From Deltaproteobacteria bacterium HGW-Deltaproteobacteria-6 (GTDB taxonomy: Bacteria > Desulfobacterota > Syntrophia > Syntrophales > Smithellaceae), in assembly GCA_002840435.1 (NCBI GenBank), contig PHAT01000005.1, positions 224,460-288,459 of the forward strand: DNA of 64,000 bases, written 5' to 3'. A program made the translations under genes and the position numbers. Position 1 is the first letter of the stretch. Each line of letters starts with the position of its first letter. Positions 1 through 64,000 of this stretch are shown in pieces. The notes beneath the pieces were generated by a model. The model worked only from the letters and a program-made list of their open reading frames with translations. It was not told where the DNA came from and ran no database searches.

Positions 1-1
1 C

Positions 2-640
2 CACCGTGCCGATATTGCCTTGGGCCTGAACCAATGGAATGTTAAAATCCTTCAGGAATATGACGACCTTTACTGCTTTGCCGCGTATCACCCGGACGAT
101 AAACACGCCCTGGAAATGGCTGAGCGTCTTCTCGAAAACCCGAAGATACTCGGATTCAAACTCCACCACCTTGTCCAGAATTTTTATCCGTGCGATGTTC
201 GGCTCTTCCCCCTGTATGAAATGATCATCAGGAAAAAGAAGCATCTATTGTTTCACGCAGGAACGGGACCCGTGGGGAATCCATATGTCGGTCTTGAACC
301 TTTCCTGAAGGTGCTTGAAAAATTCCCGGATCTGCCCGCAACCGTCGCCCACATGGGGGCGCATGAATATAGCGGGTTCATAACACTTTTAGATCGATAT
401 CCGCGATTGTACCTGGACACCGCCTTCTGTTTTTTGCCGCCGCCGTATGAAGGCTATCAACTGGGCCCCGATTATCTTGAAAAGTATCAATCAAGAATTT
501 TATACGGTTCGGATTATCCCAACCTGATAACACCGCGGGAAGCGGAGATTGAAAACTTGCTGAAGATGAACCTGTCTCAGGAATTTTACGATAAAATATT
601 TCACGATAACGGCATGGCTCTGATCCGTTCCCTGACTTGA
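2..640 (+). CDS. Amidohydrolase-2 family metal-dependent hydrolase, 5' end cut by window
   Basis: The reading frame is open from base 2 to the stop at 640, so the N-terminal part lies outside the window; the first in-window start codon (TTG at 20) is not the real start. About 213 residues remain, the C-terminal two thirds of an amidohydrolase-2 TIM barrel. Visible are a metal-site His after a hydrophobic strand (LLFHAG), a second His strand (ATVAHMGAHEY) and the terminal Asp motif (YGSDYPN), as in the decarboxylase/hydrolase group acting on carboxylic acids. The substrate cannot be told. The next gene is convergent, so this is the end of a transcription unit. Confidence 0.8.
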   Translation, partial: HRADIALGLNQWNVKILQEYDDLYCFAAYHPDDKHALEMAERLLENPKILGFKLHHLVQNFYPCDVRLFPLYEMIIRKKKHLLFHAGTGPVGNPYVGLEPFLKVLEKFPDLPATVAHMGAHEYSGFITLLDRYPRLYLDTAFCFLPPPYEGYQLGPDYLEKYQSRILYGSDYPNLITPREAEIENLLKMNLSQEFYDKIFHDNGMALIRSLT

Positions 641-728
641 GCTGCCGCCATATCTTCTGCTTATTTTAAAACGTTCTTCAATCCGCTCAAGCATGAGTCA
701 TAAAAAAACCGACCCCATCGCCTTTTTG

Positions 729-1556
729 CTATCCGATGGCCGAATCTTTCAGCTGTCTTCTCAGCAAGTCTACAGCGGATTGGGCCTGCAGGAAAATGTC
801 CGCGGCTTTTCCAAAGTCAAACATCCGCACTTCCTGGATTTCCTGCTGGATATAGATGTCAGGCTTTTTGTGCTTCATCTTTTCAGCAAGAGCCGACGCC
901 TGCATGATATTGAAAGCTCCAAAAACGGACTCCAGAGCGCCGGGAATTTTATGATCCCCTTCATTGCGAACCTTGCTCACATCCACGGCTATGGTAAAAT
1001 CAGCCCGCTCTAAAAGGTGATCGTAGGGAACCAGATTGACGACGCCTCCATCGATGAAAACCCTGCCTGCAATCGACACCGGCGCAAATACTCCCGACAC
1101 GGCCATGCTGGCCTGCAGAGCGGGAAGCAGATCACCTGCTTCAAACACAACTTCCTGTGCGGTCCAATAGTCCGCGGCAACGACTAACAGTGGAATATCC
1201 AACTCTTCAAAAGTCGGCTTCTTAATTTCACTGAACAGATATTCAATAAAGCGCTGTGTCTTGATAAACCCGCCGCGCGACAATCCCGCGGAAAAAGCCG
1301 TAACCCATTTCAGCAGGTCACTTTTCTTGGCCACGATATCCCGCCAGGTATCATCTTTTAAAATGAGATACCGGCTGATGCGCTCCCGGATCTCCTTCCC
1401 GGACATCCCGGAGGCATAGAGCGCCCCGATGATGGCGCCGACACTGGTGCCGGAAATGATGTCCGGTTTAATGCCCAGATCATCAAGAGCCTCCAGAATA
1501 GGAACATGCGCCAAACCGCGAACACCGCCGCCTCCCAAGGTCAAACCGATTTTCAT
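729..1556 (-). CDS. Patatin-like phospholipase (RssA type)
   Basis: A 275-residue lipid acyl hydrolase of the patatin family with a Ser-Asp dyad. The oxyanion-hole glycine loop GGGGVRG lies at about residues 8-14, the nucleophile elbow GTSVG at about 37-41, and the catalytic Asp motif DGG at about 169-171. There is no signal peptide, which fits the cytoplasmic or inner-face RssA-type proteins. The start is supported by AAAGGGGAAATA just before the ATG. It lies downstream of the ABC exporter genes on the same strand with a gap of about 100 bases, so joint transcription is possible. The phospholipid or ester substrate is unknown. Confidence 0.88.
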   Translation of the reverse strand: MKIGLTLGGGGVRGLAHVPILEALDDLGIKPDIISGTSVGAIIGALYASGMSGKEIRERISRYLILKDDTWRDIVAKKSDLLKWVTAFSAGLSRGGFIKTQRFIEYLFSEIKKPTFEELDIPLLVVAADYWTAQEVVFEAGDLLPALQASMAVSGVFAPVSIAGRVFIDGGVVNLVPYDHLLERADFTIAVDVSKVRNEGDHKIPGALESVFGAFNIMQASALAEKMKHKKPDIYIQQEIQEVRMFDFGKAADIFLQAQSAVDLLRRQLKDSAIG

Positions 1557-1653
1557 TATTTCCCCTTTTCAAGTAGAAGGTCGGAGGGTTGAATTTTGCT
1601 CCCGTGACGCCGTTTGCTCCATGGATATTTCCGGCCTGAATAATTCCCGCAGG

Positions 1654-2490
1654 TCAAATGATGTCCTCATTCCGGAAACGATGGAACAGGAGCGCACCGA
1701 GAATCAGGACATAGATAAGGATATTAATGAACGGATAAACAGACAAAAATCCCTGGAACCCTTCACCGCCGATAATCGAAGACGCAAATTGCTGGATGCC
1801 GGAAAGTTTCGGCCATAAATAGTAGGCCGCTTTCCCCCAGGTCCAGTCCGGCTGTGCGCCCGGCTGCTGCATCATCGCCTGCCCCATTGGGCTGCGGCTT
1901 AGCGCAAAAATTCCTTCGGCAACAAAACTGGCCATGCCGATGCCCGTCACGAAAAGAAAAGCGATGATATCCGGCATCAGGAGCGAAAAAAGAAGCACGG
2001 CGACCACCACAAAAAGCAAATTGAGCGAGCAAGAAAGCGAAGCCAGCAGGTATTCCGGCATGACGACCTTCAAGTTAATGGATGCAATGACAAACACAAT
2101 GCCGTGCAGGATGAACATGAAGCTGCTCGCTAAAGCCCACAGGCCGATCATCTTTCCCAGCACATACTGCATCCTGGTCACCGGTTTGGACAGGATGCAG
2201 GATTGCATCCCTTCATCCCGGTCGCGCTTGAAGACGCGCATTGTGAGCAGGGCCGCAAGCAGCATCGAACCTGCGGCAATCATGTGGAAGATCACTTTGG
2301 ACACAACCCGGATAATGGTATCGCCATCAAGCGTCTGGCCGTTCACCATGACGTTCCCTGAATAACAACCGCGGACAAGCAGAATGGCCAGGGCGCAGAT
2401 GACACCCATGACGATGAAGCTCTTCTGGCGCACTTCATCCGTCAGTGTATATTTCGCGATTCGAATGATGGAGAGATATGTTTTCGGCAT
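1654..2490 (-). CDS. ABC-2 type transporter permease
   Basis: Integral membrane partner of the ATPase encoded just upstream. About six hydrophobic segments are visible: near residues 26-42, 68-88, 116-140, 150-185 and two C-terminal ones, the last a typical final helix before a short basic tail (HRFRNEDII). The start at 2490 (ATG) is preferred over an in-frame TTG six bases earlier because AAAGG sits six bases before it. The ATPase stop lies seven bases upstream, indicating translational coupling. The pair resembles exporters with a mobile ABC-2 permease; the cargo is not predictable. Confidence 0.85.
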   Translation of the reverse strand: MPKTYLSIIRIAKYTLTDEVRQKSFIVMGVICALAILLVRGCYSGNVMVNGQTLDGDTIIRVVSKVIFHMIAAGSMLLAALLTMRVFKRDRDEGMQSCILSKPVTRMQYVLGKMIGLWALASSFMFILHGIVFVIASINLKVVMPEYLLASLSCSLNLLFVVVAVLLFSLLMPDIIAFLFVTGIGMASFVAEGIFALSRSPMGQAMMQQPGAQPDWTWGKAAYYLWPKLSGIQQFASSIIGGEGFQGFLSVYPFINILIYVLILGALLFHRFRNEDII

Positions 2491-2497
2491 CTTCAAT

Positions 2498-3202
2498 TCA
2501 ACCTTTCACCAACCGGACAAACACATCTTCCAGAGTATCGCCATTCTTGATCAGTGCGGAAATGGTGTCCTTCACCAGGAGCCTTCCCTGGTTGATAATA
2601 GCGGCGTTGTCGCATATTTTTTCAACTTCCGATAAAAGGTGAGAATTGAGGAAGATCGTCATACCCTGGCCTTTGAGTGATTCCAGCAGCTGGCGTGTTT
2701 CCCGGATGCCGATGGGATCAAGGCCGGAGGTAGGTTCATCAAGAATAAGAAGCTTCGGATTCCCGACAAGGGCGGCGCCGATTCCAAACCGCTGAACCAT
2801 ACCTTTGGAATAGGTGTTTGCTTTGGCATGCTCCCTGCCCTGCATCCCGATTTGCCCGACAATGCGCTTGCATTGATCCGCTCCGTCTGATCGACTGATG
2901 TCCAACAGTTCCGAGCAGCGCTGCAGGTACTGCCAACCGGAAAGATGCGGGGGGATATGGTGGTTCTCAGCCAGATAACCGATGGCGGTGCGGCTTGCCG
3001 CCTGCGTACTGGAAATACCATTGACCGCCAAATGTCCCGATGTTGGCCGGGTAAAGTCCAGCAGCATTTTGACAATGGTTGTTTTTCCTGCTCCGTTGGG
3101 ACCAAGCAGAGCAAAATACTCGCCTGCTTTTACGGAAAATGAAACATTATCGACGGCGGCCAGGGAGCCATATTGTTTGGTTACGGCATTCAATTCAATC
3201 AT
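2498..3202 (-). CDS. ABC transporter ATP-binding protein
   Basis: A 234-residue nucleotide-binding domain driving the adjacent ABC-2 permease. Walker A is GPNGAGKTT near residue 38, the signature is YSKGMVQRFG (the YSKGM variant usual for CcmA/DRB-type exporters), Walker B is LLILDEPTSGLD and the switch His is in LNSHLLSEVE. The ATG at 3202 is chosen; an in-frame TTG two codons earlier has no better support. It is the first gene of a two-gene unit. The TetR gene that follows it upstream on the same strand is separated by about 140 bases. Confidence 0.9.
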   Translation of the reverse strand: MIELNAVTKQYGSLAAVDNVSFSVKAGEYFALLGPNGAGKTTIVKMLLDFTRPTSGHLAVNGISSTQAASRTAIGYLAENHHIPPHLSGWQYLQRCSELLDISRSDGADQCKRIVGQIGMQGREHAKANTYSKGMVQRFGIGAALVGNPKLLILDEPTSGLDPIGIRETRQLLESLKGQGMTIFLNSHLLSEVEKICDNAAIINQGRLLVKDTISALIKNGDTLEDVFVRLVKG

Positions 3203-3341
3203 GGGCAAAGTATATTGGCCCGGACCTGATATGTCAATTAAAGATAAGCTGCCGGATGTCAGGGTCGTTGTTTAAGCCGGATAACAGAGACAACTGCGCC
3301 AAATATTCCTTCGGGAGCCTTTCCCCATATCAGATGTGTTT

Positions 3342-3953
3342 TCAAACGGCTGTTTTTTTAAATTTAGCCACAACGACCTGGGCGATATGATGCATATGCT
3401 GATGCACAGCCGCAGGAGTCCTGCCGGGATAATTTCGAAACGTGACATGAACGCCATTGAGCGCCGCGAAGAAAGCATGCGATAAAGGTCTCACCGGTTC
3501 CGGCATGTTTGCTTTCCGAAAAAGAATATCGAATTGATCAAAAATAAGGCGTTCGGAGGCGTTGAGTTTGTCAACCATTTCCGCGGGCAGTGAGCCGTCC
3601 AGCATAAAATGGGTCATCATCCGGCAAAACTGGTCATTATCGATCAGGTAGTTGAGATAGGCATCGGCTACCTTTTCGATGGTTTTTCTTCCACTTTTCT
3701 CAATAATGCCGCTAAGAATGGCCGTTATTTCCTGAGCCCCGTGAAGATAGGCTTCCAGAAACAGAGATTGCTGATCGGGAAAATACCGGTAAATAGACGC
3801 GTGAGAGATACCGGCCTCTCCGGCAATGTCGCGAATACTGACTTTGCTGAATGGTTTAGTGGCAAATATCCGCTTGGCAGACTCAATAATGACATCCTGC
3901 CTGGCTCTTTTCTCATGATCTCTGAGTTCAGCAAAAGAATTCTTCTTTTTCAT
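3342..3953 (-). CDS. TetR/AcrR family transcriptional regulator
   Basis: About 203 residues. The N-terminal helix-turn-helix is clear: IIESAKRIFATKPFSK, then IRDIAGEAGISHASIYRYF. The remaining helices form an unassigned ligand-binding domain. The ATG at 3953 is preferred to an upstream in-frame ATG because AAAGGGGTGAT lies directly before it. The gene is divergent from the acyl-CoA:acetate CoA-transferase at 4147. The shared 193-base interval holds two 13-bp palindromes (4020-4051), so it probably represses itself and the CoA-transferase and responds to an acyl-CoA or acid. That is inference from layout. Confidence 0.9.
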   Translation of the reverse strand: MKKKNSFAELRDHEKRARQDVIIESAKRIFATKPFSKVSIRDIAGEAGISHASIYRYFPDQQSLFLEAYLHGAQEITAILSGIIEKSGRKTIEKVADAYLNYLIDNDQFCRMMTHFMLDGSLPAEMVDKLNASERLIFDQFDILFRKANMPEPVRPLSHAFFAALNGVHVTFRNYPGRTPAAVHQHMHHIAQVVVAKFKKTAV

Positions 3954-4019
3954 ATCACCCCTTTGGCATCCATATATCACATGCTTCTGAGACCTTGCAC
4001 TAAAAAAGCTTGACTAATG

Positions 4020-4051
4020 TAACCGTTGGTTAGTAATATAACCATCGGTAA
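4020..4051. promoter_or_regulatory. Two tandem 13-bp palindromes, likely TetR operators
   Basis: Two copies of TAACC-N3-GGTWA lie at 4020-4032 and 4039-4051, centres 19 bases apart (about two helical turns), between the divergent TetR gene and the CoA-transferase gene. Spacing and symmetry suit cooperative dimer binding. The assignment to the neighbouring TetR protein is inferred from position. Confidence 0.6.
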
Positions 4052-4146
4052 TGAAAATCAACAAAAACTTTACCGCGACCAAATGCACATCATAAACCCT
4101 GCCCAAAAGGGGTAAAAATATTAAGAAAGCAACAGGAGGTATTACC

Positions 4147-5520
4147 ATGGGTGATTTTCAAAAAATGTATAAGGAAAAACTGGTGACCGCCGAAGAGGCG
4201 GTCAAAAAAGTGAAATCCGGCGACTGGATTGACTGGGCCATGTTCAACGGCAAACCGGTTGAACTGGACAAGGCACTGGCGGCGCGAAAGGATGAACTGA
4301 GCGATATTAAGATCATGGCAGCAGTGACCGTACCGCCGGTCCCGGAAGTCGTTCAGAAAGATCCCAAAGGCGAAGTTTTCACATACAATGACCAGCATTT
4401 CAGTTTGCTTACCCGCATCCTGCAGGAAATGTGTCAGGGCGTTTTTTATCAGCCGACTTTATATGGCGAGTCGGAACTCTATGTCACAAACGGGATGTAT
4501 GACCCGAAAAAAGCAGGTACACCGCTGCGCGACCATTTCATGGCGCAGGTCGCCCCGATGGACAAAGACGGCTACTTCAACTGGGGGCTGCACAACTCCT
4601 GCTGCTATCTGCAGGCGATCAGTTCAAAAAATATCATTCTGGAAGTCAACAATAACATCCCCTATGCATACGGCGGCAACATGGAGAGAATCCACATTTC
4701 GCAGATTCAAGCCGTGGTCGAAGGCAACAACACGGCTTTGGCGGAACTGCCCGTCGTCACCCCGTCGGAAACGGACAAAAAAATCGCCGAGCACGTCCTG
4801 GCGCATCTGAAAGACGGCGACTGCATTCAGTTGGGCATTGGCGGAATGCCGAATGTTCTGGGTAAATTGATCAGTCAATCCGATTTAAAGAATCTGGGCG
4901 GCTGGACGGAAATGCTGGTTGATGCCTATCACGATATGTGGGAAGCGGGTGTGATGAACGGAATGAAAAAGACTTTCGATCAGGGCAAAATCAACTACAC
5001 GTTCGCCCTGGGAGGGAAGCCGCTTTATGACTGGATAGACCGTAATCCCGCCCTGGCTTCCTGCAGCGTGGGATATGTCAATCACCCGACAAGACTTGCC
5101 CAGATCGACAATCTGATTTCCATCAACCAGGCTCTGCAGGTTGACCTGTATGGTCAGGTCAACGCGGAAAGTTCCGGGTTCAAACAGATTTCCGGCAACG
5201 GCGGCATGTCGGACTTCGTGCTGGGATCTTACTGGTCCAAAGGCGGCCGCAGTTTCATCTGCCTGCCTTCGACACATAAGAAGAAGGACGGCACCATCGA
5301 ATCCCGCATTGTTCCCAACTTCGATCTCGGCAGCATCACCACTGTAACCCGCCAGATGGTCAATTTCGTGGTGACCGAATATGGCGCAGTCGCCCTGAAA
5401 ACCTGCCCCACCTGGTATCGTGCGGAAAAACTGATCTCCATTGCTCATCCTGATTTCCGGGATGACCTGATCAAGGAAGCCGAAAAAAGAAAAATCTGGA
5501 GACAATCCAACAAAAAGTAA
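4147..5520 (+). CDS. Acetate/butyrate-type CoA-transferase (acetyl-CoA hydrolase/transferase family)
   Basis: A 457-residue family I CoA-transferase that moves CoA between an acyl-CoA and a free carboxylate such as acetate. It most resembles the butyryl-CoA:acetate (But) subgroup. Motifs: GIGGMPN at about 231-237, the putative catalytic Glu in GGWTEML at about residue 255, [21 protein letters not shown] and the C-terminal signature [16 protein letters not shown] precedes the ATG by six bases. It is monocistronic, ending in a strong terminator, and sits opposite a TetR gene. A likely role is acetate exchange during growth on butyrate, crotonate or similar acids, but the substrate range is not fixed by sequence. 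Confidence 0.87.
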
Positions 5521-5550
5521 GTTACCAGTAGAATTAAGACTTTTACCAAA

Positions 5551-5580
5551 AGCCACCGGCCAACCCGGTGGCTTTTTTTT
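5551..5580 (+). terminator. Rho-independent terminator after the CoA-transferase gene
   Basis: Nine-base perfect stem (5551-5559 with 5565-5573), five-base loop, followed by a run of eight T. Confidence 0.92.
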
Positions 5581-5708
5581 GGCGTTATTCGGGCAAAAGC
5601 AAGGGTCACATCCTTCTCGCTCTCAAAGGCCGGCGCAGCAACAGGAAAAAGCGCAGGACGCGCATAACCTGACATCCTTATTTTATGGTCACAGGAGTCA
5701 AGGTTTTC

Positions 5709-5735
5709 TTGACATAGTGATTCATGTCCTATACT
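5709..5735 (+). promoter_or_regulatory. Sigma-70-like promoter of the secreted-protein cluster
   Basis: TTGACA at 5709-5714 and TATACT at 5730-5735, spacer 15 bases, about 40 bases before the start of the PAN-domain gene. The short spacer lowers confidence. Confidence 0.5.
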
Positions 5736-5776
5736 TTTGCGCAAAAAGGAAGTCATCACAAAATTTGGAGGTTATT

Positions 5777-7036
5777 ATGTATGCTTTTATTGCCGGGACA
5801 GCGCATCGGACATTTGGAGCGGCACTCACCGTCTTTTTTGCTATCATCTTGATTTCAGCGCCGGCCTATGCCGACACACTAACCATGGAGGCCAATACCG
5901 ATCGCATGGGCGCGGACTATCGACGCATCGATGGCAGCCCATCGGTGCAGGCGTGCCATTCCGCCTGCGCTGCTGACAAGCAATGCCAAGCCTTCACGTA
6001 TGTGAAGTCAGCACACCACTGCTGGCTGAAAAATGGAGTACCCGGACCAACCCCCAACAACGACACCATCTCCGGGGTAAAAAAACGCGCGGTCGGGGAT
6101 GGAAGCTGCGCCACTGTTGCCGGTGTGACCTGCGAGCCCAACACCGATCGCATGGGTGCGGACTATCGAAGAATCGATAATGCATCTTCTGTTAAGTTCT
6201 GTCAGAACCAGTGCGCCACAGATCTCAAGTGTGCCGCTTACACATATGTAAAATCCGCCTATCATTGCTGGCTGAAGGACAGCGTTCCCAACGGGGCACA
6301 CAACGGCGACACGGTATCCGGCGTGAAGCTCAGCGGAGCGGCTCCTGCGGCAGCGCCCAAAGCAGAATCCATGAATTCCAAAACGTATCTTGATCCGATG
6401 ATCAACGGACACTATGTCGATAATTGTCTCAACTGGGGGAGCAACTGCCAAAAACCCGCAGCAGATTATTTCTGCCGAAAAAAGGGTTTTTCCGGGGCAA
6501 TATCGTTTGAACTGGCCAATCGCCGACCAACATGGGTCATGGGAGATAACAAGGTATGTAACGAGGGCTTCTGCGTCGGATTCTCGCGTATCGTGTGCGG
6601 AGGAACAACGACAAGCGCCCCCGCCGGACAAAACGGATCAGATGACAGCGGAATGAAGGCCGGGAAACCCGGTAAAGAATCGGTTATTTTTTATAATGGC
6701 AATGATGCCGGTGTTTCATCTGGGGGAAGAAGCCCCCATTTTACCATTTCCCGTCCGGTTTGGATCACCAATATGTTTACCTATCATTATGGCTATAGAG
6801 GAGTACCGGGAAGCATACGGATATTAAATGCAACAGGCGCCGCGATAGGCGCCTGGCAGGCACAGGGAAGATCAGGATCCCCTCAGCCGTCCTATTATTG
6901 GGAAGTCAAACCGGACATCGTCCTGCAGCCCGGCACCTATCTGGTTGAAACCTCCAATCCCGGCTCATGGTCGCAAAACGCAAGATCAGGGGGCAACGGT
7001 ATGGTCGAGATCAAGGGCACTTATCTCAATCCCTGA
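5777..7036 (+). CDS. Secreted protein with two PAN/Apple domains
   Basis: A 419-residue exported protein. The start at 5777 is fixed by GGAGG seven bases before ATG; the frame is open further upstream but that part is not coding. A signal peptide spans residues 1-32, ending AYA. Two PAN/Apple-type modules follow (about 36-102 and 119-183). Each opens with NTDRMGADYRRID and carries the Cys pattern ending HCWLK. A Cys-containing region lies at 205-290 and a glycine-rich C-terminal beta domain at about 305-419. PAN domains bind protein or glycan, so it may be an adhesin or envelope ligand binder. It leads a run of four same-strand genes. Confidence 0.8.
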   Translation: MYAFIAGTAHRTFGAALTVFFAIILISAPAYADTLTMEANTDRMGADYRRIDGSPSVQACHSACAADKQCQAFTYVKSAHHCWLKNGVPGPTPNNDTISGVKKRAVGDGSCATVAGVTCEPNTDRMGADYRRIDNASSVKFCQNQCATDLKCAAYTYVKSAYHCWLKDSVPNGAHNGDTVSGVKLSGAAPAAAPKAESMNSKTYLDPMINGHYVDNCLNWGSNCQKPAADYFCRKKGFSGAISFELANRRPTWVMGDNKVCNEGFCVGFSRIVCGGTTTSAPAGQNGSDDSGMKAGKPGKESVIFYNGNDAGVSSGGRSPHFTISRPVWITNMFTYHYGYRGVPGSIRILNATGAAIGAWQAQGRSGSPQPSYYWEVKPDIVLQPGTYLVETSNPGSWSQNARSGGNGMVEIKGTYLNP

Positions 7037-7083
7037 GGCTGGACTTTTTTCACATACTGACAGACGATTGAAAGGAAGAATAA

Positions 7084-8301
7084 ATGACAATCCTTATCCG
7101 TTTGCTTACCACAACCTGTATTGCCTTACTGCTCACCATGGGATCAGGATATTTTGCTCCTGCGGATGCCGCATCAAAAAAACTCAAACAGCAATCAGAT
7201 AACGCTTCCGCAACATGGAGCAAAACCTTCACGACATTCAACAACTATCGTGCAGCGGTTATTGCCACCTCGGACGGCGGCTACCTGATGACCGGATCAA
7301 AAGGAGAAAACGCCAGGGACAACGGGTCGTCACTGTGGGCCATGAAAACCGACAGCCGCGGTGCGAAGATCTGGGAAAAAAATTTTTCCCCTCACAAAAG
7401 CAGTCCTCATCATGGTTATGCAGCCATTGAAACGCCTGATGGTTATCTGGTAACCGGCACCAAAAACTTATCCGCACTGCATGGTTGGTCAACCTGGAAC
7501 GAGTTGTGGGTCATCAAATTATCCAAAAACGGCACGACCCTCTGGGAGAAATCATACGGCTGCCAATGGGGCGCCAATACCTCTGCCGGCGAAGGGCGCT
7601 CCATTCTGCAGACGGATGACGGCGGCTTGATCATAGCTGGATTCGGCAGCGCTGGGGGAGCGACAACGGCATGGCTGGTAAGGCTTGACCGAAACGGAAT
7701 CCGCCAATGGGAAAAGTTTCTGGGACCCGCTGACAATGGAGGCGGTGTCTCTCCGGTCTCCCTTGCCACTGCGGCAGATGGGCACTTCTATGCCGGTTTT
7801 ACCACTCCTGATGAACATGCGGTTATGTTTAAGCTTGACCCTGCCGGCAATATTGTTTGGAAACGTCAGCTTGACCAGTATCAGCGCAGCAGTCTGGGGA
7901 CACTTAGTGCAACAAACGACGGAGGATTCATTTTTGCCGGTGGGGGCGAAGGAGACGGATTGCTGGCGAAGTTTGACGCTAACGGCTCTCTCGGCTGGCA
8001 CAAAACCTTTGGAAAAAACCGGCAGGGGAAAAGCGCCGGACTATCCGCCGTAACGGAAACGAAGGATAACGGATTTATTGCAACCGGCGGGATAAGCATG
8101 GGCAAAGCGATCCTTTGGATCGTGCGAACCGACAGCCGGGGAAATGTTATTTGGAACAAAGAAATGACGGACAAGCGTCTCTCAACCGGGTACGCGATTG
8201 TGCAGGCTTCTGATGGTGGCTATGTGGTGTGCGGACGCGACGACAAAGGCATAGCGGTCTGGCTGCTCAAACTGGATGCCACGGGAGCTATTGGCAAGTA
8301 A
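7084..8301 (+). CDS. Exported beta-propeller protein
   Basis: 405 residues with a signal peptide (about 1-29, ending ADA). The rest is a chain of about seven units of 45-55 residues, each with DGGY/DGGF..TG, then a variable loop and W..K.D..G...W (for example DGGYLMTGS, DGGLIIAGF, DGGFIFAGG, DGGYVVCG). This is the repeat pattern of PQQ/Kelch-like propellers of the secreted type. No catalytic motif is visible. AAGGAAG precedes the ATG, 47 bases after the PAN-domain gene, consistent with one transcript. Function unknown; a ligand- or surface-binding scaffold is plausible. Confidence 0.75.
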   Translation: MTILIRLLTTTCIALLLTMGSGYFAPADAASKKLKQQSDNASATWSKTFTTFNNYRAAVIATSDGGYLMTGSKGENARDNGSSLWAMKTDSRGAKIWEKNFSPHKSSPHHGYAAIETPDGYLVTGTKNLSALHGWSTWNELWVIKLSKNGTTLWEKSYGCQWGANTSAGEGRSILQTDDGGLIIAGFGSAGGATTAWLVRLDRNGIRQWEKFLGPADNGGGVSPVSLATAADGHFYAGFTTPDEHAVMFKLDPAGNIVWKRQLDQYQRSSLGTLSATNDGGFIFAGGGEGDGLLAKFDANGSLGWHKTFGKNRQGKSAGLSAVTETKDNGFIATGGISMGKAILWIVRTDSRGNVIWNKEMTDKRLSTGYAIVQASDGGYVVCGRDDKGIAVWLLKLDATGAIGK

Positions 8302-8481
8302 TCAAGGACCCGGGGCTGCAGGTAGACCATATAAGACGGATTGCTGCGTCACCGGTATCGTGCGTAATGATATTGCGGTTTTGAAATTCATGCAGTGTTA
8401 AAGATAGCTCCCCGGAATGCACCGGGCTGCCGCCTTCGGTCGATATGACCATTAAACTTTATAGCCATACGCAGGACAACA

Positions 8482-9291
8482 ATGCCCCCTCGCACCATAA
8501 GGATACCCATGCCAACAACCTCATCTGACAGCACCATCACCGGATCTCCTCTCAAGGCCTTCATCATCTGCTATGCCGTGACGATCCTCGGAATCGCCAT
8601 GGTCCTTTTACCCATCCTTTTCGATGGCGTTGAAAAGGCCATGGGTGACGGCGCTTTTGCCATGATGCTGGTCGGAGGCTTTTTTGCCATAACCGCTTTC
8701 TTCTCATCCTTTGTATTTCGGCATCGCCTGCGGGTCTTTCGTGAACTGTTTCGGGAAGAACAATTGCTGGCCCACTGGCGTTACAGTCCGGACGAGTGGC
8801 GCGCCTTCGCCGGAGCAGAACTTGCCGCTGAGAAAAGCGTGAAGAAATTGATCATCCTGATCACCGCCGGATTTGCGTTGCTGTATTGCGGCCTGATGGC
8901 GGTACTCTATCCGGAGCTTACCGTCCTGATGATCGGTGTTGGCCTGACCATCGTCGCTCTCATGGCAGGAACCGCCGCGCTGTCAACCCGGATTTCACGG
9001 CGGCGTAATCTCACACCAACCGGCGAAGCACGCATCGGACGCCACGGTGTCTGGTTGAATGGCGCCCTGCACACCTGGTCGGGCGGCGGCAGCTATCTCA
9101 TCGACTGCCAATTGGACAATTCTTCGGACCCGAAGGGTATGGTATTCTCGTATGCAGCCATCGAGCGGCATGGTCCGCAAATTCACCAGGCCCGGGTGCC
9201 GGTTCCTCACGATAGCCTTGATCAGGCCCGGCAAGTCATCACCTCTCTTCAGCCCGACTTTAATAAAAAACTCAACGAAAGAGGAAAATAA
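8482..9291 (+). CDS. Membrane protein of unknown function
   Basis: 269 residues (an alternative ATG lies at 8509; both have AGGA-type sites). Four hydrophobic segments are visible, at about residues 28-50, 56-80, 124-142 and 146-168, followed by a soluble cytoplasmic-looking tail of roughly 100 residues. I recognise no family. The stop is one base before the start of the next gene, so the two are translationally coupled. A 180-base gap separates it from the propeller gene upstream. Confidence 0.65.
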   Translation: MPPRTIRIPMPTTSSDSTITGSPLKAFIICYAVTILGIAMVLLPILFDGVEKAMGDGAFAMMLVGGFFAITAFFSSFVFRHRLRVFRELFREEQLLAHWRYSPDEWRAFAGAELAAEKSVKKLIILITAGFALLYCGLMAVLYPELTVLMIGVGLTIVALMAGTAALSTRISRRRNLTPTGEARIGRHGVWLNGALHTWSGGGSYLIDCQLDNSSDPKGMVFSYAAIERHGPQIHQARVPVPHDSLDQARQVITSLQPDFNKKLNERGK

Positions 9292-9292
9292 A

Positions 9293-10330
9293 ATGAAGAA
9301 GATGTGTTCATGGTTCATCATCGCACTGGCCATATCCGTAATGTCCTTTCCCGGTTTTGCAGGCGATATGGAAATTCTTTTTGATTCTCCAGCGCTGAAT
9401 ACGGACAGGCCACTCTTCTCGTCTCTCAAGATGGCCTCTGACGGGAAGACGGCCTGGGCAGGCACACAGAAAGCCATTTTGCGATTCACCGCTTTGGCGC
9501 GCGAGGAGTTCACAAGGGAAACCACCGCGGCCTTTTCGGAGGCATCCTGCTATAACTTCAAACCCCTGGCCTTCGACACCAGAGGCACACTGTGGGTCGG
9601 CTTGACTTGCCGCAAAGGCGCGCCTCTTGCCACGTATGACGGCAGTGAATGGAAGATCGTAAACAGGGATATTCTTCCCCTCCCGGAGTATGTCAAACAG
9701 GTGGAACACATGGCTTTCGACAAAAACAACGTCATGTGGCTTACAACTTATGACGGTTTGCTCCGCTATGACGGCAAAGAGTGGAAGTTGTTTTCTCCGG
9801 AAAACTCACTGATTCCGCATCGGCAGATTTCCGCCATGAACATCGACAAGAGCGGCATAGTCTGGATCGGCACAGCGAAAGGGGACATTGTCAGGTATGA
9901 CGGCGCACGATGGGAGGTATTCAAGGCCGGCACGGCCGGTCTTCAGATGGGCGGAACGGCGAAAAGTATCAAATTTGACAGAAACGGAATTATGTATTTT
10001 GTCAATTACACGGGTGCAGCCTACCGGTATGCAGGCGGAAAATTTCACCTGATTGGATGTGGTTATGGTAACGGCTGTTATTTTGAAGACGTGGCCTTTG
10101 ATACGCAAAACGTCCTCTGGATAGCAAATAATTTTAACCATGGCACGAGCCGGGCTCCCGGTTTATTGAGACAAGACGGTAAAAAACTTACATCATTCAA
10201 CCTGCCCAATAATGCAAGCTGGTGGCTGGAGATCGACCCGGCTGGAAACAAATGGATCGCCTCCAGTGGGAAGTTCAATGCCCGTGGTTCCATCATCCTG
10301 TTCCGCGAGGGCGGCGTGAAGGCTCGGTGA
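9293..10330 (+). CDS. Exported Reg_prop-type beta-propeller
   Basis: 345 residues from the ATG at 9293 (GAGGAAA upstream; stop of the previous gene one base before). A signal peptide (1-22, ending GFA) is followed by repeated blades of the two-component-regulator-propeller type: MWLTTYDGLLRYDGKEW and VWIGTAKGDIVRYDGARW are clear copies. In hybrid sensor kinases such blades form the periplasmic sensing part. Here they stand alone with no kinase, so this is a free periplasmic or surface propeller. It ends the four-gene run at a bidirectional terminator. Confidence 0.78.
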   Translation: MKKMCSWFIIALAISVMSFPGFAGDMEILFDSPALNTDRPLFSSLKMASDGKTAWAGTQKAILRFTALAREEFTRETTAAFSEASCYNFKPLAFDTRGTLWVGLTCRKGAPLATYDGSEWKIVNRDILPLPEYVKQVEHMAFDKNNVMWLTTYDGLLRYDGKEWKLFSPENSLIPHRQISAMNIDKSGIVWIGTAKGDIVRYDGARWEVFKAGTAGLQMGGTAKSIKFDRNGIMYFVNYTGAAYRYAGGKFHLIGCGYGNGCYFEDVAFDTQNVLWIANNFNHGTSRAPGLLRQDGKKLTSFNLPNNASWWLEIDPAGNKWIASSGKFNARGSIILFREGGVKAR

Positions 10331-10402
10331 TGTGATCGTCACTCATGTGATAAAGAATGGTTTCCGGCCGTTTCACCCGGAAGAAAAAAAAGGATGAACA
10401 GA

Positions 10403-10440
10403 AAAAGCCCTGAATCTCTCTTGAAAGATTCAGGGCTTTT
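10403..10440. terminator. Bidirectional terminator between convergent genes
   Basis: Perfect 14-base stem (10403-10416 with 10427-10440) carrying A-run and T-run on its two sides, so it works for the propeller gene on + and for lemA on -. Confidence 0.9.
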
Positions 10441-10461
10441 ATTATTCCGCTGATGAAAAGC

Positions 10462-11034
10462 TTAGAATTTTACTTTGGGTGCTGCTTTCGCTTCCTTGGG
10501 CGCTTCAAAGAAAGCTGCTTCTTTAAAACCGAACATGCCGGCGACAAAGTTCGCCGGGAAACTCCGGATGGCCTGATTGTAAATTTTCACTGCGTCATTG
10601 TATCTCATTCTTTCCACGGCAATCCTGTTTTCCGTTCCGGCCAGTTCATCCTGCAGCTTCATGAAATTTTGATTCGATTTCAAATCCGGATATCTTTCCA
10701 CAACAACCATCAACCGGCTGAGCGCTCCGGACAATTCATTATTGGCTGCAATCTTATCGGGAACCGTACCGGCACCGCCAACTTTAGACCGGGCATTGGT
10801 CACTTCAACCAGAACATCTTTTTCCTGTTTGGCGTAACCCTTAACCGTTTCCATCAGATTGGGAATTAGATCGTATCGGCGCTGCAACTGATTTTCCACC
10901 TGGGACCAGGCCGCTTTTATTCCGACATCCATCTGTACAAATTTATTGTAATTACCCGCAAACAGTGAATATACGGCAATAGCCAGGACTGCAATAACCG
11001 CAACCACAATGATAATTTTCTTTCCTGCTGACAT
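10462..11034 (-). CDS. lemA: LemA family protein
   Basis: 190 residues. One N-terminal membrane helix (about 5-25) is followed by a long helical domain with the LemA hallmarks QVENQLQRRYDLIPNL and AYNDAV-like sequence (here MRYNDAVKIYN). The ATG at 11034 is chosen over one five codons earlier because AGGAGGGAAAA precedes it. Two genes upstream on the same strand is a TPM-domain protein, a pairing seen in many bacteria. LemA proteins are envelope-anchored with no agreed biochemical function. Confidence 0.9.
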   Translation of the reverse strand: MSAGKKIIIVVAVIAVLAIAVYSLFAGNYNKFVQMDVGIKAAWSQVENQLQRRYDLIPNLMETVKGYAKQEKDVLVEVTNARSKVGGAGTVPDKIAANNELSGALSRLMVVVERYPDLKSNQNFMKLQDELAGTENRIAVERMRYNDAVKIYNQAIRSFPANFVAGMFGFKEAAFFEAPKEAKAAPKVKF

Positions 11035-11061
11035 TTTTCCCTCCTTCATTATGCTAAATTA

Positions 11062-11787
11062 TTATAAACAATCGATGGTGTGACATGCATTTTCTACTTC
11101 CCGCAAATACTTTTTAAACACGTCGATTACTTCGCGGCCGGAAAGTTTATCCGTGCCTTCTCTGATATCAAAACACAGCATGAAAACCGCTGCGTCAATG
11201 CCGAAAACCTTGTTCATCTCCTTGATGGTTTCACGTTTATTATGCGGCGACTGCATCTGCTTTAAATAAAGCATCGCATTAAAAATCGAAACAAATGCCG
11301 TCAGTGATTTGCTGATCAGCTGTCTCACGGGGCGCACCGAACCTTCCGATTCCAGGTACCCTTCCCGAAGCAGGAGAATCTTCCCTTTGAGCTCACGCTC
11401 GATCTGCAAGCGCAGGTCCTCCGGCTTGAAAGACAGCTGTTCAAGAACATTTTCACCATGAATCAAAATTGAATTGTTCTTCATGTTGAGAAATTCAATG
11501 GGATACGCATCCAGCGACGACTCAATAAAAGCTTTGGTCATCACCAGCGGCACGGCCACATTGCGTTTTCTCCAGTTTTTTACCAGAGCAAATCCATCTT
11601 CCAGCCGATGGATGCCTTCAGGCGTCAAAACAACCAGAGTGTTAATATCCGATTTGCCCTTCACGTAAGAACCGCCCGCTGCGCTTCCGTAAAGCATCAG
11701 CGAAACCAGATCCTTGCCGAACGCCTGAAGATAGTCGTTGGTTAAGGGAACAAAAATGTCTTGAGGTTGATCCGGTATTTTTGCCAT
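11062..11787 (-). CDS. Nucleotidyltransferase-like (Pol beta fold) protein
   Basis: 241 residues. The N-terminal part has the Pol-beta-superfamily signature MLYGSAAGGS then KGKSDINT (about residues 32-50). The usual second metal ligand of the SDxD motif is Asn (D47-I-N49), so transferase activity may be weak or lost. The C-terminal half is helical, as in DUF4111/MNT-type proteins. It lies between lemA (27-base gap) and a TPM gene on the same strand. Role unknown; a regulatory or degenerate nucleotidyltransferase is possible. Confidence 0.65.
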   Translation of the reverse strand: MAKIPDQPQDIFVPLTNDYLQAFGKDLVSLMLYGSAAGGSYVKGKSDINTLVVLTPEGIHRLEDGFALVKNWRKRNVAVPLVMTKAFIESSLDAYPIEFLNMKNNSILIHGENVLEQLSFKPEDLRLQIERELKGKILLLREGYLESEGSVRPVRQLISKSLTAFVSIFNAMLYLKQMQSPHNKRETIKEMNKVFGIDAAVFMLCFDIREGTDKLSGREVIDVFKKYLREVENACHTIDCL

Positions 11788-11911
11788 GTTTATCCACCCT
11801 GAAAATTGTTTAAGCCGTCGTTCAATAATAACTGTAACATTTTAAAATCATAACCGGCATAAGGGCCGTAACGAAATGGATAGAAATGCACCCGTTATTT
11901 CTTAACGGTCC

Positions 11912-12703
11912 CTAAAAATCACGGCCTGCTCCGCCACCGCCGCTTCCGCCGCCGCCGAAGCCGCCAAACCCGCCGCCGAAACCGCCGCCGCCACCCCGTC
12001 CACTGCCGCTCATGAGCATCAGCAATATCCAAGGCAGCATTTGCCGGCCTGTTCTCGTTCCCAAAAGGACGGCCGCGGCAATGAGAAAGATGATAATTCC
12101 GGCAGCGCTGATCCCTTTGCCCTGGGGCTTGGCTTTAGAGCGATAAGGGGCGGCAACCCCTGTCAATTGCACGCCTGAGGCTTTCGCCAGATAAGACCCG
12201 CAGGCAAACATGGCATTGTAAAGGGCCTTGCCCGTTTCGCCTGATTTGAGATGAGGCACAACATATTTGTCCAGTATTTCGCCGACCAGGCCATCCGGTA
12301 ATACGCCTTCAGTCCCATAGCCGGTTTCAATGCGAATCTTTCGCTCTTTGACGGCAAGAAATATCAGGACCCCTTTATCTTCACCTTTTTTACCAATGCC
12401 CCAGGCTTTATACAGACCATTCGTATAAAGCGTGATTTCTTCTGATTGTCCCAGCTCCGGCACGGTTGCTACAACAATTGCCGTGCCTGTTTTCTGCAAT
12501 ACTTCATGCGCTAAAGATTCCATTTTAGCGGCGTTGGCCTGATCAATCACATTGGCAAAATCATTGACAGCCGTTCCTTTATGGGAAGGATACTGATCCG
12601 CCGCGAATGCCGCACCGCCCGCGAGCGCAAAAAAAATCGCCGCGCACAGGACTAATAATGTTTTGCATCCACGATAAAAATGATCATTATATATTTTATT
12701 CAC
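11912..12703 (-). CDS. TPM-domain membrane protein with Gly-rich tail (YgcG type)
   Basis: 263 residues, GTG start after AAGGT. A signal peptide (1-35, ending AFA) is followed by a periplasmic TPM domain (about 45-175: HKGTAVNDFANVID, then RIETGYGTEGVLPD), a membrane segment near 200-232 and a tail made almost only of Gly with Phe and Ser. This is the usual layout of the TPM_phosphatase/YgcG group often coded with LemA. TPM domains have been tied to phosphatase activity and to photosystem repair in plants; the bacterial role is unsettled. Confidence 0.85.
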   Translation of the reverse strand: MNKIYNDHFYRGCKTLLVLCAAIFFALAGGAAFAADQYPSHKGTAVNDFANVIDQANAAKMESLAHEVLQKTGTAIVVATVPELGQSEEITLYTNGLYKAWGIGKKGEDKGVLIFLAVKERKIRIETGYGTEGVLPDGLVGEILDKYVVPHLKSGETGKALYNAMFACGSYLAKASGVQLTGVAAPYRSKAKPQGKGISAAGIIIFLIAAAVLLGTRTGRQMLPWILLMLMSGSGRGGGGGFGGGFGGFGGGGSGGGGAGRDF

Positions 12704-13012
12704 AAATTACCTTACAAAGAAATATCCACAAAGTATTAGCCGTTTTCGAGCGGTTGACTATTGCGTAAAGCCCATTCTGTGTCAAGCCGGAAATATAAGC
12801 ATGAGATAATGCTTGCGCAAGAGGTCATCCGATATTAGAAAGCAAATTAGCACAGCTTCTCACTATAATCTTGTCATATCGACCAGCGGGAGATATCTTG
12901 TGTTTTCTTACAATCATTAAGATTTCTCGCTTCGCTTCGAAATGACATATTGTATAGATATTCAGGGCACGCTACCGTAGAAAAACATTATGTTTTGTAT
13001 TATTTGTGGCTT
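12704..13012. other. Gene-free interval of about 310 bases
   Basis: It separates the divergent TPM gene and the radical SAM gene. The frame of the radical SAM gene is open from 12950, but no ribosome site supports an upstream start. The stretch near 12920-12946 (cgcttcgcttcgaaatgaca) resembles short dispersed intergenic elements of this type of genome. I see no clear promoter. Confidence 0.4.
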
Positions 13013-14539
13013 ATGACATCAAAAATAATTTTAATTCATCCGCCCGTCGCGAAACCCTCTGAACCGCCGGCGGGAATTGCCAGACTGTCTTCCTGCCTGA
13101 AAGCAAACGGCGTTAAACATCAGGTGATTGATGGCAATCTGGAAGGAATGCTTTATCTCGCAGGCACCACCGCACGAGCCGGTTTGCCTTCCGGCCGATG
13201 GAACAGTCGTGCCTGCAAAAATCTGGAAACCAACCTGGCCGCCCTGCAAAATATCATGACCTTCAGCAACAAAAGCCGGTATTCCCGCGCCGTGCTGGAT
13301 GTCAACCGTGTCCTTTTCCTGGCAGGAATTCCCGGCGGCGCAATCCTGTCATTGTCCGACTACGCGGATAGCAGACTGTCCCCGGTAAAAAGCAGCGACT
13401 TGATCCGGGCCGCTGAAAACCCGGAAACCAACCCTTTCTATGCATATTTTTCGGGACGTCTGGCTCAAGCACTTGAAGAGACTCCGGAATTTATCGGCTT
13501 TTCACTTAATTTTTTAAGCCAGGCGATTTGCACCATGGCCATGATCGGCTTTATCAAAAAAATAAACCCCCGGCAGAAAATCATTCTGGGCGGATCACTG
13601 ACCACATCCTGGTTTCAGATCACGGGCAGACCCAATCTCTTTACCGGACTGGTTGATGAAATCGTTGCCGGGGCCGGGGAAGAAAAGCTGCTGGAATTGC
13701 TGGGGATCAAAGATATCCGGAGTGGCTCTTCAACGGATTATCACCTTCTGATGGAGAATCGTTATCTTTCTCCGGGTTTTATTCTTCCCTACAGCGCCGC
13801 CCGCGGTTGCTGGTGGCGAAAGTGCGCGTTCTGCCCGGAGAAAGCCGAGGCCAATCCCTACCTGCCCCTGCCTTCTGCCCATGCTGCAGAAGAATTGCAA
13901 ACGCTCTCCAACCTGACACATCCATCGCTGATTCATCTTTTGGACAGCTCCATCGCTCCGTCGCTGCTGAAAGCGCTTGCCCAACAGCCACCGGGCGCAC
14001 CCTGGTATGGGTTTGTCCGCATTACCCCGCATCTGGCCGATGAGGATTTTTGCCGGGTCTTGAAGAGAAGCGGCTGCGTCATGTTGAAACTCGGCATAGA
14101 ATCCGGTGATCAGGACGTCCTCGACAGCTTGAATAAGGGAATTGACTTACAGACCGTCTCAGCTGCCTTGCGGATGCTCAGGAAGACCGGCATTGCCACT
14201 TATTGTTACTTTCTATTCGGCACACCACCGGAAACTGAAACGGCCGCCATGAAGACACTGGATTTTGTCAGCCGGCACGCCGGCTGCATTGACTTCTTGA
14301 ATCTGGCGATCTTTAACCTGCCTGCGGCCAGTGCCGAGGCGCAAATCTTCGCCACACGGGATTTTTACGAAGGTGATTTATCTCTGTACAGAAGCTTCCA
14401 TCATCCCGGCGGCTGGCAGCGCCCGAATGTCCGCAATTATCTTGCAAAAACTTTTAAAAAGCATCCGGCCATCGCACCCATCATCGAACGTACCCCGGAA
14501 TTTTTCACATCCAACCACGCGCCTTTTTTTACTTTTTAA
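13013..14539 (+). CDS. B12-binding-type radical SAM protein
   Basis: 508 residues from the ATG at 13013. The N-terminal third looks like a cobalamin-binding-type Rossmann domain (IILIHPPVAKPSEPPAGI, later FIGFSLNF and KIILGG). The radical SAM core starts with ARGCWWRKCAFC at about residues 264-274. The Fe-S Cys motif is C-x4-C-x2-C (266, 271, 274) rather than the common C-x3-C-x2-C. Downstream signatures KLGIESGDQDVLDSLNKG and YCYFLFGTPPET fit the B12-radical SAM group. It is followed by nrdJ, which has its own promoter. The substrate is unknown, and no RiPP precursor or lipid gene is adjacent. Confidence 0.8.
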   Translation: MTSKIILIHPPVAKPSEPPAGIARLSSCLKANGVKHQVIDGNLEGMLYLAGTTARAGLPSGRWNSRACKNLETNLAALQNIMTFSNKSRYSRAVLDVNRVLFLAGIPGGAILSLSDYADSRLSPVKSSDLIRAAENPETNPFYAYFSGRLAQALEETPEFIGFSLNFLSQAICTMAMIGFIKKINPRQKIILGGSLTTSWFQITGRPNLFTGLVDEIVAGAGEEKLLELLGIKDIRSGSSTDYHLLMENRYLSPGFILPYSAARGCWWRKCAFCPEKAEANPYLPLPSAHAAEELQTLSNLTHPSLIHLLDSSIAPSLLKALAQQPPGAPWYGFVRITPHLADEDFCRVLKRSGCVMLKLGIESGDQDVLDSLNKGIDLQTVSAALRMLRKTGIATYCYFLFGTPPETETAAMKTLDFVSRHAGCIDFLNLAIFNLPAASAEAQIFATRDFYEGDLSLYRSFHHPGGWQRPNVRNYLAKTFKKHPAIAPIIERTPEFFTSNHAPFFTF

Positions 14540-14558
14540 AATAATTAATTTCACTCTA

Positions 14559-14586
14559 TTGACAACGTCTACATGTTGTGTTTAAT
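14559..14586 (+). promoter_or_regulatory. nrdJ promoter
   Basis: TTGACA at 14559-14564 and TTTAAT at 14581-14586 with a 16-base spacer. The upstream NrdR box covers the spacer end and touches the -10. Confidence 0.65.
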
Positions 14587-14613
14587 GGGTCACATCATAC
14601 AATATATAGTATT
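14566..14613 (+). promoter_or_regulatory. Pair of NrdR boxes before nrdJ
   Basis: The box at 14598-14613 (TACAATATATAGTATT) closely matches the NrdR consensus. A weaker copy lies at 14566-14581 (about 11 of 16 positions). Their starts are 32 bases apart, the helical-phase spacing typical of NrdR pairs. Predicts repression of nrdJ when dATP is plentiful. The nrdR gene itself is not in the window. Confidence 0.78.
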
Positions 14614-14659
14614 TTTTATTTACAAATCTTATTAATCATTCTTAAAGGAGTTCACCTCA

Positions 14660-16891
14660 ATGGAAAAAACGATTTACACCCCCATCATTCCGGAATTGAC
14701 AAAAAACGCGATTACCGTTCTGGAACGGCGTTATCTGAAACGCGACAAAGAGGGGAAGGTGCTGGAAACTCCTGTTCAAATGTTTCGGCGCGTGGCGGAT
14801 ACCATCGCCTGCGCGGATAAAAAATTTAATAAAAAGGCTGATACGTCCGCCGTTGCGGAAGAGTTTTATCATATGATGACCCGGTTGGAATTTCTGCCCA
14901 ATTCACCGACCCTCATGAACGCCGGACGCGAACTGGGACAACTGTCCGCCTGTTTTGTGCTGCCGGTAGGCGATTCGATGGAAGAAATTTTCGACGCCGT
15001 GAAATTCACCGCTCTGATTCACAAATCCGGCGGCGGTACCGGATTTTCATTTTCCCGGTTGCGTCCCGCCAATGATGTTGTTTTAACGACGACCGGCATT
15101 TCCAGCGGACCGATTTCTTTCATGCGTGTTTTCGATGTCGCTACGGAAACGATCAAGCAGGGAGGAACCAGGCGGGGCGCCAACATGGGCATTCTGCGCA
15201 TCGATCATCCGGACGTTATGAATTTCATCATGTGCAAGGCTGACAAAAAGCAGCTGAATAATTTCAACATCTCCGTGGGACTGACCGAAGCGTTTATGAA
15301 AGCCGTGGAAAAAGATGAAAATTACGACCTCGTGAATCCCCGCGATGGTCAGGTTTCGGGAACCCTCAACGCCCGCAAGGTTTTTAACCGGATCGTCACA
15401 CAGGCCTGGGAAAACGGCGAGCCGGGCATTGTTTTTCTGGACCGGCTCAACCGCGACAATCCGACTCCTCATGTTGGAATGATCGAATCTACAAACCCCT
15501 GTGGTGAACAGCCGCTGTTGCCGTATGAATCATGCAATCTCGGCTCTATCAATCTGAGTAAAATGGTGCAGGGCGGCAAGATCAACTGGAAAAGACTGGA
15601 AGAAGTCATTCGTCTGGCCGTCCATTTTCTCGATAATGTTGTTGAGGCCAATAACTATCCTCTCCCGCAAATCGCCGAAATGACCCTGGGAAACCGCAAA
15701 GTCGGGCTGGGCGTGATGGGCTGGGCGGATATGCTGATCTTACTCGGCATTCCCTACAATACGGAAGAAGCCATTGAACTGGCGCTGAAAGTCATGCACT
15801 TCATTAACAAGCAGGGGCACGCCGCGTCACAGGCGCTGGCCAAAACCCGCGGCGCTTTCCCGAATTTTAAAGGGTCCGTCTATGATAAAAAAGGCGAACC
15901 GCCGATGCGCAACGCCACCGTGACCACCATTGCACCCACCGGAACGATTTCGATTATGGCTAATGCTTCCTCCGGCGTAGAGCCGCTCTTTGCCGTCTCT
16001 TACATCCGTCAGGTGATGGACAACGATATCCTGGTGGAAGTTCATCCCTATTTTGAAGCCATCGCCAAAGAAAGAGGGTTTTATTCATCGGAATTAATGA
16101 AGAAAATTGCCGAAAGCGGCACGCTGCACAATCTGGATGAGATTCCGGAAGACATCCGCAATCTGTTTGTCACCGCGCACGACATCACGCCGGAAGTGCA
16201 CATCCGGATGCAGGCTGCCTTTCAGAAATACACCGACAATGCCGTCAGCAAAACCGTTAATTTCGCCAACGGCGCAACCGTCCAGGATGTCGCCCGTGTT
16301 TATGAACTGGCTTATAAACTCGACTGCAAGGGCGTTACGATTTACCGTGACGGGTCGCGCGACCAGCAGGTGCTGAGTGTCGGTAAAAAGCAGGAAACCG
16401 CTATGCCCGCCGCAGCGGATAAAGATCTGTCAACCACCAAACGCGAGCGGCCCAAAATACTTAAAGGCTGGACCTATCAGATGCAAACCGGCTGCGGGCC
16501 GCTATATGTGACGGTTAACGAGGATGCCTCAGGCTTGTTTGAACTCTTCACAACGATGGGAAAGGCCGGTGGATGCGCCGCTTCCCAGAGCGAAGCCATC
16601 GGACGCATGGTATCGCTGGCTTGGCGCAGCGGACTTCAGGCGCGCCAGGTTATCAAGCAATTGCAGGGCATTTCGTGCCACTCACCGTCCGGTTTTGGTG
16701 AAAACAAGATTCTGTCCTGTGCCGATGCGGTGGCCAAAGCCATTCAGGCTCACGTTGAGGCCAACGGGGGCAAGGTGCAGCATGAAAAACGCGTTTTCCG
16801 CAAAGGCGCCTGCCCCGACTGCGGCGGCATCGTCGAGCACGAAGGCGGCTGCGCCGTCTGCCGCGGCTGCGGGTACAGCGAGTGTGCATAG
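14660..16891 (+). CDS. nrdJ: Adenosylcobalamin-dependent (class II) ribonucleotide reductase
   Basis: 743 residues, normal length for NrdJ. It reduces ribonucleotides to deoxyribonucleotides using a thiyl radical made by B12, with or without oxygen. Motifs: NSPTLMNAG near 80, SACFVLPVGDSM, the KSGGGTGFSFSRLRP loop, the active-site NPCGEQPLLPYESCNLGSIN (catalytic Cys and Glu) near 280-300, and PTGTISIMANASSG. The C-terminus carries CPDCGG and a second Cys cluster (CAVCRGCGYSEC), giving the redox-active/zinc tail. AAAGGAG lies eight bases before the ATG. Transcription is predicted to be NrdR-controlled. Confidence 0.96.
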   Translation: MEKTIYTPIIPELTKNAITVLERRYLKRDKEGKVLETPVQMFRRVADTIACADKKFNKKADTSAVAEEFYHMMTRLEFLPNSPTLMNAGRELGQLSACFVLPVGDSMEEIFDAVKFTALIHKSGGGTGFSFSRLRPANDVVLTTTGISSGPISFMRVFDVATETIKQGGTRRGANMGILRIDHPDVMNFIMCKADKKQLNNFNISVGLTEAFMKAVEKDENYDLVNPRDGQVSGTLNARKVFNRIVTQAWENGEPGIVFLDRLNRDNPTPHVGMIESTNPCGEQPLLPYESCNLGSINLSKMVQGGKINWKRLEEVIRLAVHFLDNVVEANNYPLPQIAEMTLGNRKVGLGVMGWADMLILLGIPYNTEEAIELALKVMHFINKQGHAASQALAKTRGAFPNFKGSVYDKKGEPPMRNATVTTIAPTGTISIMANASSGVEPLFAVSYIRQVMDNDILVEVHPYFEAIAKERGFYSSELMKKIAESGTLHNLDEIPEDIRNLFVTAHDITPEVHIRMQAAFQKYTDNAVSKTVNFANGATVQDVARVYELAYKLDCKGVTIYRDGSRDQQVLSVGKKQETAMPAAADKDLSTTKRERPKILKGWTYQMQTGCGPLYVTVNEDASGLFELFTTMGKAGGCAASQSEAIGRMVSLAWRSGLQARQVIKQLQGISCHSPSGFGENKILSCADAVAKAIQAHVEANGGKVQHEKRVFRKGACPDCGGIVEHEGGCAVCRGCGYSECA

Positions 16892-16949
16892 CCGCTTAAT
16901 ACTTTAGACCGCTATTTTCTCCGCTGCTTACAGCGGTGGAAAGAAAAAA

Positions 16950-16992
16950 GCGGAGTCAGTCTCCGAAGGATTTCTTCAGAGACTGACTCCGC
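16950..16992 (-). terminator. Terminator of the outer-membrane barrel gene
   Basis: Perfect 14-base stem (16950-16963 with 16979-16992), 15-base loop. The T-rich tract follows only on the minus strand, so it serves the gene at 17041. It may also help to end nrdJ. Confidence 0.75.
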
Positions 16993-17040
16993 CAGCTATA
17001 AGCCTTCTTATAATATTTATCCTGTATTCTTCGACGCCTA

Positions 17041-17823
17041 TTAAAATCCGACGGTTAATCCAATGTAAGGTCCCGTATAGAGCGTATCCATCTTGTAGTC
17101 GTTCACGTCCATCTTAAGCTGAAGCAGTCTGTAGCCGGCGTGGATATCGAGGAAGGGAAGAGGAGTAAGGGACAAATCCGCCAGGGCTTCATAGGAATAA
17201 TTACCCGAACCATATCCACCAGCTGTTGCCTGAGCCCGCAGTTCCAGCAGCTTGGCCAGCAGTCCGACATGGGCGCCAACGCCGATCATCGGGATCAAAG
17301 AATTAAACGACCTGGTTTGCTCAAATCCGTTTGCTCCAGAACTCATTTTAAAAGTCCCAGTGGAATATTTGAGTTGGAGAATGCCTCCCAGGGAAAAGCC
17401 CGCCAGAATATTTTCCATGTTGATGAGATCGCGCTGGTACTTAAGATCGAACATGGAATAGGCCAGCTCAGAACGGACGGTGGTGCCGGCGTTAAAGGTC
17501 GAACCGCTGTAATTCACAGCCGTCGCAAGAACATTATCGGATGAATAACCGAAGGGTGTATACATCAGACTCACATGATTCTTGCCCATCCCTCCAAAGG
17601 CCTCAACGGAATAAGTGGCCTTGTTTCCGATGCCCAGCATATCTTTGGTATTGATATTTGATGTATCTCTGCCATCGGCTGTCGCCTGGATATCCGACTT
17701 TTTTTGTTCGGGAAACCACAAATAGCCCCGCGCGCCGAACTCCAAAGCATTCGCCTGAGCAACAAACATCAGTGAAAAAACAACAACCACGGCTACAATA
17801 AAGTTTCTTCCATATTTCTTCAT
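17041..17823 (-). CDS. Outer-membrane beta-barrel protein
   Basis: About 260 residues from the ATG at 17823 (GGAGA eight bases before). A signal peptide (about 1-27, ending ANA) is followed by alternating-residue strands throughout and a C-terminal Phe (YIGLTVGF), the BAM-recognised end of outer-membrane barrels. No plug or peptidoglycan-binding domain is seen. Probably an eight- to twelve-strand barrel. It stands alone between two terminator-bounded units. Function unknown. Confidence 0.8.
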   Translation of the reverse strand: MKKYGRNFIVAVVVVFSLMFVAQANALEFGARGYLWFPEQKKSDIQATADGRDTSNINTKDMLGIGNKATYSVEAFGGMGKNHVSLMYTPFGYSSDNVLATAVNYSGSTFNAGTTVRSELAYSMFDLKYQRDLINMENILAGFSLGGILQLKYSTGTFKMSSGANGFEQTRSFNSLIPMIGVGAHVGLLAKLLELRAQATAGGYGSGNYSYEALADLSLTPLPFLDIHAGYRLLQLKMDVNDYKMDTLYTGPYIGLTVGF

Positions 17824-18195
17824 AATAATAATCTCCATTCATAAATTTGAATCTGTAAATCAGCTTCTCCGGATATGGCAACTCTAAACTCTATGTTCAT
17901 TTGTTAACCGAAACACTTCAAATCAGTTCTAACTTATTTCAATAATTGCGTTTGCAATTTTGCATATTTTCCAAAATCAGTCAACCCTGAGAATAGAAGA
18001 TCTCCATGGAAATTCAGCCGAAAATTTATTTCGATCGCCCGGGTTATTAAATAACCGGCCGGGTCTTTCCGGATAAAAAAAGTTGAAACCCGGCACCAAA
18101 TCTGTATCATTATGAAAGATGATCGGCATCCCGAATGTTGCTTCAAAGCTCCTGTGTCCGGTCAAGCAATCATACCGATGTGAAAGGTCGGGGAT
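17824..18195. other. Intergenic interval with a possible barnase promoter
   Basis: 372 bases between divergent genes. On the plus strand TTGAAA at 18083-18088 and TATCAT at 18105-18110 (16-base spacer) could drive the RNase gene at 18196. Nothing else is recognised. Confidence 0.4.
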
Positions 18196-18669
18196 ATGAC
18201 CAGGATACAACGAACAGTCATCCAATCAGCTATTCTTCTCCTTGTCCTGCACACCTGTCTGTCAACAGAAGCCGTTGCGGGGTCCTGCGAAAAAGCAGTC
18301 AGGGATGTGAATGTCCGGTTGTCGTCTGCAATCGACGAGCCGGAGCTCATCGAAATTCTCCGAAGCCTGAACAGCACAAACAACAAAAAACTTCCGATGA
18401 AGTTCGTGAGCAAACGGGCGGCCCGGTCACAGGGATGGAAACCCGGAAAGGATCTATGGTCCGTAAGATCCCTCCGAGGTTCAAGCATCGGCGGCGACCG
18501 GTTTAGAAACCTGGAAGGACGTCTGCCCGATCATAAATGGCGCGAGGCTGATTTGGACTACAAGGGCGGACACCGGGGCGGCAAGCGCCTTGTCTTCTCA
18601 CCAGACGGCATGCGATTTGTCACCGTGAATCACTACCAAACGTTTACGGAGGTACCACCATGCCGGTAA
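18196..18669 (+). CDS. Secreted barnase-type guanyl-preferring ribonuclease
   Basis: 157 residues: signal peptide (about 1-28), a linker, then a barnase/RNase N1-like domain (about 65-153). Seen in order: SKRAARSQGWKPGKDLW, SIGGDRFRNLEGRLP, WREADLDYKGGHRGGKRLVFS and NHYQTFTEV. These include the general-base Glu (READ), the following Arg and the general-acid His (NHY), so it should be active. It cleaves RNA outside the cell, or kills competitors if delivered. The stop overlaps the start of the inhibitor gene by ten bases, and GGAGGT for that gene lies inside this one. Confidence 0.9.
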   Translation: MTRIQRTVIQSAILLLVLHTCLSTEAVAGSCEKAVRDVNVRLSSAIDEPELIEILRSLNSTNNKKLPMKFVSKRAARSQGWKPGKDLWSVRSLRGSSIGGDRFRNLEGRLPDHKWREADLDYKGGHRGGKRLVFSPDGMRFVTVNHYQTFTEVPPCR

Positions 18670-18941
18670 AACGGTGCACTTTGAACGGTCTGGCCATCCG
18701 TTCACTCGATGATCTTTATGAACAACTGGCCTTTGCGCTCCCGCTGCCCCGCCACTTTGGCCGCAATCTTGACGCGCTTTGGGATATTCTTTCCACCGAT
18801 CTCCAGGGTCCTTTCGAAATCATCTGGAAGAATGCCGATGAATCAAAGAAGTGGATGGGCAGAGACTATGGCAGAATCATGAAGCTGCTCAGATCGTTAA
18901 AAAAAGAACGGAATGATTTCCAATTGACCATTGAGCCTTAA
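18660..18941 (+). CDS. Barstar-type ribonuclease inhibitor
   Basis: 93 residues, no signal peptide, so cytoplasmic. It matches barstar: an N-terminal strand, LYEQLAFALPLPRHFGRNLDALWDIL split over the binding helix and loop, and a C-terminal strand. The conserved FGRNLDALWD stretch carries the Asp expected to plug the RNase active site. The ten-base overlap with the RNase gene makes immunity and toxin co-translated, protecting the cell before the RNase is exported. Confidence 0.92.
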   Translation: MPVKRCTLNGLAIRSLDDLYEQLAFALPLPRHFGRNLDALWDILSTDLQGPFEIIWKNADESKKWMGRDYGRIMKLLRSLKKERNDFQLTIEP

Positions 18942-18979
18942 TCCAAAAGCTCTTTTACCAGCCAGGAAAATCCCGGCCA

Positions 18980-20290
18980 TTATTTCTTTACAAAATGATA
19001 ATGTGAACCGAAACGTTCAAATGCAGCCTGATCCAGCCCTTCCTGATGTTCCGGGTGCGCAACGGAGATGATCAGCCGCGCCCGTTCCTGCAGGGATCGG
19101 CCGTAAAGATCCACGGCGCCGAATTCCGTGACCAGCCAGCGCACATGAGCACGCGTGGTCACCACGCCCGCGCCGGGCAGCAATACGGGGGCGATTTTGC
19201 TGATCCCTTTGTCCGTTACCGAAGGCATGGCAACAATCGCCTTGCCACCCCGGGAACGGGAGGCGCCATAAAAAAAGTCAATCTGTCCGCCCACGCCGGA
19301 GTAAAATTTTGATCCCAGGGAGTCGGCGCAGATCTGGCCGGTCAGATCAATTTGCAGCGCGGAATTTATGGCTGTCACCTTCGGGTTTTGCGCAATGACG
19401 AAAGGATCATTGGTGTAACCGACATCCATCATCAGCACCCGGGCATTCCGATGCGTGTAATCATATAAATTTTTTGAACCCAGCAGGAATGTTGCCACCA
19501 TCTTTCCCTGATCAATCGCCTTGTTGGCGCCGTTGATCACACCTTTTTCCACAAGTGGAATCACGCCGTCGGCGAACATTTCCGTGTGAATGCCCAGATT
19601 TTTGTGCGAGGCAAGCTGGGAAAGCACCGCATTGGGAATCGCGCCGATGCCCATCTGCAAAGTGGCGCCGTCTTCGATAAGCGCCGCGCAATGCCTGCCG
19701 ATGGCCGCTTCTATGGGATCGGGCTTCGCAAAATGGACCGTCTCCAGCGGGATATCATCTTCAACAAAAATATTGATTTTATCGATGGAAATAAGCGCAT
19801 CACCGAATGTGCGGGGAACATGCGGATTAATGACGGCAATGACGGTTTCAGCGATTTCCATGGCGGCCAGCGTCGCATCCACCGACGTCCCCAGAGACAC
19901 ATAACCCTGTTCGTCCGGCGGGCAGACCTGCAGCATGACCACATGGCAGGGCAGATGACCTTCACGGTAAAGTCGCTGGGTTTCCCCTAAAAACACCGGG
20001 ATGTAATCGGCATATCCCTGCTGAGTCTGCGTGCGGACATTAGGGCCGACAAAGAAAGATTCCAGTTGAAAAATGCCTTCAAACTCCGGATCTGCGTAAG
20101 GGGCCGGACCTTCCGTATGCAGATGATGAATATGAACATTCCGCAATTCATCGGCCCGTCCGCGCCGGCACATGGCGGCAACCAGACACTGCGGGGAACT
20201 GGCGACACTGCTGAGATGAATATGATTGCCTGATTTAATCACCCGCACCGCTTCGTCAGGCGTAACCGTTTTGATTTTCGTCATTCCCAT
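18980..20290 (-). CDS. 4-hydroxybutyrate-type CoA-transferase
   Basis: 436 residues from the ATG at 20290 (AAAGGA eight bases before; the frame is open upstream to 20398). A family I CoA-transferase with GIGAIPNAV, the catalytic-Glu motif GIHTEM (Glu near residue 237, matching the known Glu238 region of Clostridium aminobutyricum 4-hydroxybutyrate CoA-transferase), VTEFGAV and AHPEHQEGL. It is divergent from a 4-hydroxybutyryl-CoA dehydratase gene. Together they would activate 4-hydroxybutyrate with acetyl-CoA and dehydrate it to crotonyl-CoA. Confidence in the family is high; substrate assignment rests on the neighbour. Confidence 0.85.
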   Translation of the reverse strand: MGMTKIKTVTPDEAVRVIKSGNHIHLSSVASSPQCLVAAMCRRGRADELRNVHIHHLHTEGPAPYADPEFEGIFQLESFFVGPNVRTQTQQGYADYIPVFLGETQRLYREGHLPCHVVMLQVCPPDEQGYVSLGTSVDATLAAMEIAETVIAVINPHVPRTFGDALISIDKINIFVEDDIPLETVHFAKPDPIEAAIGRHCAALIEDGATLQMGIGAIPNAVLSQLASHKNLGIHTEMFADGVIPLVEKGVINGANKAIDQGKMVATFLLGSKNLYDYTHRNARVLMMDVGYTNDPFVIAQNPKVTAINSALQIDLTGQICADSLGSKFYSGVGGQIDFFYGASRSRGGKAIVAMPSVTDKGISKIAPVLLPGAGVVTTRAHVRWLVTEFGAVDLYGRSLQERARLIISVAHPEHQEGLDQAAFERFGSHYHFVKK

Positions 20291-20487
20291 GTTCCGCATC
20301 CTTTCCTTGACTACTATGACAAATATCATTTCATTTGACAAGTATCTTGACAGACGCCTGCTTCTGATTAATTTACTGATGATACCATAAATCATCAAGA
20401 ACGCATTTCACAATGATGGTTTCCCGGCACATCTTCAGCACGAGTAACCGCTCATTTTACCGTTCAATCAAAAAAGGAGAATTTTTC

Positions 20488-21936
20488 ATGACCATTAAAA
20501 CCAGGCAGGATTACATTGAAAGTTTGCGACGGCTGAAATTAAATCTCTGGATGTTCGGGGAAAAGATCGCGTCACCCGTGGATCATCCGATCATTATCCC
20601 TTCGATGAATGCCGTGTCCTTTACCTACGAGCTGGCCCTTGATTCGCAGTACGAAGATTTAATGACGGCAACCTCGCACCTGACGGGAAAGAAAATCAAC
20701 CGCTTTACACACATTTTTTCCAGTACGGAAGACCTTGTTAAAAAAGTGCGCCGCCAGCGAATTCTGGGGCAGAAAACCTCCTGCTGCTTTCAGCGTTGTG
20801 TGGGCATGGACGCGATGAATGCCGTCTACAGCACATCCTTTGAAATGGACGGGAAATTCGGCACATCTTATCATGAAAAATTCAAAAAATTTCTGCTGTA
20901 CGTCCAGGAGGAAAACCTCGTCGTGGACGGCGCGATGACCGACCCGAAGGGTGATCGATCGCTTGCACCCCATCAGCAAAAAGATCCGGACCTTTACCTG
21001 CACGTCGTGGAGCGGCGGCCGGACGGCATTGTGGTGCGAGGCGCAAAAGCCCATCAGACCGGCATTGTCAACTCTCATGAAATTCTCGTCATGCCGACCA
21101 TCGCCATGCAGGAAAAAGACAGGGACTATGCGGTAAGTTTTGCGGTACCGACGGACGCGCCGGGCATCGTCATGATTTTCGGCAGGCAATCCTGCGACAC
21201 GCGCAAAATGGAAGGCACGGAAATGGACGTCGGCAACAGCCGGTTCGGCGGCCATGAAGCGCTGGTGATTTTTGATAATGTTTTTATTCCCAACGAGCGC
21301 ATCTTCATGAACGGCGAAACGGAATTTGTCGGAATGATGGTGGAACGCTTTTCCGGCCATCACCGGCCTTCCTATGCCTGCAAAGTGGGCGTCGGAGATG
21401 TCCTCATCGGAGCGACTGCGCTTTCCGCCGATTACTGCGGCATCGCGAAAGCTTCGCACGTGAAGGACAAACTTGTCGAAATGACGCATTTGAATGAAAC
21501 CATTTATTCAAGCGCGCTCGCCTGCTCGACGGAAGGCTGGCAGACGCCTTCGGGAGCTTATCAGATCGACCAGATGCTGGCCAACGTCTGCAAACACAAT
21601 GTCACCCGCTTCACCTATGACATCGCGAGGCACGCTGAAGATATCGCGGGCGGCCTGATGGTGACGATGCCGTCCGAAAAAGATTTCCGGCATCCGGAAA
21701 TCGGCCGTTATATCGACAAATACTTCCAGGGCATACCGGATGTTTCAACGGAAGCCCGCATGCGGGTGCTCAGGCTCATAGAGAATCTCACGCTGGGCAC
21801 CGGCGCGGTGGGGTATCGCACGGAGTCCATGCACGGAGCGGGCTCGCCGCAGGCGCAGCGGATCATGATCGCCAGACTGGGCAATTTTGAATACAAGAAA
21901 AACCTGGCCAGGGTAATTGCAAAAATCAGGGAATAA
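20488..21936 (+). CDS. abfD: 4-hydroxybutyryl-CoA dehydratase / vinylacetyl-CoA isomerase
   Basis: 482 residues (C. aminobutyricum AbfD is about 490). An FAD and [4Fe-4S] enzyme that turns 4-hydroxybutyryl-CoA into crotonyl-CoA by a ketyl-radical route. The four cluster ligands are recognisable: Cys100 and Cys104 in CCFQRC, His291/292 and Cys298 in SGHHRPSYAC, with the same seven-residue His-Cys gap as AbfD. FAD-site stretches such as AHQTG and the C-terminal ENLTLGTGAVGYR are present. AAGGAG sits eight bases before ATG 20488; the upstream open frame is not coding. Oxygen-sensitive, so this suggests an anaerobe growing on 4-hydroxybutyrate, GABA or succinate-derived acids. Confidence 0.93.
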   Translation: MTIKTRQDYIESLRRLKLNLWMFGEKIASPVDHPIIIPSMNAVSFTYELALDSQYEDLMTATSHLTGKKINRFTHIFSSTEDLVKKVRRQRILGQKTSCCFQRCVGMDAMNAVYSTSFEMDGKFGTSYHEKFKKFLLYVQEENLVVDGAMTDPKGDRSLAPHQQKDPDLYLHVVERRPDGIVVRGAKAHQTGIVNSHEILVMPTIAMQEKDRDYAVSFAVPTDAPGIVMIFGRQSCDTRKMEGTEMDVGNSRFGGHEALVIFDNVFIPNERIFMNGETEFVGMMVERFSGHHRPSYACKVGVGDVLIGATALSADYCGIAKASHVKDKLVEMTHLNETIYSSALACSTEGWQTPSGAYQIDQMLANVCKHNVTRFTYDIARHAEDIAGGLMVTMPSEKDFRHPEIGRYIDKYFQGIPDVSTEARMRVLRLIENLTLGTGAVGYRTESMHGAGSPQAQRIMIARLGNFEYKKNLARVIAKIRE

Positions 21937-22025
21937 GGCTGAAGGCCCACCGCCCATAAAGGTGGCACAGCAAAACAGACCTTCGGCCTCGCGCCCCCTC
22001 GTGTAACCTTTAGGCTATCAGGGCG

Positions 22026-22832
22026 TCAGTCTAACCGCCCTTTTAAAAACTCCCGCATATCGTGGGACAGTTGGCCGGCTTTTTCCAGAAGAATCGCGTG
22101 GCCGCAATTTTCGTAAATGATCATCTTTGCTTTGGGCAGCGTCCATCGGAAATCTTCCGCAAGCGGTATCGGAAAAATCGGATCATCCTTGCCTAAAATG
22201 ATCATCGTCGGCTGTGTGATATTCTGAGCCCGGCTGTTATTGTCAAATGCGTTGCAGGCGGCGAACTGCCGCATAAAGGCTTTTAGCGGCTGCGGATTCT
22301 TCATCCGTAAAGCGACGGCCTGATCCAGAATATCCGGGCATTTCTCAGCAAATCCCGGCGCCGTCATCAGAGTCAAATCCGTACGATAAACCTGTTCGGC
22401 TGGTTTACCGGCTATGGCCACGGCCGTCTTCACCCAGAAAGGTTTACCCAGTTCCAGAGACCGGGCGCCGCCCATGCTTGTTGCAATCAGAATCAGGCGG
22501 TTAACCCTGTCAGGATAAGACCGAGCGATCTCCTGGGAAATAAAACCGCCCATGGAAAGCCCCGCCACATGGGCATTTTCAATGCCCAGCGCTTTCTGCA
22601 ATTCCACCGCATCAGAGGCCATTAAGGAAATCGAGTATTCCCCGTCCGGTTTGTCGCTTTGACCGATGCCCCGGTTATCCAATGCAATCACCCGAAAATC
22701 TTTGGCCAGTTCCTGAATTTGCGCGAACCATAAATCCATGGGAAAAGCCAGGCCATTGATGAGCATCAGCGGTTCGCCCTTTCCCTGCTCTTCATAATAA
22801 ATTTTGATTCCGTTGACTGTTTGATGCGGCAT
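22026..22832 (-). CDS. Alpha/beta hydrolase (3-oxoadipate enol-lactonase-like)
   Basis: 268 residues from the ATG at 22832 (AAGG seven bases before). Catalytic triad: Ser in GLSMGG (about residue 92), Asp in GKDDPIFP and His in CGHAIL. Oxyanion region LINGLAF. The closest general type is the PcaD/BioH-like carboxylesterase group. It lies immediately downstream of the thiolase on the same strand, but a strong terminator lies between, so it is probably transcribed separately or by read-through. Substrate unknown. Confidence 0.85.
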   Translation of the reverse strand: MPHQTVNGIKIYYEEQGKGEPLMLINGLAFPMDLWFAQIQELAKDFRVIALDNRGIGQSDKPDGEYSISLMASDAVELQKALGIENAHVAGLSMGGFISQEIARSYPDRVNRLILIATSMGGARSLELGKPFWVKTAVAIAGKPAEQVYRTDLTLMTAPGFAEKCPDILDQAVALRMKNPQPLKAFMRQFAACNAFDNNSRAQNITQPTMIILGKDDPIFPIPLAEDFRWTLPKAKMIIYENCGHAILLEKAGQLSHDMREFLKGRLD

Positions 22833-22864
22833 CAGAATACCTTCCGCTCCCCGGGAAAATAAGC

Positions 22865-22894
22865 AAAAAAATCCCCCGCAGTCGCCTGCGGGGG
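22865..22894 (-). terminator. Terminator after the thiolase gene
   Basis: Nine-base GC-rich perfect stem (22873-22881 with 22886-22894), four-base loop, then an A/T run read as T on the minus strand. It lies inside the open frame upstream of the hydrolase start, supporting the start at 22832. Confidence 0.88.
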
Positions 22895-22914
22895 TCATGA
22901 AGAACAAGAATTAT

Positions 22915-24204
22915 TTAAACGGCTTCAATGGCAATGGCCATTCCCTGACCGCCGCCGATGCACAAAGAGGCCAGTCCCAGGCCCACATTGCGACGTTTCA
23001 TTTCATTGGCCAGCGCAAGCACTATACGCGCACCGGAGCAGCCAACCGGATGGCCGATGGAAATGGCCGAGCCATTGACGTTGGTGACATCCCAGGGAAT
23101 GTTCAGTTCGCGCAGGCAGGCAATGGCCTGAGCGGCAAACGCTTCATTGAGTTCAAACAGGCCGTAATCCTTAATCGACGTCCCGGTGAGTCTGAGCAAT
23201 TTGCGCACCGCGGGAACAGGCCCCAATCCCATGTAAGCAGGATCGACGCCGCCGGACGCATAACCTTTAATCCGCGCCAGAGGTTTCAAGCCCAGCTGTT
23301 TGGCTTTTTCTTCGCTCATGATCAGCAGGGCCGCTGCCGCATCGTTGATGCCGGAGGCGTTGCCGGCCGTAACCGTGCCGTCCTTCTTGAAGGCTGTGTT
23401 CAACTTGGCCAGTTTCTCCATGCTGGTGTCCATGGGGCGTTCATCCGTATCAAAAATAATCGGGTTGCCCTTCTTTTGCGGGATGGCAACCGGAACAATT
23501 TCATCTTTCAAGAGGCCATTTTTCATGGCGTTGCGGGCGCGGGCGTGGCTCTCCACGCTCAGTTTATCCTGTTCCTCGCGGGTGATGCCATAGCGCGCGG
23601 CGATGTTTTCTGCTGTGATGCCCATGTGGTAGCCATAAAAGATTTCATAAAGAGCGTCAAACACCATCAGATCGACCGTTTTGCCGAAAGGCATATCCAT
23701 CCGGTGCCCCCAGCGGGCCTTGGGCAGACCGATCGGAACATCGCTCATGTTTTCCATACCGCCCGCGATCACGACTTCGCTGTCACCCGCCTTGATGCCG
23801 GCCGCGGCAAGGGCAATGGCCTTCATGCCGGAGGCGCACACCTTGTTGATGGTGAAGGCCGTCGTTTCCTTGGGAAGACCGGCGCGAATCATGGCCTGGC
23901 GGCCCACGTTCTGGCCCTGTCCCGCCCCGATGACGTTGCCGATGATGACTTCATCCACAGCGATTTCCTTGAGATTATCGTCCCACTTGTAATACTGCTG
24001 TTCGATAGAGGAAAGACCTTCGTTCTTTGCGCTATCCGGCGCATCTTCTTTGGCGTGAGCCGGCAGGGCCGGTTTAAACCCGGCTTTGATTAAAGTTTCA
24101 CGAATGACGAGCGCTCCCAAATCTTTAGCGGAAACGTCTTTCAGGGAGCCGCCGAAGGCTCCAACCGCGGTGCGCACACCGTTGACAATAACTGCATTTG
24201 ACAT
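22915..24204 (-). CDS. Acetyl-CoA acetyltransferase-type thiolase with an N-terminal insert
   Basis: 429 residues; joins or cleaves acetyl-CoA units in beta-oxidation or acetoacetyl-CoA formation. Catalytic Cys123 in NKVCASGMKA, NEAFAAQA, the His motif GHPVGCSGAR and the second Cys in CIGGGQGMA are all present. Typical thiolases have about 392 residues with the nucleophile near position 89. Here an extra 34-37 residues (about 45-80, hydrophilic) sit between the first helix and DEVIIGNV. GAGGAGGT precedes the ATG. It has its own terminator and is probably monocistronic. Confidence 0.92.
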   Translation of the reverse strand: MSNAVIVNGVRTAVGAFGGSLKDVSAKDLGALVIRETLIKAGFKPALPAHAKEDAPDSAKNEGLSSIEQQYYKWDDNLKEIAVDEVIIGNVIGAGQGQNVGRQAMIRAGLPKETTAFTINKVCASGMKAIALAAAGIKAGDSEVVIAGGMENMSDVPIGLPKARWGHRMDMPFGKTVDLMVFDALYEIFYGYHMGITAENIAARYGITREEQDKLSVESHARARNAMKNGLLKDEIVPVAIPQKKGNPIIFDTDERPMDTSMEKLAKLNTAFKKDGTVTAGNASGINDAAAALLIMSEEKAKQLGLKPLARIKGYASGGVDPAYMGLGPVPAVRKLLRLTGTSIKDYGLFELNEAFAAQAIACLRELNIPWDVTNVNGSAISIGHPVGCSGARIVLALANEMKRRNVGLGLASLCIGGGQGMAIAIEAV

Positions 24205-24371
24205 AATACTGCTACCTCCTCGATCTCAATATATTGATACTGTTTATGTTATTTCCACGATACTTTAAGGCTCAAAAGTCCGTGGTGATTGACTAATGCA
24301 TTAAAATCCCGGGAAGTATTTCATAATTGAGGCGTTAAGGCAAGAGTGATTTGTTCCGTGGCCGGATGGTC

Positions 24372-25925
24372 TTAGCCTTTGCGTCTTTCATAAACTTCCT
24401 CAAAAAGAAAGGCTGTCTCGCGGTAGGCTTTGAGGATCCGGGGATCAAAATGCTGAGGCTTGATGCGCGCATCACCATGATTGAGGATTTTGGTGGCCGT
24501 GGCATGGTCAACGGACGCTTTTTGATTCCGTCCGGTACGCAGCGTATCATACTGGTCGGCAAAGGCGGCGATTCGCGCTTCGATGGGAATGGCATCGCCC
24601 TTCAGCCCCCTCGGGTAGCCGCTGCCGTCCCATTTTTCATGGTGATTCAGGGCGATTGATTGTGCAATCAGTAAATGCGGATTGCCGCCGATAATTTTCG
24701 CTCCCCAGAGGGTATGCTTTCTGAATTCAATCCATTCCTCAGCGCTGCGGGCTTCGGTTTTCTTCAGAATGTATGAAGGAACATAAATTTTACCGACATC
24801 GTGAAGGGTTGCCTGGATGCTGATGGCATGAACAAAATCATCCTTCATGCCGAGACGTTCGGCAAGGATGCCGCAGTAATCACCGACCCGGTAGATATGA
24901 TTGCCCGTATCGTCGTCATGGGCTTCGGCGGCGCGGGCCAGCGCATAAACCGTATAATCAAAAGCTCTCACCACTTCCTGATGCTGATGCGAAAGAGAAT
25001 GGAGAAAATAGTTCTGGACAACAACCTGCTGCAGAAAATAAATATTAGAGTCGTTGATTTCCTGTCCGTAATTAACAGCCAGAATGCACAGTTCATGACT
25101 TAAATAACCAATGCCGTTCTCCACGGACATATTTCTGGCCTGGAAATTTTTTATCAGCAGCATGGCCTCCGGCATCATTTGATGACCTGCCAGTAAAAAT
25201 ATTTTGGATTTGTTTTTTTCCGGGAGCGGAATGCCGGCAAGCAGATTGAAATCCAGTTTCACCCGGTTTAATTCCTGAAAAGCGTACTCATAATGAAACC
25301 ACTGCCAGATTTGATTTTCCACCATAACGCCTACAAGCACCGACCGCGGTTTGTTGGACAAATTCGTTGTCTTTCCCACCAGCAGCTTGACAACCCGGTC
25401 AATATTCGTCTGTAAATCAAAGTGCGACGCATCGAAGGTCTCGATCATTTCCCTGCTCAACGCCGTCAGCTTATTCATCTCATGGTAAGCATTGTTGACG
25501 CTGTCGCGGATATTTTTTTGTTTCAGAAGCATTTTAATGCGGGCCAACATCTCTTCATGGTCCAGCGGTTTGAACAAATAATGATCAGCGCCGGCTTCAA
25601 TTCCCCGGATAAGATCTTCACGCGACTTCAGGGCGGACATCATCACAACGGGAATGTCCCGGAAGCGTTCATCAGCCCGAATTTGCGCACAGATGGCAAA
25701 CCCATCCGTCCCGGGCAAAATGACCCCCAAAAGGATTAAATCGACAGTTTGTCGTTCGAGAACTTCCAGCGCCTGCTGGCCGGTATTGACGCGAATCACA
25801 TCATAACCGCGCGGCGTGAGAATCGCGTCCAGCAGGACCAGTCCCGCCACGTCGCTGTCGACGCACAGGATTTGTGACTGCCTCATATTCATTGCGTAAG
25901 CATCGGTTGAACTCATAGCCAACAT
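24372..25925 (-). CDS. Receiver-HD-GYP protein, receiver lacking the phospho-acceptor Asp
   Basis: 517 residues. An N-terminal CheY-like receiver (about 17-137), a middle region (about 150-330) and a C-terminal HD-GYP domain. The HD-GYP part is complete (LHDVGKIYVP, then NHHEKWDGSGYPRGLKGD), so c-di-GMP hydrolysis is expected. In the receiver the acid pair (VDSD, D23/D25) and the Lys (FKPLD) remain, but the acceptor position reads LILLGVILPGTDG, with Gly67 (GGG codon) in place of Asp. It starts three bases after the histidine kinase stop, with GGAGTAATC as ribosome site, so the two are coupled. Confidence 0.92.
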   Translation of the reverse strand: MLAMSSTDAYAMNMRQSQILCVDSDVAGLVLLDAILTPRGYDVIRVNTGQQALEVLERQTVDLILLGVILPGTDGFAICAQIRADERFRDIPVVMMSALKSREDLIRGIEAGADHYLFKPLDHEEMLARIKMLLKQKNIRDSVNNAYHEMNKLTALSREMIETFDASHFDLQTNIDRVVKLLVGKTTNLSNKPRSVLVGVMVENQIWQWFHYEYAFQELNRVKLDFNLLAGIPLPEKNKSKIFLLAGHQMMPEAMLLIKNFQARNMSVENGIGYLSHELCILAVNYGQEINDSNIYFLQQVVVQNYFLHSLSHQHQEVVRAFDYTVYALARAAEAHDDDTGNHIYRVGDYCGILAERLGMKDDFVHAISIQATLHDVGKIYVPSYILKKTEARSAEEWIEFRKHTLWGAKIIGGNPHLLIAQSIALNHHEKWDGSGYPRGLKGDAIPIEARIAAFADQYDTLRTGRNQKASVDHATATKILNHGDARIKPQHFDPRILKAYRETAFLFEEVYERRKG

Positions 25926-25927
25926 GA

Positions 25928-28900
25928 TTACTCCGGCGACCCTGCCTGTTGTTGCCGCAGAGGCAGAAAGACTGTAAAGCAGCTGCCTTGTCCAAATTTA
26001 CTTTCAACGCTGACCGTTCCGCCGTGGAGTTCCACCAGTTGCTTGGTCAGAGACAAACCGACACCGATGCCGGCTCCCGTCTTGGAATAGGGCGATTCCA
26101 GCGTAACGAACGCCTGAAAGAGCTTGGACATATCTTCCGCCTTAATTCCGATACCCGTATCCGCAATGGCGATACTGACACACTCTTGCCGGGAAACCGG
26201 ATGGCTGGTTCTGGCCGCTTTGATATCAATTTTTCCGCCTTCATCGGTATATTTTACAGCGTTGCTCATCAGGTGAAAAAGGGCTTGTTGAATCTTCTGC
26301 TCATCCGCCTCGATGGAAACATCAGCATCCAGATCCACATCCACCGTCAGAATTTGCTTCTTTTCTTCGATTTGCAGGGCTAGCAGGCGGGTCGTTTGCG
26401 ACAACGCATTCACAATCGAAACCGATGAGAAGTTCAGTTTTATCGTTCCCGACGACGCATGGGACGCATCCAGTATTTCCGTAATGATTCTGCTGAGACT
26501 TGCCCCCGCCTCGGCAATGAAGCGGACGAATTCTTCCTGCTTTTCACTCAGTTCGCCAAACATCCGGTCTTGCAGCACTTTGGTAAAGCCAATAACCGCA
26601 TTGAGCGGTGTCTGAAATTCATGACTGATATTGGCCATAAAATCCGATTTGGCCCGGTTGGCCGCTTCCGCCGCAATCTTTGCCTTCTCCAGTTCAGCCG
26701 TGCGTTGCTTGACACGCGATTCCAAAGTTTCGGAATATTCCCGCAGGGACTGCTCGGACTGTTTGATAAGCTCCTGCGCTTTCTTTACGTCCGTTATATC
26801 GCGAATAATGGATTGAAATCCTGTGGGATTGCCCTGAGAATCCAGAATGAGACTTGCGGACAGATTCACCCGCCGCGTTTCTCTCTTCTTGGTGATGATG
26901 TCTATCTCGACATTTTTCATCATCAGACCTGTCTGCAAAACGGTCTGATAGGTATTGGATACTATTTCGGCATTTTTAGCATCGAGATATCCACTATACG
27001 GCATATTGCGCAGTTCTTCGCTGTTGTAACCTGATAACTTTACATAGGCATCGTTGACGTAGACAGCCTTACCCTGCAGATCCCTTTCAACATAGGGATC
27101 CGGAATAGTGGCAATCAGTGTCCGGGCCCGGGCTTCGCTGGCTTTAAGAGCGTCTTCCATTTTTTTGCGTTCGGTAATGTCCCGGCTCAGACCTCTAAAG
27201 CCTATTGGTTTACCGTCAGCATCTCTCATCAGGGATACGGCCATTTCAAAAATGGCCGTCGTACCGTCTTTGCGATTCACCTTGTATTGAAATTCCCTGA
27301 ACGGGCGGCCTGTTTCATAAACTTCGTTAAAAACGGCATACGTTTCCTGCGCCGAGGCTTCATCCTGCAGATCACGATTGGACATGTGCAGCAGTTCTTC
27401 ACGGGTATAACCCAGATCTTCGCAGGCTCTGTCATTAACAAAGGTGGTCATACCGGTGAGATCCGTTTCAAAGTAGGCATCACCGATGCTTTCAATAATG
27501 CTGAAATATCTGGCCTCACTCTGGAGCAGCGCGTCTTCCGCCCACTTGCGTTCCGTGATGTCCCGGGCCAGGGCGCGGAATCCAACCGGTTGCCCTTTTT
27601 CATCCCGGAGCAGGGCGCCGGAAATTTCGTTCACCCGCCGGATGCCTTGTTTGGTCAGGAATTCAGCTTCCAATCCCCTGAAAGGTCTTCCTGTTTGATA
27701 AAGGCCATTGAAAGCATGGAACAGTTTTCGTCCGGAATCTTCATCGGTTACTTCCTTGTAATTTTTACCGATTAATTCTGCCGGTGTGTAACCGAGAATG
27801 TTCGCCGCCGCCTCATTTGTAAAGGTCCAGGTTCCGGTCAAATCGAACTCCGAACAACCTTCGTTGATTTCCTCCAGAATTGTGCGGTATCGCTCGGCAT
27901 CCTGTTTTCGCTCTTCCTCTTCCTGTTTGCGCTTCGTAATGTCCCGTGAAATGCCCCGAAAACCAACCGGCTTCCCCTTTGCGTCTCGGATTAGCGACGC
28001 CGACACCTCGTTGAAATGCCGTTTGCCGTCCTTGGATATAAACTCCCACGAAATTCCTCGAGACGGGCATCCTGTCTTGTAAATCGTATTAAATTGCTCG
28101 AATAGCCCTTTTGCTGCTTCTTCATCGCCGCAATATTGCCGGTAGTTTATACCGATCAGTTCTTCGCGTGAATATCCCAGATCCCGGCATTCCGCATCAT
28201 TAACAAAGGTAAAACTGCCACGAAGATCCACTTCGAAATATCCTTCATCCATATCTTCAAGAATCGTGCGATATCGTTCTTCGCTGACCCGCAGGTTCTC
28301 CTCCATGCGTTTGCGTTCGGTAATATCCCGTGACACCCCCCGAAAACCAGCCGGCTTGCCTTGTTTATCCCGGATCGGCGCCCCTGAAATTTCGACAAAT
28401 CGTATTGCGCCGCCTTTGATGATGAAGGGCACCTCGATACCCATAAAGGGTTTTCCGCTTTGGTAAACATGAGTGTAAAGTTCCAGCATTTTTTGAGCCG
28501 TCTCCGCATCGCAGTATTGCCGGTAGTTCATGCCGATCAGCTCCTCTCTGGAATAGCCCATATGGCGGGCCATTGCATCATTGACAAACGCAAAGTTTCC
28601 TTTCAGATCGATTTCGTAATAGTTCTCTTCTGTTTCCTCCAGAAGCGTGTGGTATCGTTCTTCTTTCAGACCGATTGCGTCCTCGGTCTGCTTATACCGG
28701 GTAATATCCATGATGCTTCCAAGTAAGGCTTGCGCTCCCTGATGAATGCCGGAGCTGATCGTTTCCAAAACCCACATGATGTCGCCATTTTTCCTAACGA
28801 ATCTGTATTCGTAAGTATCCGGATTTTTCTTTTTCAAATTGCGTGCTGCGTTTTTTTTGATCAATGCCCGATCATCCGGGTGGACATGATCGAGAAAATT

Positions 28901-29206
28901 TTTGCCGGTCAGATCAGCTGCCGCATAACCGGTAAGTTTCTCATAGATGGAGCTGACATAGACAAACTTGCCTTTCTGTATCATGTATATTCCGGCTCCG
29001 ATGGAATTGATCATTTCCTCCATCCGGCCGCCCGAATCTTTAGACGGAGAAGGTTTCTTCAGCGCCTGCTTCAGGGGCTTTGGTGATAATTTCTTCAGAG
29101 ATTTGGGGGATGATTTCCCGGTGGTTTTTCCAGAAGCTTTCCCGGAAACTTTTCTGACAACCTTCCCGGCTGCAGGTCTTGCTGCCGGTTTTTTTTGCGG
29201 TGACAT
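25928..29206 (-). CDS. Soluble six-PAS sensor histidine kinase with a basic tail
   Basis: 1092 residues, no membrane segment. Residues 1-58 are a Lys/Ser/Pro/Ala-rich tail resembling histone H1. Six PAS-PAC units follow (about 61-178, then five units of about 127 residues to 813). Units 2-5 are very alike (GYSREELIG.NYRQYC and GFRG.SRDIT recur), suggesting recent tandem duplication. A coiled linker leads to HisKA (NISHEFQTPLNAVIGF, about 885) and HATPase_c (NAVKYTDEGG, DTGIGIK, GAGIGVGLSL). The phospho-His box reads HEFQTP instead of HELRTP. It probably senses a cytoplasmic ligand or redox signal and forms a unit with the HD-GYP gene downstream. Confidence 0.94.
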   Translation of the reverse strand: MSPQKKPAARPAAGKVVRKVSGKASGKTTGKSSPKSLKKLSPKPLKQALKKPSPSKDSGGRMEEMINSIGAGIYMIQKGKFVYVSSIYEKLTGYAAADLTGKNFLDHVHPDDRALIKKNAARNLKKKNPDTYEYRFVRKNGDIMWVLETISSGIHQGAQALLGSIMDITRYKQTEDAIGLKEERYHTLLEETEENYYEIDLKGNFAFVNDAMARHMGYSREELIGMNYRQYCDAETAQKMLELYTHVYQSGKPFMGIEVPFIIKGGAIRFVEISGAPIRDKQGKPAGFRGVSRDITERKRMEENLRVSEERYRTILEDMDEGYFEVDLRGSFTFVNDAECRDLGYSREELIGINYRQYCGDEEAAKGLFEQFNTIYKTGCPSRGISWEFISKDGKRHFNEVSASLIRDAKGKPVGFRGISRDITKRKQEEEERKQDAERYRTILEEINEGCSEFDLTGTWTFTNEAAANILGYTPAELIGKNYKEVTDEDSGRKLFHAFNGLYQTGRPFRGLEAEFLTKQGIRRVNEISGALLRDEKGQPVGFRALARDITERKWAEDALLQSEARYFSIIESIGDAYFETDLTGMTTFVNDRACEDLGYTREELLHMSNRDLQDEASAQETYAVFNEVYETGRPFREFQYKVNRKDGTTAIFEMAVSLMRDADGKPIGFRGLSRDITERKKMEDALKASEARARTLIATIPDPYVERDLQGKAVYVNDAYVKLSGYNSEELRNMPYSGYLDAKNAEIVSNTYQTVLQTGLMMKNVEIDIITKKRETRRVNLSASLILDSQGNPTGFQSIIRDITDVKKAQELIKQSEQSLREYSETLESRVKQRTAELEKAKIAAEAANRAKSDFMANISHEFQTPLNAVIGFTKVLQDRMFGELSEKQEEFVRFIAEAGASLSRIITEILDASHASSGTIKLNFSSVSIVNALSQTTRLLALQIEEKKQILTVDVDLDADVSIEADEQKIQQALFHLMSNAVKYTDEGGKIDIKAARTSHPVSRQECVSIAIADTGIGIKAEDMSKLFQAFVTLESPYSKTGAGIGVGLSLTKQLVELHGGTVSVESKFGQGSCFTVFLPLRQQQAGSPE

Positions 29207-29251
29207 AGCATTGTCTCCTCAATCATTTTCAATTCTAAAAAATCTGACGGG

Positions 29252-29338
29252 TCTGACCACCTGACCCACCTGACCCACCTGACTACCTGACCACCTGAAG
29301 GTGGCGCGAGGTGGCACGAGGCGGCGCAAGGTAACTTG
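29252..29338. repeat. Short tandem repeats in the kinase leader
   Basis: Two adjacent arrays: five imperfect copies of an 8-10 base unit (ctgacc[c]ac) at about 29252-29299, then three to four copies of a 10-base unit (ggtggcgcga type) at 29300-29338. They lie between the CoA-transferase/GNAT gene and the kinase start, in the expected 5' leader of the kinase. Confidence 0.75.
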
Positions 29339-29341
29339 AGA

Positions 29342-31273
29342 TCACACATGGCTCGGAGCTTTGCCTTTATGATCCTGCCCTGCCGCAACTTCACTTGCAT
29401 TATTCTGCGCTGCCAGATTAAAGCTCAAAGCCAGCGCATCCGAATCGTAAGACCGGGTGGTTTCGATCTTTGCTTTTTCAAAAACTTTTAGCATGGCCTC
29501 ATTGCGCGGCAGCACATACGCGATAAAACAGCTAATGCCCCGGTCGCGCGCGATCTTGACCAGATAGTTGAACATGAAGGAGGCAATGCCTTTTCCCTGA
29601 AATTCCTCATCGACGATAAAGGCGACTTCATACGCATCAGCATTTTTATCGTAAGCATAACGCGCTTCCCCGATAATTCTCTCGTTTCGCCCCTTTTCCA
29701 CAATAGCAACAACGGACAAAATGGTTTCGTAATCAATACTGACGTAACTTTGCATTTCCTTGTGGGGCATAACGGGCTTTGAGGCAAAATAACGGAAATA
29801 TTTTGATTCATCGGAAAAATTGTAAAACAGCCGGCGCATCATATCTTCATCAGACGGCTTGATCGGACGGATTTTGATTTCCAGACCGTCGCGCAGAGAC
29901 TTACGTGTTTCCAGCCCCGCCGGGTAATTGGCGGCATGTCGGGCGACATAAATCTGATCGGCATAAACATAATTGAGCGCTTTGGCCTGCGCCAGCAAAT
30001 CTTCCCGATGATCGGGATGGGCAATGTCGATCATCGCAATCACACGCTCCCGGATGGATTTTCCGAAAAGATTTGCGACACCGTATTCGGTGGCAATGTA
30101 TTTCACCACGCCCAGTGTGCTGTGCGGATTGTCAATATCGCAATCGTGCTTGATAACAATATTGCTTCGACCCTGCTTGTCCACGGAATTAAGCGCCACA
30201 ATTGCTTTGCCTCTTTTGGAAATGGTCGCGGCGACGGCGAAATTCAGTTTGCTTTCATAACCGGTCAGAAGATTGTCGCCGGAATGGAAGATGACCGACT
30301 CGCCGGAGATATCGATTTTTTTGACGTTCATGATGCTGATCAGACTTTTGATCCGCCGCACGACAAAGGGATTGCTGAGCCGGGCTATCGGATAAAACTC
30401 AAAGACGGGGTTGCGATCGACATACTCATACAAGGCGCGGCTGCCGTAACAATAACTGGCGGTTACAAGCCCTCCGTTATAACGGCTGCGATCCAGCGAA
30501 ATGGCGCCGGAATTAATCAGGTCAATGACCCAGTCGGAAATAACGTGCGTCACAATGCCCAGGTTTTTTTTGCCCTTCAAATGATCGGCCACCGCGGTAA
30601 AAATTTTACCGACATGCAGCACCACGGTTGCGCCGTCCTCGATCAGATTGGAGATATTCCAGCCGATCCGGTCCACGATGGCATCATAGGGTTTGTTTTC
30701 CCGCTCAATCAAAGGCAAATCGCTTTCGACCACATAGTCGAAACTGCTGATATGCAGAAATGTTTCCCCCAGAGTAACCGGCATGTTCGGATTAACTTCG
30801 GCAATGACCAGCGACGCCTGTTTAATGACAACATTGGCCACGTCAATTGAGACACCCAGAGAAACAAAACCATTTTCCCCGGGCATGGATGTTTGAATGA
30901 TCGCCACATCCACCGCCACCGCCCCGCTTAAAAAAATGTACGGCAGTTCCATCAGGTTGGCGGGAATAAAATCGACTTTGCCTTCGGCGATTTCCTTGCT
31001 GATGCTCTCGCCGATATTGAATGTCTTTAAGCGGTATTGCCGGTAATCTTTTTGAGCCGTCAGATAGTTGCCCAGCGTAATGAGCTGAATGATTTCCAGA
31101 TCGCGGATGTTGCGTGCCTCGGATCCGGCAATGGCCGCCAGAACCTTCCCCGGCGCCGCCACGCCGCTCGATACGAAAATCTTCTGTCCCGGCTTTATTT
31201 TATCCAAGACCTGATCCGTGTTGATTATCTTACTGCTGAAGTCTGAGCCAAGTCCGGTTATTCTATTAGGCAT
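29342..31273 (-). CDS. Acetyl-CoA hydrolase/transferase-fold protein fused to a GNAT acetyltransferase
   Basis: 643 residues from the ATG at 31273 (AAGGA six bases before; an earlier TTG is unlikely). Residues about 15-445 have the family I CoA-transferase fold, with SMPGENGFVSLGVSIDV, ATEYGVANLFG and AHPDHREDL conserved. Residues about 465-630 are a GNAT domain with the acetyl-CoA loop FQGKGIASFMF. The CoA-transferase active site is degraded: the segment equivalent to GIHTEM reads GIVTHV (catalytic Glu to His243), and GIGAIPN reads HVGKIFT. The first half may thus bind an acyl-CoA or act as a sensor, while the GNAT half modifies a protein or small amine. Confidence 0.88.
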   Translation of the reverse strand: MPNRITGLGSDFSSKIINTDQVLDKIKPGQKIFVSSGVAAPGKVLAAIAGSEARNIRDLEIIQLITLGNYLTAQKDYRQYRLKTFNIGESISKEIAEGKVDFIPANLMELPYIFLSGAVAVDVAIIQTSMPGENGFVSLGVSIDVANVVIKQASLVIAEVNPNMPVTLGETFLHISSFDYVVESDLPLIERENKPYDAIVDRIGWNISNLIEDGATVVLHVGKIFTAVADHLKGKKNLGIVTHVISDWVIDLINSGAISLDRSRYNGGLVTASYCYGSRALYEYVDRNPVFEFYPIARLSNPFVVRRIKSLISIMNVKKIDISGESVIFHSGDNLLTGYESKLNFAVAATISKRGKAIVALNSVDKQGRSNIVIKHDCDIDNPHSTLGVVKYIATEYGVANLFGKSIRERVIAMIDIAHPDHREDLLAQAKALNYVYADQIYVARHAANYPAGLETRKSLRDGLEIKIRPIKPSDEDMMRRLFYNFSDESKYFRYFASKPVMPHKEMQSYVSIDYETILSVVAIVEKGRNERIIGEARYAYDKNADAYEVAFIVDEEFQGKGIASFMFNYLVKIARDRGISCFIAYVLPRNEAMLKVFEKAKIETTRSYDSDALALSFNLAAQNNASEVAAGQDHKGKAPSHV

Positions 31274-31785
31274 AAGCAATCCTTGAGATATGTGCAGGCG
31301 TTCTGCCAAAAATTATTTTGAACGATACTTTATGCGGAAAAGATAGCATAAACATCTGAAAAAATCCGCCAGAACTTCATGCAGGAAACGAATCGGCAGA
31401 AATCGTGGTAAATATCGCCTTAACTTTCCTGTTCTGTACAGGCCCTGACCATCAAAGAAATGAGGGAGGGACGGGCTTTGTAAAAAAAAGTAAATAAAGT
31501 GCTGGTTGTCAACCGGGGAATGCCTTGAACATGATCCGGACCGTCAAGGAAATAGGTCTCCGATACCGTGGTGTTCTATAAAAAACGATCTCGCTCAATG
31601 AAAAAAGGACACCTTTTGGTCAGGAGATAACACCAGCAGTTTCATCTGATTTTTTCTGATAAACGACTTTCAACACCAACTTAATGTCTTCAATTGCAGC
31701 ACATTCAGTATGGTACTGGTACAGATGCCCTCCCGGGCAAACATTCAGGCGTTTTCGCGCGGCTTCACTGTGCAACCCCAAATTA
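31274..31785. other. About 510 bases without a confident gene
   Basis: It includes the upstream region of the CoA-transferase/GNAT gene and the 3' flank of the Cys-rich gene. A frame on the minus strand (31620-32066) overlaps the Cys-rich gene in another phase. Its C-terminal part looks partly protein-like, but it has no ribosome site. A small stem (AAAAGG/CCTTTT near 31600-31615) is too weak to call. Confidence 0.4.
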
Positions 31786-32118
31786 TTAATAGGATTTGTA
31801 ATGTGGAGTGCAGGAAATGTCCGTGTATCCGTGATGGTTATCCAGACACTCCTGAAATTTATTGTTACACTTAAACTGCCAGTGGGCATTGTCGGTTGTG
31901 TCCTCATCACAGTGCCACGGGCGACAGCCTGTGGGAAACTTGTAGCAGCATTTGGCTTCAAGTGTCCCGATAGTCTGTTCAGAGGTATTGCCATAGTTGT
32001 CGTAGAGCCTCTGCCTGCATTCAATCTTATTGGGACATTGGTAACCCAGAACCGGCCCCTGTGCAAGGCAGGAGAATGATATGAGCAGACTTAGCAAAAG
32101 TGTCACGAAAATTGGCAT
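31786..32118 (-). CDS. Small secreted Cys-rich protein
   Basis: 110 residues from the ATG at 32118, with AAAGGAG six bases before it. A signal peptide (1-20, ending SCLAQ) is followed by a compact domain with about nine Cys: YQCPNKIECRQRL, KCCYKFPTGCRPWHCDED, FKCNNKFQECLD, ISCTPH. The even spread suggests several disulfides in the periplasm or outside. I know no family for it. It stands alone, its downstream flank has a partly protein-like frame in another phase, and a frameshifted longer form is possible. Confidence 0.65.
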   Translation of the reverse strand: MPIFVTLLLSLLISFSCLAQGPVLGYQCPNKIECRQRLYDNYGNTSEQTIGTLEAKCCYKFPTGCRPWHCDEDTTDNAHWQFKCNNKFQECLDNHHGYTDISCTPHYKSY

Positions 32119-32523
32119 GCACAACTCCTTTCATTGATAGTGAAAAAGTTTGAAACAACATCATTCCGCCAGAAAAGCGGCGAAAAACATCTGCATTGAA
32201 TACTGCCTTCAGGAGGCTGCCTTAATACCTTGATAAGGTATTTTTTTAAGACAATTTATGCGCCACAAAGATCTCGTGTGTCAAGGTAATAATGGTCATC
32301 GAATTGCCCGATAAAATGTTGAATAAGATTATGTATTTTACCGGTAATGCTTGCATTTTCATGACATGCACAGTATATGAGCAGTCAGTTCTTTCCCGGT
32401 TTCGCTAGAGATATAATGATAAAGACAAATAGAGTCTCAACCAATCTATGGTGGATATCGGGAAAAAGGATCTTTCTACCACTTGAATGTATTATGTTGG
32501 AGTTCATAAACACATAACGGGTT

Positions 32524-32606
32524 CATAAGCTCAAAAAGACTTATGGAGGATTTATTGATGGTCGGGCCGCCATCTGATTGATGATAATCAGTTGGCGGCC
32601 ATTTTT
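32524..32606 (+). promoter_or_regulatory. Tandem hairpins with intrinsic terminator upstream of nhaA (possible attenuator/riboswitch)
   Basis: The first hairpin pairs 32524-32529 with 32540-32545 (CATAAG/CTTATG). The second pairs 32565-32572 with 32593-32600 (GGCCGCCA/TGGCGGCC) and continues through an inner stem 32574-32579/32586-32591, then ATTTTTAT. A terminator some 210 bases before an ion antiporter gene, with no gene to terminate before it on this strand, looks like an expression platform. Lithium- and sodium-responsive riboswitches upstream of nhaA genes are known; I cannot match this to their consensus from memory. Confidence 0.5.
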
Positions 32607-32695
32607 ATGGATATCCAAGATGCAGATACATTTCAACATCGAGAATAGCTGCTTATTGCAGCTATTAGCGTAATTGCCATTTTCCGGCTGTGGCC

Positions 32696-32717
32696 AACAA
32701 TTCCCATGGGAATTGTT
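32696..32717. promoter_or_regulatory. Perfect 22-bp palindrome upstream of nhaA
   Basis: The sequence centred on CCATGG at 32706/32707 is identical to its reverse complement over 22 bases, about 100 bases before the nhaA start. It is probably a homodimer operator; the binding protein is unknown. Confidence 0.6.
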
Positions 32718-32818
32718 AATCGTCTAAAGAATATTGGCGGATTCAAGAAAAAAGATTAGAATTGGCTCGATTAAAAATTTATAAAATTCAAGATTCATGT
32801 TTGTAAGGATAGAGTTTC

Positions 32819-34177
32819 ATGACAGAGCATTATTATCCACTCGAACCCCTGTTCGGGAAAATTATCGGTCCATTTGAGCGGTTTCTTCGGCAAACCACTG
32901 CGGGCGGAATTGTACTCATGGGCATGACCCTGCTGACCTTGATTGTGGCTAGTTCACCTTTGGGTGATGCTTATAGACATTTGTGGGAGATGCCCATCCG
33001 CATTGGGATAGGCTCTCACAATATGGAAATGTCGCTTCATGCTTGGGTGAATGAAGGTTTGATGGCCCTGTTCTTTTTGCTCGTTGGTCTCGAATTGAAG
33101 CGTGAAATAATGGTCGGTGAGCTTGCCGCACTGCGCAATGCTGCCCTTCCGGTTGCGGGAGCAATGGGAGGTATGTTGGTGCCGGCACTCATCTACTTCT
33201 TGTTCAATCCTTCCGGTCCGGCTTCAGTGGGCTGGGGCGTACCGATGGCCACGGACATTGCCTTTTCCGTGGGCATCCTTGTTCTTCTCGCATGGCGCAT
33301 CCACAGAAATCTCATTATTTTTTTGACCGCTTTGGCCATTGCGGACGATTTGGGTGCGGTGCTGGTTATTGCTCTCTTTTATACGCAGACCATTGATATG
33401 AAACTTCTGGGCGCAGCATTTGGACTACTGTGTATTCTGTTTCTTTGCAACCGGGGAGGCATCCGCCACACCCTGCCTTATGCGATCCTGGGTATTTTGC
33501 TTTGGCTGGCCTTCTTGAAATCGGGAGTACACGCCACCTTGGCCGGTGTGATTCTGGCTTTCGCTATCCCCGCACGGCCGGTTTATACCCCGCAACAATT
33601 TGACGAACATCTGAATAAAATGAGTAATGCCTTCCACTCATCAGCCGTCAATCTTGACGACCCCAACATGCCGTTGGAAATTAATAACATGTATGCTGTT
33701 GCTGAGAGCCTCGAAAAAGCATCCTCCGCCGTACAGTCGCCGCAGCAACGTATGGAGCATCACCTTGCCCCCTGGGTTACTTTCGGAGTGATCCCGCTGT
33801 TTGCCATGGCGAATGCCGGACTGGATCTGCTGGCCTTGCCTTTCCGGGAGGTTATCGTTCAGCCTGTAACGTTGGGGGTGATGCTTGGTTTAGTTTTGGG
33901 GAAATTTATCGGAATATCCAGTTTTGCTTGGCTGGCCGTAAAACTTGGTTTAGCAAGACTACCCCGTGGCGTCCAATGGCGTCATATCTTGGGCGCGGCC
34001 TGGCTCGGGGGGATTGGCTTTACAATGTCCCTCTTTATCGCGCAATTGGCTTTTGCCACGAGCCCGATGTTCTTTGAAGCGGCGAGACTTGGCATTATCA
34101 TGGCATCGGTGATGGCCGCGATCGTTGGCCTTACCTGGCTCTACATCAGCGCACGAAAATCCAAGATCAATGATTAA
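32819..34177 (+). CDS. nhaA: Na+/H+ antiporter NhaA
   Basis: 452 residues, longer than E. coli NhaA (388) through a loop of about 50 residues near 255-310. It exports Na+ or Li+ in exchange for protons at the inner membrane. About twelve helices are present. Signature regions: FFLLVGLELKRE, MATDIAFSVG (the Asp133 equivalent), ALAIADDLGAV (the Asp163/164 pair), and GLVLGKFIGI with the conserved Lys. The transcript seems to carry a long structured leader. A hairpin follows the stop. It is monocistronic. Confidence 0.96.
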   Translation: MTEHYYPLEPLFGKIIGPFERFLRQTTAGGIVLMGMTLLTLIVASSPLGDAYRHLWEMPIRIGIGSHNMEMSLHAWVNEGLMALFFLLVGLELKREIMVGELAALRNAALPVAGAMGGMLVPALIYFLFNPSGPASVGWGVPMATDIAFSVGILVLLAWRIHRNLIIFLTALAIADDLGAVLVIALFYTQTIDMKLLGAAFGLLCILFLCNRGGIRHTLPYAILGILLWLAFLKSGVHATLAGVILAFAIPARPVYTPQQFDEHLNKMSNAFHSSAVNLDDPNMPLEINNMYAVAESLEKASSAVQSPQQRMEHHLAPWVTFGVIPLFAMANAGLDLLALPFREVIVQPVTLGVMLGLVLGKFIGISSFAWLAVKLGLARLPRGVQWRHILGAAWLGGIGFTMSLFIAQLAFATSPMFFEAARLGIIMASVMAAIVGLTWLYISARKSKIND

Positions 34178-34180
34178 TTC

Positions 34181-34209
34181 CCGCACCTTTTACAAAAATA
34201 AAGGTGCGG
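34181..34209. terminator. Hairpin after nhaA
   Basis: Ten-base perfect stem (34181-34190 with 34200-34209) starting four bases after the stop codon. No T-run follows. The right arm can instead pair with 34263-34271 (GGTGCGGAG/CTCCGCACC), an alternative fold. Confidence 0.5.
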
Positions 34210-34275
34210 AGGGAGGATAAAAAGTGAACACTTTGAAAGGAGGAACACATTGTAACCTCTGGCTCCGCACCAGTT

Positions 34276-34713
34276 TTAATCTGCAAGCGGTTTTTCTCTC
34301 TTGAGTCTGCCTACTATAATTTCGAAATCAGAATAAAAATTTTTCAAATGAATCTTCATGAAATTTTTCGTTAAAAGGTAGCCGATATTTAGATCACTAT
34401 CTTGTATCACTATGCCGAAGTACCAAAGGTAACCTTCCCGTTCATTAAGAAAACCGGAAAAATTGCGTATCCGTGTTACTTCATCATCCTGCAGTTCAAT
34501 GTTTCCACTGAATTGAAGACCTGATTGTTTCAATATGTTCAGCCTAATAATGTTTTTTGATGTATGGAATTTCTTCGAATCGGCGGATAAATAAGATACA
34601 CCACTCCATTTGCCTTTGAGATCAGGTATGGGATCCTGTGCGGCTGATATGAATGAATAAAAAAAAACGCAAAAAATAATAACGGTGAAAATAATCTTAT
34701 TTTGGATGTCCAT
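34276..34713 (-). CDS. Exported protein of unknown function
   Basis: 145 residues. A signal peptide (about 1-24, ending SAAQ) is followed by a small beta-rich domain (DLKGKWSGVSYLS, later GLQFSGNIELQ and EGYLWYFGIVIQ), the kind of pattern seen in lipocalin-like or DUF-type periplasmic proteins. No Cys and no catalytic motif. GGGTGAT precedes the ATG. It is convergent with nhaA and divergent from the MarR gene, about 150 bases away. Confidence 0.6.
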   Translation of the reverse strand: MDIQNKIIFTVIIFCVFFYSFISAAQDPIPDLKGKWSGVSYLSADSKKFHTSKNIIRLNILKQSGLQFSGNIELQDDEVTRIRNFSGFLNEREGYLWYFGIVIQDSDLNIGYLLTKNFMKIHLKNFYSDFEIIVGRLKREKPLAD

Positions 34714-34801
34714 GATGTATCACCCGTAAAATACATATTTATTATTGGCATATTGTTTGCTGATATGCTAGGCATGGCAGCAAAGAAGAAATTGTATGCA
34801 A

Positions 34802-34843
34802 ATAATAGGTACACCTATTATAATAACATTGATTAAAAATCAA
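34802..34843 (+). promoter_or_regulatory. MarR promoter with operator palindromes
   Basis: An inverted repeat with perfect 9-base arms (34802-34810 and 34813-34821) lies just before and into a TATAAT at 34819-34824. A second one, TTGATT-aaa-AATCAA, occupies 34829-34843, ending 23 bases before the MarR start. The -35 is poor. Layout fits autorepression. Confidence 0.6.
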
Positions 34844-34866
34844 CTTTTAAAACGTGAGATTATAAA

Positions 34867-35391
34867 ATGACCGACAAATCCGTTGTAATTACAGACATCA
34901 TTGATAATTTGCGAAGAGTGTTCCAGATATTGAATGAACAATCAAAAAAAGTGGAGAAGGATACCGGCTTGACGGGCCCGCAACTTTGGACGATAAAAGT
35001 TATCTGCGAAAATGCGCCGATCAACCTCTCCGATCTTTCCCGCCGCCTTTATCTTCATCCCACAACAGTTGGCGGGATTATCGATCGTCTTGAAACGCGT
35101 AAGCTGGTTAGAAGAACACGCGCCAAGGAAGACCGGCGGGTCGTGCGGGTAGAATTAACTCCAGCAGGTCAATTGCTTGTAAAATCTGCCCCGCAAGTAG
35201 CACAAGGCTTACTTGTGGCGGGGTTGGAGGAATTACCCATCATGAATCTGAAGGACATTAATAAAAGCATGAAGAATCTTGTGAAAATATTTGGCGCACA
35301 GAAAACACCTCCTAAATTAATACGTTCAGTAGAAATAAATTATCCGGTTAGAAAAACAAGCGCTGAACGATCCAAAGGAAGCAAGACATAG
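34867..35391 (+). CDS. MarR family transcriptional regulator
   Basis: 174 residues. The winged helix is clear: NLSDLSRRLYLHPTTVGGIIDRLETRKLVRRTRAKEDRRVVRVELT, i.e. recognition helix, then the wing with the Asp-Arg-Arg motif. Helices on either side form the dimer. A 30-residue basic C-terminal tail (RKTSAERSKGSKT) is extra. Palindromes lie in its promoter, suggesting self-control. Possible targets are the divergent exported protein gene or the broken thioredoxin-fold gene downstream. Confidence 0.9.
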   Translation: MTDKSVVITDIIDNLRRVFQILNEQSKKVEKDTGLTGPQLWTIKVICENAPINLSDLSRRLYLHPTTVGGIIDRLETRKLVRRTRAKEDRRVVRVELTPAGQLLVKSAPQVAQGLLVAGLEELPIMNLKDINKSMKNLVKIFGAQKTPPKLIRSVEINYPVRKTSAERSKGSKT

Positions 35392-35511
35392 ATAGATATT
35401 ATTAATTTGAGGAGTATTACCTCATTCCTAACAGCAACCTCAAGAATTTTCACTTTAGCGAATACGAGAAAACTTTGCCTCCACAGGCTCCGACATATGC
35501 CTTGAAATATC

Positions 35512-35913
35512 TTGACATTTTCTAACCTAACGCGGGGTGAGGAGATCGACAATATTAGAGCGGGCGATCAGGCACCTAATTTCCTCTTAGAGGATTTGAA
35601 TGGTCATAAGGTCAAGTTTAGTGACTACAAGTTGAATCCTATTACTTTGTTATTCATGACTGCCTGGATTCGCGGCACTTGGAAAATGATTCCTCACATG
35701 AAGGAAAGCTATTCCCTTTATAAGTCGAAGGGCTTAGTTATTTTCAATATCGAGGTCATGGAACCGGGAGAAAAGGCGGAGGGATTTGCAAAGGGACATG
35801 ACATTCTATATCCAACGCTTCTCGATAAGGACGGCGAAGTCTCTCGCAAGGTCGGTATCGTTGGCGTGCCGATGGTCGTTTTGATCAATCGCGATGGCAG
35901 GATCACCTGCTGA
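35512..35913 (+). pseudogene. Decayed thioredoxin-fold (AhpC/TlpA-like) gene
   Basis: About 133 codons of a peroxiredoxin/TlpA-like domain: AGDQAPNFLLEDLNGHKVKFSDYK, then VGIVGVPMVVLINRDGRI. Where the redox CxxC should be, the sequence reads TAWIRGTWKMIP, with no Cys. The only start is a TTG with no ribosome site, any signal peptide is missing, and a TGA stops the frame five residues after DGR although the same frame stays open for 74 more codons. It reads best as a gene remnant or a redox-dead paralogue. Confidence 0.6.
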
Positions 35914-36187
35914 GATTGTTCGGACCTTGCCGATCTTTTGGAAGAACTATTCCCTCTGCGAACCAGCAATTTCCCATGCCAGCTTCTGCAAGCTGTTCTT
36001 CTATTGGCCAGCTTAACCGTTTTCCCTTCATTCCGGACCTATTCCCGTTTCCATGTTGAGTCATATATTTTGATAATCTCTTCCATTCTAATTTCATCAT
36101 TATTTCGGGGTCATAGTTTCCTTTATCTTTTGTGCTAAAGTTTTACCTTCTGCAAATACTATTTTATTACGTCACCCAGAACAGCAC
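35914..36187. other. Interval after the thioredoxin-fold remnant
   Basis: The remnant's frame stays open to 36138 but reads as a hydrophobic, non-protein-like sequence after about fifteen codons. Nothing else is recognised. Confidence 0.4.
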
Positions 36188-36346
36188 TCAACTGGACACC
36201 AATTTCTTCTTCAGAAAACGAAACACCATTTCCGGCCAAGGTGAACTTTCTGCCTTGCTTTTAGACATGTCATAAGCAAACCCAGCAACTCTGCCTGCCA
36301 TGATGTGGGCGACCACTAAAAATTTGATATTTCTGTTTTGTTGCAC
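36188..36346 (-). CDS. Small 52-residue protein, unknown
   Basis: A short gene with a GTG start at 36346 and an excellent ribosome site (AGGAGG seven bases before). The product starts MQQNRNIKFLVVAHIMAGRV and ends with a basic stretch (FRFLKKKLVSS). One weak hydrophobic segment covers residues 8-23. There are no neighbours within 170 bases on this strand. The strong ribosome site and protein-like composition make it more likely real than chance. Confidence 0.55.
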   Translation of the reverse strand: MQQNRNIKFLVVAHIMAGRVAGFAYDMSKSKAESSPWPEMVFRFLKKKLVSS

Positions 36347-36528
36347 AGCTTATCCTCCTCTGCTTCATAATTCATTCTCTTTCCTTGCGCTAATGGACCT
36401 GGGGAAGCACTGTTAAAATTCATTATCAGGATCGGACTTAATGGGATGACGATCGGAAGATGACCACCTGGTAATGTTGGGACGGAAAAAAAATACTGCG
36501 GAGTAGGAAGGACCGCTATTCCGTATCA

Positions 36529-36774
36529 TTATTTCTTTAAACGCATCTCAGCCTGAGTGTCGGCGACTTCTTTTTTTATTTTTTGATAAGCGATATAGCT
36601 ATGCAGAAACCACCCAAGAACAAAACCGATGGCCAGCGCAAAAAAAATCAGCAGCGCGAGAGACAGGGAAATCGACCAGAAAAAGAAGCTGACAGTAACA
36701 GCGGACACATTTTGTGTTACAAAAAGTACGACAAGACAGGCCATAATAATCAGAAGAATGATCTTAAAATTCAT
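36529..36774 (-). CDS. LapA/DUF1049 family inner-membrane protein
   Basis: 81 residues. Two membrane helices (about 4-22 and 35-60), with the LapA-type pattern FVTQNVSAVTVSFFFWSISL between them, and a charged C-terminal helix (YQKIKKEVADTQAEMRLKK). E. coli LapA works with LapB in controlling lipopolysaccharide synthesis; members of this domain family elsewhere have unknown roles. AAGGAGG precedes the ATG. Single gene. Confidence 0.88.
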   Translation of the reverse strand: MNFKIILLIIMACLVVLFVTQNVSAVTVSFFFWSISLSLALLIFFALAIGFVLGWFLHSYIAYQKIKKEVADTQAEMRLKK

Positions 36775-37036
36775 TCACGACCTCCTTGTAGATAGACTGA
36801 TAATTAAGTTTAAATTTTGGGAAAAATGTATTTATTGAAATATTACCTCATGTTATTTGTGAATGCAATCCAAATGTTGATGCGGAACACAACCATCTTG
36901 CGGCACATTTACAAGAGAAGTTTATGGATACACAAAACAGCCGGCAAATAAATCCTATCATTGCATACCTTCCTCCAGAGCATTTCTGCATATTGGCACG
37001 ATAAATAACGAATTTCGTATTTGCCGTTGGGATAAA
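36775..37036. other. Gap between LapA and SHOCT genes
   Basis: One plus-strand frame (36839-37004) reads somewhat protein-like (for example AEHNHLAAHLQEKF, INPIIAYLPPEH) but has no start near its beginning, so it may be a gene fragment. No clear promoter or terminator. Confidence 0.3.
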
Positions 37037-37360
37037 TTATGTATCCAGATCGTGCTTCATCCGGTCATAGTCTTCTTTTGTGATTTCACCCTTAGCGTAA
37101 CGCTTCTTCAGGATATCCAGGTGACTTTCACCCTGTGCCGGTGTCTGATCCTTTTTTTTCTGAGTCTGAACAAAGAAATAGATCAGCAATCCAATGACGA
37201 TCAAAAAAATAATCCACATAAACATTCCTCCATATCCAAATCCATAGTGCATCATGGGTCCCCAACCGCCTGGACCTTGATCGCCATATCCACCCATACC
37301 TCTGCAGGACACAAGCAATCCTGCCATCATAAAAGCAAATATTTTAAAAAATGTATTCAT
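37037..37360 (-). CDS. SHOCT-domain lipoprotein
   Basis: 107 residues. A lipoprotein-type signal (GLLVSC, Cys at 19), a Gly/Met-rich stretch (GGYGDQGPGGWGPMMHYG), one membrane helix (about 47-66) and a C-terminal SHOCT motif (LDILKKRYAKGEITKEDYDRMK). SHOCT domains bind oligomeric partners. Gly/Met-rich periplasmic stretches often accompany copper proteins, fitting the cueP and Gly/Met-rich genes upstream on the same strand. Confidence 0.82.
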   Translation of the reverse strand: MNTFFKIFAFMMAGLLVSCRGMGGYGDQGPGGWGPMMHYGFGYGGMFMWIIFLIVIGLLIYFFVQTQKKKDQTPAQGESHLDILKKRYAKGEITKEDYDRMKHDLDT

Positions 37361-37391
37361 CTTCGTTATCTCCTTTTCAGATTTGATTCTA

Positions 37392-37967
37392 TTATTCCAG
37401 CTTAAGAGTTGTTTCGCACGTTTTGCTGTCTCTATTGGTAAATATTTTCCCGGTTGCAGTTTTGCCTTTAGCGCTAACTTTTATGTCAATGGCTTGATTT
37501 CTGGGGAGCCAAAGATCCAGAAAACCGGTCGGTGCCGTTTTCATGGTCTTGCTAATCAGGGTTTTGCCACTGCCGGTAACAGCTACGACTTTTATACTTG
37601 TGTTCTTTAATTCCGCATCACAACTTGATATATAATGTGTTGCGCACGTATGAGTTTTGTCAATGTATGGGGCGATTGAAACCATCATGGAATCATTGGG
37701 CAGTGGGATGCTGATAACCTGTCCATCCTTGAACTTGAAATTAACTTTCTCCGGCGTAACAAAAGTTACCGCGTCCATTTTATCGCTGTGCCATTTGTTG
37801 GCGATGGCCACAGCTGTTTTCCCGTCAATTCCCGTCAGTTTTTCTTTCAGCTGTTCATCAGAACTATTTTTTGTGGGCGCCGTATTTTCGACGGCATAAA
37901 CGTTGAATACGGACAGGGCTGTTAACATGATCGACAACGCAAAGATTGTCATGATATTTATTTTCAT
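37392..37967 (-). CDS. cueP: CueP-type periplasmic copper-binding protein
   Basis: 191 residues from the ATG at 37967 (GGAGAGG upstream; the frame is open further but not coding). A signal peptide (about 1-24, ending VYA) is followed by the CueP domain with the metal motif HTCATHYISSC (Cys108, His111, Cys116) and DLWLPRN. Salmonella CueP stores periplasmic copper and supplies SodC. It lies 31 bases upstream of the SHOCT lipoprotein gene and downstream of a DUF302 gene, so a copper or metal-stress unit is likely. Confidence 0.88.
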   Translation of the reverse strand: MKINIMTIFALSIMLTALSVFNVYAVENTAPTKNSSDEQLKEKLTGIDGKTAVAIANKWHSDKMDAVTFVTPEKVNFKFKDGQVISIPLPNDSMMVSIAPYIDKTHTCATHYISSCDAELKNTSIKVVAVTGSGKTLISKTMKTAPTGFLDLWLPRNQAIDIKVSAKGKTATGKIFTNRDSKTCETTLKLE

Positions 37968-38055
37968 TCGATCATCCTCTCCTTCCTTCGTTAATCCAGA
38001 GATCTTTATTGCCAACATGCCATAAAAAGAAAAAAGCAAAAATGCCTGATTTTCA

Positions 38056-38445
38056 TCACATTACCGCATTAAAGGCCTTCTTTAACTTTTCTTCAACCGC
38101 CGGAGCTATTTTTTGAAGTTCCGCATTTTCAATCATCTGCATGGCCACCATGGGCCTGATCACGGATAACACCGTCTTATCGCCCTTTTCAAAAACTATA
38201 ACGTTACAGGGCAGAAGGAGCCCGATGTTTTCCTCGGCAAGGATCGCCTGATAGGCATTCGGCGGATTGCAGGCGCCCAGGATCATGTATTTTTTCATAT
38301 CAACATCCAGCTTCTCCTTCATTTTTTTCTGGACATCGATTTCAGTCAGAATCCCGAATCCCTCTTTCTTTAAAGCTTCCGTGATCTGTTCGACGACTCT
38401 CTCACAAGAGGCATTAAGCTCTTTGGTAAAACCATAACTGATCAT
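38056..38445 (-). CDS. DUF302 domain protein
   Basis: 129 residues from the ATG at 38445 (GGAGGGAG about ten bases before). DUF302 pattern: GFGILTEIDVQKKMKEKL, ILGACNPPNAYQAI, then LLPCNVIVFEKGD. One Cys in GACNPP and one in LPCNV are conserved in the family. DUF302 proteins are small cytoplasmic or periplasmic proteins often found near copper or sulfur genes; function unproven. No signal peptide. It sits between the Gly/Met-rich protein and cueP on the same strand. Confidence 0.88.
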   Translation of the reverse strand: MISYGFTKELNASCERVVEQITEALKKEGFGILTEIDVQKKMKEKLDVDMKKYMILGACNPPNAYQAILAEENIGLLLPCNVIVFEKGDKTVLSVIRPMVAMQMIENAELQKIAPAVEEKLKKAFNAVM

Positions 38446-38570
38446 TCCTTTTCTCCCTCCAAGATCATAATCTCTGATCTCTAACAAGGGGAGACAGCGT
38501 AGAGATGCTGTCTCCCTATATTGCTGCCTTAAAAAGGTATGACGGTCAATGGATACGATCCGCTCCTTTG

Positions 38571-39527
38571 TCAATAGGCCGATTTTATATACCCCGTTGC
38601 CTTGTCAATATGAACCTTGTCGGCGATATCGTTCTTCTTTGTCAGGATCTCTGCCTCAAAGGCATTACCCGTGTCTTTTATCTTGCCCAGCTTCAGATTG
38701 GGGTTTCTGGAAGACTTCAAATAGTCTTTCATCATGGCTTCGGCTTCCTTTGCATCAATGGGTTTGCCGCTTGATGGGTATTGCCGTCCATAGCCGCGGC
38801 CTGTGCCATAATAACCACCCATCATGCCATATCCCCTTCCATAATCAGATCCATATCTGCCGCCCATCATGCCGGGTCCCATCCCCCGCCCTCTGCTGAA
38901 TCCATAGCCATGGCCCATGCGCAACGCATGATCAAACATCACCAAATGCCAGCGGCTCTGAAGGAGGATGACATTCAACACCTGCGCCGTATCGCGATCC
39001 TCTGCCTTTTTTACAAGCCATTCATAACGGGGCAGTAAATCGTTTTCCATTTTTACACTGAGTTCGTAGGCATTCGTCAAGGTCTTATTGTCGACAACCG
39101 GTGGCGTCTTACCATCGGCATCCAATCCATAAGCTTTAAACAGTTGCCCGATCCATTCAACGTGATTCTCTTCCTGAGGGATGACCATCATATATGGCAT
39201 ATAGGTGTTGAACTTTTCCTGATCCGCCGTATACTGGGCCAGAGATTCTTTTTCCAGCGTCAGAATCTCCCGGAGTTTTTGCACCCATTCTGAGCTTTTA
39301 GGTGCGGGCAGTTTATCCGGCACATCAATCCAGCCATCACCCATCATGCCGGGGCCCATGCCATAACCACCATCGCCCCTCATCATTCCCGGACCCATGC
39401 CATATCCGTATCCCTGCCCCATACCGTAACCATAGCCGCCTCTGCCAGTCTGACTCTGAACCGTAGCAGTGCTGAAAACAAATGCTACGAAAAACACCAA
39501 TGAAATAATAAAGATGATTTTTTTCAT
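38571..39527 (-). CDS. Gly/Met-rich DUF2202-like (ferritin-like) exported protein
   Basis: 318 residues. A signal peptide (about 1-26) is followed by a Gly-Tyr-Met low-complexity stretch (GMGPGMMRGDGGYGMGPG), a ferritin-like four-helix region (about 80-205: LTLEKESLAQYTADQEKF, QEENHVEWIGQLF, LPRYEWLVKKAED), a second GMGPGMMGGRYG stretch and a C-terminal PepSY-like beta domain. Met-rich repeats bind Cu(I). It leads the run DUF302-cueP-SHOCT on the same strand, so a periplasmic copper buffer or stress role is likely. Confidence 0.78.
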   Translation of the reverse strand: MKKIIFIISLVFFVAFVFSTATVQSQTGRGGYGYGMGQGYGYGMGPGMMRGDGGYGMGPGMMGDGWIDVPDKLPAPKSSEWVQKLREILTLEKESLAQYTADQEKFNTYMPYMMVIPQEENHVEWIGQLFKAYGLDADGKTPPVVDNKTLTNAYELSVKMENDLLPRYEWLVKKAEDRDTAQVLNVILLQSRWHLVMFDHALRMGHGYGFSRGRGMGPGMMGGRYGSDYGRGYGMMGGYYGTGRGYGRQYPSSGKPIDAKEAEAMMKDYLKSSRNPNLKLGKIKDTGNAFEAEILTKKNDIADKVHIDKATGYIKSAY

Positions 39528-39745
39528 TTTTTGCCTCCATAATTTAATTTATTTCCCATGTTATCGATAATTTCGCAGTTTACAATGAGGGTTGTTCCAT
39601 AGGTTAGTAATAGCACAAGCCTATCATTTTAAAACTGCCCGCCGGGTGAAGGAAGAACTATTGGATTGGATGATGTAGAAAGCGACGCAAGAGAAATATC
39701 CGTCTTCACTTTCGAATATTGTTCAGGATTAGGTCCGTCAGTGCC

Positions 39746-40183
39746 TCACAAGGTGTGCGGAGTATTGGCGTCCTCCATGACCTTCTCTGAAACTAACCCC
39801 ATCATGAGCTTGAGCAGTCCCGTTTTGCCGTGTGATGGCATTACGATCAAATCGACACCGGCTTCATCATGTTCTTTGAGATTATGAGCCACCGGATCGC
39901 CTTCCCGGCTATCGTTGATCACTTCGATCTCCTGGCCTTCGGGAAATTGTAACAGTCCTTTCTGCATCATCTCCTTCGCCCGAAGGATTTCCGCCGCCTC
40001 GGCCTGTTTGACAACTGATGCATCAGGAACATAATCCACCGCCCATTGTGTGATCGGTGGTGCGACATGCAGCAAATAGACTTTGGCATGGTATTACTTT
40101 GCCAATTCCAATGACTGCTTCAGTGCTTCGTCTGAGTTACCGGAAAAGTCTGTCGGTACAAGAATTCTTTTTGGTGTAAACAT
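39746..40183 (-). pseudogene. Universal stress protein gene broken by one nonsense codon
   Basis: Reading from ATG 40183 (GGAGG upstream) gives MFTPKRILVPTDFSGNSDEA through LAK, then TAA at 40096-40094 as codon 30. The same frame continues YHAKVYLLHVAPP and on through a normal UspA fold (VDLIVMPSHGKTGL, then VSEKVMEDANTP) to 39746. A CAA-to-TAA change would explain it. The remainder is intact, so the mutation is recent, a sequencing error, or a site of stop read-through. Confidence 0.85.
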
Positions 40184-40286
40184 AGTCATTCCTCCATTCA
40201 TGAATAAATGCCACCGTTGACTTGTTAACTCACCATCATTTTTACGCTTTTCCTCTCATTTCCCTGATAGTTTTTTGCCTTGTCAT

Positions 40287-40346
40287 TCATAGCTATACAA
40301 ATGATTTGCATAGCTATAAATTAAGCAGTACCCATTAAAAAGTCAA
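40287..40346 (-). promoter_or_regulatory. Usp promoter with a 33-bp palindrome
   Basis: Minus-strand -35 TTGACT (40346-40341), 17-base spacer, -10 TAATTT (40323-40318). A near-perfect palindrome with 16-base arms (14 matching) spans 40287-40319 right at the expected transcription start, like an operator. Confidence 0.6.
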
Positions 40347-40418
40347 TGCCATCTTTTTGATTATTAGAAGAACGGAAATGGCTTGTAGAATTATTTATCG
40401 AGGGGGAAATTACGTAAA

Positions 40419-41192
40419 TTACCTAATAATTCTGTTGATTACGCGTAGGAGCCGGGCGATTTCCTGCTGGTTTCGCAGGTAGAAACGTGAGAGACTTCCG
40501 ACTTTCCTTCCCACACGGACGGTCAAAATGCTTTCTTTATCCAGTCGAAACACGTCTTCATCCGTTTCATCATCTCCGACGAAAAAACCTTTCGGGCACC
40601 CTGCCTGATTCATCAAGTGCTTGAGGGCAACACCCTTGTCCGGAGCGCCTTTCGGAACAAGGTTCTCGATATAAATACCGCTGATTAGCCGCGGTTGAGG
40701 AAACAGCCGGTTAATGGCGCTCAGGATCATTACACGGGCTGTTTTGGAGTCGGCGGCATGTCGGTAATGAACAGATAATGTCGGACCTTTATTTTCGATC
40801 AATATGCCATTTTGATCTTTGTTCGACAGCCCGCTTGTCAGTTGATCTTGCCACTCTTTAACCGTCTGGATAAACTCTAGCGTCCGGGATTCCCAGCCGG
40901 GCAACCCTTCAGCACCATGATTGCCGATCAGGTAGCGCGGTAAGACGGAAAGGCGCTGCAGTGCGTCTGAACGGGAACGGCCGGTGATGATCGCGACTTG
41001 AGCTACCCCGCCGAGCGTGATAATTTCTTTTTGAATGGTTACAGGAATACCGATGGTGTCCGGATCGGGGCCGATGGGGGCCAGCGTGCCGTCGAGATCA
41101 AAGGCAAACAAGGTTGTCCGGTCAATGAAACACTCCATGGCGGTGCGGGCCGTGTCCGAAAAAAGATAGGTCGATGGTTGGTCCGAACTCAT
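40419..41192 (-). CDS. otsB: Trehalose-6-phosphate phosphatase
   Basis: 257 residues from the ATG at 41192, whose ATGA overlaps the otsA stop. HAD-family phosphatase: the nucleophile Asp in FAFDLDGTLAP, then IITGRSRSD, NHGAEG and the metal-binding FVGDDETDEDVF. It removes phosphate from trehalose-6-phosphate made by otsA. Last gene of the four-gene trehalose operon. Confidence 0.95.
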   Translation of the reverse strand: MSSDQPSTYLFSDTARTAMECFIDRTTLFAFDLDGTLAPIGPDPDTIGIPVTIQKEIITLGGVAQVAIITGRSRSDALQRLSVLPRYLIGNHGAEGLPGWESRTLEFIQTVKEWQDQLTSGLSNKDQNGILIENKGPTLSVHYRHAADSKTARVMILSAINRLFPQPRLISGIYIENLVPKGAPDKGVALKHLMNQAGCPKGFFVGDDETDEDVFRLDKESILTVRVGRKVGSLSRFYLRNQQEIARLLRVINRIIR

Positions 41193-43441
41193 AACTGAAC
41201 ACCGATCCTGTCCGCCAGTTTTTCGCGCTGCCGGATGCGCGCCGCATCCAGAAGCATCCGGGCCGCCCACCGGTATACATTGAAATCGCGGACCATTGAC
41301 CGCATGGAGCGCATCCGCGCCTGTTGTTCAAATTCGGGCATGGTCAGGGCTTGGTAGAGGGCCTCAGCCGTTTGTTCAATATGATAAGGATTGACGATCA
41401 AAGCCTCGTATAATTCATGGGCCGCTCCGGTAAACTGGCTGAGCACAAGAACGCCTCTTTCATCATCGCGGGAAGCCACATATTCCTTGGCTACCAGGTT
41501 CATGCCGTCATGCAGACTTGTCACCACGCAAACGTCGGCGGCCCGGTAATAAAGGTTAACATCTTCCGGTTCATGATGTTCGACTTTCAGATGAACAGGC
41601 AGATAGGCGCCATTTGCAAACCGCAAATTGATCTGTGTAGCTAGGGCACGGACACGGGCATCGAAGGCCTGGTATTCTTCCAGTGCCGAGCGTGACGGGG
41701 CGGCAATCTGGATAAAGGTAAACCGCCCGATCATTTCCGGGTGGGTCTCCAGAAGGCACTCGACGGCCCGCAGACGTTCGAGGATACCTTTGGTATAGTC
41801 CAGTCTATCCACACCAAGTCCAATAAGACAATCCTCACTGATTTTAAGTGATTTACGGATTTCAGCCCGGCAGGCAGCGATGGACGGTTGACTTTCCTGC
41901 CAGGGTGGCGGCCACTGGATGGAGATCGGATAGGCTTCCACCAGTGTCAGATTTCCGCCGTGAGAAATCGTTGACGAGGCGTGCTCAATCCGGGTTTCCA
42001 GATACCGGTCCACCGTTTCCAGGAAATTCTTACAATGAAAAGGCGTGTGGAAACCGAGAATCGTGCTTCCCAACATGCCTCTGAGCAACTCTTCCCGCCA
42101 GGGGCAGATGCCGAAAGATTCCGGATTGGGCCAGGGAATATGCCAGAAGGTGATGATGGTCGCTTTGGGCAGGGACTTGCGGAGCATGCCCGGCAGCAGG
42201 GCGAAATGATAGTCCTGCACAAGAACAACGGGATCTTCCCTTTCCGCTTCTTTAACCACAGCATCCGCAAAACGCTGATTAATCGCCACGTAATGGTTCC
42301 AGTCGCTGGTCCGGAAGATGGGGCGCACATGCGCGATATGACAAAGCGGCCATAATCCCTCATTGGCAAAACCGTAGTAATAACCTTTTTCCTCCTCTTT
42401 GGTCAGCCAGATACGCCGCAAAGTGTAGTCCGGGTGTTCCGGTGGTACCCGAACATGATCTTTTTTGTCTACGACTTCAAGATCGGCCGTACCACCGCCA
42501 TGAGCGATCCATATCCCCGAACAGGCCCGCATTACCGGCTCCACCGCTGTCACCAATCCGCTGGCCGGACGCTGAATTTCAATGCCATCCCTGCCTTTTG
42601 TGTGAATGTAAGGTTCGCGGTTGGAGACGACAAGAATTTGTTCTCCCGCTAATTGTTTAAACAGCAGGTTCCGGAGGGCATCCGGATTCCAGGAGATAGT
42701 GACATCGTCGGTAATTCGCCTTTCTGAATCTATGGTGCGCAGAAGGGCGCGCAGATCGCCTACCAGAGGCTGCAGCTCGGAGTTGGAAGACTTGTCAAAA
42801 GGCTTGATCAGGCCGTCACCGCGCAGGAGGGCGCGGACACCGGACATCCAGCCGCGCCAGCTTAAATGGGCGACCAGTACGGTAATCAGGGATGTAATCA
42901 GGCAAAGGGCGGCAAACAGAATCACGATATACTTGCGTGTGTCCGTACTGCGTCGTTCGACAAAGCTCATGTCGTGGACCAAAACGAGGGAGCCGGATGG
43001 TACGCCCTCAATGAGAAGAGGATTGACGGCGACATGAACCAGACCCCTCGGCAATTGGAGAAGCGCCGGCGATTTGTGGACGGATGAACCGGGCAGGGTG
43101 CATCCAAGGTCAAGGGGAAACGTTTGTGTATGGTAGCGTAATTTGCTTTGCCCGTCACAGTAACCCAGGGCAAAGAGGCGCTCATCCTGAGTGGCCCGTG
43201 TGAGCAGGGAATTGATCTTCGCTTTGTTTCCCTGCCCCAGAAGTTCAGAAAGCGGTTCCTGGAGGGCGTTGGTAATCAGCTTGGAACGGATGTCCAGATC
43301 GCGAACAGACCACCGCAGCGTCAGGTTATCCACCAGGGGTACCACGAGGAAGGCCAGGAGCGTCATGACCACAATCAAAGGAACAACAAAACGTAGCGTC
43401 AAACGCAAGGACCGGGAAGACTTTATTTTTTGAAAACTCAT
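41189..43441 (-). CDS. otsA: Trehalose-6-phosphate synthase fused to a membrane sensor module
   Basis: 750 residues against about 470 for ordinary OtsA. Residues 17-39 and 171-193 are membrane helices bracketing a periplasmic region of about 130 residues with a Cys pair. Residues 194-245 look like a HAMP-type linker. The GT20 synthase runs from about 269 to 745 with [31 protein letters not shown] and [12 protein letters not shown], so UDP-glucose:glucose-6-phosphate transfer is expected. Start 43441 has AAAGGAG eight bases before. The design suggests trehalose synthesis gated directly by an envelope signal such as osmotic stress. Confidence 0.94.
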
Positions 43442-43456
43442 CAATACTGCTCCTTT

Positions 43457-45247
43457 CTAAAACGCGCTGTCCCACCGGCGGCTAAGGCGGATGGCCGAAT
43501 TGATCAGTCCAACCATACTGTAGGTCTGAACAAAATTTCCCCATGGGTCACCCGTGCGCGGATCAACATGTTCGGCCAAAAGCCCGTGCCGGTTGCGACG
43601 GTTCAGAAGATTTTCAAACAACGTACGGGCTTCGTCGCCCCGGTTGAGGGCGGCCAGGGCATAGATGTACCAGAAGGTGCAAACCACAAAGGCATTTTCC
43701 GGGACGCCGAAATCGTCATTTTCGACATAGCGGTAAATATAGTTGCCGTGCTTGAGCTCACGTTCAATGGCAGCTACGGTTTGGGCAAAGCGCGGATCAT
43801 CGGCGGGCAGAAATCCGGTATCGTGGAGCAGGAGAAGACTGGCATCGAGAGAATCACTGTCAAATGCGGCGGTAAAAGCCTGCTTTTTTTTGCTCCATGC
43901 GTGCCGGCAAATCGTAGCATGGATTTTATCCGCCTGACTCCGCCAATAATCGGCGCGATCCGCAAGTCCGATATAAACGGCAATTCTGGCCAGGCGGTCA
44001 CAGGCCGCCCAGCACATGATGCTGGAAAAAGTATGAACGCGCAAAGTATTGCGCGTTTCCCAGGGCCCCGAATCCGGCTGATCATGTACGGCAATAGCCA
44101 TCTCACCCAGCGGCTCCAGCCTCGTGAAGAGGGCAACACCGCCCCGGTGCGCGAGCCTGCGATCAAAGAAGACATGGGCCACCGCCAGGATGGCCGAACC
44201 GTAAACGTCATGCTGAATCTGCTCGCAAGCCTGATTGCCGATCCGGACAGGCCCCATCCCGCGGTAGCCGGGCAGACTGTTCACCACGCACTCCTCCAGC
44301 CTTGCTCTGCCGTCGATCCCATAAACGGGTTGGATACGGCCTTCAGGCGCACCGGCAACCACATTAATCAGATAGTTTAAATATCGCTCCATCGTGTTTG
44401 TTGTGCTGAGGCGATTTAAGGCATTCACAACGAAGTAGGAATCCCGTAACCAACAATAGCGGTAATCCCAGTTGCGTCCCGAACCAGCCGCTTCTGGAAT
44501 GGATGTGGTTATGGCCGCAATAATAGCGCCTGTGTCCTCAAAGGCGTTGAGTTTCAAAGTGATCGCGGCGCGGATGACTTCTTCCTGCCATTCGTAGGGA
44601 ATGGACAAATCTCTGACCCAGTCACGCCAGCTGTGAATGGTTTCATTGAGAAAATTCAGCGAAAGTTCTTCGATAGCTGCCGGGATGGTTTCATCAGGAC
44701 CCAGAATAAGTGAGGCCGTGGTTTCGAGGAAAAAAGGGAGTTCCTGGAGCACCGCGGTGACGGAGATGTCCGTGGTCAGCCGCAGAATCCAGGACGGCGC
44801 GACATAACGGATATGATGGCTGCCGTGGGTTATCGTACAGCTTTGACTGCCGTATTCGCATAAGGGACGAACGCGCACGCAGATGCGGGGATTGCCGCTG
44901 ATACGGCGGATTTGCCGGATGATCATCATGGGCATGAACATGCGGCCGTATTGATAAAAACGGGGTGAGAAGTCCGTGATTTCAATCACGGCCCCGCGAC
45001 TGTCTGTCAGGCGGGTAACCATGACGGCCGTATTGGGCAGATAGGACTGGGATGCCTCCACCTGATCCAGCAGCTCAATGACACAAAAGCCTGCACCCTC
45101 ACCGTCAGAATGTTCATTCAGGAGTGAACAGAAAACCGGGTCGCCGTCAAAGCGGGGCAGGCAGCTCCAGACAATTTCGCCCCGCTCATCGATCAGTGCT
45201 CCGATGCGGCAATTGCCGATCAGGCCGAGTTCAAGAGAATTCTTCAT
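43457..45247 (-). CDS. Glycoside hydrolase family 15 (glucoamylase/trehalase-like)
   Basis: 596 residues, cytoplasmic. An N-terminal beta-sandwich (GLIGNCRIGALIDERGEIVW), then the (alpha/alpha)6 barrel with AAGSGRNWDYRYCWLRDSY and the C-terminal catalytic region AEHVDPRTGDPWGNFVQTYS. Family members split glucoamylase-type bonds, and some are trehalases. It lies 15 bases upstream of otsA and 35 bases after a glucokinase gene, so glucose or trehalose turnover is the likely role. GGAAGG precedes the ATG. Confidence 0.92.
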   Translation of the reverse strand: MKNSLELGLIGNCRIGALIDERGEIVWSCLPRFDGDPVFCSLLNEHSDGEGAGFCVIELLDQVEASQSYLPNTAVMVTRLTDSRGAVIEITDFSPRFYQYGRMFMPMMIIRQIRRISGNPRICVRVRPLCEYGSQSCTITHGSHHIRYVAPSWILRLTTDISVTAVLQELPFFLETTASLILGPDETIPAAIEELSLNFLNETIHSWRDWVRDLSIPYEWQEEVIRAAITLKLNAFEDTGAIIAAITTSIPEAAGSGRNWDYRYCWLRDSYFVVNALNRLSTTNTMERYLNYLINVVAGAPEGRIQPVYGIDGRARLEECVVNSLPGYRGMGPVRIGNQACEQIQHDVYGSAILAVAHVFFDRRLAHRGGVALFTRLEPLGEMAIAVHDQPDSGPWETRNTLRVHTFSSIMCWAACDRLARIAVYIGLADRADYWRSQADKIHATICRHAWSKKKQAFTAAFDSDSLDASLLLLHDTGFLPADDPRFAQTVAAIERELKHGNYIYRYVENDDFGVPENAFVVCTFWYIYALAALNRGDEARTLFENLLNRRNRHGLLAEHVDPRTGDPWGNFVQTYSMVGLINSAIRLSRRWDSAF

Positions 45248-45281
45248 AGGAATTCCTTCCGTGTTGGTGGTTCGACTGTTT

Positions 45282-46247
45282 TTACAATTTAAGTTCGCTC
45301 CAGATAAGTGCTGCCGCTCCCAGAATGGCGCTTGTACCCGTTTCCAATCCGGAAGGCATCAGTTTCACTGTGCCCCGGTAAGCACGAAACAGAAAATCAT
45401 TCATATATTGCTCTGTGGGAACAAGTAGAATCTCTCCGGCTGCGGCTAATCCCCCTGCCAGGAAGATGGCTTCTGGGCTCAGGTGAGCCACAGCGTCGGC
45501 CAGTTTCATCCCCAGAATCCGTGCGGTACGCTCAAAGGCTTCCGATGCAATGGCATCGCCCGCCTCCGCCAGGTCAAAGATTTGTTTCGATGTCATATCC
45601 TGATCGTTTATTTCTCTGAGCGCACTTGAATTGCATCGCGTGGCCAGCAGTTCCCGTGCAGTCCTCGTCAGACCGGTGGCCGACACATAAGTTTCCAGAC
45701 AGCCTCGTTTTCCGCAGCTGCATTGGCGTCCCTCCGGATCCACGACGGTGTGGCCGAGCTCCCCGGCAAAGCCGCTGGCGCCATAAAGCAGGTGTCCGTC
45801 AACAACGATACCGCTGCCCAGACCAGTGCCCAGGGTAATAACCAGAAAGTGCTTCATGCCGCGGGCGTTCCCAAAAAGCATCTCTCCTGCGGCTGCGGCG
45901 TTGGCGTCATTGGTGATGGAGACGGGAAGGTCGTAATATTTCCGGACCAGTTCGACAAAATCAACACTCTCACCCCAATTCAGATTGACGGCTTTTTCGA
46001 TTTTTCCGCGATCATGATGGGCGTTGGGTGCGCCAATGCCGATTCCACGCAAACCATGCGGGGAAGAGAGATTAATCCTGCTCTTTTCGATGCGCTGATG
46101 AAGCCTGGATACAAAGGTTTGAGCAGACGCATCTGCATGAGTTAGCATAGACGTGGCGTTAAAGATGGTGCCTTCACGATCCACAAATCCAAAGGCTGTT
46201 TTCGTTCCGCCGATATCAATACCCAGCACCAGATCTCTGTCCTGCAT
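45282..46247 (-). CDS. ROK family glucokinase
   Basis: 321 residues. ATP-dependent sugar kinase, probably for glucose. Phosphate loop GIDIGGTKTAFG, substrate motif TNDANAAAAGE, GTGLGSGIV, GELGHTVVD with the zinc motif CSCGKRGCLE. GGGAGGG precedes the ATG. First gene of the trehalose operon, where it would phosphorylate glucose released by the GH15 enzyme and supply glucose-6-phosphate to otsA. Confidence 0.92.
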   Translation of the reverse strand: MQDRDLVLGIDIGGTKTAFGFVDREGTIFNATSMLTHADASAQTFVSRLHQRIEKSRINLSSPHGLRGIGIGAPNAHHDRGKIEKAVNLNWGESVDFVELVRKYYDLPVSITNDANAAAAGEMLFGNARGMKHFLVITLGTGLGSGIVVDGHLLYGASGFAGELGHTVVDPEGRQCSCGKRGCLETYVSATGLTRTARELLATRCNSSALREINDQDMTSKQIFDLAEAGDAIASEAFERTARILGMKLADAVAHLSPEAIFLAGGLAAAGEILLVPTEQYMNDFLFRAYRGTVKLMPSGLETGTSAILGAAALIWSELKL

Positions 46248-46504
46248 CCAGCCCTCCCAAAAATCATATTATCCAAAACTGATGGCGAAAATGACGGGTG
46301 ATACGAATAGTTTTAGCCCAAAACGCGTACCGGATTCGCCCGTGTTTCATTATTAGGAAACAAAGTATATGTCAGATAGGATCAGCGTCACGATATTTTT
46401 CGAACTTCAAAACCCTGCATATCCATGGTTGGAAGATGCTAGCGCGTATAAGAAGTATAGGGAAAGTATTTCTTTATGTCAATGATGAACATGTTAAGCA
46501 AAAA

Positions 46505-46990
46505 TCAGGTTAAATCTCTAATATATGGTTTCATGAATTTATGGATCAAAGAAAGCAGAATGATGCTTATGCTAACTGCAGCAAATACATCAAAAGAGAT
46601 ACCTGTCATTGCAACTCCAAGAGCAGTGCCGGCTGCAGGTGGATGTTCCATGTCTATGACTACCATGATGAATATGGCAGCCCCTACGGCAAATGAACAT
46701 ACAACAGTGGAATATATTAAAGCCGGTTGTGGTATTAAGGAAAACAAAAATCCGCAGAGAAGACCAACCAGTTGACCTCCTATGACATTTCTGGGCTGCG
46801 CCGTTATACTATCAGGCATTGCGAATACGATAAAAGCGGTAGAACCGATGGATGCTATTATGACTGCATGTTGTAGACTCAAGAAATAAAGAACGATAAA
46901 AACAGATAAAGTGGCGAGGAGACTTTGCATCACATAGTGCTTCCAATATTGCCTGAATTCTGTATCGATTTTTTTGATAGATTTTTTCAT
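46505..46990 (-). CDS. HPP family membrane protein
   Basis: 161 residues with four membrane helices and the family-naming motif (DMEHPPAAGTALG), plus ASIGSTAFIVFAMP and QPRNVIGG. HPP proteins are four-helix inner-membrane proteins; some from cyanobacteria and chloroplasts transport nitrite. It is alone here, with 200-250 bases free on each side. A second HPP gene lies at 62026. Confidence 0.9.
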   Translation of the reverse strand: MKKSIKKIDTEFRQYWKHYVMQSLLATLSVFIVLYFLSLQHAVIIASIGSTAFIVFAMPDSITAQPRNVIGGQLVGLLCGFLFSLIPQPALIYSTVVCSFAVGAAIFIMVVIDMEHPPAAGTALGVAMTGISFDVFAAVSISIILLSLIHKFMKPYIRDLT

Positions 46991-47127
46991 ATCTCCATCT
47001 TTATTAAAATTTATGTTTACATAATGACATTCTAGTTACGAATTATTTTATGGGTATTCACGTAAAATATTGTTCCCTAAACCATATGCTCACAAAGGCG
47101 GCCAACACAACATGCATTGGCAAAACA

Positions 47128-47153
47128 AGAGGGACAGAGTAAGCTGTCCCTCT
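47128..47153 (-). terminator. Terminator after cstA
   Basis: Perfect 10-base stem (47128-47137 with 47144-47153), six-base loop, then a T-rich tract on the minus strand, 30 bases past the cstA stop. Confidence 0.85.
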
Positions 47154-47181
47154 TTGATTCCATATGAATAGTTTATTCAAT

Positions 47182-48942
47182 TTACGCAACACTTCCTTTT
47201 GCCCTGGCGCCGTCGTTCCTTAATTCCTGCCATTTCTTGTAAGCCAGAATAATAACACCGATGGCCAGAACGATCAGCAGGATATCCACCAGCGCCAGCG
47301 CAACATTGTTCTTGGGAATATATTTATTAATGAGCAGGGAAACCAGTGAATAAAGGGTGGTAGCCATCATGAAAATCGCAGGCAGTACGGTAAACCAAGT
47401 TGTTTTCTTTCTGATAGCCAGCCATGCCGACACGGCAATCAGCGCCAGTGACGCCAGCAATTGATTGGCGGAACCGAAGATCGGCCAGATCGCAGCAAAC
47501 GCGTTGGTGTAAGCCAGGATATACATCAACACGACACACAAGAGCGCATTGAAGAGATAGGAGTTCATGATGGTCGGAACATTTTTGAAAATCACCTGCC
47601 ACACCTCTTCTAAAAGATAACGATTCAGACGGACGGCCGTATCCAGCGTCGTAACGACAAAACCTTCGACGAGCAGGATGCCGAAGATGGTACCGTAAAT
47701 GGGAGCGATCCCGAGGGATTTATCCATCAGTCCGCCGACACCGGCGGCAAATGCCAGAATCGGGTTGGCCTTTACTCCGGCAGCGGTCGGAAAAACAATA
47801 TTGACATAATCACTGAACATAATGCCGCAGCCGACCGCAATCATCACGCCGATGGCCAGCAATCCCTCCAGCAGCATCCCGCCATAAGCAATCGGCTTAA
47901 CATGTGATTCTTTGGAAATTTGCTTGGAGGTTGTACCGCCAGCAACCAGTGAATGGAAACCTGAAATGGCGCCGCACGCCACCGTGATGAACAGAAAAGG
48001 CCAGATGGGACCCAGTTTACTGGTTCCTTCCGCCATGTTGAGAGCCGGAGCCGAAAAGGTAACACCTTTAAATCCGGCCACAATACCGCCGATGAACAGG
48101 GCGGCAGCGCCAAGGTAAAGTAAAAAGGAGTTGGTAAAATCACGGGGCTGCAGGATAATCCAGACGGGAATTCCCGCCGCAAGCAGCGTATAGACGCAAA
48201 GAATAATCATCCAAGTGCTGGGTTCAAAAGTGATCGGGAAATTAATTCCTACAAAAATAGAAGTAATACATACGACTATGGCGATAGCGGCCGCCAGATA
48301 AACGTTGATATTCTTTTTATAGACGAGCCAGCCGATCACCGGCGCACAGCAGGTGATGAAAATGACGGACGTCGAAGCAATGCCACCGATCTGTGCCTTT
48401 TCCACACCTCCAACCATAATCGTTCTCACCACGGTCTGGCTGTGATCCAGCCTCAGGATATCCAGTGAAATGGTAGAGGTGAGAGCTGTGGCCGTCAACC
48501 CCAGAAATGCGGAGGTTAGCAGTAAAAGCATCAGGATGGCAAAACTGACAAATAAAAAGAATCCGGTGTTTCCCAGAGATTCTTTGGCAATCTCGGCTAC
48601 GGACTTGCCTTTTTCCCGGACGCTGGCAAACAAAACAGTCATATCATGGACTGCACCGATGAAGATGGTACCTAAAATCGCCCATAGCCACAAGGGCAGA
48701 AATCCAAAAAGCAGAGCAACGGTGGGCCCGATAATGGGTCCCCCTCCGGCGATGCTTGCAAAATGATGGCCGAACAGAACAATGGGTTTTGTCGGCACGT
48801 AATCGCAATCATCCTGCAAGGCACAAGCCGGCGTTGGCTTTTTGTCGTCTTCTCCAAAGAGCCTAGCAATAAATCTTCCATAAAAACGATAGGCTAATAA
48901 GAATAGAACTGCTGATATAATCAATAATATTGCTACATTCAT
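47182..48942 (-). CDS. cstA: CstA family carbon-starvation / peptide or pyruvate transporter
   Basis: 586 residues from the ATG at 48942 (AAGGAGGAG upstream). Around sixteen membrane helices. Family signature FGHHFASIAGGGPIIGP near residue 60 and IFIGAVHDM. CstA proteins take up pyruvate or peptides, often when preferred carbon runs out. The gene is shorter than E. coli CstA (701) and close to the shorter Gram-positive type. Terminator at 47128; divergent from the crotonase gene. Confidence 0.9.
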   Translation of the reverse strand: MNVAILLIISAVLFLLAYRFYGRFIARLFGEDDKKPTPACALQDDCDYVPTKPIVLFGHHFASIAGGGPIIGPTVALLFGFLPLWLWAILGTIFIGAVHDMTVLFASVREKGKSVAEIAKESLGNTGFFLFVSFAILMLLLLTSAFLGLTATALTSTISLDILRLDHSQTVVRTIMVGGVEKAQIGGIASTSVIFITCCAPVIGWLVYKKNINVYLAAAIAIVVCITSIFVGINFPITFEPSTWMIILCVYTLLAAGIPVWIILQPRDFTNSFLLYLGAAALFIGGIVAGFKGVTFSAPALNMAEGTSKLGPIWPFLFITVACGAISGFHSLVAGGTTSKQISKESHVKPIAYGGMLLEGLLAIGVMIAVGCGIMFSDYVNIVFPTAAGVKANPILAFAAGVGGLMDKSLGIAPIYGTIFGILLVEGFVVTTLDTAVRLNRYLLEEVWQVIFKNVPTIMNSYLFNALLCVVLMYILAYTNAFAAIWPIFGSANQLLASLALIAVSAWLAIRKKTTWFTVLPAIFMMATTLYSLVSLLINKYIPKNNVALALVDILLIVLAIGVIILAYKKWQELRNDGARAKGSVA

Positions 48943-49173
48943 AGTCTCCTCCTTTTCCGCATGGCGAACAAACCTTATCGCCACAGCTTCAATTGGTTAT
49001 TGTATCTACTCGCCTCCCTCCCATATGGATTCGGTTTTCGGGACATAGCTCCCCTGTCCTGTTAGAATATTTTCCTGAATATTATTTACTGAATGATGAT
49101 AATGAATGGTCATGGCAGAGTACGCCCGCCGCTTTGGTTTTTTACAATATACCTTATTATACAGGATTCAAGT

Positions 49174-49255
49174 GAAATATTAATATCTGTTTCTTCTTGA
49201 CACACATAAAGGTTCTTTCTATACTGCCGGGTATTAAAAAGAAATATTGATATCT
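49174..49255 (+). promoter_or_regulatory. Crotonase promoter framed by a 15-bp direct repeat
   Basis: TTGACA at 49197-49202, 17-base spacer, TATACT at 49220-49225: a near-consensus promoter. GAAATATTRATATCT occurs at 49174-49188 and 49241-49255 (14 of 15 identical, 67 bases apart). Each copy holds an ATATTRATAT core, as expected for a repressor site pair bridging the promoter. On the opposite strand a TATAAT (49161-49156) could serve cstA. Confidence 0.7.
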
Positions 49256-49297
49256 AAAATATTTTTTCAAAAAAATCATTACCACAGGAGGAATGAA

Positions 49298-50080
49298 ATG
49301 GCTTTTGAGTATGAGAAGTTAACAGTGGAACAAGACGGTATGGTCGTGGTGGCGGCAATCAATCATCCCCCGGCAAATGCAATGGCTCAGGGCGTATTGA
49401 GAGATTTAAACGATCTTCTGGACAAATGCGAAAACGATGACAGTGTGCGCGTCATCATCATCACCGGCACCGGCACCAAGTGTTTTTCGGCAGGCGCGGA
49501 CATCACCGAATTTGCCGACCTGCAGAAGGGCAAAATTCCCGAATATGACGGCAACACCATTTATTTCAAAATCGAAAATTATCCTAAAATCGTCATCGCA
49601 GCCATGCAGGGTATGGCCCTGGGTGGCGGTTGTGAACTGGCCTGTGTCTGCACCCTGAGAATCATGGCGGAAGAAGCGGTTGTCGGCCTTCCCGAAGTCA
49701 AACTGGGCCTGAACCCCGGCTGGGGCGGAACACAGAGACTGCCGCGCTACATCGGCAAAACAAAGGCTCTCGAATTGATGCTGACCGGCGATTTTATGCC
49801 GGCTAAAGATGCTCTGGCGCTCGGCCTCTTGAACAAAGTCGTTCCGCAGGCTGAAGTTCTGGCCACCGCCAAAAAGCTGGCCAAGAAACTGGCCGGCGGC
49901 GCTCCGGTTGCTCAGCGCGAAATCATGAAGGCCGTACGCCTGGGTCTGGACACCGATATTCGCGACGGCGTCTTAAATATCGAACTTAACGCCAGCAAGG
50001 CATTGCAGTACACTGAAGATTTCAAGGAAGGTGCGGCCGCTTTCCTGGAAAAGAGAGCCCCGAATTTCAAGGGCCGTTAG
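49298..50080 (+). CDS. Enoyl-CoA hydratase (crotonase)
   Basis: 260 residues from the ATG at 49298 (AGGAGG six bases before). Adds water to crotonyl-CoA or related enoyl-CoA. CoA-binding and oxyanion motifs TKCFSAGADITEF and GMALGGGCELACVC; both catalytic Glu positions are present (one in GGGCELA, one in GLPEVKLG), then GLNPGWGGTQRLPR. Monocistronic with its own strong promoter and a bidirectional terminator. It would accept the crotonyl-CoA made by 4-hydroxybutyryl-CoA dehydratase and pass it toward thiolase. Confidence 0.93.
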   Translation: MAFEYEKLTVEQDGMVVVAAINHPPANAMAQGVLRDLNDLLDKCENDDSVRVIIITGTGTKCFSAGADITEFADLQKGKIPEYDGNTIYFKIENYPKIVIAAMQGMALGGGCELACVCTLRIMAEEAVVGLPEVKLGLNPGWGGTQRLPRYIGKTKALELMLTGDFMPAKDALALGLLNKVVPQAEVLATAKKLAKKLAGGAPVAQREIMKAVRLGLDTDIRDGVLNIELNASKALQYTEDFKEGAAAFLEKRAPNFKGR

Positions 50081-50096
50081 TAAGTTCACAAAAAGA

Positions 50097-50125
50097 GCGG
50101 CATTCGAAAGAATGCCGCCCTTTTT
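50097..50125. terminator. Bidirectional terminator between crotonase and the Liv operon
   Basis: Nine-base perfect stem with GAAA tetraloop (50097-50105/50110-50118). T-rich on + after it, and T-run on the minus strand as well, so it also ends the operon finishing at 50169. Confidence 0.9.
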
Positions 50126-50168
50126 CCTTTTAGCCTTCAGACTTCGGCCTTCAGCCTAACAACCTTTT

Positions 50169-51530
50169 CTACTTTCTCAGTTCCGCCGGTCTCTTGTAGC
50201 GTTTCGGATCAACCCACTTGGCCACGTATTTTTCATTTTCCTGAGCGGACTCATGCAGGAAAGCGATCTTGCCGCCCTGCTGGAACTGGACAATCAACTG
50301 ATAGTAGTAACCGGGCAACGTCTTCCAGGGATTGTTCGGATCAACCCTCACCCGTGAATGATAGAAGGGTTTCACTTTTTTGGTCTCATATTTCATTTTG
50401 CCCAGAGAATAGGTGGTTTCCACGTCTTCCATTGCTTTGATCAATGCTTTAATATTACCGGTTCCCTTGGCTTTTTCGATGGCCGCCTTGAAATGATAAA
50501 TATCCGCATAGGCAATATGGACATGAATCTGCATGGGAATTTTACGTGCATGTGCTTTTTTCACCAGCGGAATTGTTTTGTCCGTGAGAGGAATATCGTC
50601 AAGATCGGTAAATGAACTGATAATCCCCAGTCCCTTTCCGCCTGTCATGCGCCAGAAATCCTTGGTCTGGGCAACACCGCCATACACGTTGACCTGAATG
50701 TCACGGGCTGCGGAATCCGACCACTGCTTGGCAAAGGATTCGACATCGGTAAACCAGGAGCTGATGTAGAAAATTACATCTGCATCGGCTTTCTTGATGT
50801 CCTGGAGAAGCGGCAGATACATGGTACCACGGGGTTTAACCGCCTTGCTGTAAACAACCTGCAGACCGCAATCTTTAGCCATTTTTTCCCAGGTGGGCAA
50901 TTTAACGTAGTCAATGCCTTTGCGCCATTCGGTCGTCCAGGATAAGTCTTCCCACAGAAAGGCAATTTTCTTGACTTTCATATATTCAGGAAATGTTTTG
51001 CAGAAGAAATACTTTGTCTGCGCGTAATGCGCGGGCTCCGGATCCCAGTCACGGAAGTTATGATCATACTTCGGCGCCTGGTCGATAATGCGTGCCGTCA
51101 GTTCCGAGCCCATCGGCCCGTTGAAAACCAGAATATGGGGATATTCCTTAGCCAGCATGCCGGAGGCTTCCTGAACAGCCAGACAGATTTCCGTTCGGCC
51201 TTCGACGGAAATAAACTTGGCCTTGTCCTCAATGACCAGTTTACGAAACGCCTCCACGGACAGTGACGTATCGCCCTTGTTATCCATAACCACATACTTG
51301 ACCGGCCGTCCCAGAATGCCGCCGGTGGCGTTGATTTCTTCCACCGCCATTTTCTGGATGTCCATGCAAGGCCTGGTGCCGGGTGAAGCCACCATGCCGA
51401 TGTAGCCGATGACAAACGGCTCACCTTTCGGCTGTGCAACTGAGATGGATGGTGCACCGATTGCAATGGCAACCAGCAGCATCAATGCTATAAAAACGAC
51501 AATGTTAACCCTTCTTGATCGCTTCATCAT
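50169..51530 (-). CDS. Liv-type ABC transporter substrate-binding protein
   Basis: 453 residues from the ATG at 51530 (AGGAGGAGGGG upstream). A signal peptide (about 1-32, ending SVAQ) is followed by the type I periplasmic binding fold: FVIGYIGMVASPGTR, MDIQKMAVEEINATGGILGRPVKYVV. Family members carry amino acids, but in acid-degrading bacteria often aromatic or dicarboxylic acids. It is the last gene of the livHMGF-CaiB-CaiB operon, an unusual place for the most abundantly needed component. Confidence 0.92.
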   Translation of the reverse strand: MMKRSRRVNIVVFIALMLLVAIAIGAPSISVAQPKGEPFVIGYIGMVASPGTRPCMDIQKMAVEEINATGGILGRPVKYVVMDNKGDTSLSVEAFRKLVIEDKAKFISVEGRTEICLAVQEASGMLAKEYPHILVFNGPMGSELTARIIDQAPKYDHNFRDWDPEPAHYAQTKYFFCKTFPEYMKVKKIAFLWEDLSWTTEWRKGIDYVKLPTWEKMAKDCGLQVVYSKAVKPRGTMYLPLLQDIKKADADVIFYISSWFTDVESFAKQWSDSAARDIQVNVYGGVAQTKDFWRMTGGKGLGIISSFTDLDDIPLTDKTIPLVKKAHARKIPMQIHVHIAYADIYHFKAAIEKAKGTGNIKALIKAMEDVETTYSLGKMKYETKKVKPFYHSRVRVDPNNPWKTLPGYYYQLIVQFQQGGKIAFLHESAQENEKYVAKWVDPKRYKRPAELRK

Positions 51531-51607
51531 TGTACCCCTCCTCCTCCTCAAAAAACCCCAAAAATTTATGATCAGAGATTTCGCCGAATATCTGATCCTT
51601 CCCATCG

Positions 51608-52933
51608 TTATTCGTTCAGATATTTCTTATTGACATAGTCATTATCCTTGCCGATTTCACTCGACACCCATTTTACCCGGGGAGGCGATGCGGACATTTT
51701 TACAAAATTCGTGCTGATCGTGTATTTCCCGAGTTTTTCATCTTCCACTTCCTGAAAGGCTTTGCGGATCTGCCATTGTTTATTTTTCATCGCCGCTTCC
51801 GGCGTCATGAGTTTCATGACAATCGGTACGCCGCCGCCCCGCCATTTGGACCTGGCCGATTTTTTGCTGTAATTCAGAGCCATTTTCACCAGTTCATCGG
51901 CGCTGTATTGAACTGTTTTTTCTTCAATGATCTTGTGCAGATGAATGGCCTGCTCCAGTATATCGGGGATGCGGTCCGACGAATAACGCCAATCGTCCTC
52001 CTGCTCCCAGAGACCGAGAATTTTAAGCAGAGCGCGAAAGTCGTGATCACGGGGCGCGGCAATCGCCACAAAGCCGTCTTTGCATTTCCAGTGTCCGTAA
52101 GGATAAAGGATAAAATCCAGAACGCCGATGCGCGGGCGCGCTTTTTCCCAGGTACAACCAATGGTGGCCGGCATGCCGACCATGGAAGAGTACGCATCCA
52201 TGCCGGCAACATCCACCATCTGGCCCTGGCCGGTGTTTTGCCTGTGGATCAGGGCGACCGTTCCGCCCAGGGCGGCGGAAAGCCCGGAAATATACCAGCC
52301 TGCCCACATCCCGCCACGGAGCGGCCAGTTCAGCGGTTCGGGTTCATTAGGCAGCCCGCCCATTTGCGCGGGAAGTCCGGAACCCGCCTGAGAGGTAATG
52401 TCCGTATCCGGCACTTTCGCGGACTCTTTGGCTTTATCCGTATATTGGCCATATGCGGAAAGCGCTATGTATACCAAACCAGGATTATCCGCACTGAGTT
52501 GACGGTAGCCGATTCCCCAGCTATCCATTTCACCCGGCGTAAAGCTCTCAATCACCACCGCGGCTTTTTTGGCCAGTTTTGCAAAAGTCTTTCGGTCTTC
52601 GGGATTATTTTTGATGTCGAGCGTCATGTATCGTTTGTTACGTCCCTCGAACATAAACGGAATACCTACTCCCTTGACCGTAACGCCAAAGGGCGTGATC
52701 TGGCGCGCCGGATCGCCCTCCGAAGGCTCAATTTTGATAACCTCCGCTCCAAACTCCGCCAGATAACTCGCACAGATAATGCCCGCAAAATTGGCCGAAC
52801 TTACATCGAGCACCAGGATGTCGTCGAGCACTTCCGGTTTTCCTTCGGCGTTCATCATTTCCGCGATTATTTTACCGCGATCCGCTCCACCGCCCCCGCC
52901 ATGCCGGGTATAGATTTCTTCCTTGGCGCTCAT
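51608..52933 (-). CDS. CaiB/BaiF class III CoA-transferase, second subunit
   Basis: 441 residues. Class III CoA-transferase: LVLDVSSANFAGIICASYLAEFG, VIKIEPSEGDPAR, and the region holding the catalytic Asp, GQGQMVDVAGMDAYSS. It starts with a four-base overlap (ATGA) with the other CaiB gene. A Gly-rich insert (RHGGGGGADRG) near the N-terminus is unusual. The paired arrangement resembles BbsE/BbsF, where two CaiB-type chains form one enzyme, so a heteromer is likely. It presumably activates the acid imported by the Liv system using succinyl-CoA or acetyl-CoA. Confidence 0.9.
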   Translation of the reverse strand: MSAKEEIYTRHGGGGGADRGKIIAEMMNAEGKPEVLDDILVLDVSSANFAGIICASYLAEFGAEVIKIEPSEGDPARQITPFGVTVKGVGIPFMFEGRNKRYMTLDIKNNPEDRKTFAKLAKKAAVVIESFTPGEMDSWGIGYRQLSADNPGLVYIALSAYGQYTDKAKESAKVPDTDITSQAGSGLPAQMGGLPNEPEPLNWPLRGGMWAGWYISGLSAALGGTVALIHRQNTGQGQMVDVAGMDAYSSMVGMPATIGCTWEKARPRIGVLDFILYPYGHWKCKDGFVAIAAPRDHDFRALLKILGLWEQEDDWRYSSDRIPDILEQAIHLHKIIEEKTVQYSADELVKMALNYSKKSARSKWRGGGVPIVMKLMTPEAAMKNKQWQIRKAFQEVEDEKLGKYTISTNFVKMSASPPRVKWVSSEIGKDNDYVNKKYLNE

Positions 52934-54285
52934 TTTTTTACCTCTTTTCCGTAGTTATAAATAGGATCTTCACACAGATTATAATAGACAGGAGGTTTCA
53001 GTCCCGGCCGGTCATCAAATGTCCCGATGACTTTTTTCTTTTCCAATTTTTGAATTTCTTCCTCCGACATTCCCAGAAACTTTTTCAGTACAAGCCGGTT
53101 ATGATAACCGAGCGGCCGTGCAAGCCACTTGGTGCGTGACGGCGTACCGGAGAGCTGAGCGGATGGACCGGCTATCGTCAGATTGCCGTAAACATCATCC
53201 TTGAAAAGAACCACACTCCCCCGCTTTCGCCGCCACTCCTCATTGGCGATCATCAAGTCGTCCGCCACTTCCGCCGCCGGAAAATTCATTTCATCGGCCA
53301 GTTTGATGATCTCGGCGCCAGATTTCGATTTAACCCAGTCAACCGCTATGGCCGTCAGCGCTTTCGCGTTTTCCGGCTTTAATCTTTCCAGCGTGTCGGC
53401 AAAACGTCCATCCGCCGCCAGATCCGATCTGCCCATGGCGGTCGTAAAATTTTTAAACTGATCAGCCGTTGCGCAGGCTAGGGCCAGAAATTTGTTATCG
53501 GCCGTTTTAAAGATGGAGGCAGGCACCATCGTCGGATCCGTGTTGCCGGTGCGCCCGATCGCGTCCTTGGTCACGGAATGATAAGTATAATGAAACAGCA
53601 TGCGCATCAGGCCTTCGGTTTGCGCCATATCAATATACTGTCCTTTGCCGGTTTTCTTCCGGTGATAGAGAGCCATCAGCACGGCGAGCGCTCCGAAATT
53701 ACCGGGGACGAAATCCCCGACATAATCGGGCAGTTTGTAATAAATATCCGTATCCGGATAACCGTTTAGAGTCAGAACGCCGCTGGCGCCCTGAGCCAGG
53801 AGATCCCAGCCCGGGAAATAGCGCATCGGTCCAAACTGGCCGTACGTGGAACAGCTCAGGAAAACGATATTGGGGTTAATCTTGGATATTTTTTCATAAC
53901 CGATACCCCAGGCATCCGCTGTGCCGGGCGCAAAGTTTTCAATCACGACATCGGCGCTCTCGGCCATTTTGTAAATGAGCTCCTTGGACTCTTTAAGCGC
54001 CAGATTGACGGAAAGAAAATATTTATTTTTGGTAATATTATGCCAGATGGGATTGGAATGTTTCCAGTATTTACCCCAATAAGTCGCCGGACGCCAGAGA
54101 TCCCCGTAGAAAGGCAACTCCAGCTTAATGACTTCCGCACCGTAATCCGCAAGGAGTCTTGCGGCAATCGGTCCGAAGATGACGTGAGAAAAATCCAGCA
54201 CCCGGATGCCTTTTAAAGCTTCGGGCTTCTGACTTGCCTCGTCGGGATTGAACAGTTTTGCCGTATAAGAAAAATAATCTTCCAT
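52930..54285 (-). CDS. CaiB/BaiF class III CoA-transferase, first subunit
   Basis: 451 residues. VLDFSHVIFGPIAARLLADYGAEVIKLE near residue 30 (split motif), then VIENFAPGTADAWGIGYE, and GKGQYIDMAQTEGLM containing the expected catalytic Asp. It begins three bases after the livF stop, with GGGAGATAG as the ribosome site, so CoA activation is coded directly with the transporter. Sequence similarity to its neighbour is family-level only, fitting two distinct subunits. Confidence 0.9.
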   Translation of the reverse strand: MEDYFSYTAKLFNPDEASQKPEALKGIRVLDFSHVIFGPIAARLLADYGAEVIKLELPFYGDLWRPATYWGKYWKHSNPIWHNITKNKYFLSVNLALKESKELIYKMAESADVVIENFAPGTADAWGIGYEKISKINPNIVFLSCSTYGQFGPMRYFPGWDLLAQGASGVLTLNGYPDTDIYYKLPDYVGDFVPGNFGALAVLMALYHRKKTGKGQYIDMAQTEGLMRMLFHYTYHSVTKDAIGRTGNTDPTMVPASIFKTADNKFLALACATADQFKNFTTAMGRSDLAADGRFADTLERLKPENAKALTAIAVDWVKSKSGAEIIKLADEMNFPAAEVADDLMIANEEWRRKRGSVVLFKDDVYGNLTIAGPSAQLSGTPSRTKWLARPLGYHNRLVLKKFLGMSEEEIQKLEKKKVIGTFDDRPGLKPPVYYNLCEDPIYNYGKEVKK

Positions 54286-54287
54286 TG

Positions 54288-54992
54288 CTATCTCCCTAAA
54301 TATGCCTTTTTCACGAGATTGTTCTTCATCAGATCCTTCCCACTTCCCTCGAGAACGATTCGTCCTTCCTGAATAATATAACCACGGTCGGCCAGTTGCA
54401 GGGCTCTGAGCGCATTTTGCTCGGTCAGCAGAATAGTCAGGCCGGTTGTCCGCAGTTTGCTCAGCGTTTCGTAAACTTCGTCAACGATCAACGGAGCCAG
54501 TCCGATGGACGGTTCATCCACCATCAGCAACTGCGGAATGGCCATCAGTCCCCGGCCGATCTTCAGCATCTGCTGCTCGCCGCCCGACAGAAGACGGGCC
54601 GACATATTGGATCTTTCTTTTAATCTGGGGAAAAGGCTGTAAACATATTCGATCGTTTGCTTTCTTTTGGACCAGGATGATTTCCGGTAGGCTCCCAGCA
54701 AAAGATTTTCTCTCACAGTCATATAGGGAAAGCTTTTCATGCCTTCCGGAACCTGTACAATACCCCGGTTGACAATTTTATGCGACGGCAGCCCCTGAAT
54801 GGCTTCATCGCGAAAAAGCACCCGGCCGCTGGTCGGCTGCATCAGACCCTGAATCACATTCAAAATCGAGCTTTTCCCTGTTCCGTTGGACCCCAGGATC
54901 GTTACAATTTCCGATTGCCGGACATTAAAATTTACTCCATTCAGCGCCGGAATGACGCCGTAAGATGCGCTCAGATCACTAACTTCAAGCAT
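54288..54992 (-). CDS. livF: Branched-chain-type ABC transporter ATPase LivF
   Basis: 234 residues from the ATG at 54992 (GGAGGG upstream). Walker A GSNGTGKSS, signature LSGGEQQM, Walker B LLMVDEPSIGLAP, all intact. The start overlaps the livG stop by eight bases. Works with livG, livM and livH. Confidence 0.93.
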   Translation of the reverse strand: MLEVSDLSASYGVIPALNGVNFNVRQSEIVTILGSNGTGKSSILNVIQGLMQPTSGRVLFRDEAIQGLPSHKIVNRGIVQVPEGMKSFPYMTVRENLLLGAYRKSSWSKRKQTIEYVYSLFPRLKERSNMSARLLSGGEQQMLKIGRGLMAIPQLLMVDEPSIGLAPLIVDEVYETLSKLRTTGLTILLTEQNALRALQLADRGYIIQEGRIVLEGSGKDLMKNNLVKKAYLGR

Positions 54993-55731
54993 ATTCCCTC
55001 CAGCCTCTGCCCAGATACGCTTCAATGACATCATCATTATTGACTACTTGATCCGGTGTGCCTTCCGCTAATTTAGCGCCGTAATTGATCGCGACAATCC
55101 GGTCGGCAGCTTCCATCAGAACCGCCATAACATGTTCAATCCAGAAAATCGTGACACCGAATTCTTCTTTGGCTTTTCGAATCATATTGATGGCGTTTTT
55201 TGCCTCGCCGGGATTGAGACCCGCCATAACTTCATCGATAAACAGCAACTGCGGCGTGGTGGCCAGGGCACGGGCTAATTCCAGCATTCGCAGTTCATAA
55301 AAAGTCAGGTCGCGCGCCAGAATATTTCTTTTGCTGAAGAGACCGACAAACTCCAGATAATGCGTCGCATCATACATCGCATCCTGAAAACTCTGGTTGA
55401 TTCTTTTCTTGCCGGCAACGGAACTGGCCAGAACACTGGTCAGCGCCGTCAATTCCGGAAAGGGACGCGGAATCTGATACGTGCGGGCAAGCCCCATATG
55501 CGCTCTTTGATGCGGCTTCATATTCGTAATGTCCACGCCGTTCATTTCAATTTTGCCGGACGTAGCGGGGAAGTAGCCCGTCAGACAATTGACCACCGTG
55601 GATTTACCGGCGCCGTTGGGACCGATAAATCCCAGCGTTTCCCCCTGATAAATCTCGAAGGATACATCGTTGACCGCCACGATTCCGCCGAACCGTTTGA
55701 CCAGATTGCTCACTTTAACTAAGGGCGCCAT
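54985..55731 (-). CDS. livG: Branched-chain-type ABC transporter ATPase LivG, unusual signature motif
   Basis: 248 residues. Walker A GPNGAGKST and the Walker B region FIDEVMAGLNPGE are present, but the ABC signature reads DLTFYELRMLELARA where LivG normally has LSYGQQR-like sequence: Gly and Gln are missing. The H-loop His (WIEHVMAVL) remains. GGAGGT precedes the ATG. The catalytic site relying on this signature may be weak, as in transporters with one degenerate site. Confidence 0.92.
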   Translation of the reverse strand: MAPLVKVSNLVKRFGGIVAVNDVSFEIYQGETLGFIGPNGAGKSTVVNCLTGYFPATSGKIEMNGVDITNMKPHQRAHMGLARTYQIPRPFPELTALTSVLASSVAGKKRINQSFQDAMYDATHYLEFVGLFSKRNILARDLTFYELRMLELARALATTPQLLFIDEVMAGLNPGEAKNAINMIRKAKEEFGVTIFWIEHVMAVLMEAADRIVAINYGAKLAEGTPDQVVNNDDVIEAYLGRGWREYA

Positions 55732-55737
55732 GGATTC

Positions 55738-56778
55738 TTACCTCCGCACATGAATGGTTGGCAAATATTCGCGATAACGGCGCTTCCGATACAGGCCGAA
55801 TAAACCTTCCGGGAGAACAAACAGCAGAACCAGCAGGATAATCGGGAAAACCAGCGGTTGGATCGGCCCCATATATCGAATCATCAGCATCTCCAAGAAA
55901 GCGACAAAATAACCGCCAACCACGCAGCCGAAAACCTGGGCACGCCCGCCGATCATCAGTACCAGCAGGACCTTCAGCATAAACGTCAGCGGCAGATAAG
56001 TAATTCCGGCGAACGAACTGAAGTAATGCGCGTAAAACCATCCGATAATACCGATCATGGTCGAAGCGGTAACAAACGCGATAATTTTAATTTTATTGAT
56101 ATTGATGCCGATGGAATGGGCGACATCTTCATCATCGTTGATCGCCGCCATTAAAAGACCGTAGCGGGATTTCAGGACTTTGTTGATGAACCACAAATAA
56201 GCATACATGATCACGATGGAAAGATAGCCGATGATCAGAAAATTGTTTTTAGCATTGCCGGTGTCCAGAAGCGGCACAATACCGAACAGGCCGGTGTCGC
56301 CTTTGAAAATATCGGTATAAATGAAGGTCACTTCCAGGAACACCAGCGGTAAAAGCAGCGTCAGGAGAACATAGTAAAGCCCCCTCGCCATGATGACCAG
56401 CGGGCTGAACATAAGAGCTGAAACGATGCACATCAGGATGGCAAACGGCAAGGTGGTCAATGGCCCCCAGCCATAGGCAATACTGAGCAGCGCTGCCGTA
56501 TAGCCTCCCACGCCGATGTAAAATTGAGGGCCGAAGTTCATTCGTCCCGTGCCGATGGTCATTAGCGCCAGAGGCATCGCAATGGCGGCATAGATATTGG
56601 CCGAAATCATGGTATTGATCAGGCCGGGACTGACAAAGTAGGATACCGTCGGAAAAAGAAAAAGGATAAAAGCCCACAGCAGTGTGTTGCGCCAGTAGCG
56701 AGGCTCCAGGGTCCATTCCCATTTTTTTGTTCCAAGCCGGATGACGATGCGGTCTCGCTTTAATTCCATTTTTACCAT
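55738..56778 (-). CDS. livM: Branched-chain-type ABC transporter permease LivM
   Basis: 346 residues, about nine to ten membrane helices. Family regions MPLALMTIGTGRMNFG and the coupling motif KSRYGLLMAAINDDEDVAHSIGI (split), which docks on the ATPase, and a C-terminal LPEGLFGLYRKRRYRE. AAGGAG nine bases before the ATG; the start overlaps the livH stop by seven bases. Confidence 0.92.
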   Translation of the reverse strand: MVKMELKRDRIVIRLGTKKWEWTLEPRYWRNTLLWAFILFLFPTVSYFVSPGLINTMISANIYAAIAMPLALMTIGTGRMNFGPQFYIGVGGYTAALLSIAYGWGPLTTLPFAILMCIVSALMFSPLVIMARGLYYVLLTLLLPLVFLEVTFIYTDIFKGDTGLFGIVPLLDTGNAKNNFLIIGYLSIVIMYAYLWFINKVLKSRYGLLMAAINDDEDVAHSIGININKIKIIAFVTASTMIGIIGWFYAHYFSSFAGITYLPLTFMLKVLLVLMIGGRAQVFGCVVGGYFVAFLEMLMIRYMGPIQPLVFPIILLVLLFVLPEGLFGLYRKRRYREYLPTIHVRR

Positions 56779-57647
56779 AACGATTCACTCCTTGCTAATC
56801 CCTGGGGTCGGATAACTAAAATAACCATGACCAGAATCAATGCTGACAAATTCATAAAGCGCGGTTCCCCGATGACATTACAGACGATGGCGTGGGTAAA
56901 CCCGATTAAAAAACTGGCAATGATCGTCCCTTTTATATTGCCCAATCCGCCTAGAACCGCGACAAGAATCGCGGTAACCATGTACATCCAGCCCATGCCC
57001 GGCTCGACCGACCACACCGGCGCGACAATGAGCATTCCGATAATAACGGGCAACAGGACGATCATCATCGTAAACATATAGAGCGTTTCAACATTGATGC
57101 CGACAATTCGCGAGGAATAAATGTCCTGAGACAAAGCCCGGATGGCCATGCCGGTTTTTGTTTTAACAAAAAAGAAAACGAAAATGCCGGTCATCGCAAG
57201 AGCAACCACGGCGCCGACCATCAGCTGATTGGGAACCACCACCGCGCCAAGTTGAAAGACGCCGTCGATCAGCGTTGTCTCCAGATAAACTCCCGCCTGA
57301 ACGGGATAATAGTAATTGGCCGCTTGTTCAATAATCAACGCCACCAGCAGAAGAGCGGTTAGCAGAACATCTTCCGTATACATGTATTTTTTAATCATGC
57401 CTTTGTAAATGAGGATGGAGACAATAAATTGGACGACAACCATGGCAAAAATGGAGGGTATCAGGGGCCATTCAAGCGCCGACATGAACATCCAGGTGCC
57501 GTAAACCGTAAGAGGAAAGATATAGGCGTATCCGAGATGGAAAATCCGCAGCACCCCGCAGATCAGTGAAAACCCCAGTGAAATGAGAAGATATATTGAG
57601 CCCAGCACAAACGTATAAATGACAACAGTCTGAATATAAGTCCACAT
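56772..57647 (-). CDS. livH: Branched-chain-type ABC transporter permease LivH
   Basis: 291 residues, about eight membrane helices. LivH-type GSIYLLISLGFSLI at the N-terminus and TGMAIRALSQDIYSSRIVGI as the ATPase coupling helix; C-terminal LGGLGNIKGTIIASFLIG. GAGGGTG precedes the ATG. First gene of the operon. I could not identify a convincing promoter upstream. Confidence 0.92.
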   Translation of the reverse strand: MWTYIQTVVIYTFVLGSIYLLISLGFSLICGVLRIFHLGYAYIFPLTVYGTWMFMSALEWPLIPSIFAMVVVQFIVSILIYKGMIKKYMYTEDVLLTALLLVALIIEQAANYYYPVQAGVYLETTLIDGVFQLGAVVVPNQLMVGAVVALAMTGIFVFFFVKTKTGMAIRALSQDIYSSRIVGINVETLYMFTMMIVLLPVIIGMLIVAPVWSVEPGMGWMYMVTAILVAVLGGLGNIKGTIIASFLIGFTHAIVCNVIGEPRFMNLSALILVMVILVIRPQGLARSESLW

Positions 57648-58350
57648 GCCTTTTCACCCTCTATTGATGAAACTAAAATTTTCTCAAAACAACGATTATG
57701 AAAAGTTCCCGAAGTTCTCAGAAACCACTTCTTGCGCTTTGATCATCGCCGGATAACAGGGAATCCGGCACGCCGGGCAAGGACACAAAAACAGACGTAT
57801 CCGAACACGGCCAGTGCAATTGCTGTCGAAAAAATTGTAAATTCAAATTTTGAAACTTTCTGAAAAACTGATAAGAATTAAACGTTGGGAAAGTGCTGTT
57901 GACCGGCAACAAATCTTTCCGGGATGGTTGCGGAATGACATTGTTACCGATGATGCATTGAGACGGAAAAAATGTTGCGAACACCAGGCCTCCAAAGCTA
58001 TCAGATTTTGAATCTGTTCCATCTTCAGGAAAACCGTTTGGCAGTAAGCTCCAGCAGTCGACTCCTTAATGATCACGCGTTTTCAGCTGCTTTGAAATGG
58101 TTCACATACGACGACCGCATCAAGTTTAAAAAATGCGAAGTTGATTCATTTATTAGGTCATGATGAACATTTTGTCAATATGAAATTTAATTTATCCTCA
58201 AAATAAATAGATTTCAATAATCTGCGGCTATCCCCCGGCAGTAATCTTTTGTGCCCTGGTGATTTTTCCCCCTTCCGAAAGCACGATCTAAACGGGGCAG
58301 CGGCAGGAATTTACCGCGTCATTCCGGTTACAGCCGTTCGTTTCAGGCGA
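57648..58350. other. About 700 bases with no confident gene
   Basis: It lies upstream of livH and downstream of the cysteine desulfurase-like gene. Short frames occur on both strands. One on the plus strand (about 57845-58010) reads WESAVDRQQIFPGW and similar, without a ribosome site. It may be the remnant of an older gene. No RNA gene or clear promoter seen. Confidence 0.5.
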
Positions 58351-59508
58351 TCAGCTTTTTAACAGTTTGAGAACCGCTTCACTGGCCGCATCTACCTCCT
58401 GCCCGGTGTTGAAAAATCCAAAACTGAAACGGATGGTCCCTCGTGGAAAGGTTCCAATCGTATGATGTGCGGAGGGCGCGCAATGCAGGCCGGGACGGCA
58501 CAGGATTCCAAAGTTTTCTTCGAAATACTGAGCGGCATCCGAGGATGCGATATTTTGTACGTTGAAAGAAACAACCGCCGTTTGTTTCGAGACGTCTTTC
58601 GGACCGTAAAGCATCACCCGGTCGCTCATCGTTTTCAACTGGTCAAGAAAACGCGACGTTAATAATTTTTCTTTGGCTCTGATCGCTTCTACCGTCTGCT
58701 CTAAAACAAAGGTCACTCCCGCGCCGAGACCGGCGAAGCCTATCGTATTCGGCGTCCCGCTTTCATACTTGTCGGGCATAAAGTCCGGCTGATTCTCAAA
58801 TTCCGAGTGGCTGCCCGTTCCCCCCATCATCAACGGGGCGACGCTCTTTTCCAACCCCTTACGGATATAGAGGCCGCCTGTCCCCTGGGGGCCGAAAAGG
58901 GATTTATGTCCGGTGAAAGCCAGCAGATCGATCCCCATCGTTTGAACATCAACGGGCAAAGCTCCGGCGGTCTGCGCGGCATCTACGCAAAAAATCACGT
59001 CGCCTCTTTCCCGGAGAAGCGACCCGACCGCTTCAACCGGCATAATCGTTCCCGTCACATTCGAGGCGTGGGTCAACACCACCATTTTAGTATTTTTCCG
59101 CAAAGCCCTTTGAATGTCGCGAGGATCAAGCTCACCTTGCGGCGAACAGGGAAGCACTGTCAGCTCTACACCGCGCGCTTCAAGAAAGCGCAGCGGGCGC
59201 ATGACGGAGTTATGTTCCATGGCGCTGGTCATCACGTGATCACCGGATTGCAACGCACCAATAATAGCGATGTTCAATGCTTCCGTGGAATTTTTCGTGA
59301 GCACAATCCGCAGTGGATCATCGACGTTGAAAAGGCGCCCGAGAACTTCGCGCGTTTCATAAATGATTCGTCCGGCGTCGATTGCGCGTCCGTAACCTGC
59401 GCGGCCGGGATTGGCGCCGACCGCTTGCTGAAAACGACTCATGGCCGCCAGCGTCGCTTCCGGTTTGGGAAAAGATGTTGCCGCATTGTCCAGGTAAATA
59501 CATTCCAT
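58351..59508 (-). CDS. Cysteine desulfurase-like class V aminotransferase
   Basis: 385 residues. PLP enzyme: YLDNAATSFPKP at the N-terminus, MEHNSVMRPL, VDAAQTAGALPVDV, the PLP Lys in TGHKSLFGPQGTGG (about 206) and the Cys loop RPGLHCAPSAH. This matches the EF2568-type branch of the NifS/SufS group, which releases sulfur from cysteine for Fe-S clusters, selenium or thio-cofactors. No iscU or sufU partner is adjacent. No close ribosome site is seen for the chosen ATG. Confidence 0.9.
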   Translation of the reverse strand: MECIYLDNAATSFPKPEATLAAMSRFQQAVGANPGRAGYGRAIDAGRIIYETREVLGRLFNVDDPLRIVLTKNSTEALNIAIIGALQSGDHVMTSAMEHNSVMRPLRFLEARGVELTVLPCSPQGELDPRDIQRALRKNTKMVVLTHASNVTGTIMPVEAVGSLLRERGDVIFCVDAAQTAGALPVDVQTMGIDLLAFTGHKSLFGPQGTGGLYIRKGLEKSVAPLMMGGTGSHSEFENQPDFMPDKYESGTPNTIGFAGLGAGVTFVLEQTVEAIRAKEKLLTSRFLDQLKTMSDRVMLYGPKDVSKQTAVVSFNVQNIASSDAAQYFEENFGILCRPGLHCAPSAHHTIGTFPRGTIRFSFGFFNTGQEVDAASEAVLKLLKS

Positions 59509-59624
59509 GAGTTTTTATTATCATTCCCCTGTTAATTAATCAAACGGTGATCTTGTCCCGCCGTTTGCACCCCGCAGAGTATCAGTTGAACGATCTATGG
59601 ATATTGTTTTGATTGAGCAAAAAT

Positions 59625-59666
59625 CAGAAAAAGTGATTCCCGCCGGCTGCAAGACGGGAATCACTT
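59625..59666 (-). terminator. Terminator after the acyl-CoA ligase gene
   Basis: Perfect 12-base stem (59631-59642 with 59655-59666), loop of 12, then TTTTTCTGATTTTTG on the minus strand. Confidence 0.88.
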
Positions 59667-59734
59667 CAAGAAGAAGATCACCCGCTGAAGATGAAATGCC
59701 ATTCAGCTTCGCGGGCGATCGGGTATGCCGCGCT

Positions 59735-61540
59735 CTAATAAAGAGCCTGGAGCTGCTCTCCGTATTTCTTCATAACATTGTTCCTTTTGACTTTCATGGT
59801 CTGCGTCACCATCCCGTTTTCGAGCGTCAAATCCTCCGCAACAAAAAGAAATTTCTGCGGCACTTCATAGCTGCCGTAGGTTTTACGCAGATGCGCCGTA
59901 ATGTCTTTCGACAGATAATCCTGTACGGCCTGATCGGCCAGGGATTCCGCCAGGGTGGCTTTTAAAAGCGGCGAGATATTCGGATCGGCCTTCAAAACAT
60001 CAAAATTCGGCACAATCATGGCAACGTTGTAATCTCTGCCGTCGCCATACAGCATCGCATGGAGAATGTAGCGCAGCAACTTGATCTCGTTTTCAATACC
60101 TTCCGGATGAACGTACTTGCCGTTGGCCAGTTTGTATTCATCCTTGAAGCGCCCGGTAATATGCAGGAAACCGTCTTCGTCGAACCAGCCGCGGTCTCCG
60201 GTTCGAAGCCCCGAAAAGCCATTCCATTTATCCGGCATCATGATTTCTGCCGTTGCCTGGGGTTTGTTGCGATATCCCAGCATGACCTGAGGACCGTAGA
60301 CGACTACTTCGCCGTCTTTGCTGTCTTCGCCGACGCGGGATTTGTCAATAACAACATTGTGGTATTTCATCGGTTTGCCGACAGTGCCCAGCTTATTGCC
60401 CCGTGTGGGTGAATTATTGGTGATCCCTGATGCGGTTTCCGTCATGCCATAGCCATCATAAGTAGGCTGACCGATATCCTTGAAGAACAAAGCGATGTCG
60501 CGTTTCAAAAGCGCGCCGCCGGTTACAAAAAATCTCAAACTGCCGCCGAAAATATTGCGCACCTGGGAGAAAACCAGCGCATCATAATCTTTAAATTCTT
60601 TCGTTTTTTCCGGCAGGTCTCTGTTTTTAACCGCTTCCGCCACCGCGGCATCAAAAAATTGCTTTTTAACCGGATCGGCGGCAACCCCCATCATGACGTT
60701 ATCGTAAATGGTGGAGCAGATTTTGGGAACAACGGAAAGCCCGGTGGGTTTGACTTCCTGGAAATTCTGAATCAGCTTGAGCAGAGATTCGGCAAACGCG
60801 ACGCCACCGCCGCAGTGGATATAAGTGAAGAGATCGCAAGTCATGCCGAAGACATGCGCCCAGGGAAGGATAGCGACGACATGCATGGTTTCATCCAGAT
60901 TGAAAGATTCAACTCCCGATGTTGTGCTCAATGTCAGGTTTCCGTGGGATAACATAACGCCTTTCGGATCACCGGTCGTCCCAGAGGTATAGATGATGCA
61001 GGCCAGATCATTCCAGTGCGGTTTGACGGAAGGAACCGTATCTTTCCTGCCCGTTTCTTCCAGCGCCTTCATGGATTTCTCGCCGTCACCGTAAATAATG
61101 AAAATATCTTTCAGTGTGGAAATTTCATCCTTGAATTCTTTGACCTGGTCATAAATGCTCTGGTCCCGGACAAAAAGATATTTTACGGCGCCGTCAGTAA
61201 TAATGTATTGCCAGATCTTTTTGAGTTCCTTCTGGTACATGGGCACGAATGCTGCGCCCAGGCCATGAGTCGCCTGCTGGCAGATGAACCATTCCACGCT
61301 GTTGTCGATAATGACGCCCACGGATTCGCCCTTGGCTAAACCAAGTTTTTTCAGAGCGGCGCGCAGGTTATTCACTCTTTCGGCCACCTGCGTGCGGTTT
61401 TGCCACTCATATTGCCCCGAATCCGGATTCTTGACGCCAAATAATCTTTTATTTGGCCATTTGGCTACGCTCATCTCAAATAAATCGACCAGATTGTTCG
61501 GGCTTTTGTATACGTCATTCATGTCTACTTCTTTTGCCAT
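59735..61540 (-). CDS. Long-chain acyl-CoA synthetase (AMP-forming)
   Basis: 601 residues from the ATG at 61540 (GAGGTGAAAG upstream; the longer open frame is not coding). Joins fatty acids to CoA with ATP. P-loop IIYTSGTTGDPKGVMLSHGN, adenine motif DGYGMTETAS, the Asp/Arg hinge RTGDRGWFDEDGFLHITGRFKDEYKL (split) and a C-terminal Lys region VTQTMKVKRN. FACS/ACSBG type. The T-rich terminator follows; DUF1330, HPP and hydrolase genes lie upstream on the same strand. Confidence 0.93.
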   Translation of the reverse strand: MAKEVDMNDVYKSPNNLVDLFEMSVAKWPNKRLFGVKNPDSGQYEWQNRTQVAERVNNLRAALKKLGLAKGESVGVIIDNSVEWFICQQATHGLGAAFVPMYQKELKKIWQYIITDGAVKYLFVRDQSIYDQVKEFKDEISTLKDIFIIYGDGEKSMKALEETGRKDTVPSVKPHWNDLACIIYTSGTTGDPKGVMLSHGNLTLSTTSGVESFNLDETMHVVAILPWAHVFGMTCDLFTYIHCGGGVAFAESLLKLIQNFQEVKPTGLSVVPKICSTIYDNVMMGVAADPVKKQFFDAAVAEAVKNRDLPEKTKEFKDYDALVFSQVRNIFGGSLRFFVTGGALLKRDIALFFKDIGQPTYDGYGMTETASGITNNSPTRGNKLGTVGKPMKYHNVVIDKSRVGEDSKDGEVVVYGPQVMLGYRNKPQATAEIMMPDKWNGFSGLRTGDRGWFDEDGFLHITGRFKDEYKLANGKYVHPEGIENEIKLLRYILHAMLYGDGRDYNVAMIVPNFDVLKADPNISPLLKATLAESLADQAVQDYLSKDITAHLRKTYGSYEVPQKFLFVAEDLTLENGMVTQTMKVKRNNVMKKYGEQLQALY

Positions 61541-61628
61541 ACTTTCACCTCGTTGTGTTTCGAAATATATTTTACGCCCCGATCGGAGAGTAATATTATT
61601 AATTGAAGCGTGCCGTTCCGGTTCGCTG

Positions 61629-62012
61629 CTATGCGGATAATATCGCCTTGAATTTAACAGGATCTGTCGCATAGAGAACGGCGCGTTCCACACCTTCCGC
61701 GCGGAATTCATGAACCTTGAGATAATCGGGATTATTGGCCATTTCAAGAAACGCCTTGCGCGACGGGTACGAGACGAGCATTAGGAGATCCCAATCCTCC
61801 TCCCCCTGAAGCAATTCCTTCGGTTTCCCAAAATAGAGCACCTTCGCTCCGACAGCCTCGACAAAGGGACCCGATTCCCTGATATAACGAAAGTAAGCCT
61901 CCCTGCCGCCTTCCTTTTTAAACTTCAGCAGGTTGAGCATAACAAATGATTCTTCATTGGGATTATCGGCTAACTCCTGAAATTGATCTTTGTTGCTTTT
62001 GAGACCGGACAT
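61629..62012 (-). CDS. DUF1330 family protein
   Basis: 127 residues with the dimeric alpha/beta-barrel DUF1330 pattern: VMLNLLKFKKEGG, GAKVLYFGKP, EDWDLLMLVSYPSRKAFLEM. Family function is unknown. AAGGAG lies before the ATG. It follows the HPP gene closely (13 bases), so the three genes hydrolase-HPP-DUF1330 are likely one transcript. Confidence 0.87.
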   Translation of the reverse strand: MSGLKSNKDQFQELADNPNEESFVMLNLLKFKKEGGREAYFRYIRESGPFVEAVGAKVLYFGKPKELLQGEEDWDLLMLVSYPSRKAFLEMANNPDYLKVHEFRAEGVERAVLYATDPVKFKAILSA

Positions 62013-62025
62013 GATATTTTGCTCC

Positions 62026-62550
62026 TTAAAGAATGGAATATGGTGATTTCTCAGACCAGCTCACTGGGTAGGAATTTATACCCGGCGCCAGACGGCTCCA
62101 TACTGCGGCCACAAGTGCGAGCATCAGAACACCCAGACCAACCGGTTGCCACAGAGCAGAAAAGCCTGCGTGACCCTGTACCATAATCAGCGGATTGGCG
62201 CCGGCAGGAGGATGGACGGTTCTTGTGGCCATCATGAAAACAAACGACAATACGACGGCCAGCACGCAAACCCAAAGTTTATCTCCAAATGCCTGGAAAC
62301 AGAGCACGCCTATTGCCGCACTGCCCAGATGTCCGCCGAATAAAGCTCGGGGCTGCGCTGCGGCTGCGCCCGTCAGGCCGAACAAAAACACCGTGGAGCC
62401 TCCCAGGGAAGCAAGTAAAAACGGCGAGGAAGGCACTCCCACAAACCACAGCGCCAAACCAATGCCGGTGGCGGCGCCCAGCGCACACCAGATCAAGCGG
62501 ACAATATTTTTGCAGGCATGGTCTGGCCTTCCCTGTTCTCCGGAATCCAT
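62026..62550 (-). CDS. HPP family membrane protein (second copy)
   Basis: 174 residues, four membrane helices, motif TVHPPAGANPL and LASLGGSTVFLFG, QPRALFGGH. Distinct from the copy at 46505 (longer N-terminus, different loops). The start lies two bases after the hydrolase stop with no ribosome site of its own, so translation depends on the upstream gene. Confidence 0.9.
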   Translation of the reverse strand: MDSGEQGRPDHACKNIVRLIWCALGAATGIGLALWFVGVPSSPFLLASLGGSTVFLFGLTGAAAAQPRALFGGHLGSAAIGVLCFQAFGDKLWVCVLAVVLSFVFMMATRTVHPPAGANPLIMVQGHAGFSALWQPVGLGVLMLALVAAVWSRLAPGINSYPVSWSEKSPYSIL

Positions 62551-62552
62551 GA

Positions 62553-63419
62553 TTATTTAAAAAATCCGTTCATCAGTTCGGCGACTTCTTGAGGTTTCTC
62601 CTCCTGGAGAAAGTGCGCCGCCTTGACCTGTTCGACTTTAATCGAATCAAAGCAATCTTCAAGGTGGGTGATGTTTGCCGGAATAATCACCGAGTCCTCG
62701 TTTCCGTAAATATAGAGTGACGGCATGGCAAACCTCTTGCCGGCAAGCGTCGCCCAGTGCGGAGCATCAAGAGCCATGGAACGATAATAAGAGGCGGCCG
62801 TGGCCGGCGTATTTTCAATGCTGTAACAGCGGATATATTCGGCGATGGATTCCTTCGGAATGGTGCCGTCCTGGCCCTGCCTGCCGAAGAAAAAGCTAAC
62901 CCAGACGCGTTCGTTGCCCTTGATCATGGCTTCAGGCAGCACCGGCATCATTTGAAAATATTGATACCAATAAGGGATGTATCTGATGGCGATCATGGCT
63001 TTGGTTACTTCTTCCGCGCCTTTGACGTTTGCGAGGATGGGGATATTCAGGATGACAAATTTTTTCACCCGATCAGGAATCAAGTAAGCAAGTTCCTGGG
63101 CTACGATGCCGCCCCAGTCGTGGCCAACCAGGAAGAATTCATGGATCCCGAGAGCATCGATGATTTCGATGACGTCCCTGGCCAGTTCCACTTTCTGGTA
63201 CGCCTTCACGTCCTTGGTGCGTTCGCTGTCGCCAAGACCCCGCAAATCCGGAGCAATAACGCGCCAATTCGGGTCAAGGAACTCAGTAACGCCTTCCCAG
63301 CAATAGGAACTTTCCGGCCATCCATGCAGCATGATTACAGGGAATCCATCCTTGTTTCCCCGATCGCGAACATTAAATGTTCCTCTTGAAACGCTGATTT
63401 TACTGGTGTTCATAGTCAT
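62553..63419 (-). CDS. Alpha/beta hydrolase with Asp nucleophile (epoxide hydrolase/dehalogenase type)
   Basis: 288 residues from ATG 63419 (AAAGGA six bases before). HGWPESSYCW carries the oxyanion motif. The nucleophile elbow reads VGHDWGG, with Asp rather than Ser, as in epoxide hydrolases and haloalkane or fluoroacetate dehalogenases. The acid lies in GNEDSVI and the His in AAHFLQEE. Its promoter overlaps a 20-bp palindrome, so it is probably repressed by a TetR-type protein. Substrate unknown; an acyl or halogenated acid is possible. Confidence 0.88.
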   Translation of the reverse strand: MTMNTSKISVSRGTFNVRDRGNKDGFPVIMLHGWPESSYCWEGVTEFLDPNWRVIAPDLRGLGDSERTKDVKAYQKVELARDVIEIIDALGIHEFFLVGHDWGGIVAQELAYLIPDRVKKFVILNIPILANVKGAEEVTKAMIAIRYIPYWYQYFQMMPVLPEAMIKGNERVWVSFFFGRQGQDGTIPKESIAEYIRCYSIENTPATAASYYRSMALDAPHWATLAGKRFAMPSLYIYGNEDSVIIPANITHLEDCFDSIKVEQVKAAHFLQEEKPQEVAELMNGFFK

Positions 63420-63451
63420 AATAATCCTTTCACGCAATCATCTGTAATGCA

Positions 63452-63497
63452 TACAACGAACGTTGGTTGTATTATTGACCCGTATTTATTTTGTCAA
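63452..63497 (-). promoter_or_regulatory. Hydrolase promoter overlapped by a 20-bp palindromic operator
   Basis: Minus-strand TTGACA (63497-63492), 17-base spacer, TAATAC (63474-63469). The palindrome TACAAC-N8-GTTGTA at 63452-63471 overlaps the -10. Confidence 0.8.
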
Positions 63498-63529
63498 GGA
63501 TTATTTTTTGAATGAACTGTAAAAAACGC

Positions 63530-63580
63530 TTGACAAAACAACCTCTGCTCCATTAGGTCATACAATCAACGCTCGTTGTA
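63530..63580 (+). promoter_or_regulatory. Second copy of the 20-bp operator, with -35-like element
   Basis: TACAATCAACGCTCGTTGTA at 63561-63580 matches the copy at 63452 (consensus TACAAYNAACGYTNGTTGTA). A TTGACA lies at 63530-63535, but no good -10 stands at the right distance. It would control the plus-strand genes that follow. Confidence 0.7.
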
Positions 63581-63644
63581 ATATCCGGCCGGGGCAAGCC
63601 CAATATTAAACATCAATCGCGTTAAAAACCGGGGAGATCCGAAA

Positions 63645-63767
63645 ATGAATTACTTGCCGCAGCCGAAAAAGTATGAGAACCTTATAACCGATGCGGGCAA
63701 ACCGTATCACAGCGTTTGGACAAAGCACGTAGAGCCGCGAAATGGCAAATACACCATGAATAAATAA
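63645..63767 (+). CDS. Small 40-residue protein, unknown
   Basis: ATG at 63645 after GGGGAG (eight bases). The product MNYLPQPKKYENLITDAGKP... is hydrophilic, with several aromatic residues and no signal. The stop lies 23 bases before the nitronate monooxygenase start, so the two are likely co-transcribed. I know no family. The ribosome site and position between operator and enzyme gene argue for a real gene or leader peptide. Confidence 0.5.
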   Translation: MNYLPQPKKYENLITDAGKPYHSVWTKHVEPRNGKYTMNK

Positions 63768-63790
63768 ACTAAAATAGAAGGAGATGTTTT

Positions 63791-64000
63791 ATGATTAAAT
63801 CAAGACTTACTGAGAAGCTCGGGATCAAATATCCCATCATCCAGGCCGGCATGGGCCCGTTTTCCAACAACAATCTTTGTGTCGCAGCCGCCAATGCGGG
63901 CGTTCTGGGATTGCTTTCCACAAGCGGCCTTTTCGACAAAGAACAGCAGCCCTGGATTTATAACGCCTTTATTCAATCGGCGGAGTCGACCATGGAAGAT
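63791..64000 (+). CDS. Nitronate monooxygenase-like FMN protein, 3' end cut by window
   Basis: The first 70 residues of an NMO/2-nitropropane dioxygenase family flavoprotein: LGIKYPIIQAGMGPFSNNNL and AAANAGVLGLLS, the opening strand of the FMN TIM barrel. AAGGAG precedes the ATG. Members oxidise nitronates, and anaerobic relatives include enoyl-ACP reductase FabK. The distinction needs the missing part. Probably in the regulon marked by the palindrome at 63561. Confidence 0.85.
   Translation, partial: MIKSRLTEKLGIKYPIIQAGMGPFSNNNLCVAAANAGVLGLLSTSGLFDKEQQPWIYNAFIQSAESTMED

Follow-up and report, generated by a model that had tools for sequence, protein, structure and literature searches.

The gene at positions 29342 to 31273 (minus strand) of the window, the whole stretch of 64,000 nucleotides that was analysed, encodes a protein in which a CoA-transferase fold that has lost its catalytic Glu is fused to a Pat-type GNAT acetyltransferase domain. 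This loss is a property of a whole clade of such fusions (clade B), beyond a single protein, but it does not extend to all members of the fusion family. By analogy with the Pat/PatZ acetyltransferases, the pseudo-CoA-transferase is, on balance, probably the regulatory module of a protein lysine acetyltransferase.

Domain organization and fold

The fusion gene and its two domains were delimited as follows:

29342..31273, minus strand: whole fusion protein, 643 amino acids, with ATG at 31273 and AGGA directly upstream
29984..31228, minus strand: CoA-transferase-fold domain, residues 16-430, without catalytic residues (PF02550 and PF13336)
29414..29911, minus strand: Pat-type GNAT acetyltransferase domain, residues 455-620 (PF00583 and PF13302 above cut-off)

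The predicted open reading frame, 29342-31309 (minus strand), has an alternative start, TTG, at 31309. The matches to PF02550 (81 bits) and PF13336 (130 bits) were likewise above the curated Pfam cut-offs, which bears out the fusion of a CoA-transferase fold with a GNAT domain that a preliminary description had read from the letters. The AlphaFold2 model of the fusion, based on a 44-sequence alignment, had a mean pLDDT of 85.5 and a pTM of 0.82, and its CoA-transferase part was superimposed on 3d3u with a Z-score of 44.1 over 382 residues and on the CoA-bound structure 2oas with a Z-score of 43.5 over 414 residues. By sequence, the nearest solved chains to this first part were 4-hydroxybutyrate CoA-transferases. 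The window protein thus has the two-domain fold of family I CoA-transferases. The model TIGR03948 (butyryl-CoA:acetate CoA-transferase) scored 148.1 bits, below its curated cut-off of 674.8. The name given to such proteins by the NCBI pipeline is, we assume, ‘bifunctional acetyl-CoA hydrolase/transferase family protein/GNAT family N-acetyltransferase’; for clade B, the annotation as a bifunctional CoA-transferase is probably wrong. In the plasmid collection no record spanned 80% of the fusion, the longest coverage among the 15 matches listed being residues 2-464.

Catalytic position and active-site motifs

Three segments of the CoA-transferase domain depart from those of the family:

30545..30547, minus strand: His243 in place of the catalytic Glu, aligned with Glu238 of 3gk7
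30596..30616, minus strand: HVGKIFT loop, residues 220-226, replacing the flexible GIGxxPN loop (motif comparison)
30239..30262, minus strand: GYESKLNF, residues 338-345, replacing the GxGGQxDF motif, with Lys342 invariant in subclade B1

The catalytic segment of the fusion is LGIVTHV, and in the alignment with PDB chains its His (243 counted from the ATG) stands opposite Glu238 of 3gk7, the active-site residue according to the available text of PMC11659651. The replacement of Glu by His in GIVTHV, proposed in the preliminary description, was confirmed: both paralogs in the window keep the Glu (GGWTEML at 4147 and GIHTEMF at 18980), and His is present in all 14 sequences of the genus. As no Glu or Asp occurs at this position in any of the 122 clade B proteins either, the loss at residue 243 is not a local mutation. 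The neighbouring loop was also read correctly from the letters; the motif comparison gave VLHVGKIFT where QxGhG or GIGxxPN would be present in the family. The further statement that the rest of the fold is kept holds for the scaffold and fails for the active site, in which eleven further signature positions are changed.

Family I CoA-transferases are defined by a chemistry in which the catalytic Glu takes up CoA as a glutamyl-CoA thioester (PMC3180442, available text). Since the Glu, the flexible loop and the GGQ motif are all absent, such chemistry is very unlikely in the window protein, and since the defining Glu was looked for and is absent, this protein should not be filed as a family I CoA-transferase despite its fold. 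Loss of the Glu alone is no proof of inactivity, because ThnP, with Gly at this position, is reported to be active. The step from sequence and fold to ‘pseudoenzyme’ is well supported. Two CoA contacts are named for 3gk7 in the available text of PMC11659651, Gln337 and Ile216, of which the first corresponds to Lys342 and the second, conservatively, to Val221 of the window protein; because the reported contact Gln337 is replaced, a CoA-type ligand is not assured, and any sensing of acyl-CoA is putative.

Catalytic residue across genomes

The genome from which the window comes encodes 16 proteins with the C-terminal CoA-transferase domain, six of them GNAT fusions. At the catalytic position the fusions have His (the window's protein), His, Pro, Leu and, in two cases, Glu, and the ten non-fused CoA-transferases have Glu in nine and Asp in one. 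A non-fused CoA-transferase of this genome (L017:1701-3095) with Asp at the place of the Glu and a GEGALPA loop possibly represents another altered site.

The comparison set was built from open frames of at least 380 amino acids, of which 217 were BLAST-positive and 189 distinct, 172 being fused and 17 non-fused; L103, L107 and L126, absent as rows, are probably identical to included ones. Clade labels follow the best BLAST query, subclades B1 and B2 are divided by a bit-score threshold of 540, and clade B is over-represented because the searches targeted it. In clade B, to which the window protein belongs, Glu or Asp was found in 0 of 122 proteins. Its subclade B1 (n = 51), which includes the window protein, has His in 32, Asn in 16 and Tyr in 3, and subclade B2 (n = 71) has Pro in 61, Phe in 3, Leu in 2 and Tyr, Gln, Gly, Thr and Ile in one each. 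Clade A fusions (n = 45) have Glu in 36, Asp in 6 and Gln in 3, and clade C fusions, so far read in this genus alone, have Leu in 5 of 5. Among non-fused relatives, drawn from the same genome, genus and order and from a few other records, Glu is present in 36 of 37 and Glu or Asp in all 37 (16 Glu and one Asp in the 17 of the set, and Glu in all of a further 20). Loss of the Glu across the entire fusion family, which the preliminary description had raised as a point to be checked, was therefore found throughout clade B and not in clade A, where 36 of 45 proteins keep it.

Two groups of sequences deserve mention. Three clade A proteins (L187, L193 and L197) have Gln at the Glu position and retain the GxGxxPN loop, possibly an early stage of loss. 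Clade C, made up of L009:1042-2907 and L201-L204, shows Leu at the Glu position, an SPGFT(S/P)E-like loop and a long branch, and represents an independent loss.

Ten more clade B proteins from Spirochaetota, at least two of them from genomes already counted, have His (8) or Asn (2). In the sample from the window's phylum, the clade B profile was matched at 1e-60 in 160 of 297 genomes among the matches listed; of these, again among the matches listed, 127 attain 1e-130, where two-domain matches fall. The other 33 are weaker and may be non-fused or partial, the match in G028 being a non-fused protein. Of 100 genomes sampled from Spirochaetota, the one chosen as centre among them, 10 had a window-type match above 850 bits. 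Among the named carriers of the closest loci are Smithella, Syntrophaceae, Spirochaetes and Syntrophomonas assemblies. Horizontal transfer of the window type between Spirochaetota and Smithellaceae is suggested by its nearest relatives outside the genus, which come from Spirochaetes (L064 and others) and share about 55-66% identity.

Phylogenetic analysis

Trees of the CoA-transferase domain were obtained after removal of the catalytic columns, with 70 and 90 representatives, by a quick search with SH-aLRT as the only support value. One branch (SH-aLRT 98) separates the 58 fused representatives from the 32 non-fused rows. Clade B (99), B1 (100) and B2 (100) were recovered, and clade C was also grouped; clade A is the remainder that gives rise to B and C, with one of its rows, L163, placed beside clade B. 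With Asp scored as acid, the presence or absence of an acid at the catalytic position changed at least three times on the tree, namely in clade B, in clade C and in a Gln pair within clade A.

Changed columns and constraint

Twelve columns (92, 218, 220, 225, 243, 298, 300, 315, 325, 341, 371 and 380) are fixed in the non-fused relatives and clade A, and a different residue is the most frequent one in B1 as well as in B2. The flexible loop is among them, as is a portion of the GGQ motif; at column 371 the ancestral Ser still accounts for nearly half of B2. The contrast in conservation on these columns is circular, as they were picked for that very contrast, and the claim rests on a second test with 69 columns, for which invariance among the 17 non-fused relatives was the sole criterion of choice. 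The majority residue was kept in 66 of the 69 columns in clade A, 52 in clade C, 47 in B2 and 42 in B1. The catalytic Glu is among the changed columns, and so are the QxGhG loop and the GGQ motif.

Near the lost motifs, B1 has newly fixed residues (Trp248, Asp333 and Lys342 at a frequency of 1.00, Asn371 at 0.93), a pattern suggestive of remodelling rather than of decay. In B1 and in B2 alike, variability at the twelve lost columns exceeds that of the average column, which counts against a tightly specific new ligand site, as such a site would not predict variability for all of them. In a set of 33 site columns the entropy was 1.18 in B1 against an average of 1.37, slightly more conserved, and 1.39 in B2 against 1.15, less conserved. 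The scaffold positions (Gly/Pro core, TEYG, AHP) are conserved while the active site is lost.

A decaying relic, in which the GNAT would be the sole useful part and the CoA-transferase half would drift, might be read from the low conservation of the lost active-site columns, but it is extremely improbable: among 14 sequences of the genus (the window's and 13 orthologs), dN/dS was 0.083 for the CoA-transferase domain, close to 0.068 for the GNAT, although with median dS above 1 and dS usable in 90 and 76 of 91 pairs, respectively, these ratios are rough. Invariant positions in the same sequences amount to 61% and 58%, respectively, and both domains persist in clade B loci of Syntrophaceae, Spirochaetes, Syntrophomonadaceae and SAR324 assemblies. 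The CoA-transferase domain is under purifying selection and not decaying, as judged from these substitution rates, and a pseudogene is disfavoured by the same ratio of 0.083.

It might also be argued that the CoA-transferase domain is still enzymatic through a rewired mechanism, either a substrate-assisted intramolecular transfer of the kind proposed for ThnP or the use of a new acid of the pocket loops, and that the protein is bifunctional. ThnP, in which Gly occupies the Glu position, is an intramolecular CoA-transferase according to the available text of PMC11659651, and clade B has gained acids in the same loops as the lost motifs, at position 226 (0.75 in B1, 0.98 in B2) and, in B1, at position 340 (0.96; Glu340 in the window protein). 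However, ThnP retains the QxGhG loop according to the same text, whereas clade B lacks its Q218 and G220 as well as the GGQ motif; position 226 is Thr, Asn or Ser in the 14 genus sequences; and residue 243 varies in clade B among His, Asn, Tyr, Pro, Phe, Leu, Thr, Ile, Gly and Gln, unlike a new nucleophile. A persisting enzyme of this kind is considered quite unlikely. His243 itself was rejected as a new nucleophile, since Asn and Tyr substitute for it within B1.

GNAT domain

Two features of the GNAT domain were located:

29582..29599, minus strand: QGKGIA loop (motif comparison)
29627..29629, minus strand: Glu549, aligned with the Glu before VAF in Streptomyces lividans Pat

QGKGIA fits the Q/RxxGxG/A motif of the acetyl-CoA (pyrophosphate) loop, and Glu549, the Glu before (V/I)AF, is presumably the general base. 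The retention of the acetyl-CoA loop, already noticed in the preliminary description, is thus upheld. By sequence, the nearest solved chain is 4nxy, the GNAT of S. lividans Pat (E-value 2.2e-25), and the modelled fold matches 4u5y, also S. lividans Pat, with a Z-score of 24.4 over 164 residues. With Pat as its closest fold and with both the loop and the Glu present, the domain is a Pat-type GNAT. The mycobacterial Pat model NF058543 matched the GNAT part alone with 78.2 bits, below its cut-off of 460. At the position of Glu549, Glu is found in 48 of 51 B1 proteins and Asp in 64 of 71 B2 proteins. In B1 the loop and the Glu are both kept, and the GNAT looks active in this subclade, judging by these motifs; with Asp at this position in B2, equal activity throughout clade B should not be assumed.

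The GNAT could instead acylate a small molecule or a protein N-terminus rather than lysines of metabolic enzymes, as GNAT substrates are diverse (PMC4964394, available text) and ribosomal-protein acetyltransferases share the fold (Z-scores 17.4-18.6). Such a substrate is thought improbable for a domain whose closest matches by sequence and fold are protein lysine acetyltransferases, among them E. coli PatZ and M. tuberculosis Rv0998 besides S. lividans Pat.

Gene neighbourhood and co-occurrence

The genes close to the fusion in the window are:

25928..29206, minus strand: six-PAS histidine kinase, 1092 amino acids, downstream neighbour (domain search)
24372..25925, minus strand: response regulator with HD domain (domain search)
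22915..24204, minus strand: thiolase, adjoining or near the fusion in 9 of the 14 genus loci examined
22026..22907, minus strand: alpha/beta hydrolase, neighbour of the fusion
20413..21936, plus strand: HpaB-type gene, between the paralogous CoA-transferase and the rest of the minus-strand genes
18980..20398, minus strand: paralogous CoA-transferase with the Glu kept, further downstream of the fusion

The HpaB-type gene is divergent from the 4-hydroxybutyrate-type CoA-transferase at 18980, and the HpaB family includes 4-hydroxybutyryl-CoA dehydratase. Short GGTCAGGTGG-type repeats lie between the fusion and the histidine kinase (29207-29341). Near the CoA-transferase, 18196-18669 (plus strand) encodes a 157-amino-acid protein with a match to the ribonuclease family PF00545, presumably barnase-type.

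The thiolase follows the fusion directly in 7 of the 14 genus loci, and in those seven the alpha/beta hydrolase comes next in six and an intact CoA-transferase in five, some of them being truncated by contig ends. In L051 and L055, as in the window, the histidine kinase and the HD response regulator are placed between the fusion and the thiolase; in L060 and L063 the kinase and the regulator follow the fusion and the sequence ends before any thiolase; and L052, L053 and L062 have a different neighbourhood. Outside the genus no neighbour was common to most loci, the most widespread cluster being large proteins, putative sensor kinases, in 20 of 80 loci.

An AMP-forming acyl-CoA ligase gene within 500 bp was found in 8 of 48 B1, 3 of 29 B2 and thus 11 of 77 clade B loci. 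Ten B1-bearing genomes contain 217 AMP-binding matches over 40.5 Mb; at this density a ligase so close is estimated to occur less than once in 48 loci. The eight B1 loci are perhaps five independent ones, as L073/L074, L077/L079 and L089/L096 look like pairs, and in 10 of the 48 the sequence on one side extends for 1 kb at most, so that neighbours are more easily missed. Ligase adjacency in clade B is retained as a hint of the targets only. As general proof of the targets it was rejected for clade A, where 1 of 20 loci had a ligase within about 6 kb, equal to the 1 of 20 of random stretches. In the window's own genome, with 39 AMP-binding matches and one sirtuin, the clade A copy L015:1636-3555 is on the same strand as a neighbouring ligase and a CoA-transferase gene. 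No link was found between the fusion and the ligase at 59735, 28 kb away, which had been proposed as its target.

Clade B occurs alongside other fusions in 10 of 10 Spirochaetota carriers against 1 of 90 other genomes, a contrast inflated by kinship and obtained with the residues of the lower-scoring fusions left unread. A fixed partnership of clades A and B was rejected, as at least 6 of 31 clade B genomes in the phylum sample are without a clear clade A match among the matches listed.

This context, together with the conserved scaffold positions, bears on a further explanation, in which the dead domain would be a scaffold only, one that senses nothing but oligomerises, or docks the GNAT to acyl-CoA enzymes such as CoA-transferases. 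The gene order seen in part of the genus, which brings together the fusion, a thiolase and an intact CoA-transferase, and the co-occurrence with other fusions in the Spirochaetota carriers, agree with it, but a pure scaffold would hardly seem to require the newly fixed B1 residues near the old pocket, and the clade B genomes without clade A argue against a fixed A-B complex as a general rule. A mere scaffold is regarded as rather unlikely.

Comparison with known acetyltransferases and CoA-transferases

Type I and type II Pat enzymes carry an inactive acyl-CoA synthetase domain that binds acetyl-CoA and is believed to control the GNAT; in Pat/PatZ it is required for GNAT activity, and its exact role is said to be incompletely understood (PMC8556138, available text). 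Like Pat/PatZ, the window protein combines a dead acyl-CoA enzyme with a Pat-type GNAT, C-terminal as in type I (PMC8556138, PMC6456759, in the parts available); unlike them, its pseudoenzyme is a CoA-transferase and not a synthetase, and the lost residue is a Glu and not a His. The Pfam search of the fusion gave CoA-transferase domains and no acyl-CoA synthetase domain, so that the defining domain of type I Pat is absent. By analogy, we think that the fusion works like type I Pat. With type III (class I-beta) acetyltransferases, including M. tuberculosis Pat, whose GNAT was matched, it shares an N-terminal sensing domain (putative here) followed by a GNAT, but the regulatory domains reviewed there are cAMP-, ACT- or NADP-binding, none being a CoA-transferase in the text available.

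The family I/Cat1 4-hydroxybutyrate and butyryl-CoA:acetate CoA-transferases (3gk7, 2oas, 3eh7, 3d3u) have the same fold, with about 31-34% identity over approximately 380-420 residues; unlike them, the window fusion is without the catalytic Glu, the QxGhG loop and the GGQ motif, and carries a fused GNAT. Among family I members ThnP has likewise lost the Glu, and differs in its reported activity and its intact loop. Clade A fusions have the same domain order as clade B and form one tree group with it, and most of them keep the Glu. No CoA-transferase class is named in the acetyltransferase classifications of PMC8556138 and PMC6456759, as far as their available text goes. A literature search over titles and the beginnings of abstracts, with most subscription journals outside its coverage, returned no description of a CoA-transferase-GNAT acetyltransferase, which does not imply its absence from print.

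Proposed function and evolution

The reading preferred here, of a pseudo-CoA-transferase that regulates a protein lysine acetyltransferase, would work as follows. The C-terminal GNAT would take acetyl (or acyl) groups from CoA and attach them to lysines of partner proteins, the likeliest partners being enzymes of acyl-CoA metabolism. The N-terminal domain would go back to a CoA-transferase of the 4-hydroxybutyrate type, joined to the GNAT at a time when the catalytic Glu was present, as it still is in most of clade A, and clade B would then have replaced the Glu and other active-site motifs. Presumably no longer able to form the glutamyl-CoA intermediate, the dead domain would have been retained as a regulatory and/or oligomerising module, whose remodelled pocket probably reads a metabolite and relays its state to the GNAT, as is thought for the synthetase domain of Pat/PatZ. 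That the domain regulates, and that it binds an acyl-CoA or an acid, may be supposed by the same parallel, and CoA sensing by it is plausible only through that analogy.

It is possible, and put forward more tentatively, that these proteins constitute a new and widespread class of lysine acetyltransferases, originating from a single fusion of a CoA-transferase with a Pat-type GNAT, with at least three independent losses of the catalytic residue, and serving as sensors of acyl-CoA or carboxylates. If so, the principle of Pat/PatZ, a dead acyl-CoA enzyme controlling an acetyltransferase, would have been reinvented convergently, and clade A would be made up of living intermediates of the transition from enzyme to sensor.

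Through protein acetylation, metabolic enzymes are believed to be coupled to the levels of acyl-CoA, and the known Pat enzymes would achieve this with an inactive acyl-CoA synthetase domain. In anaerobes, among them syntrophs that live near the energy limit, another and different kind of acyl-CoA enzyme seems to have been co-opted and inactivated. Fusions with the Glu intact and fusions without it coexist in one genome (two of the six in the window's own genome keep it), and the change from enzyme to sensor is thus directly testable.
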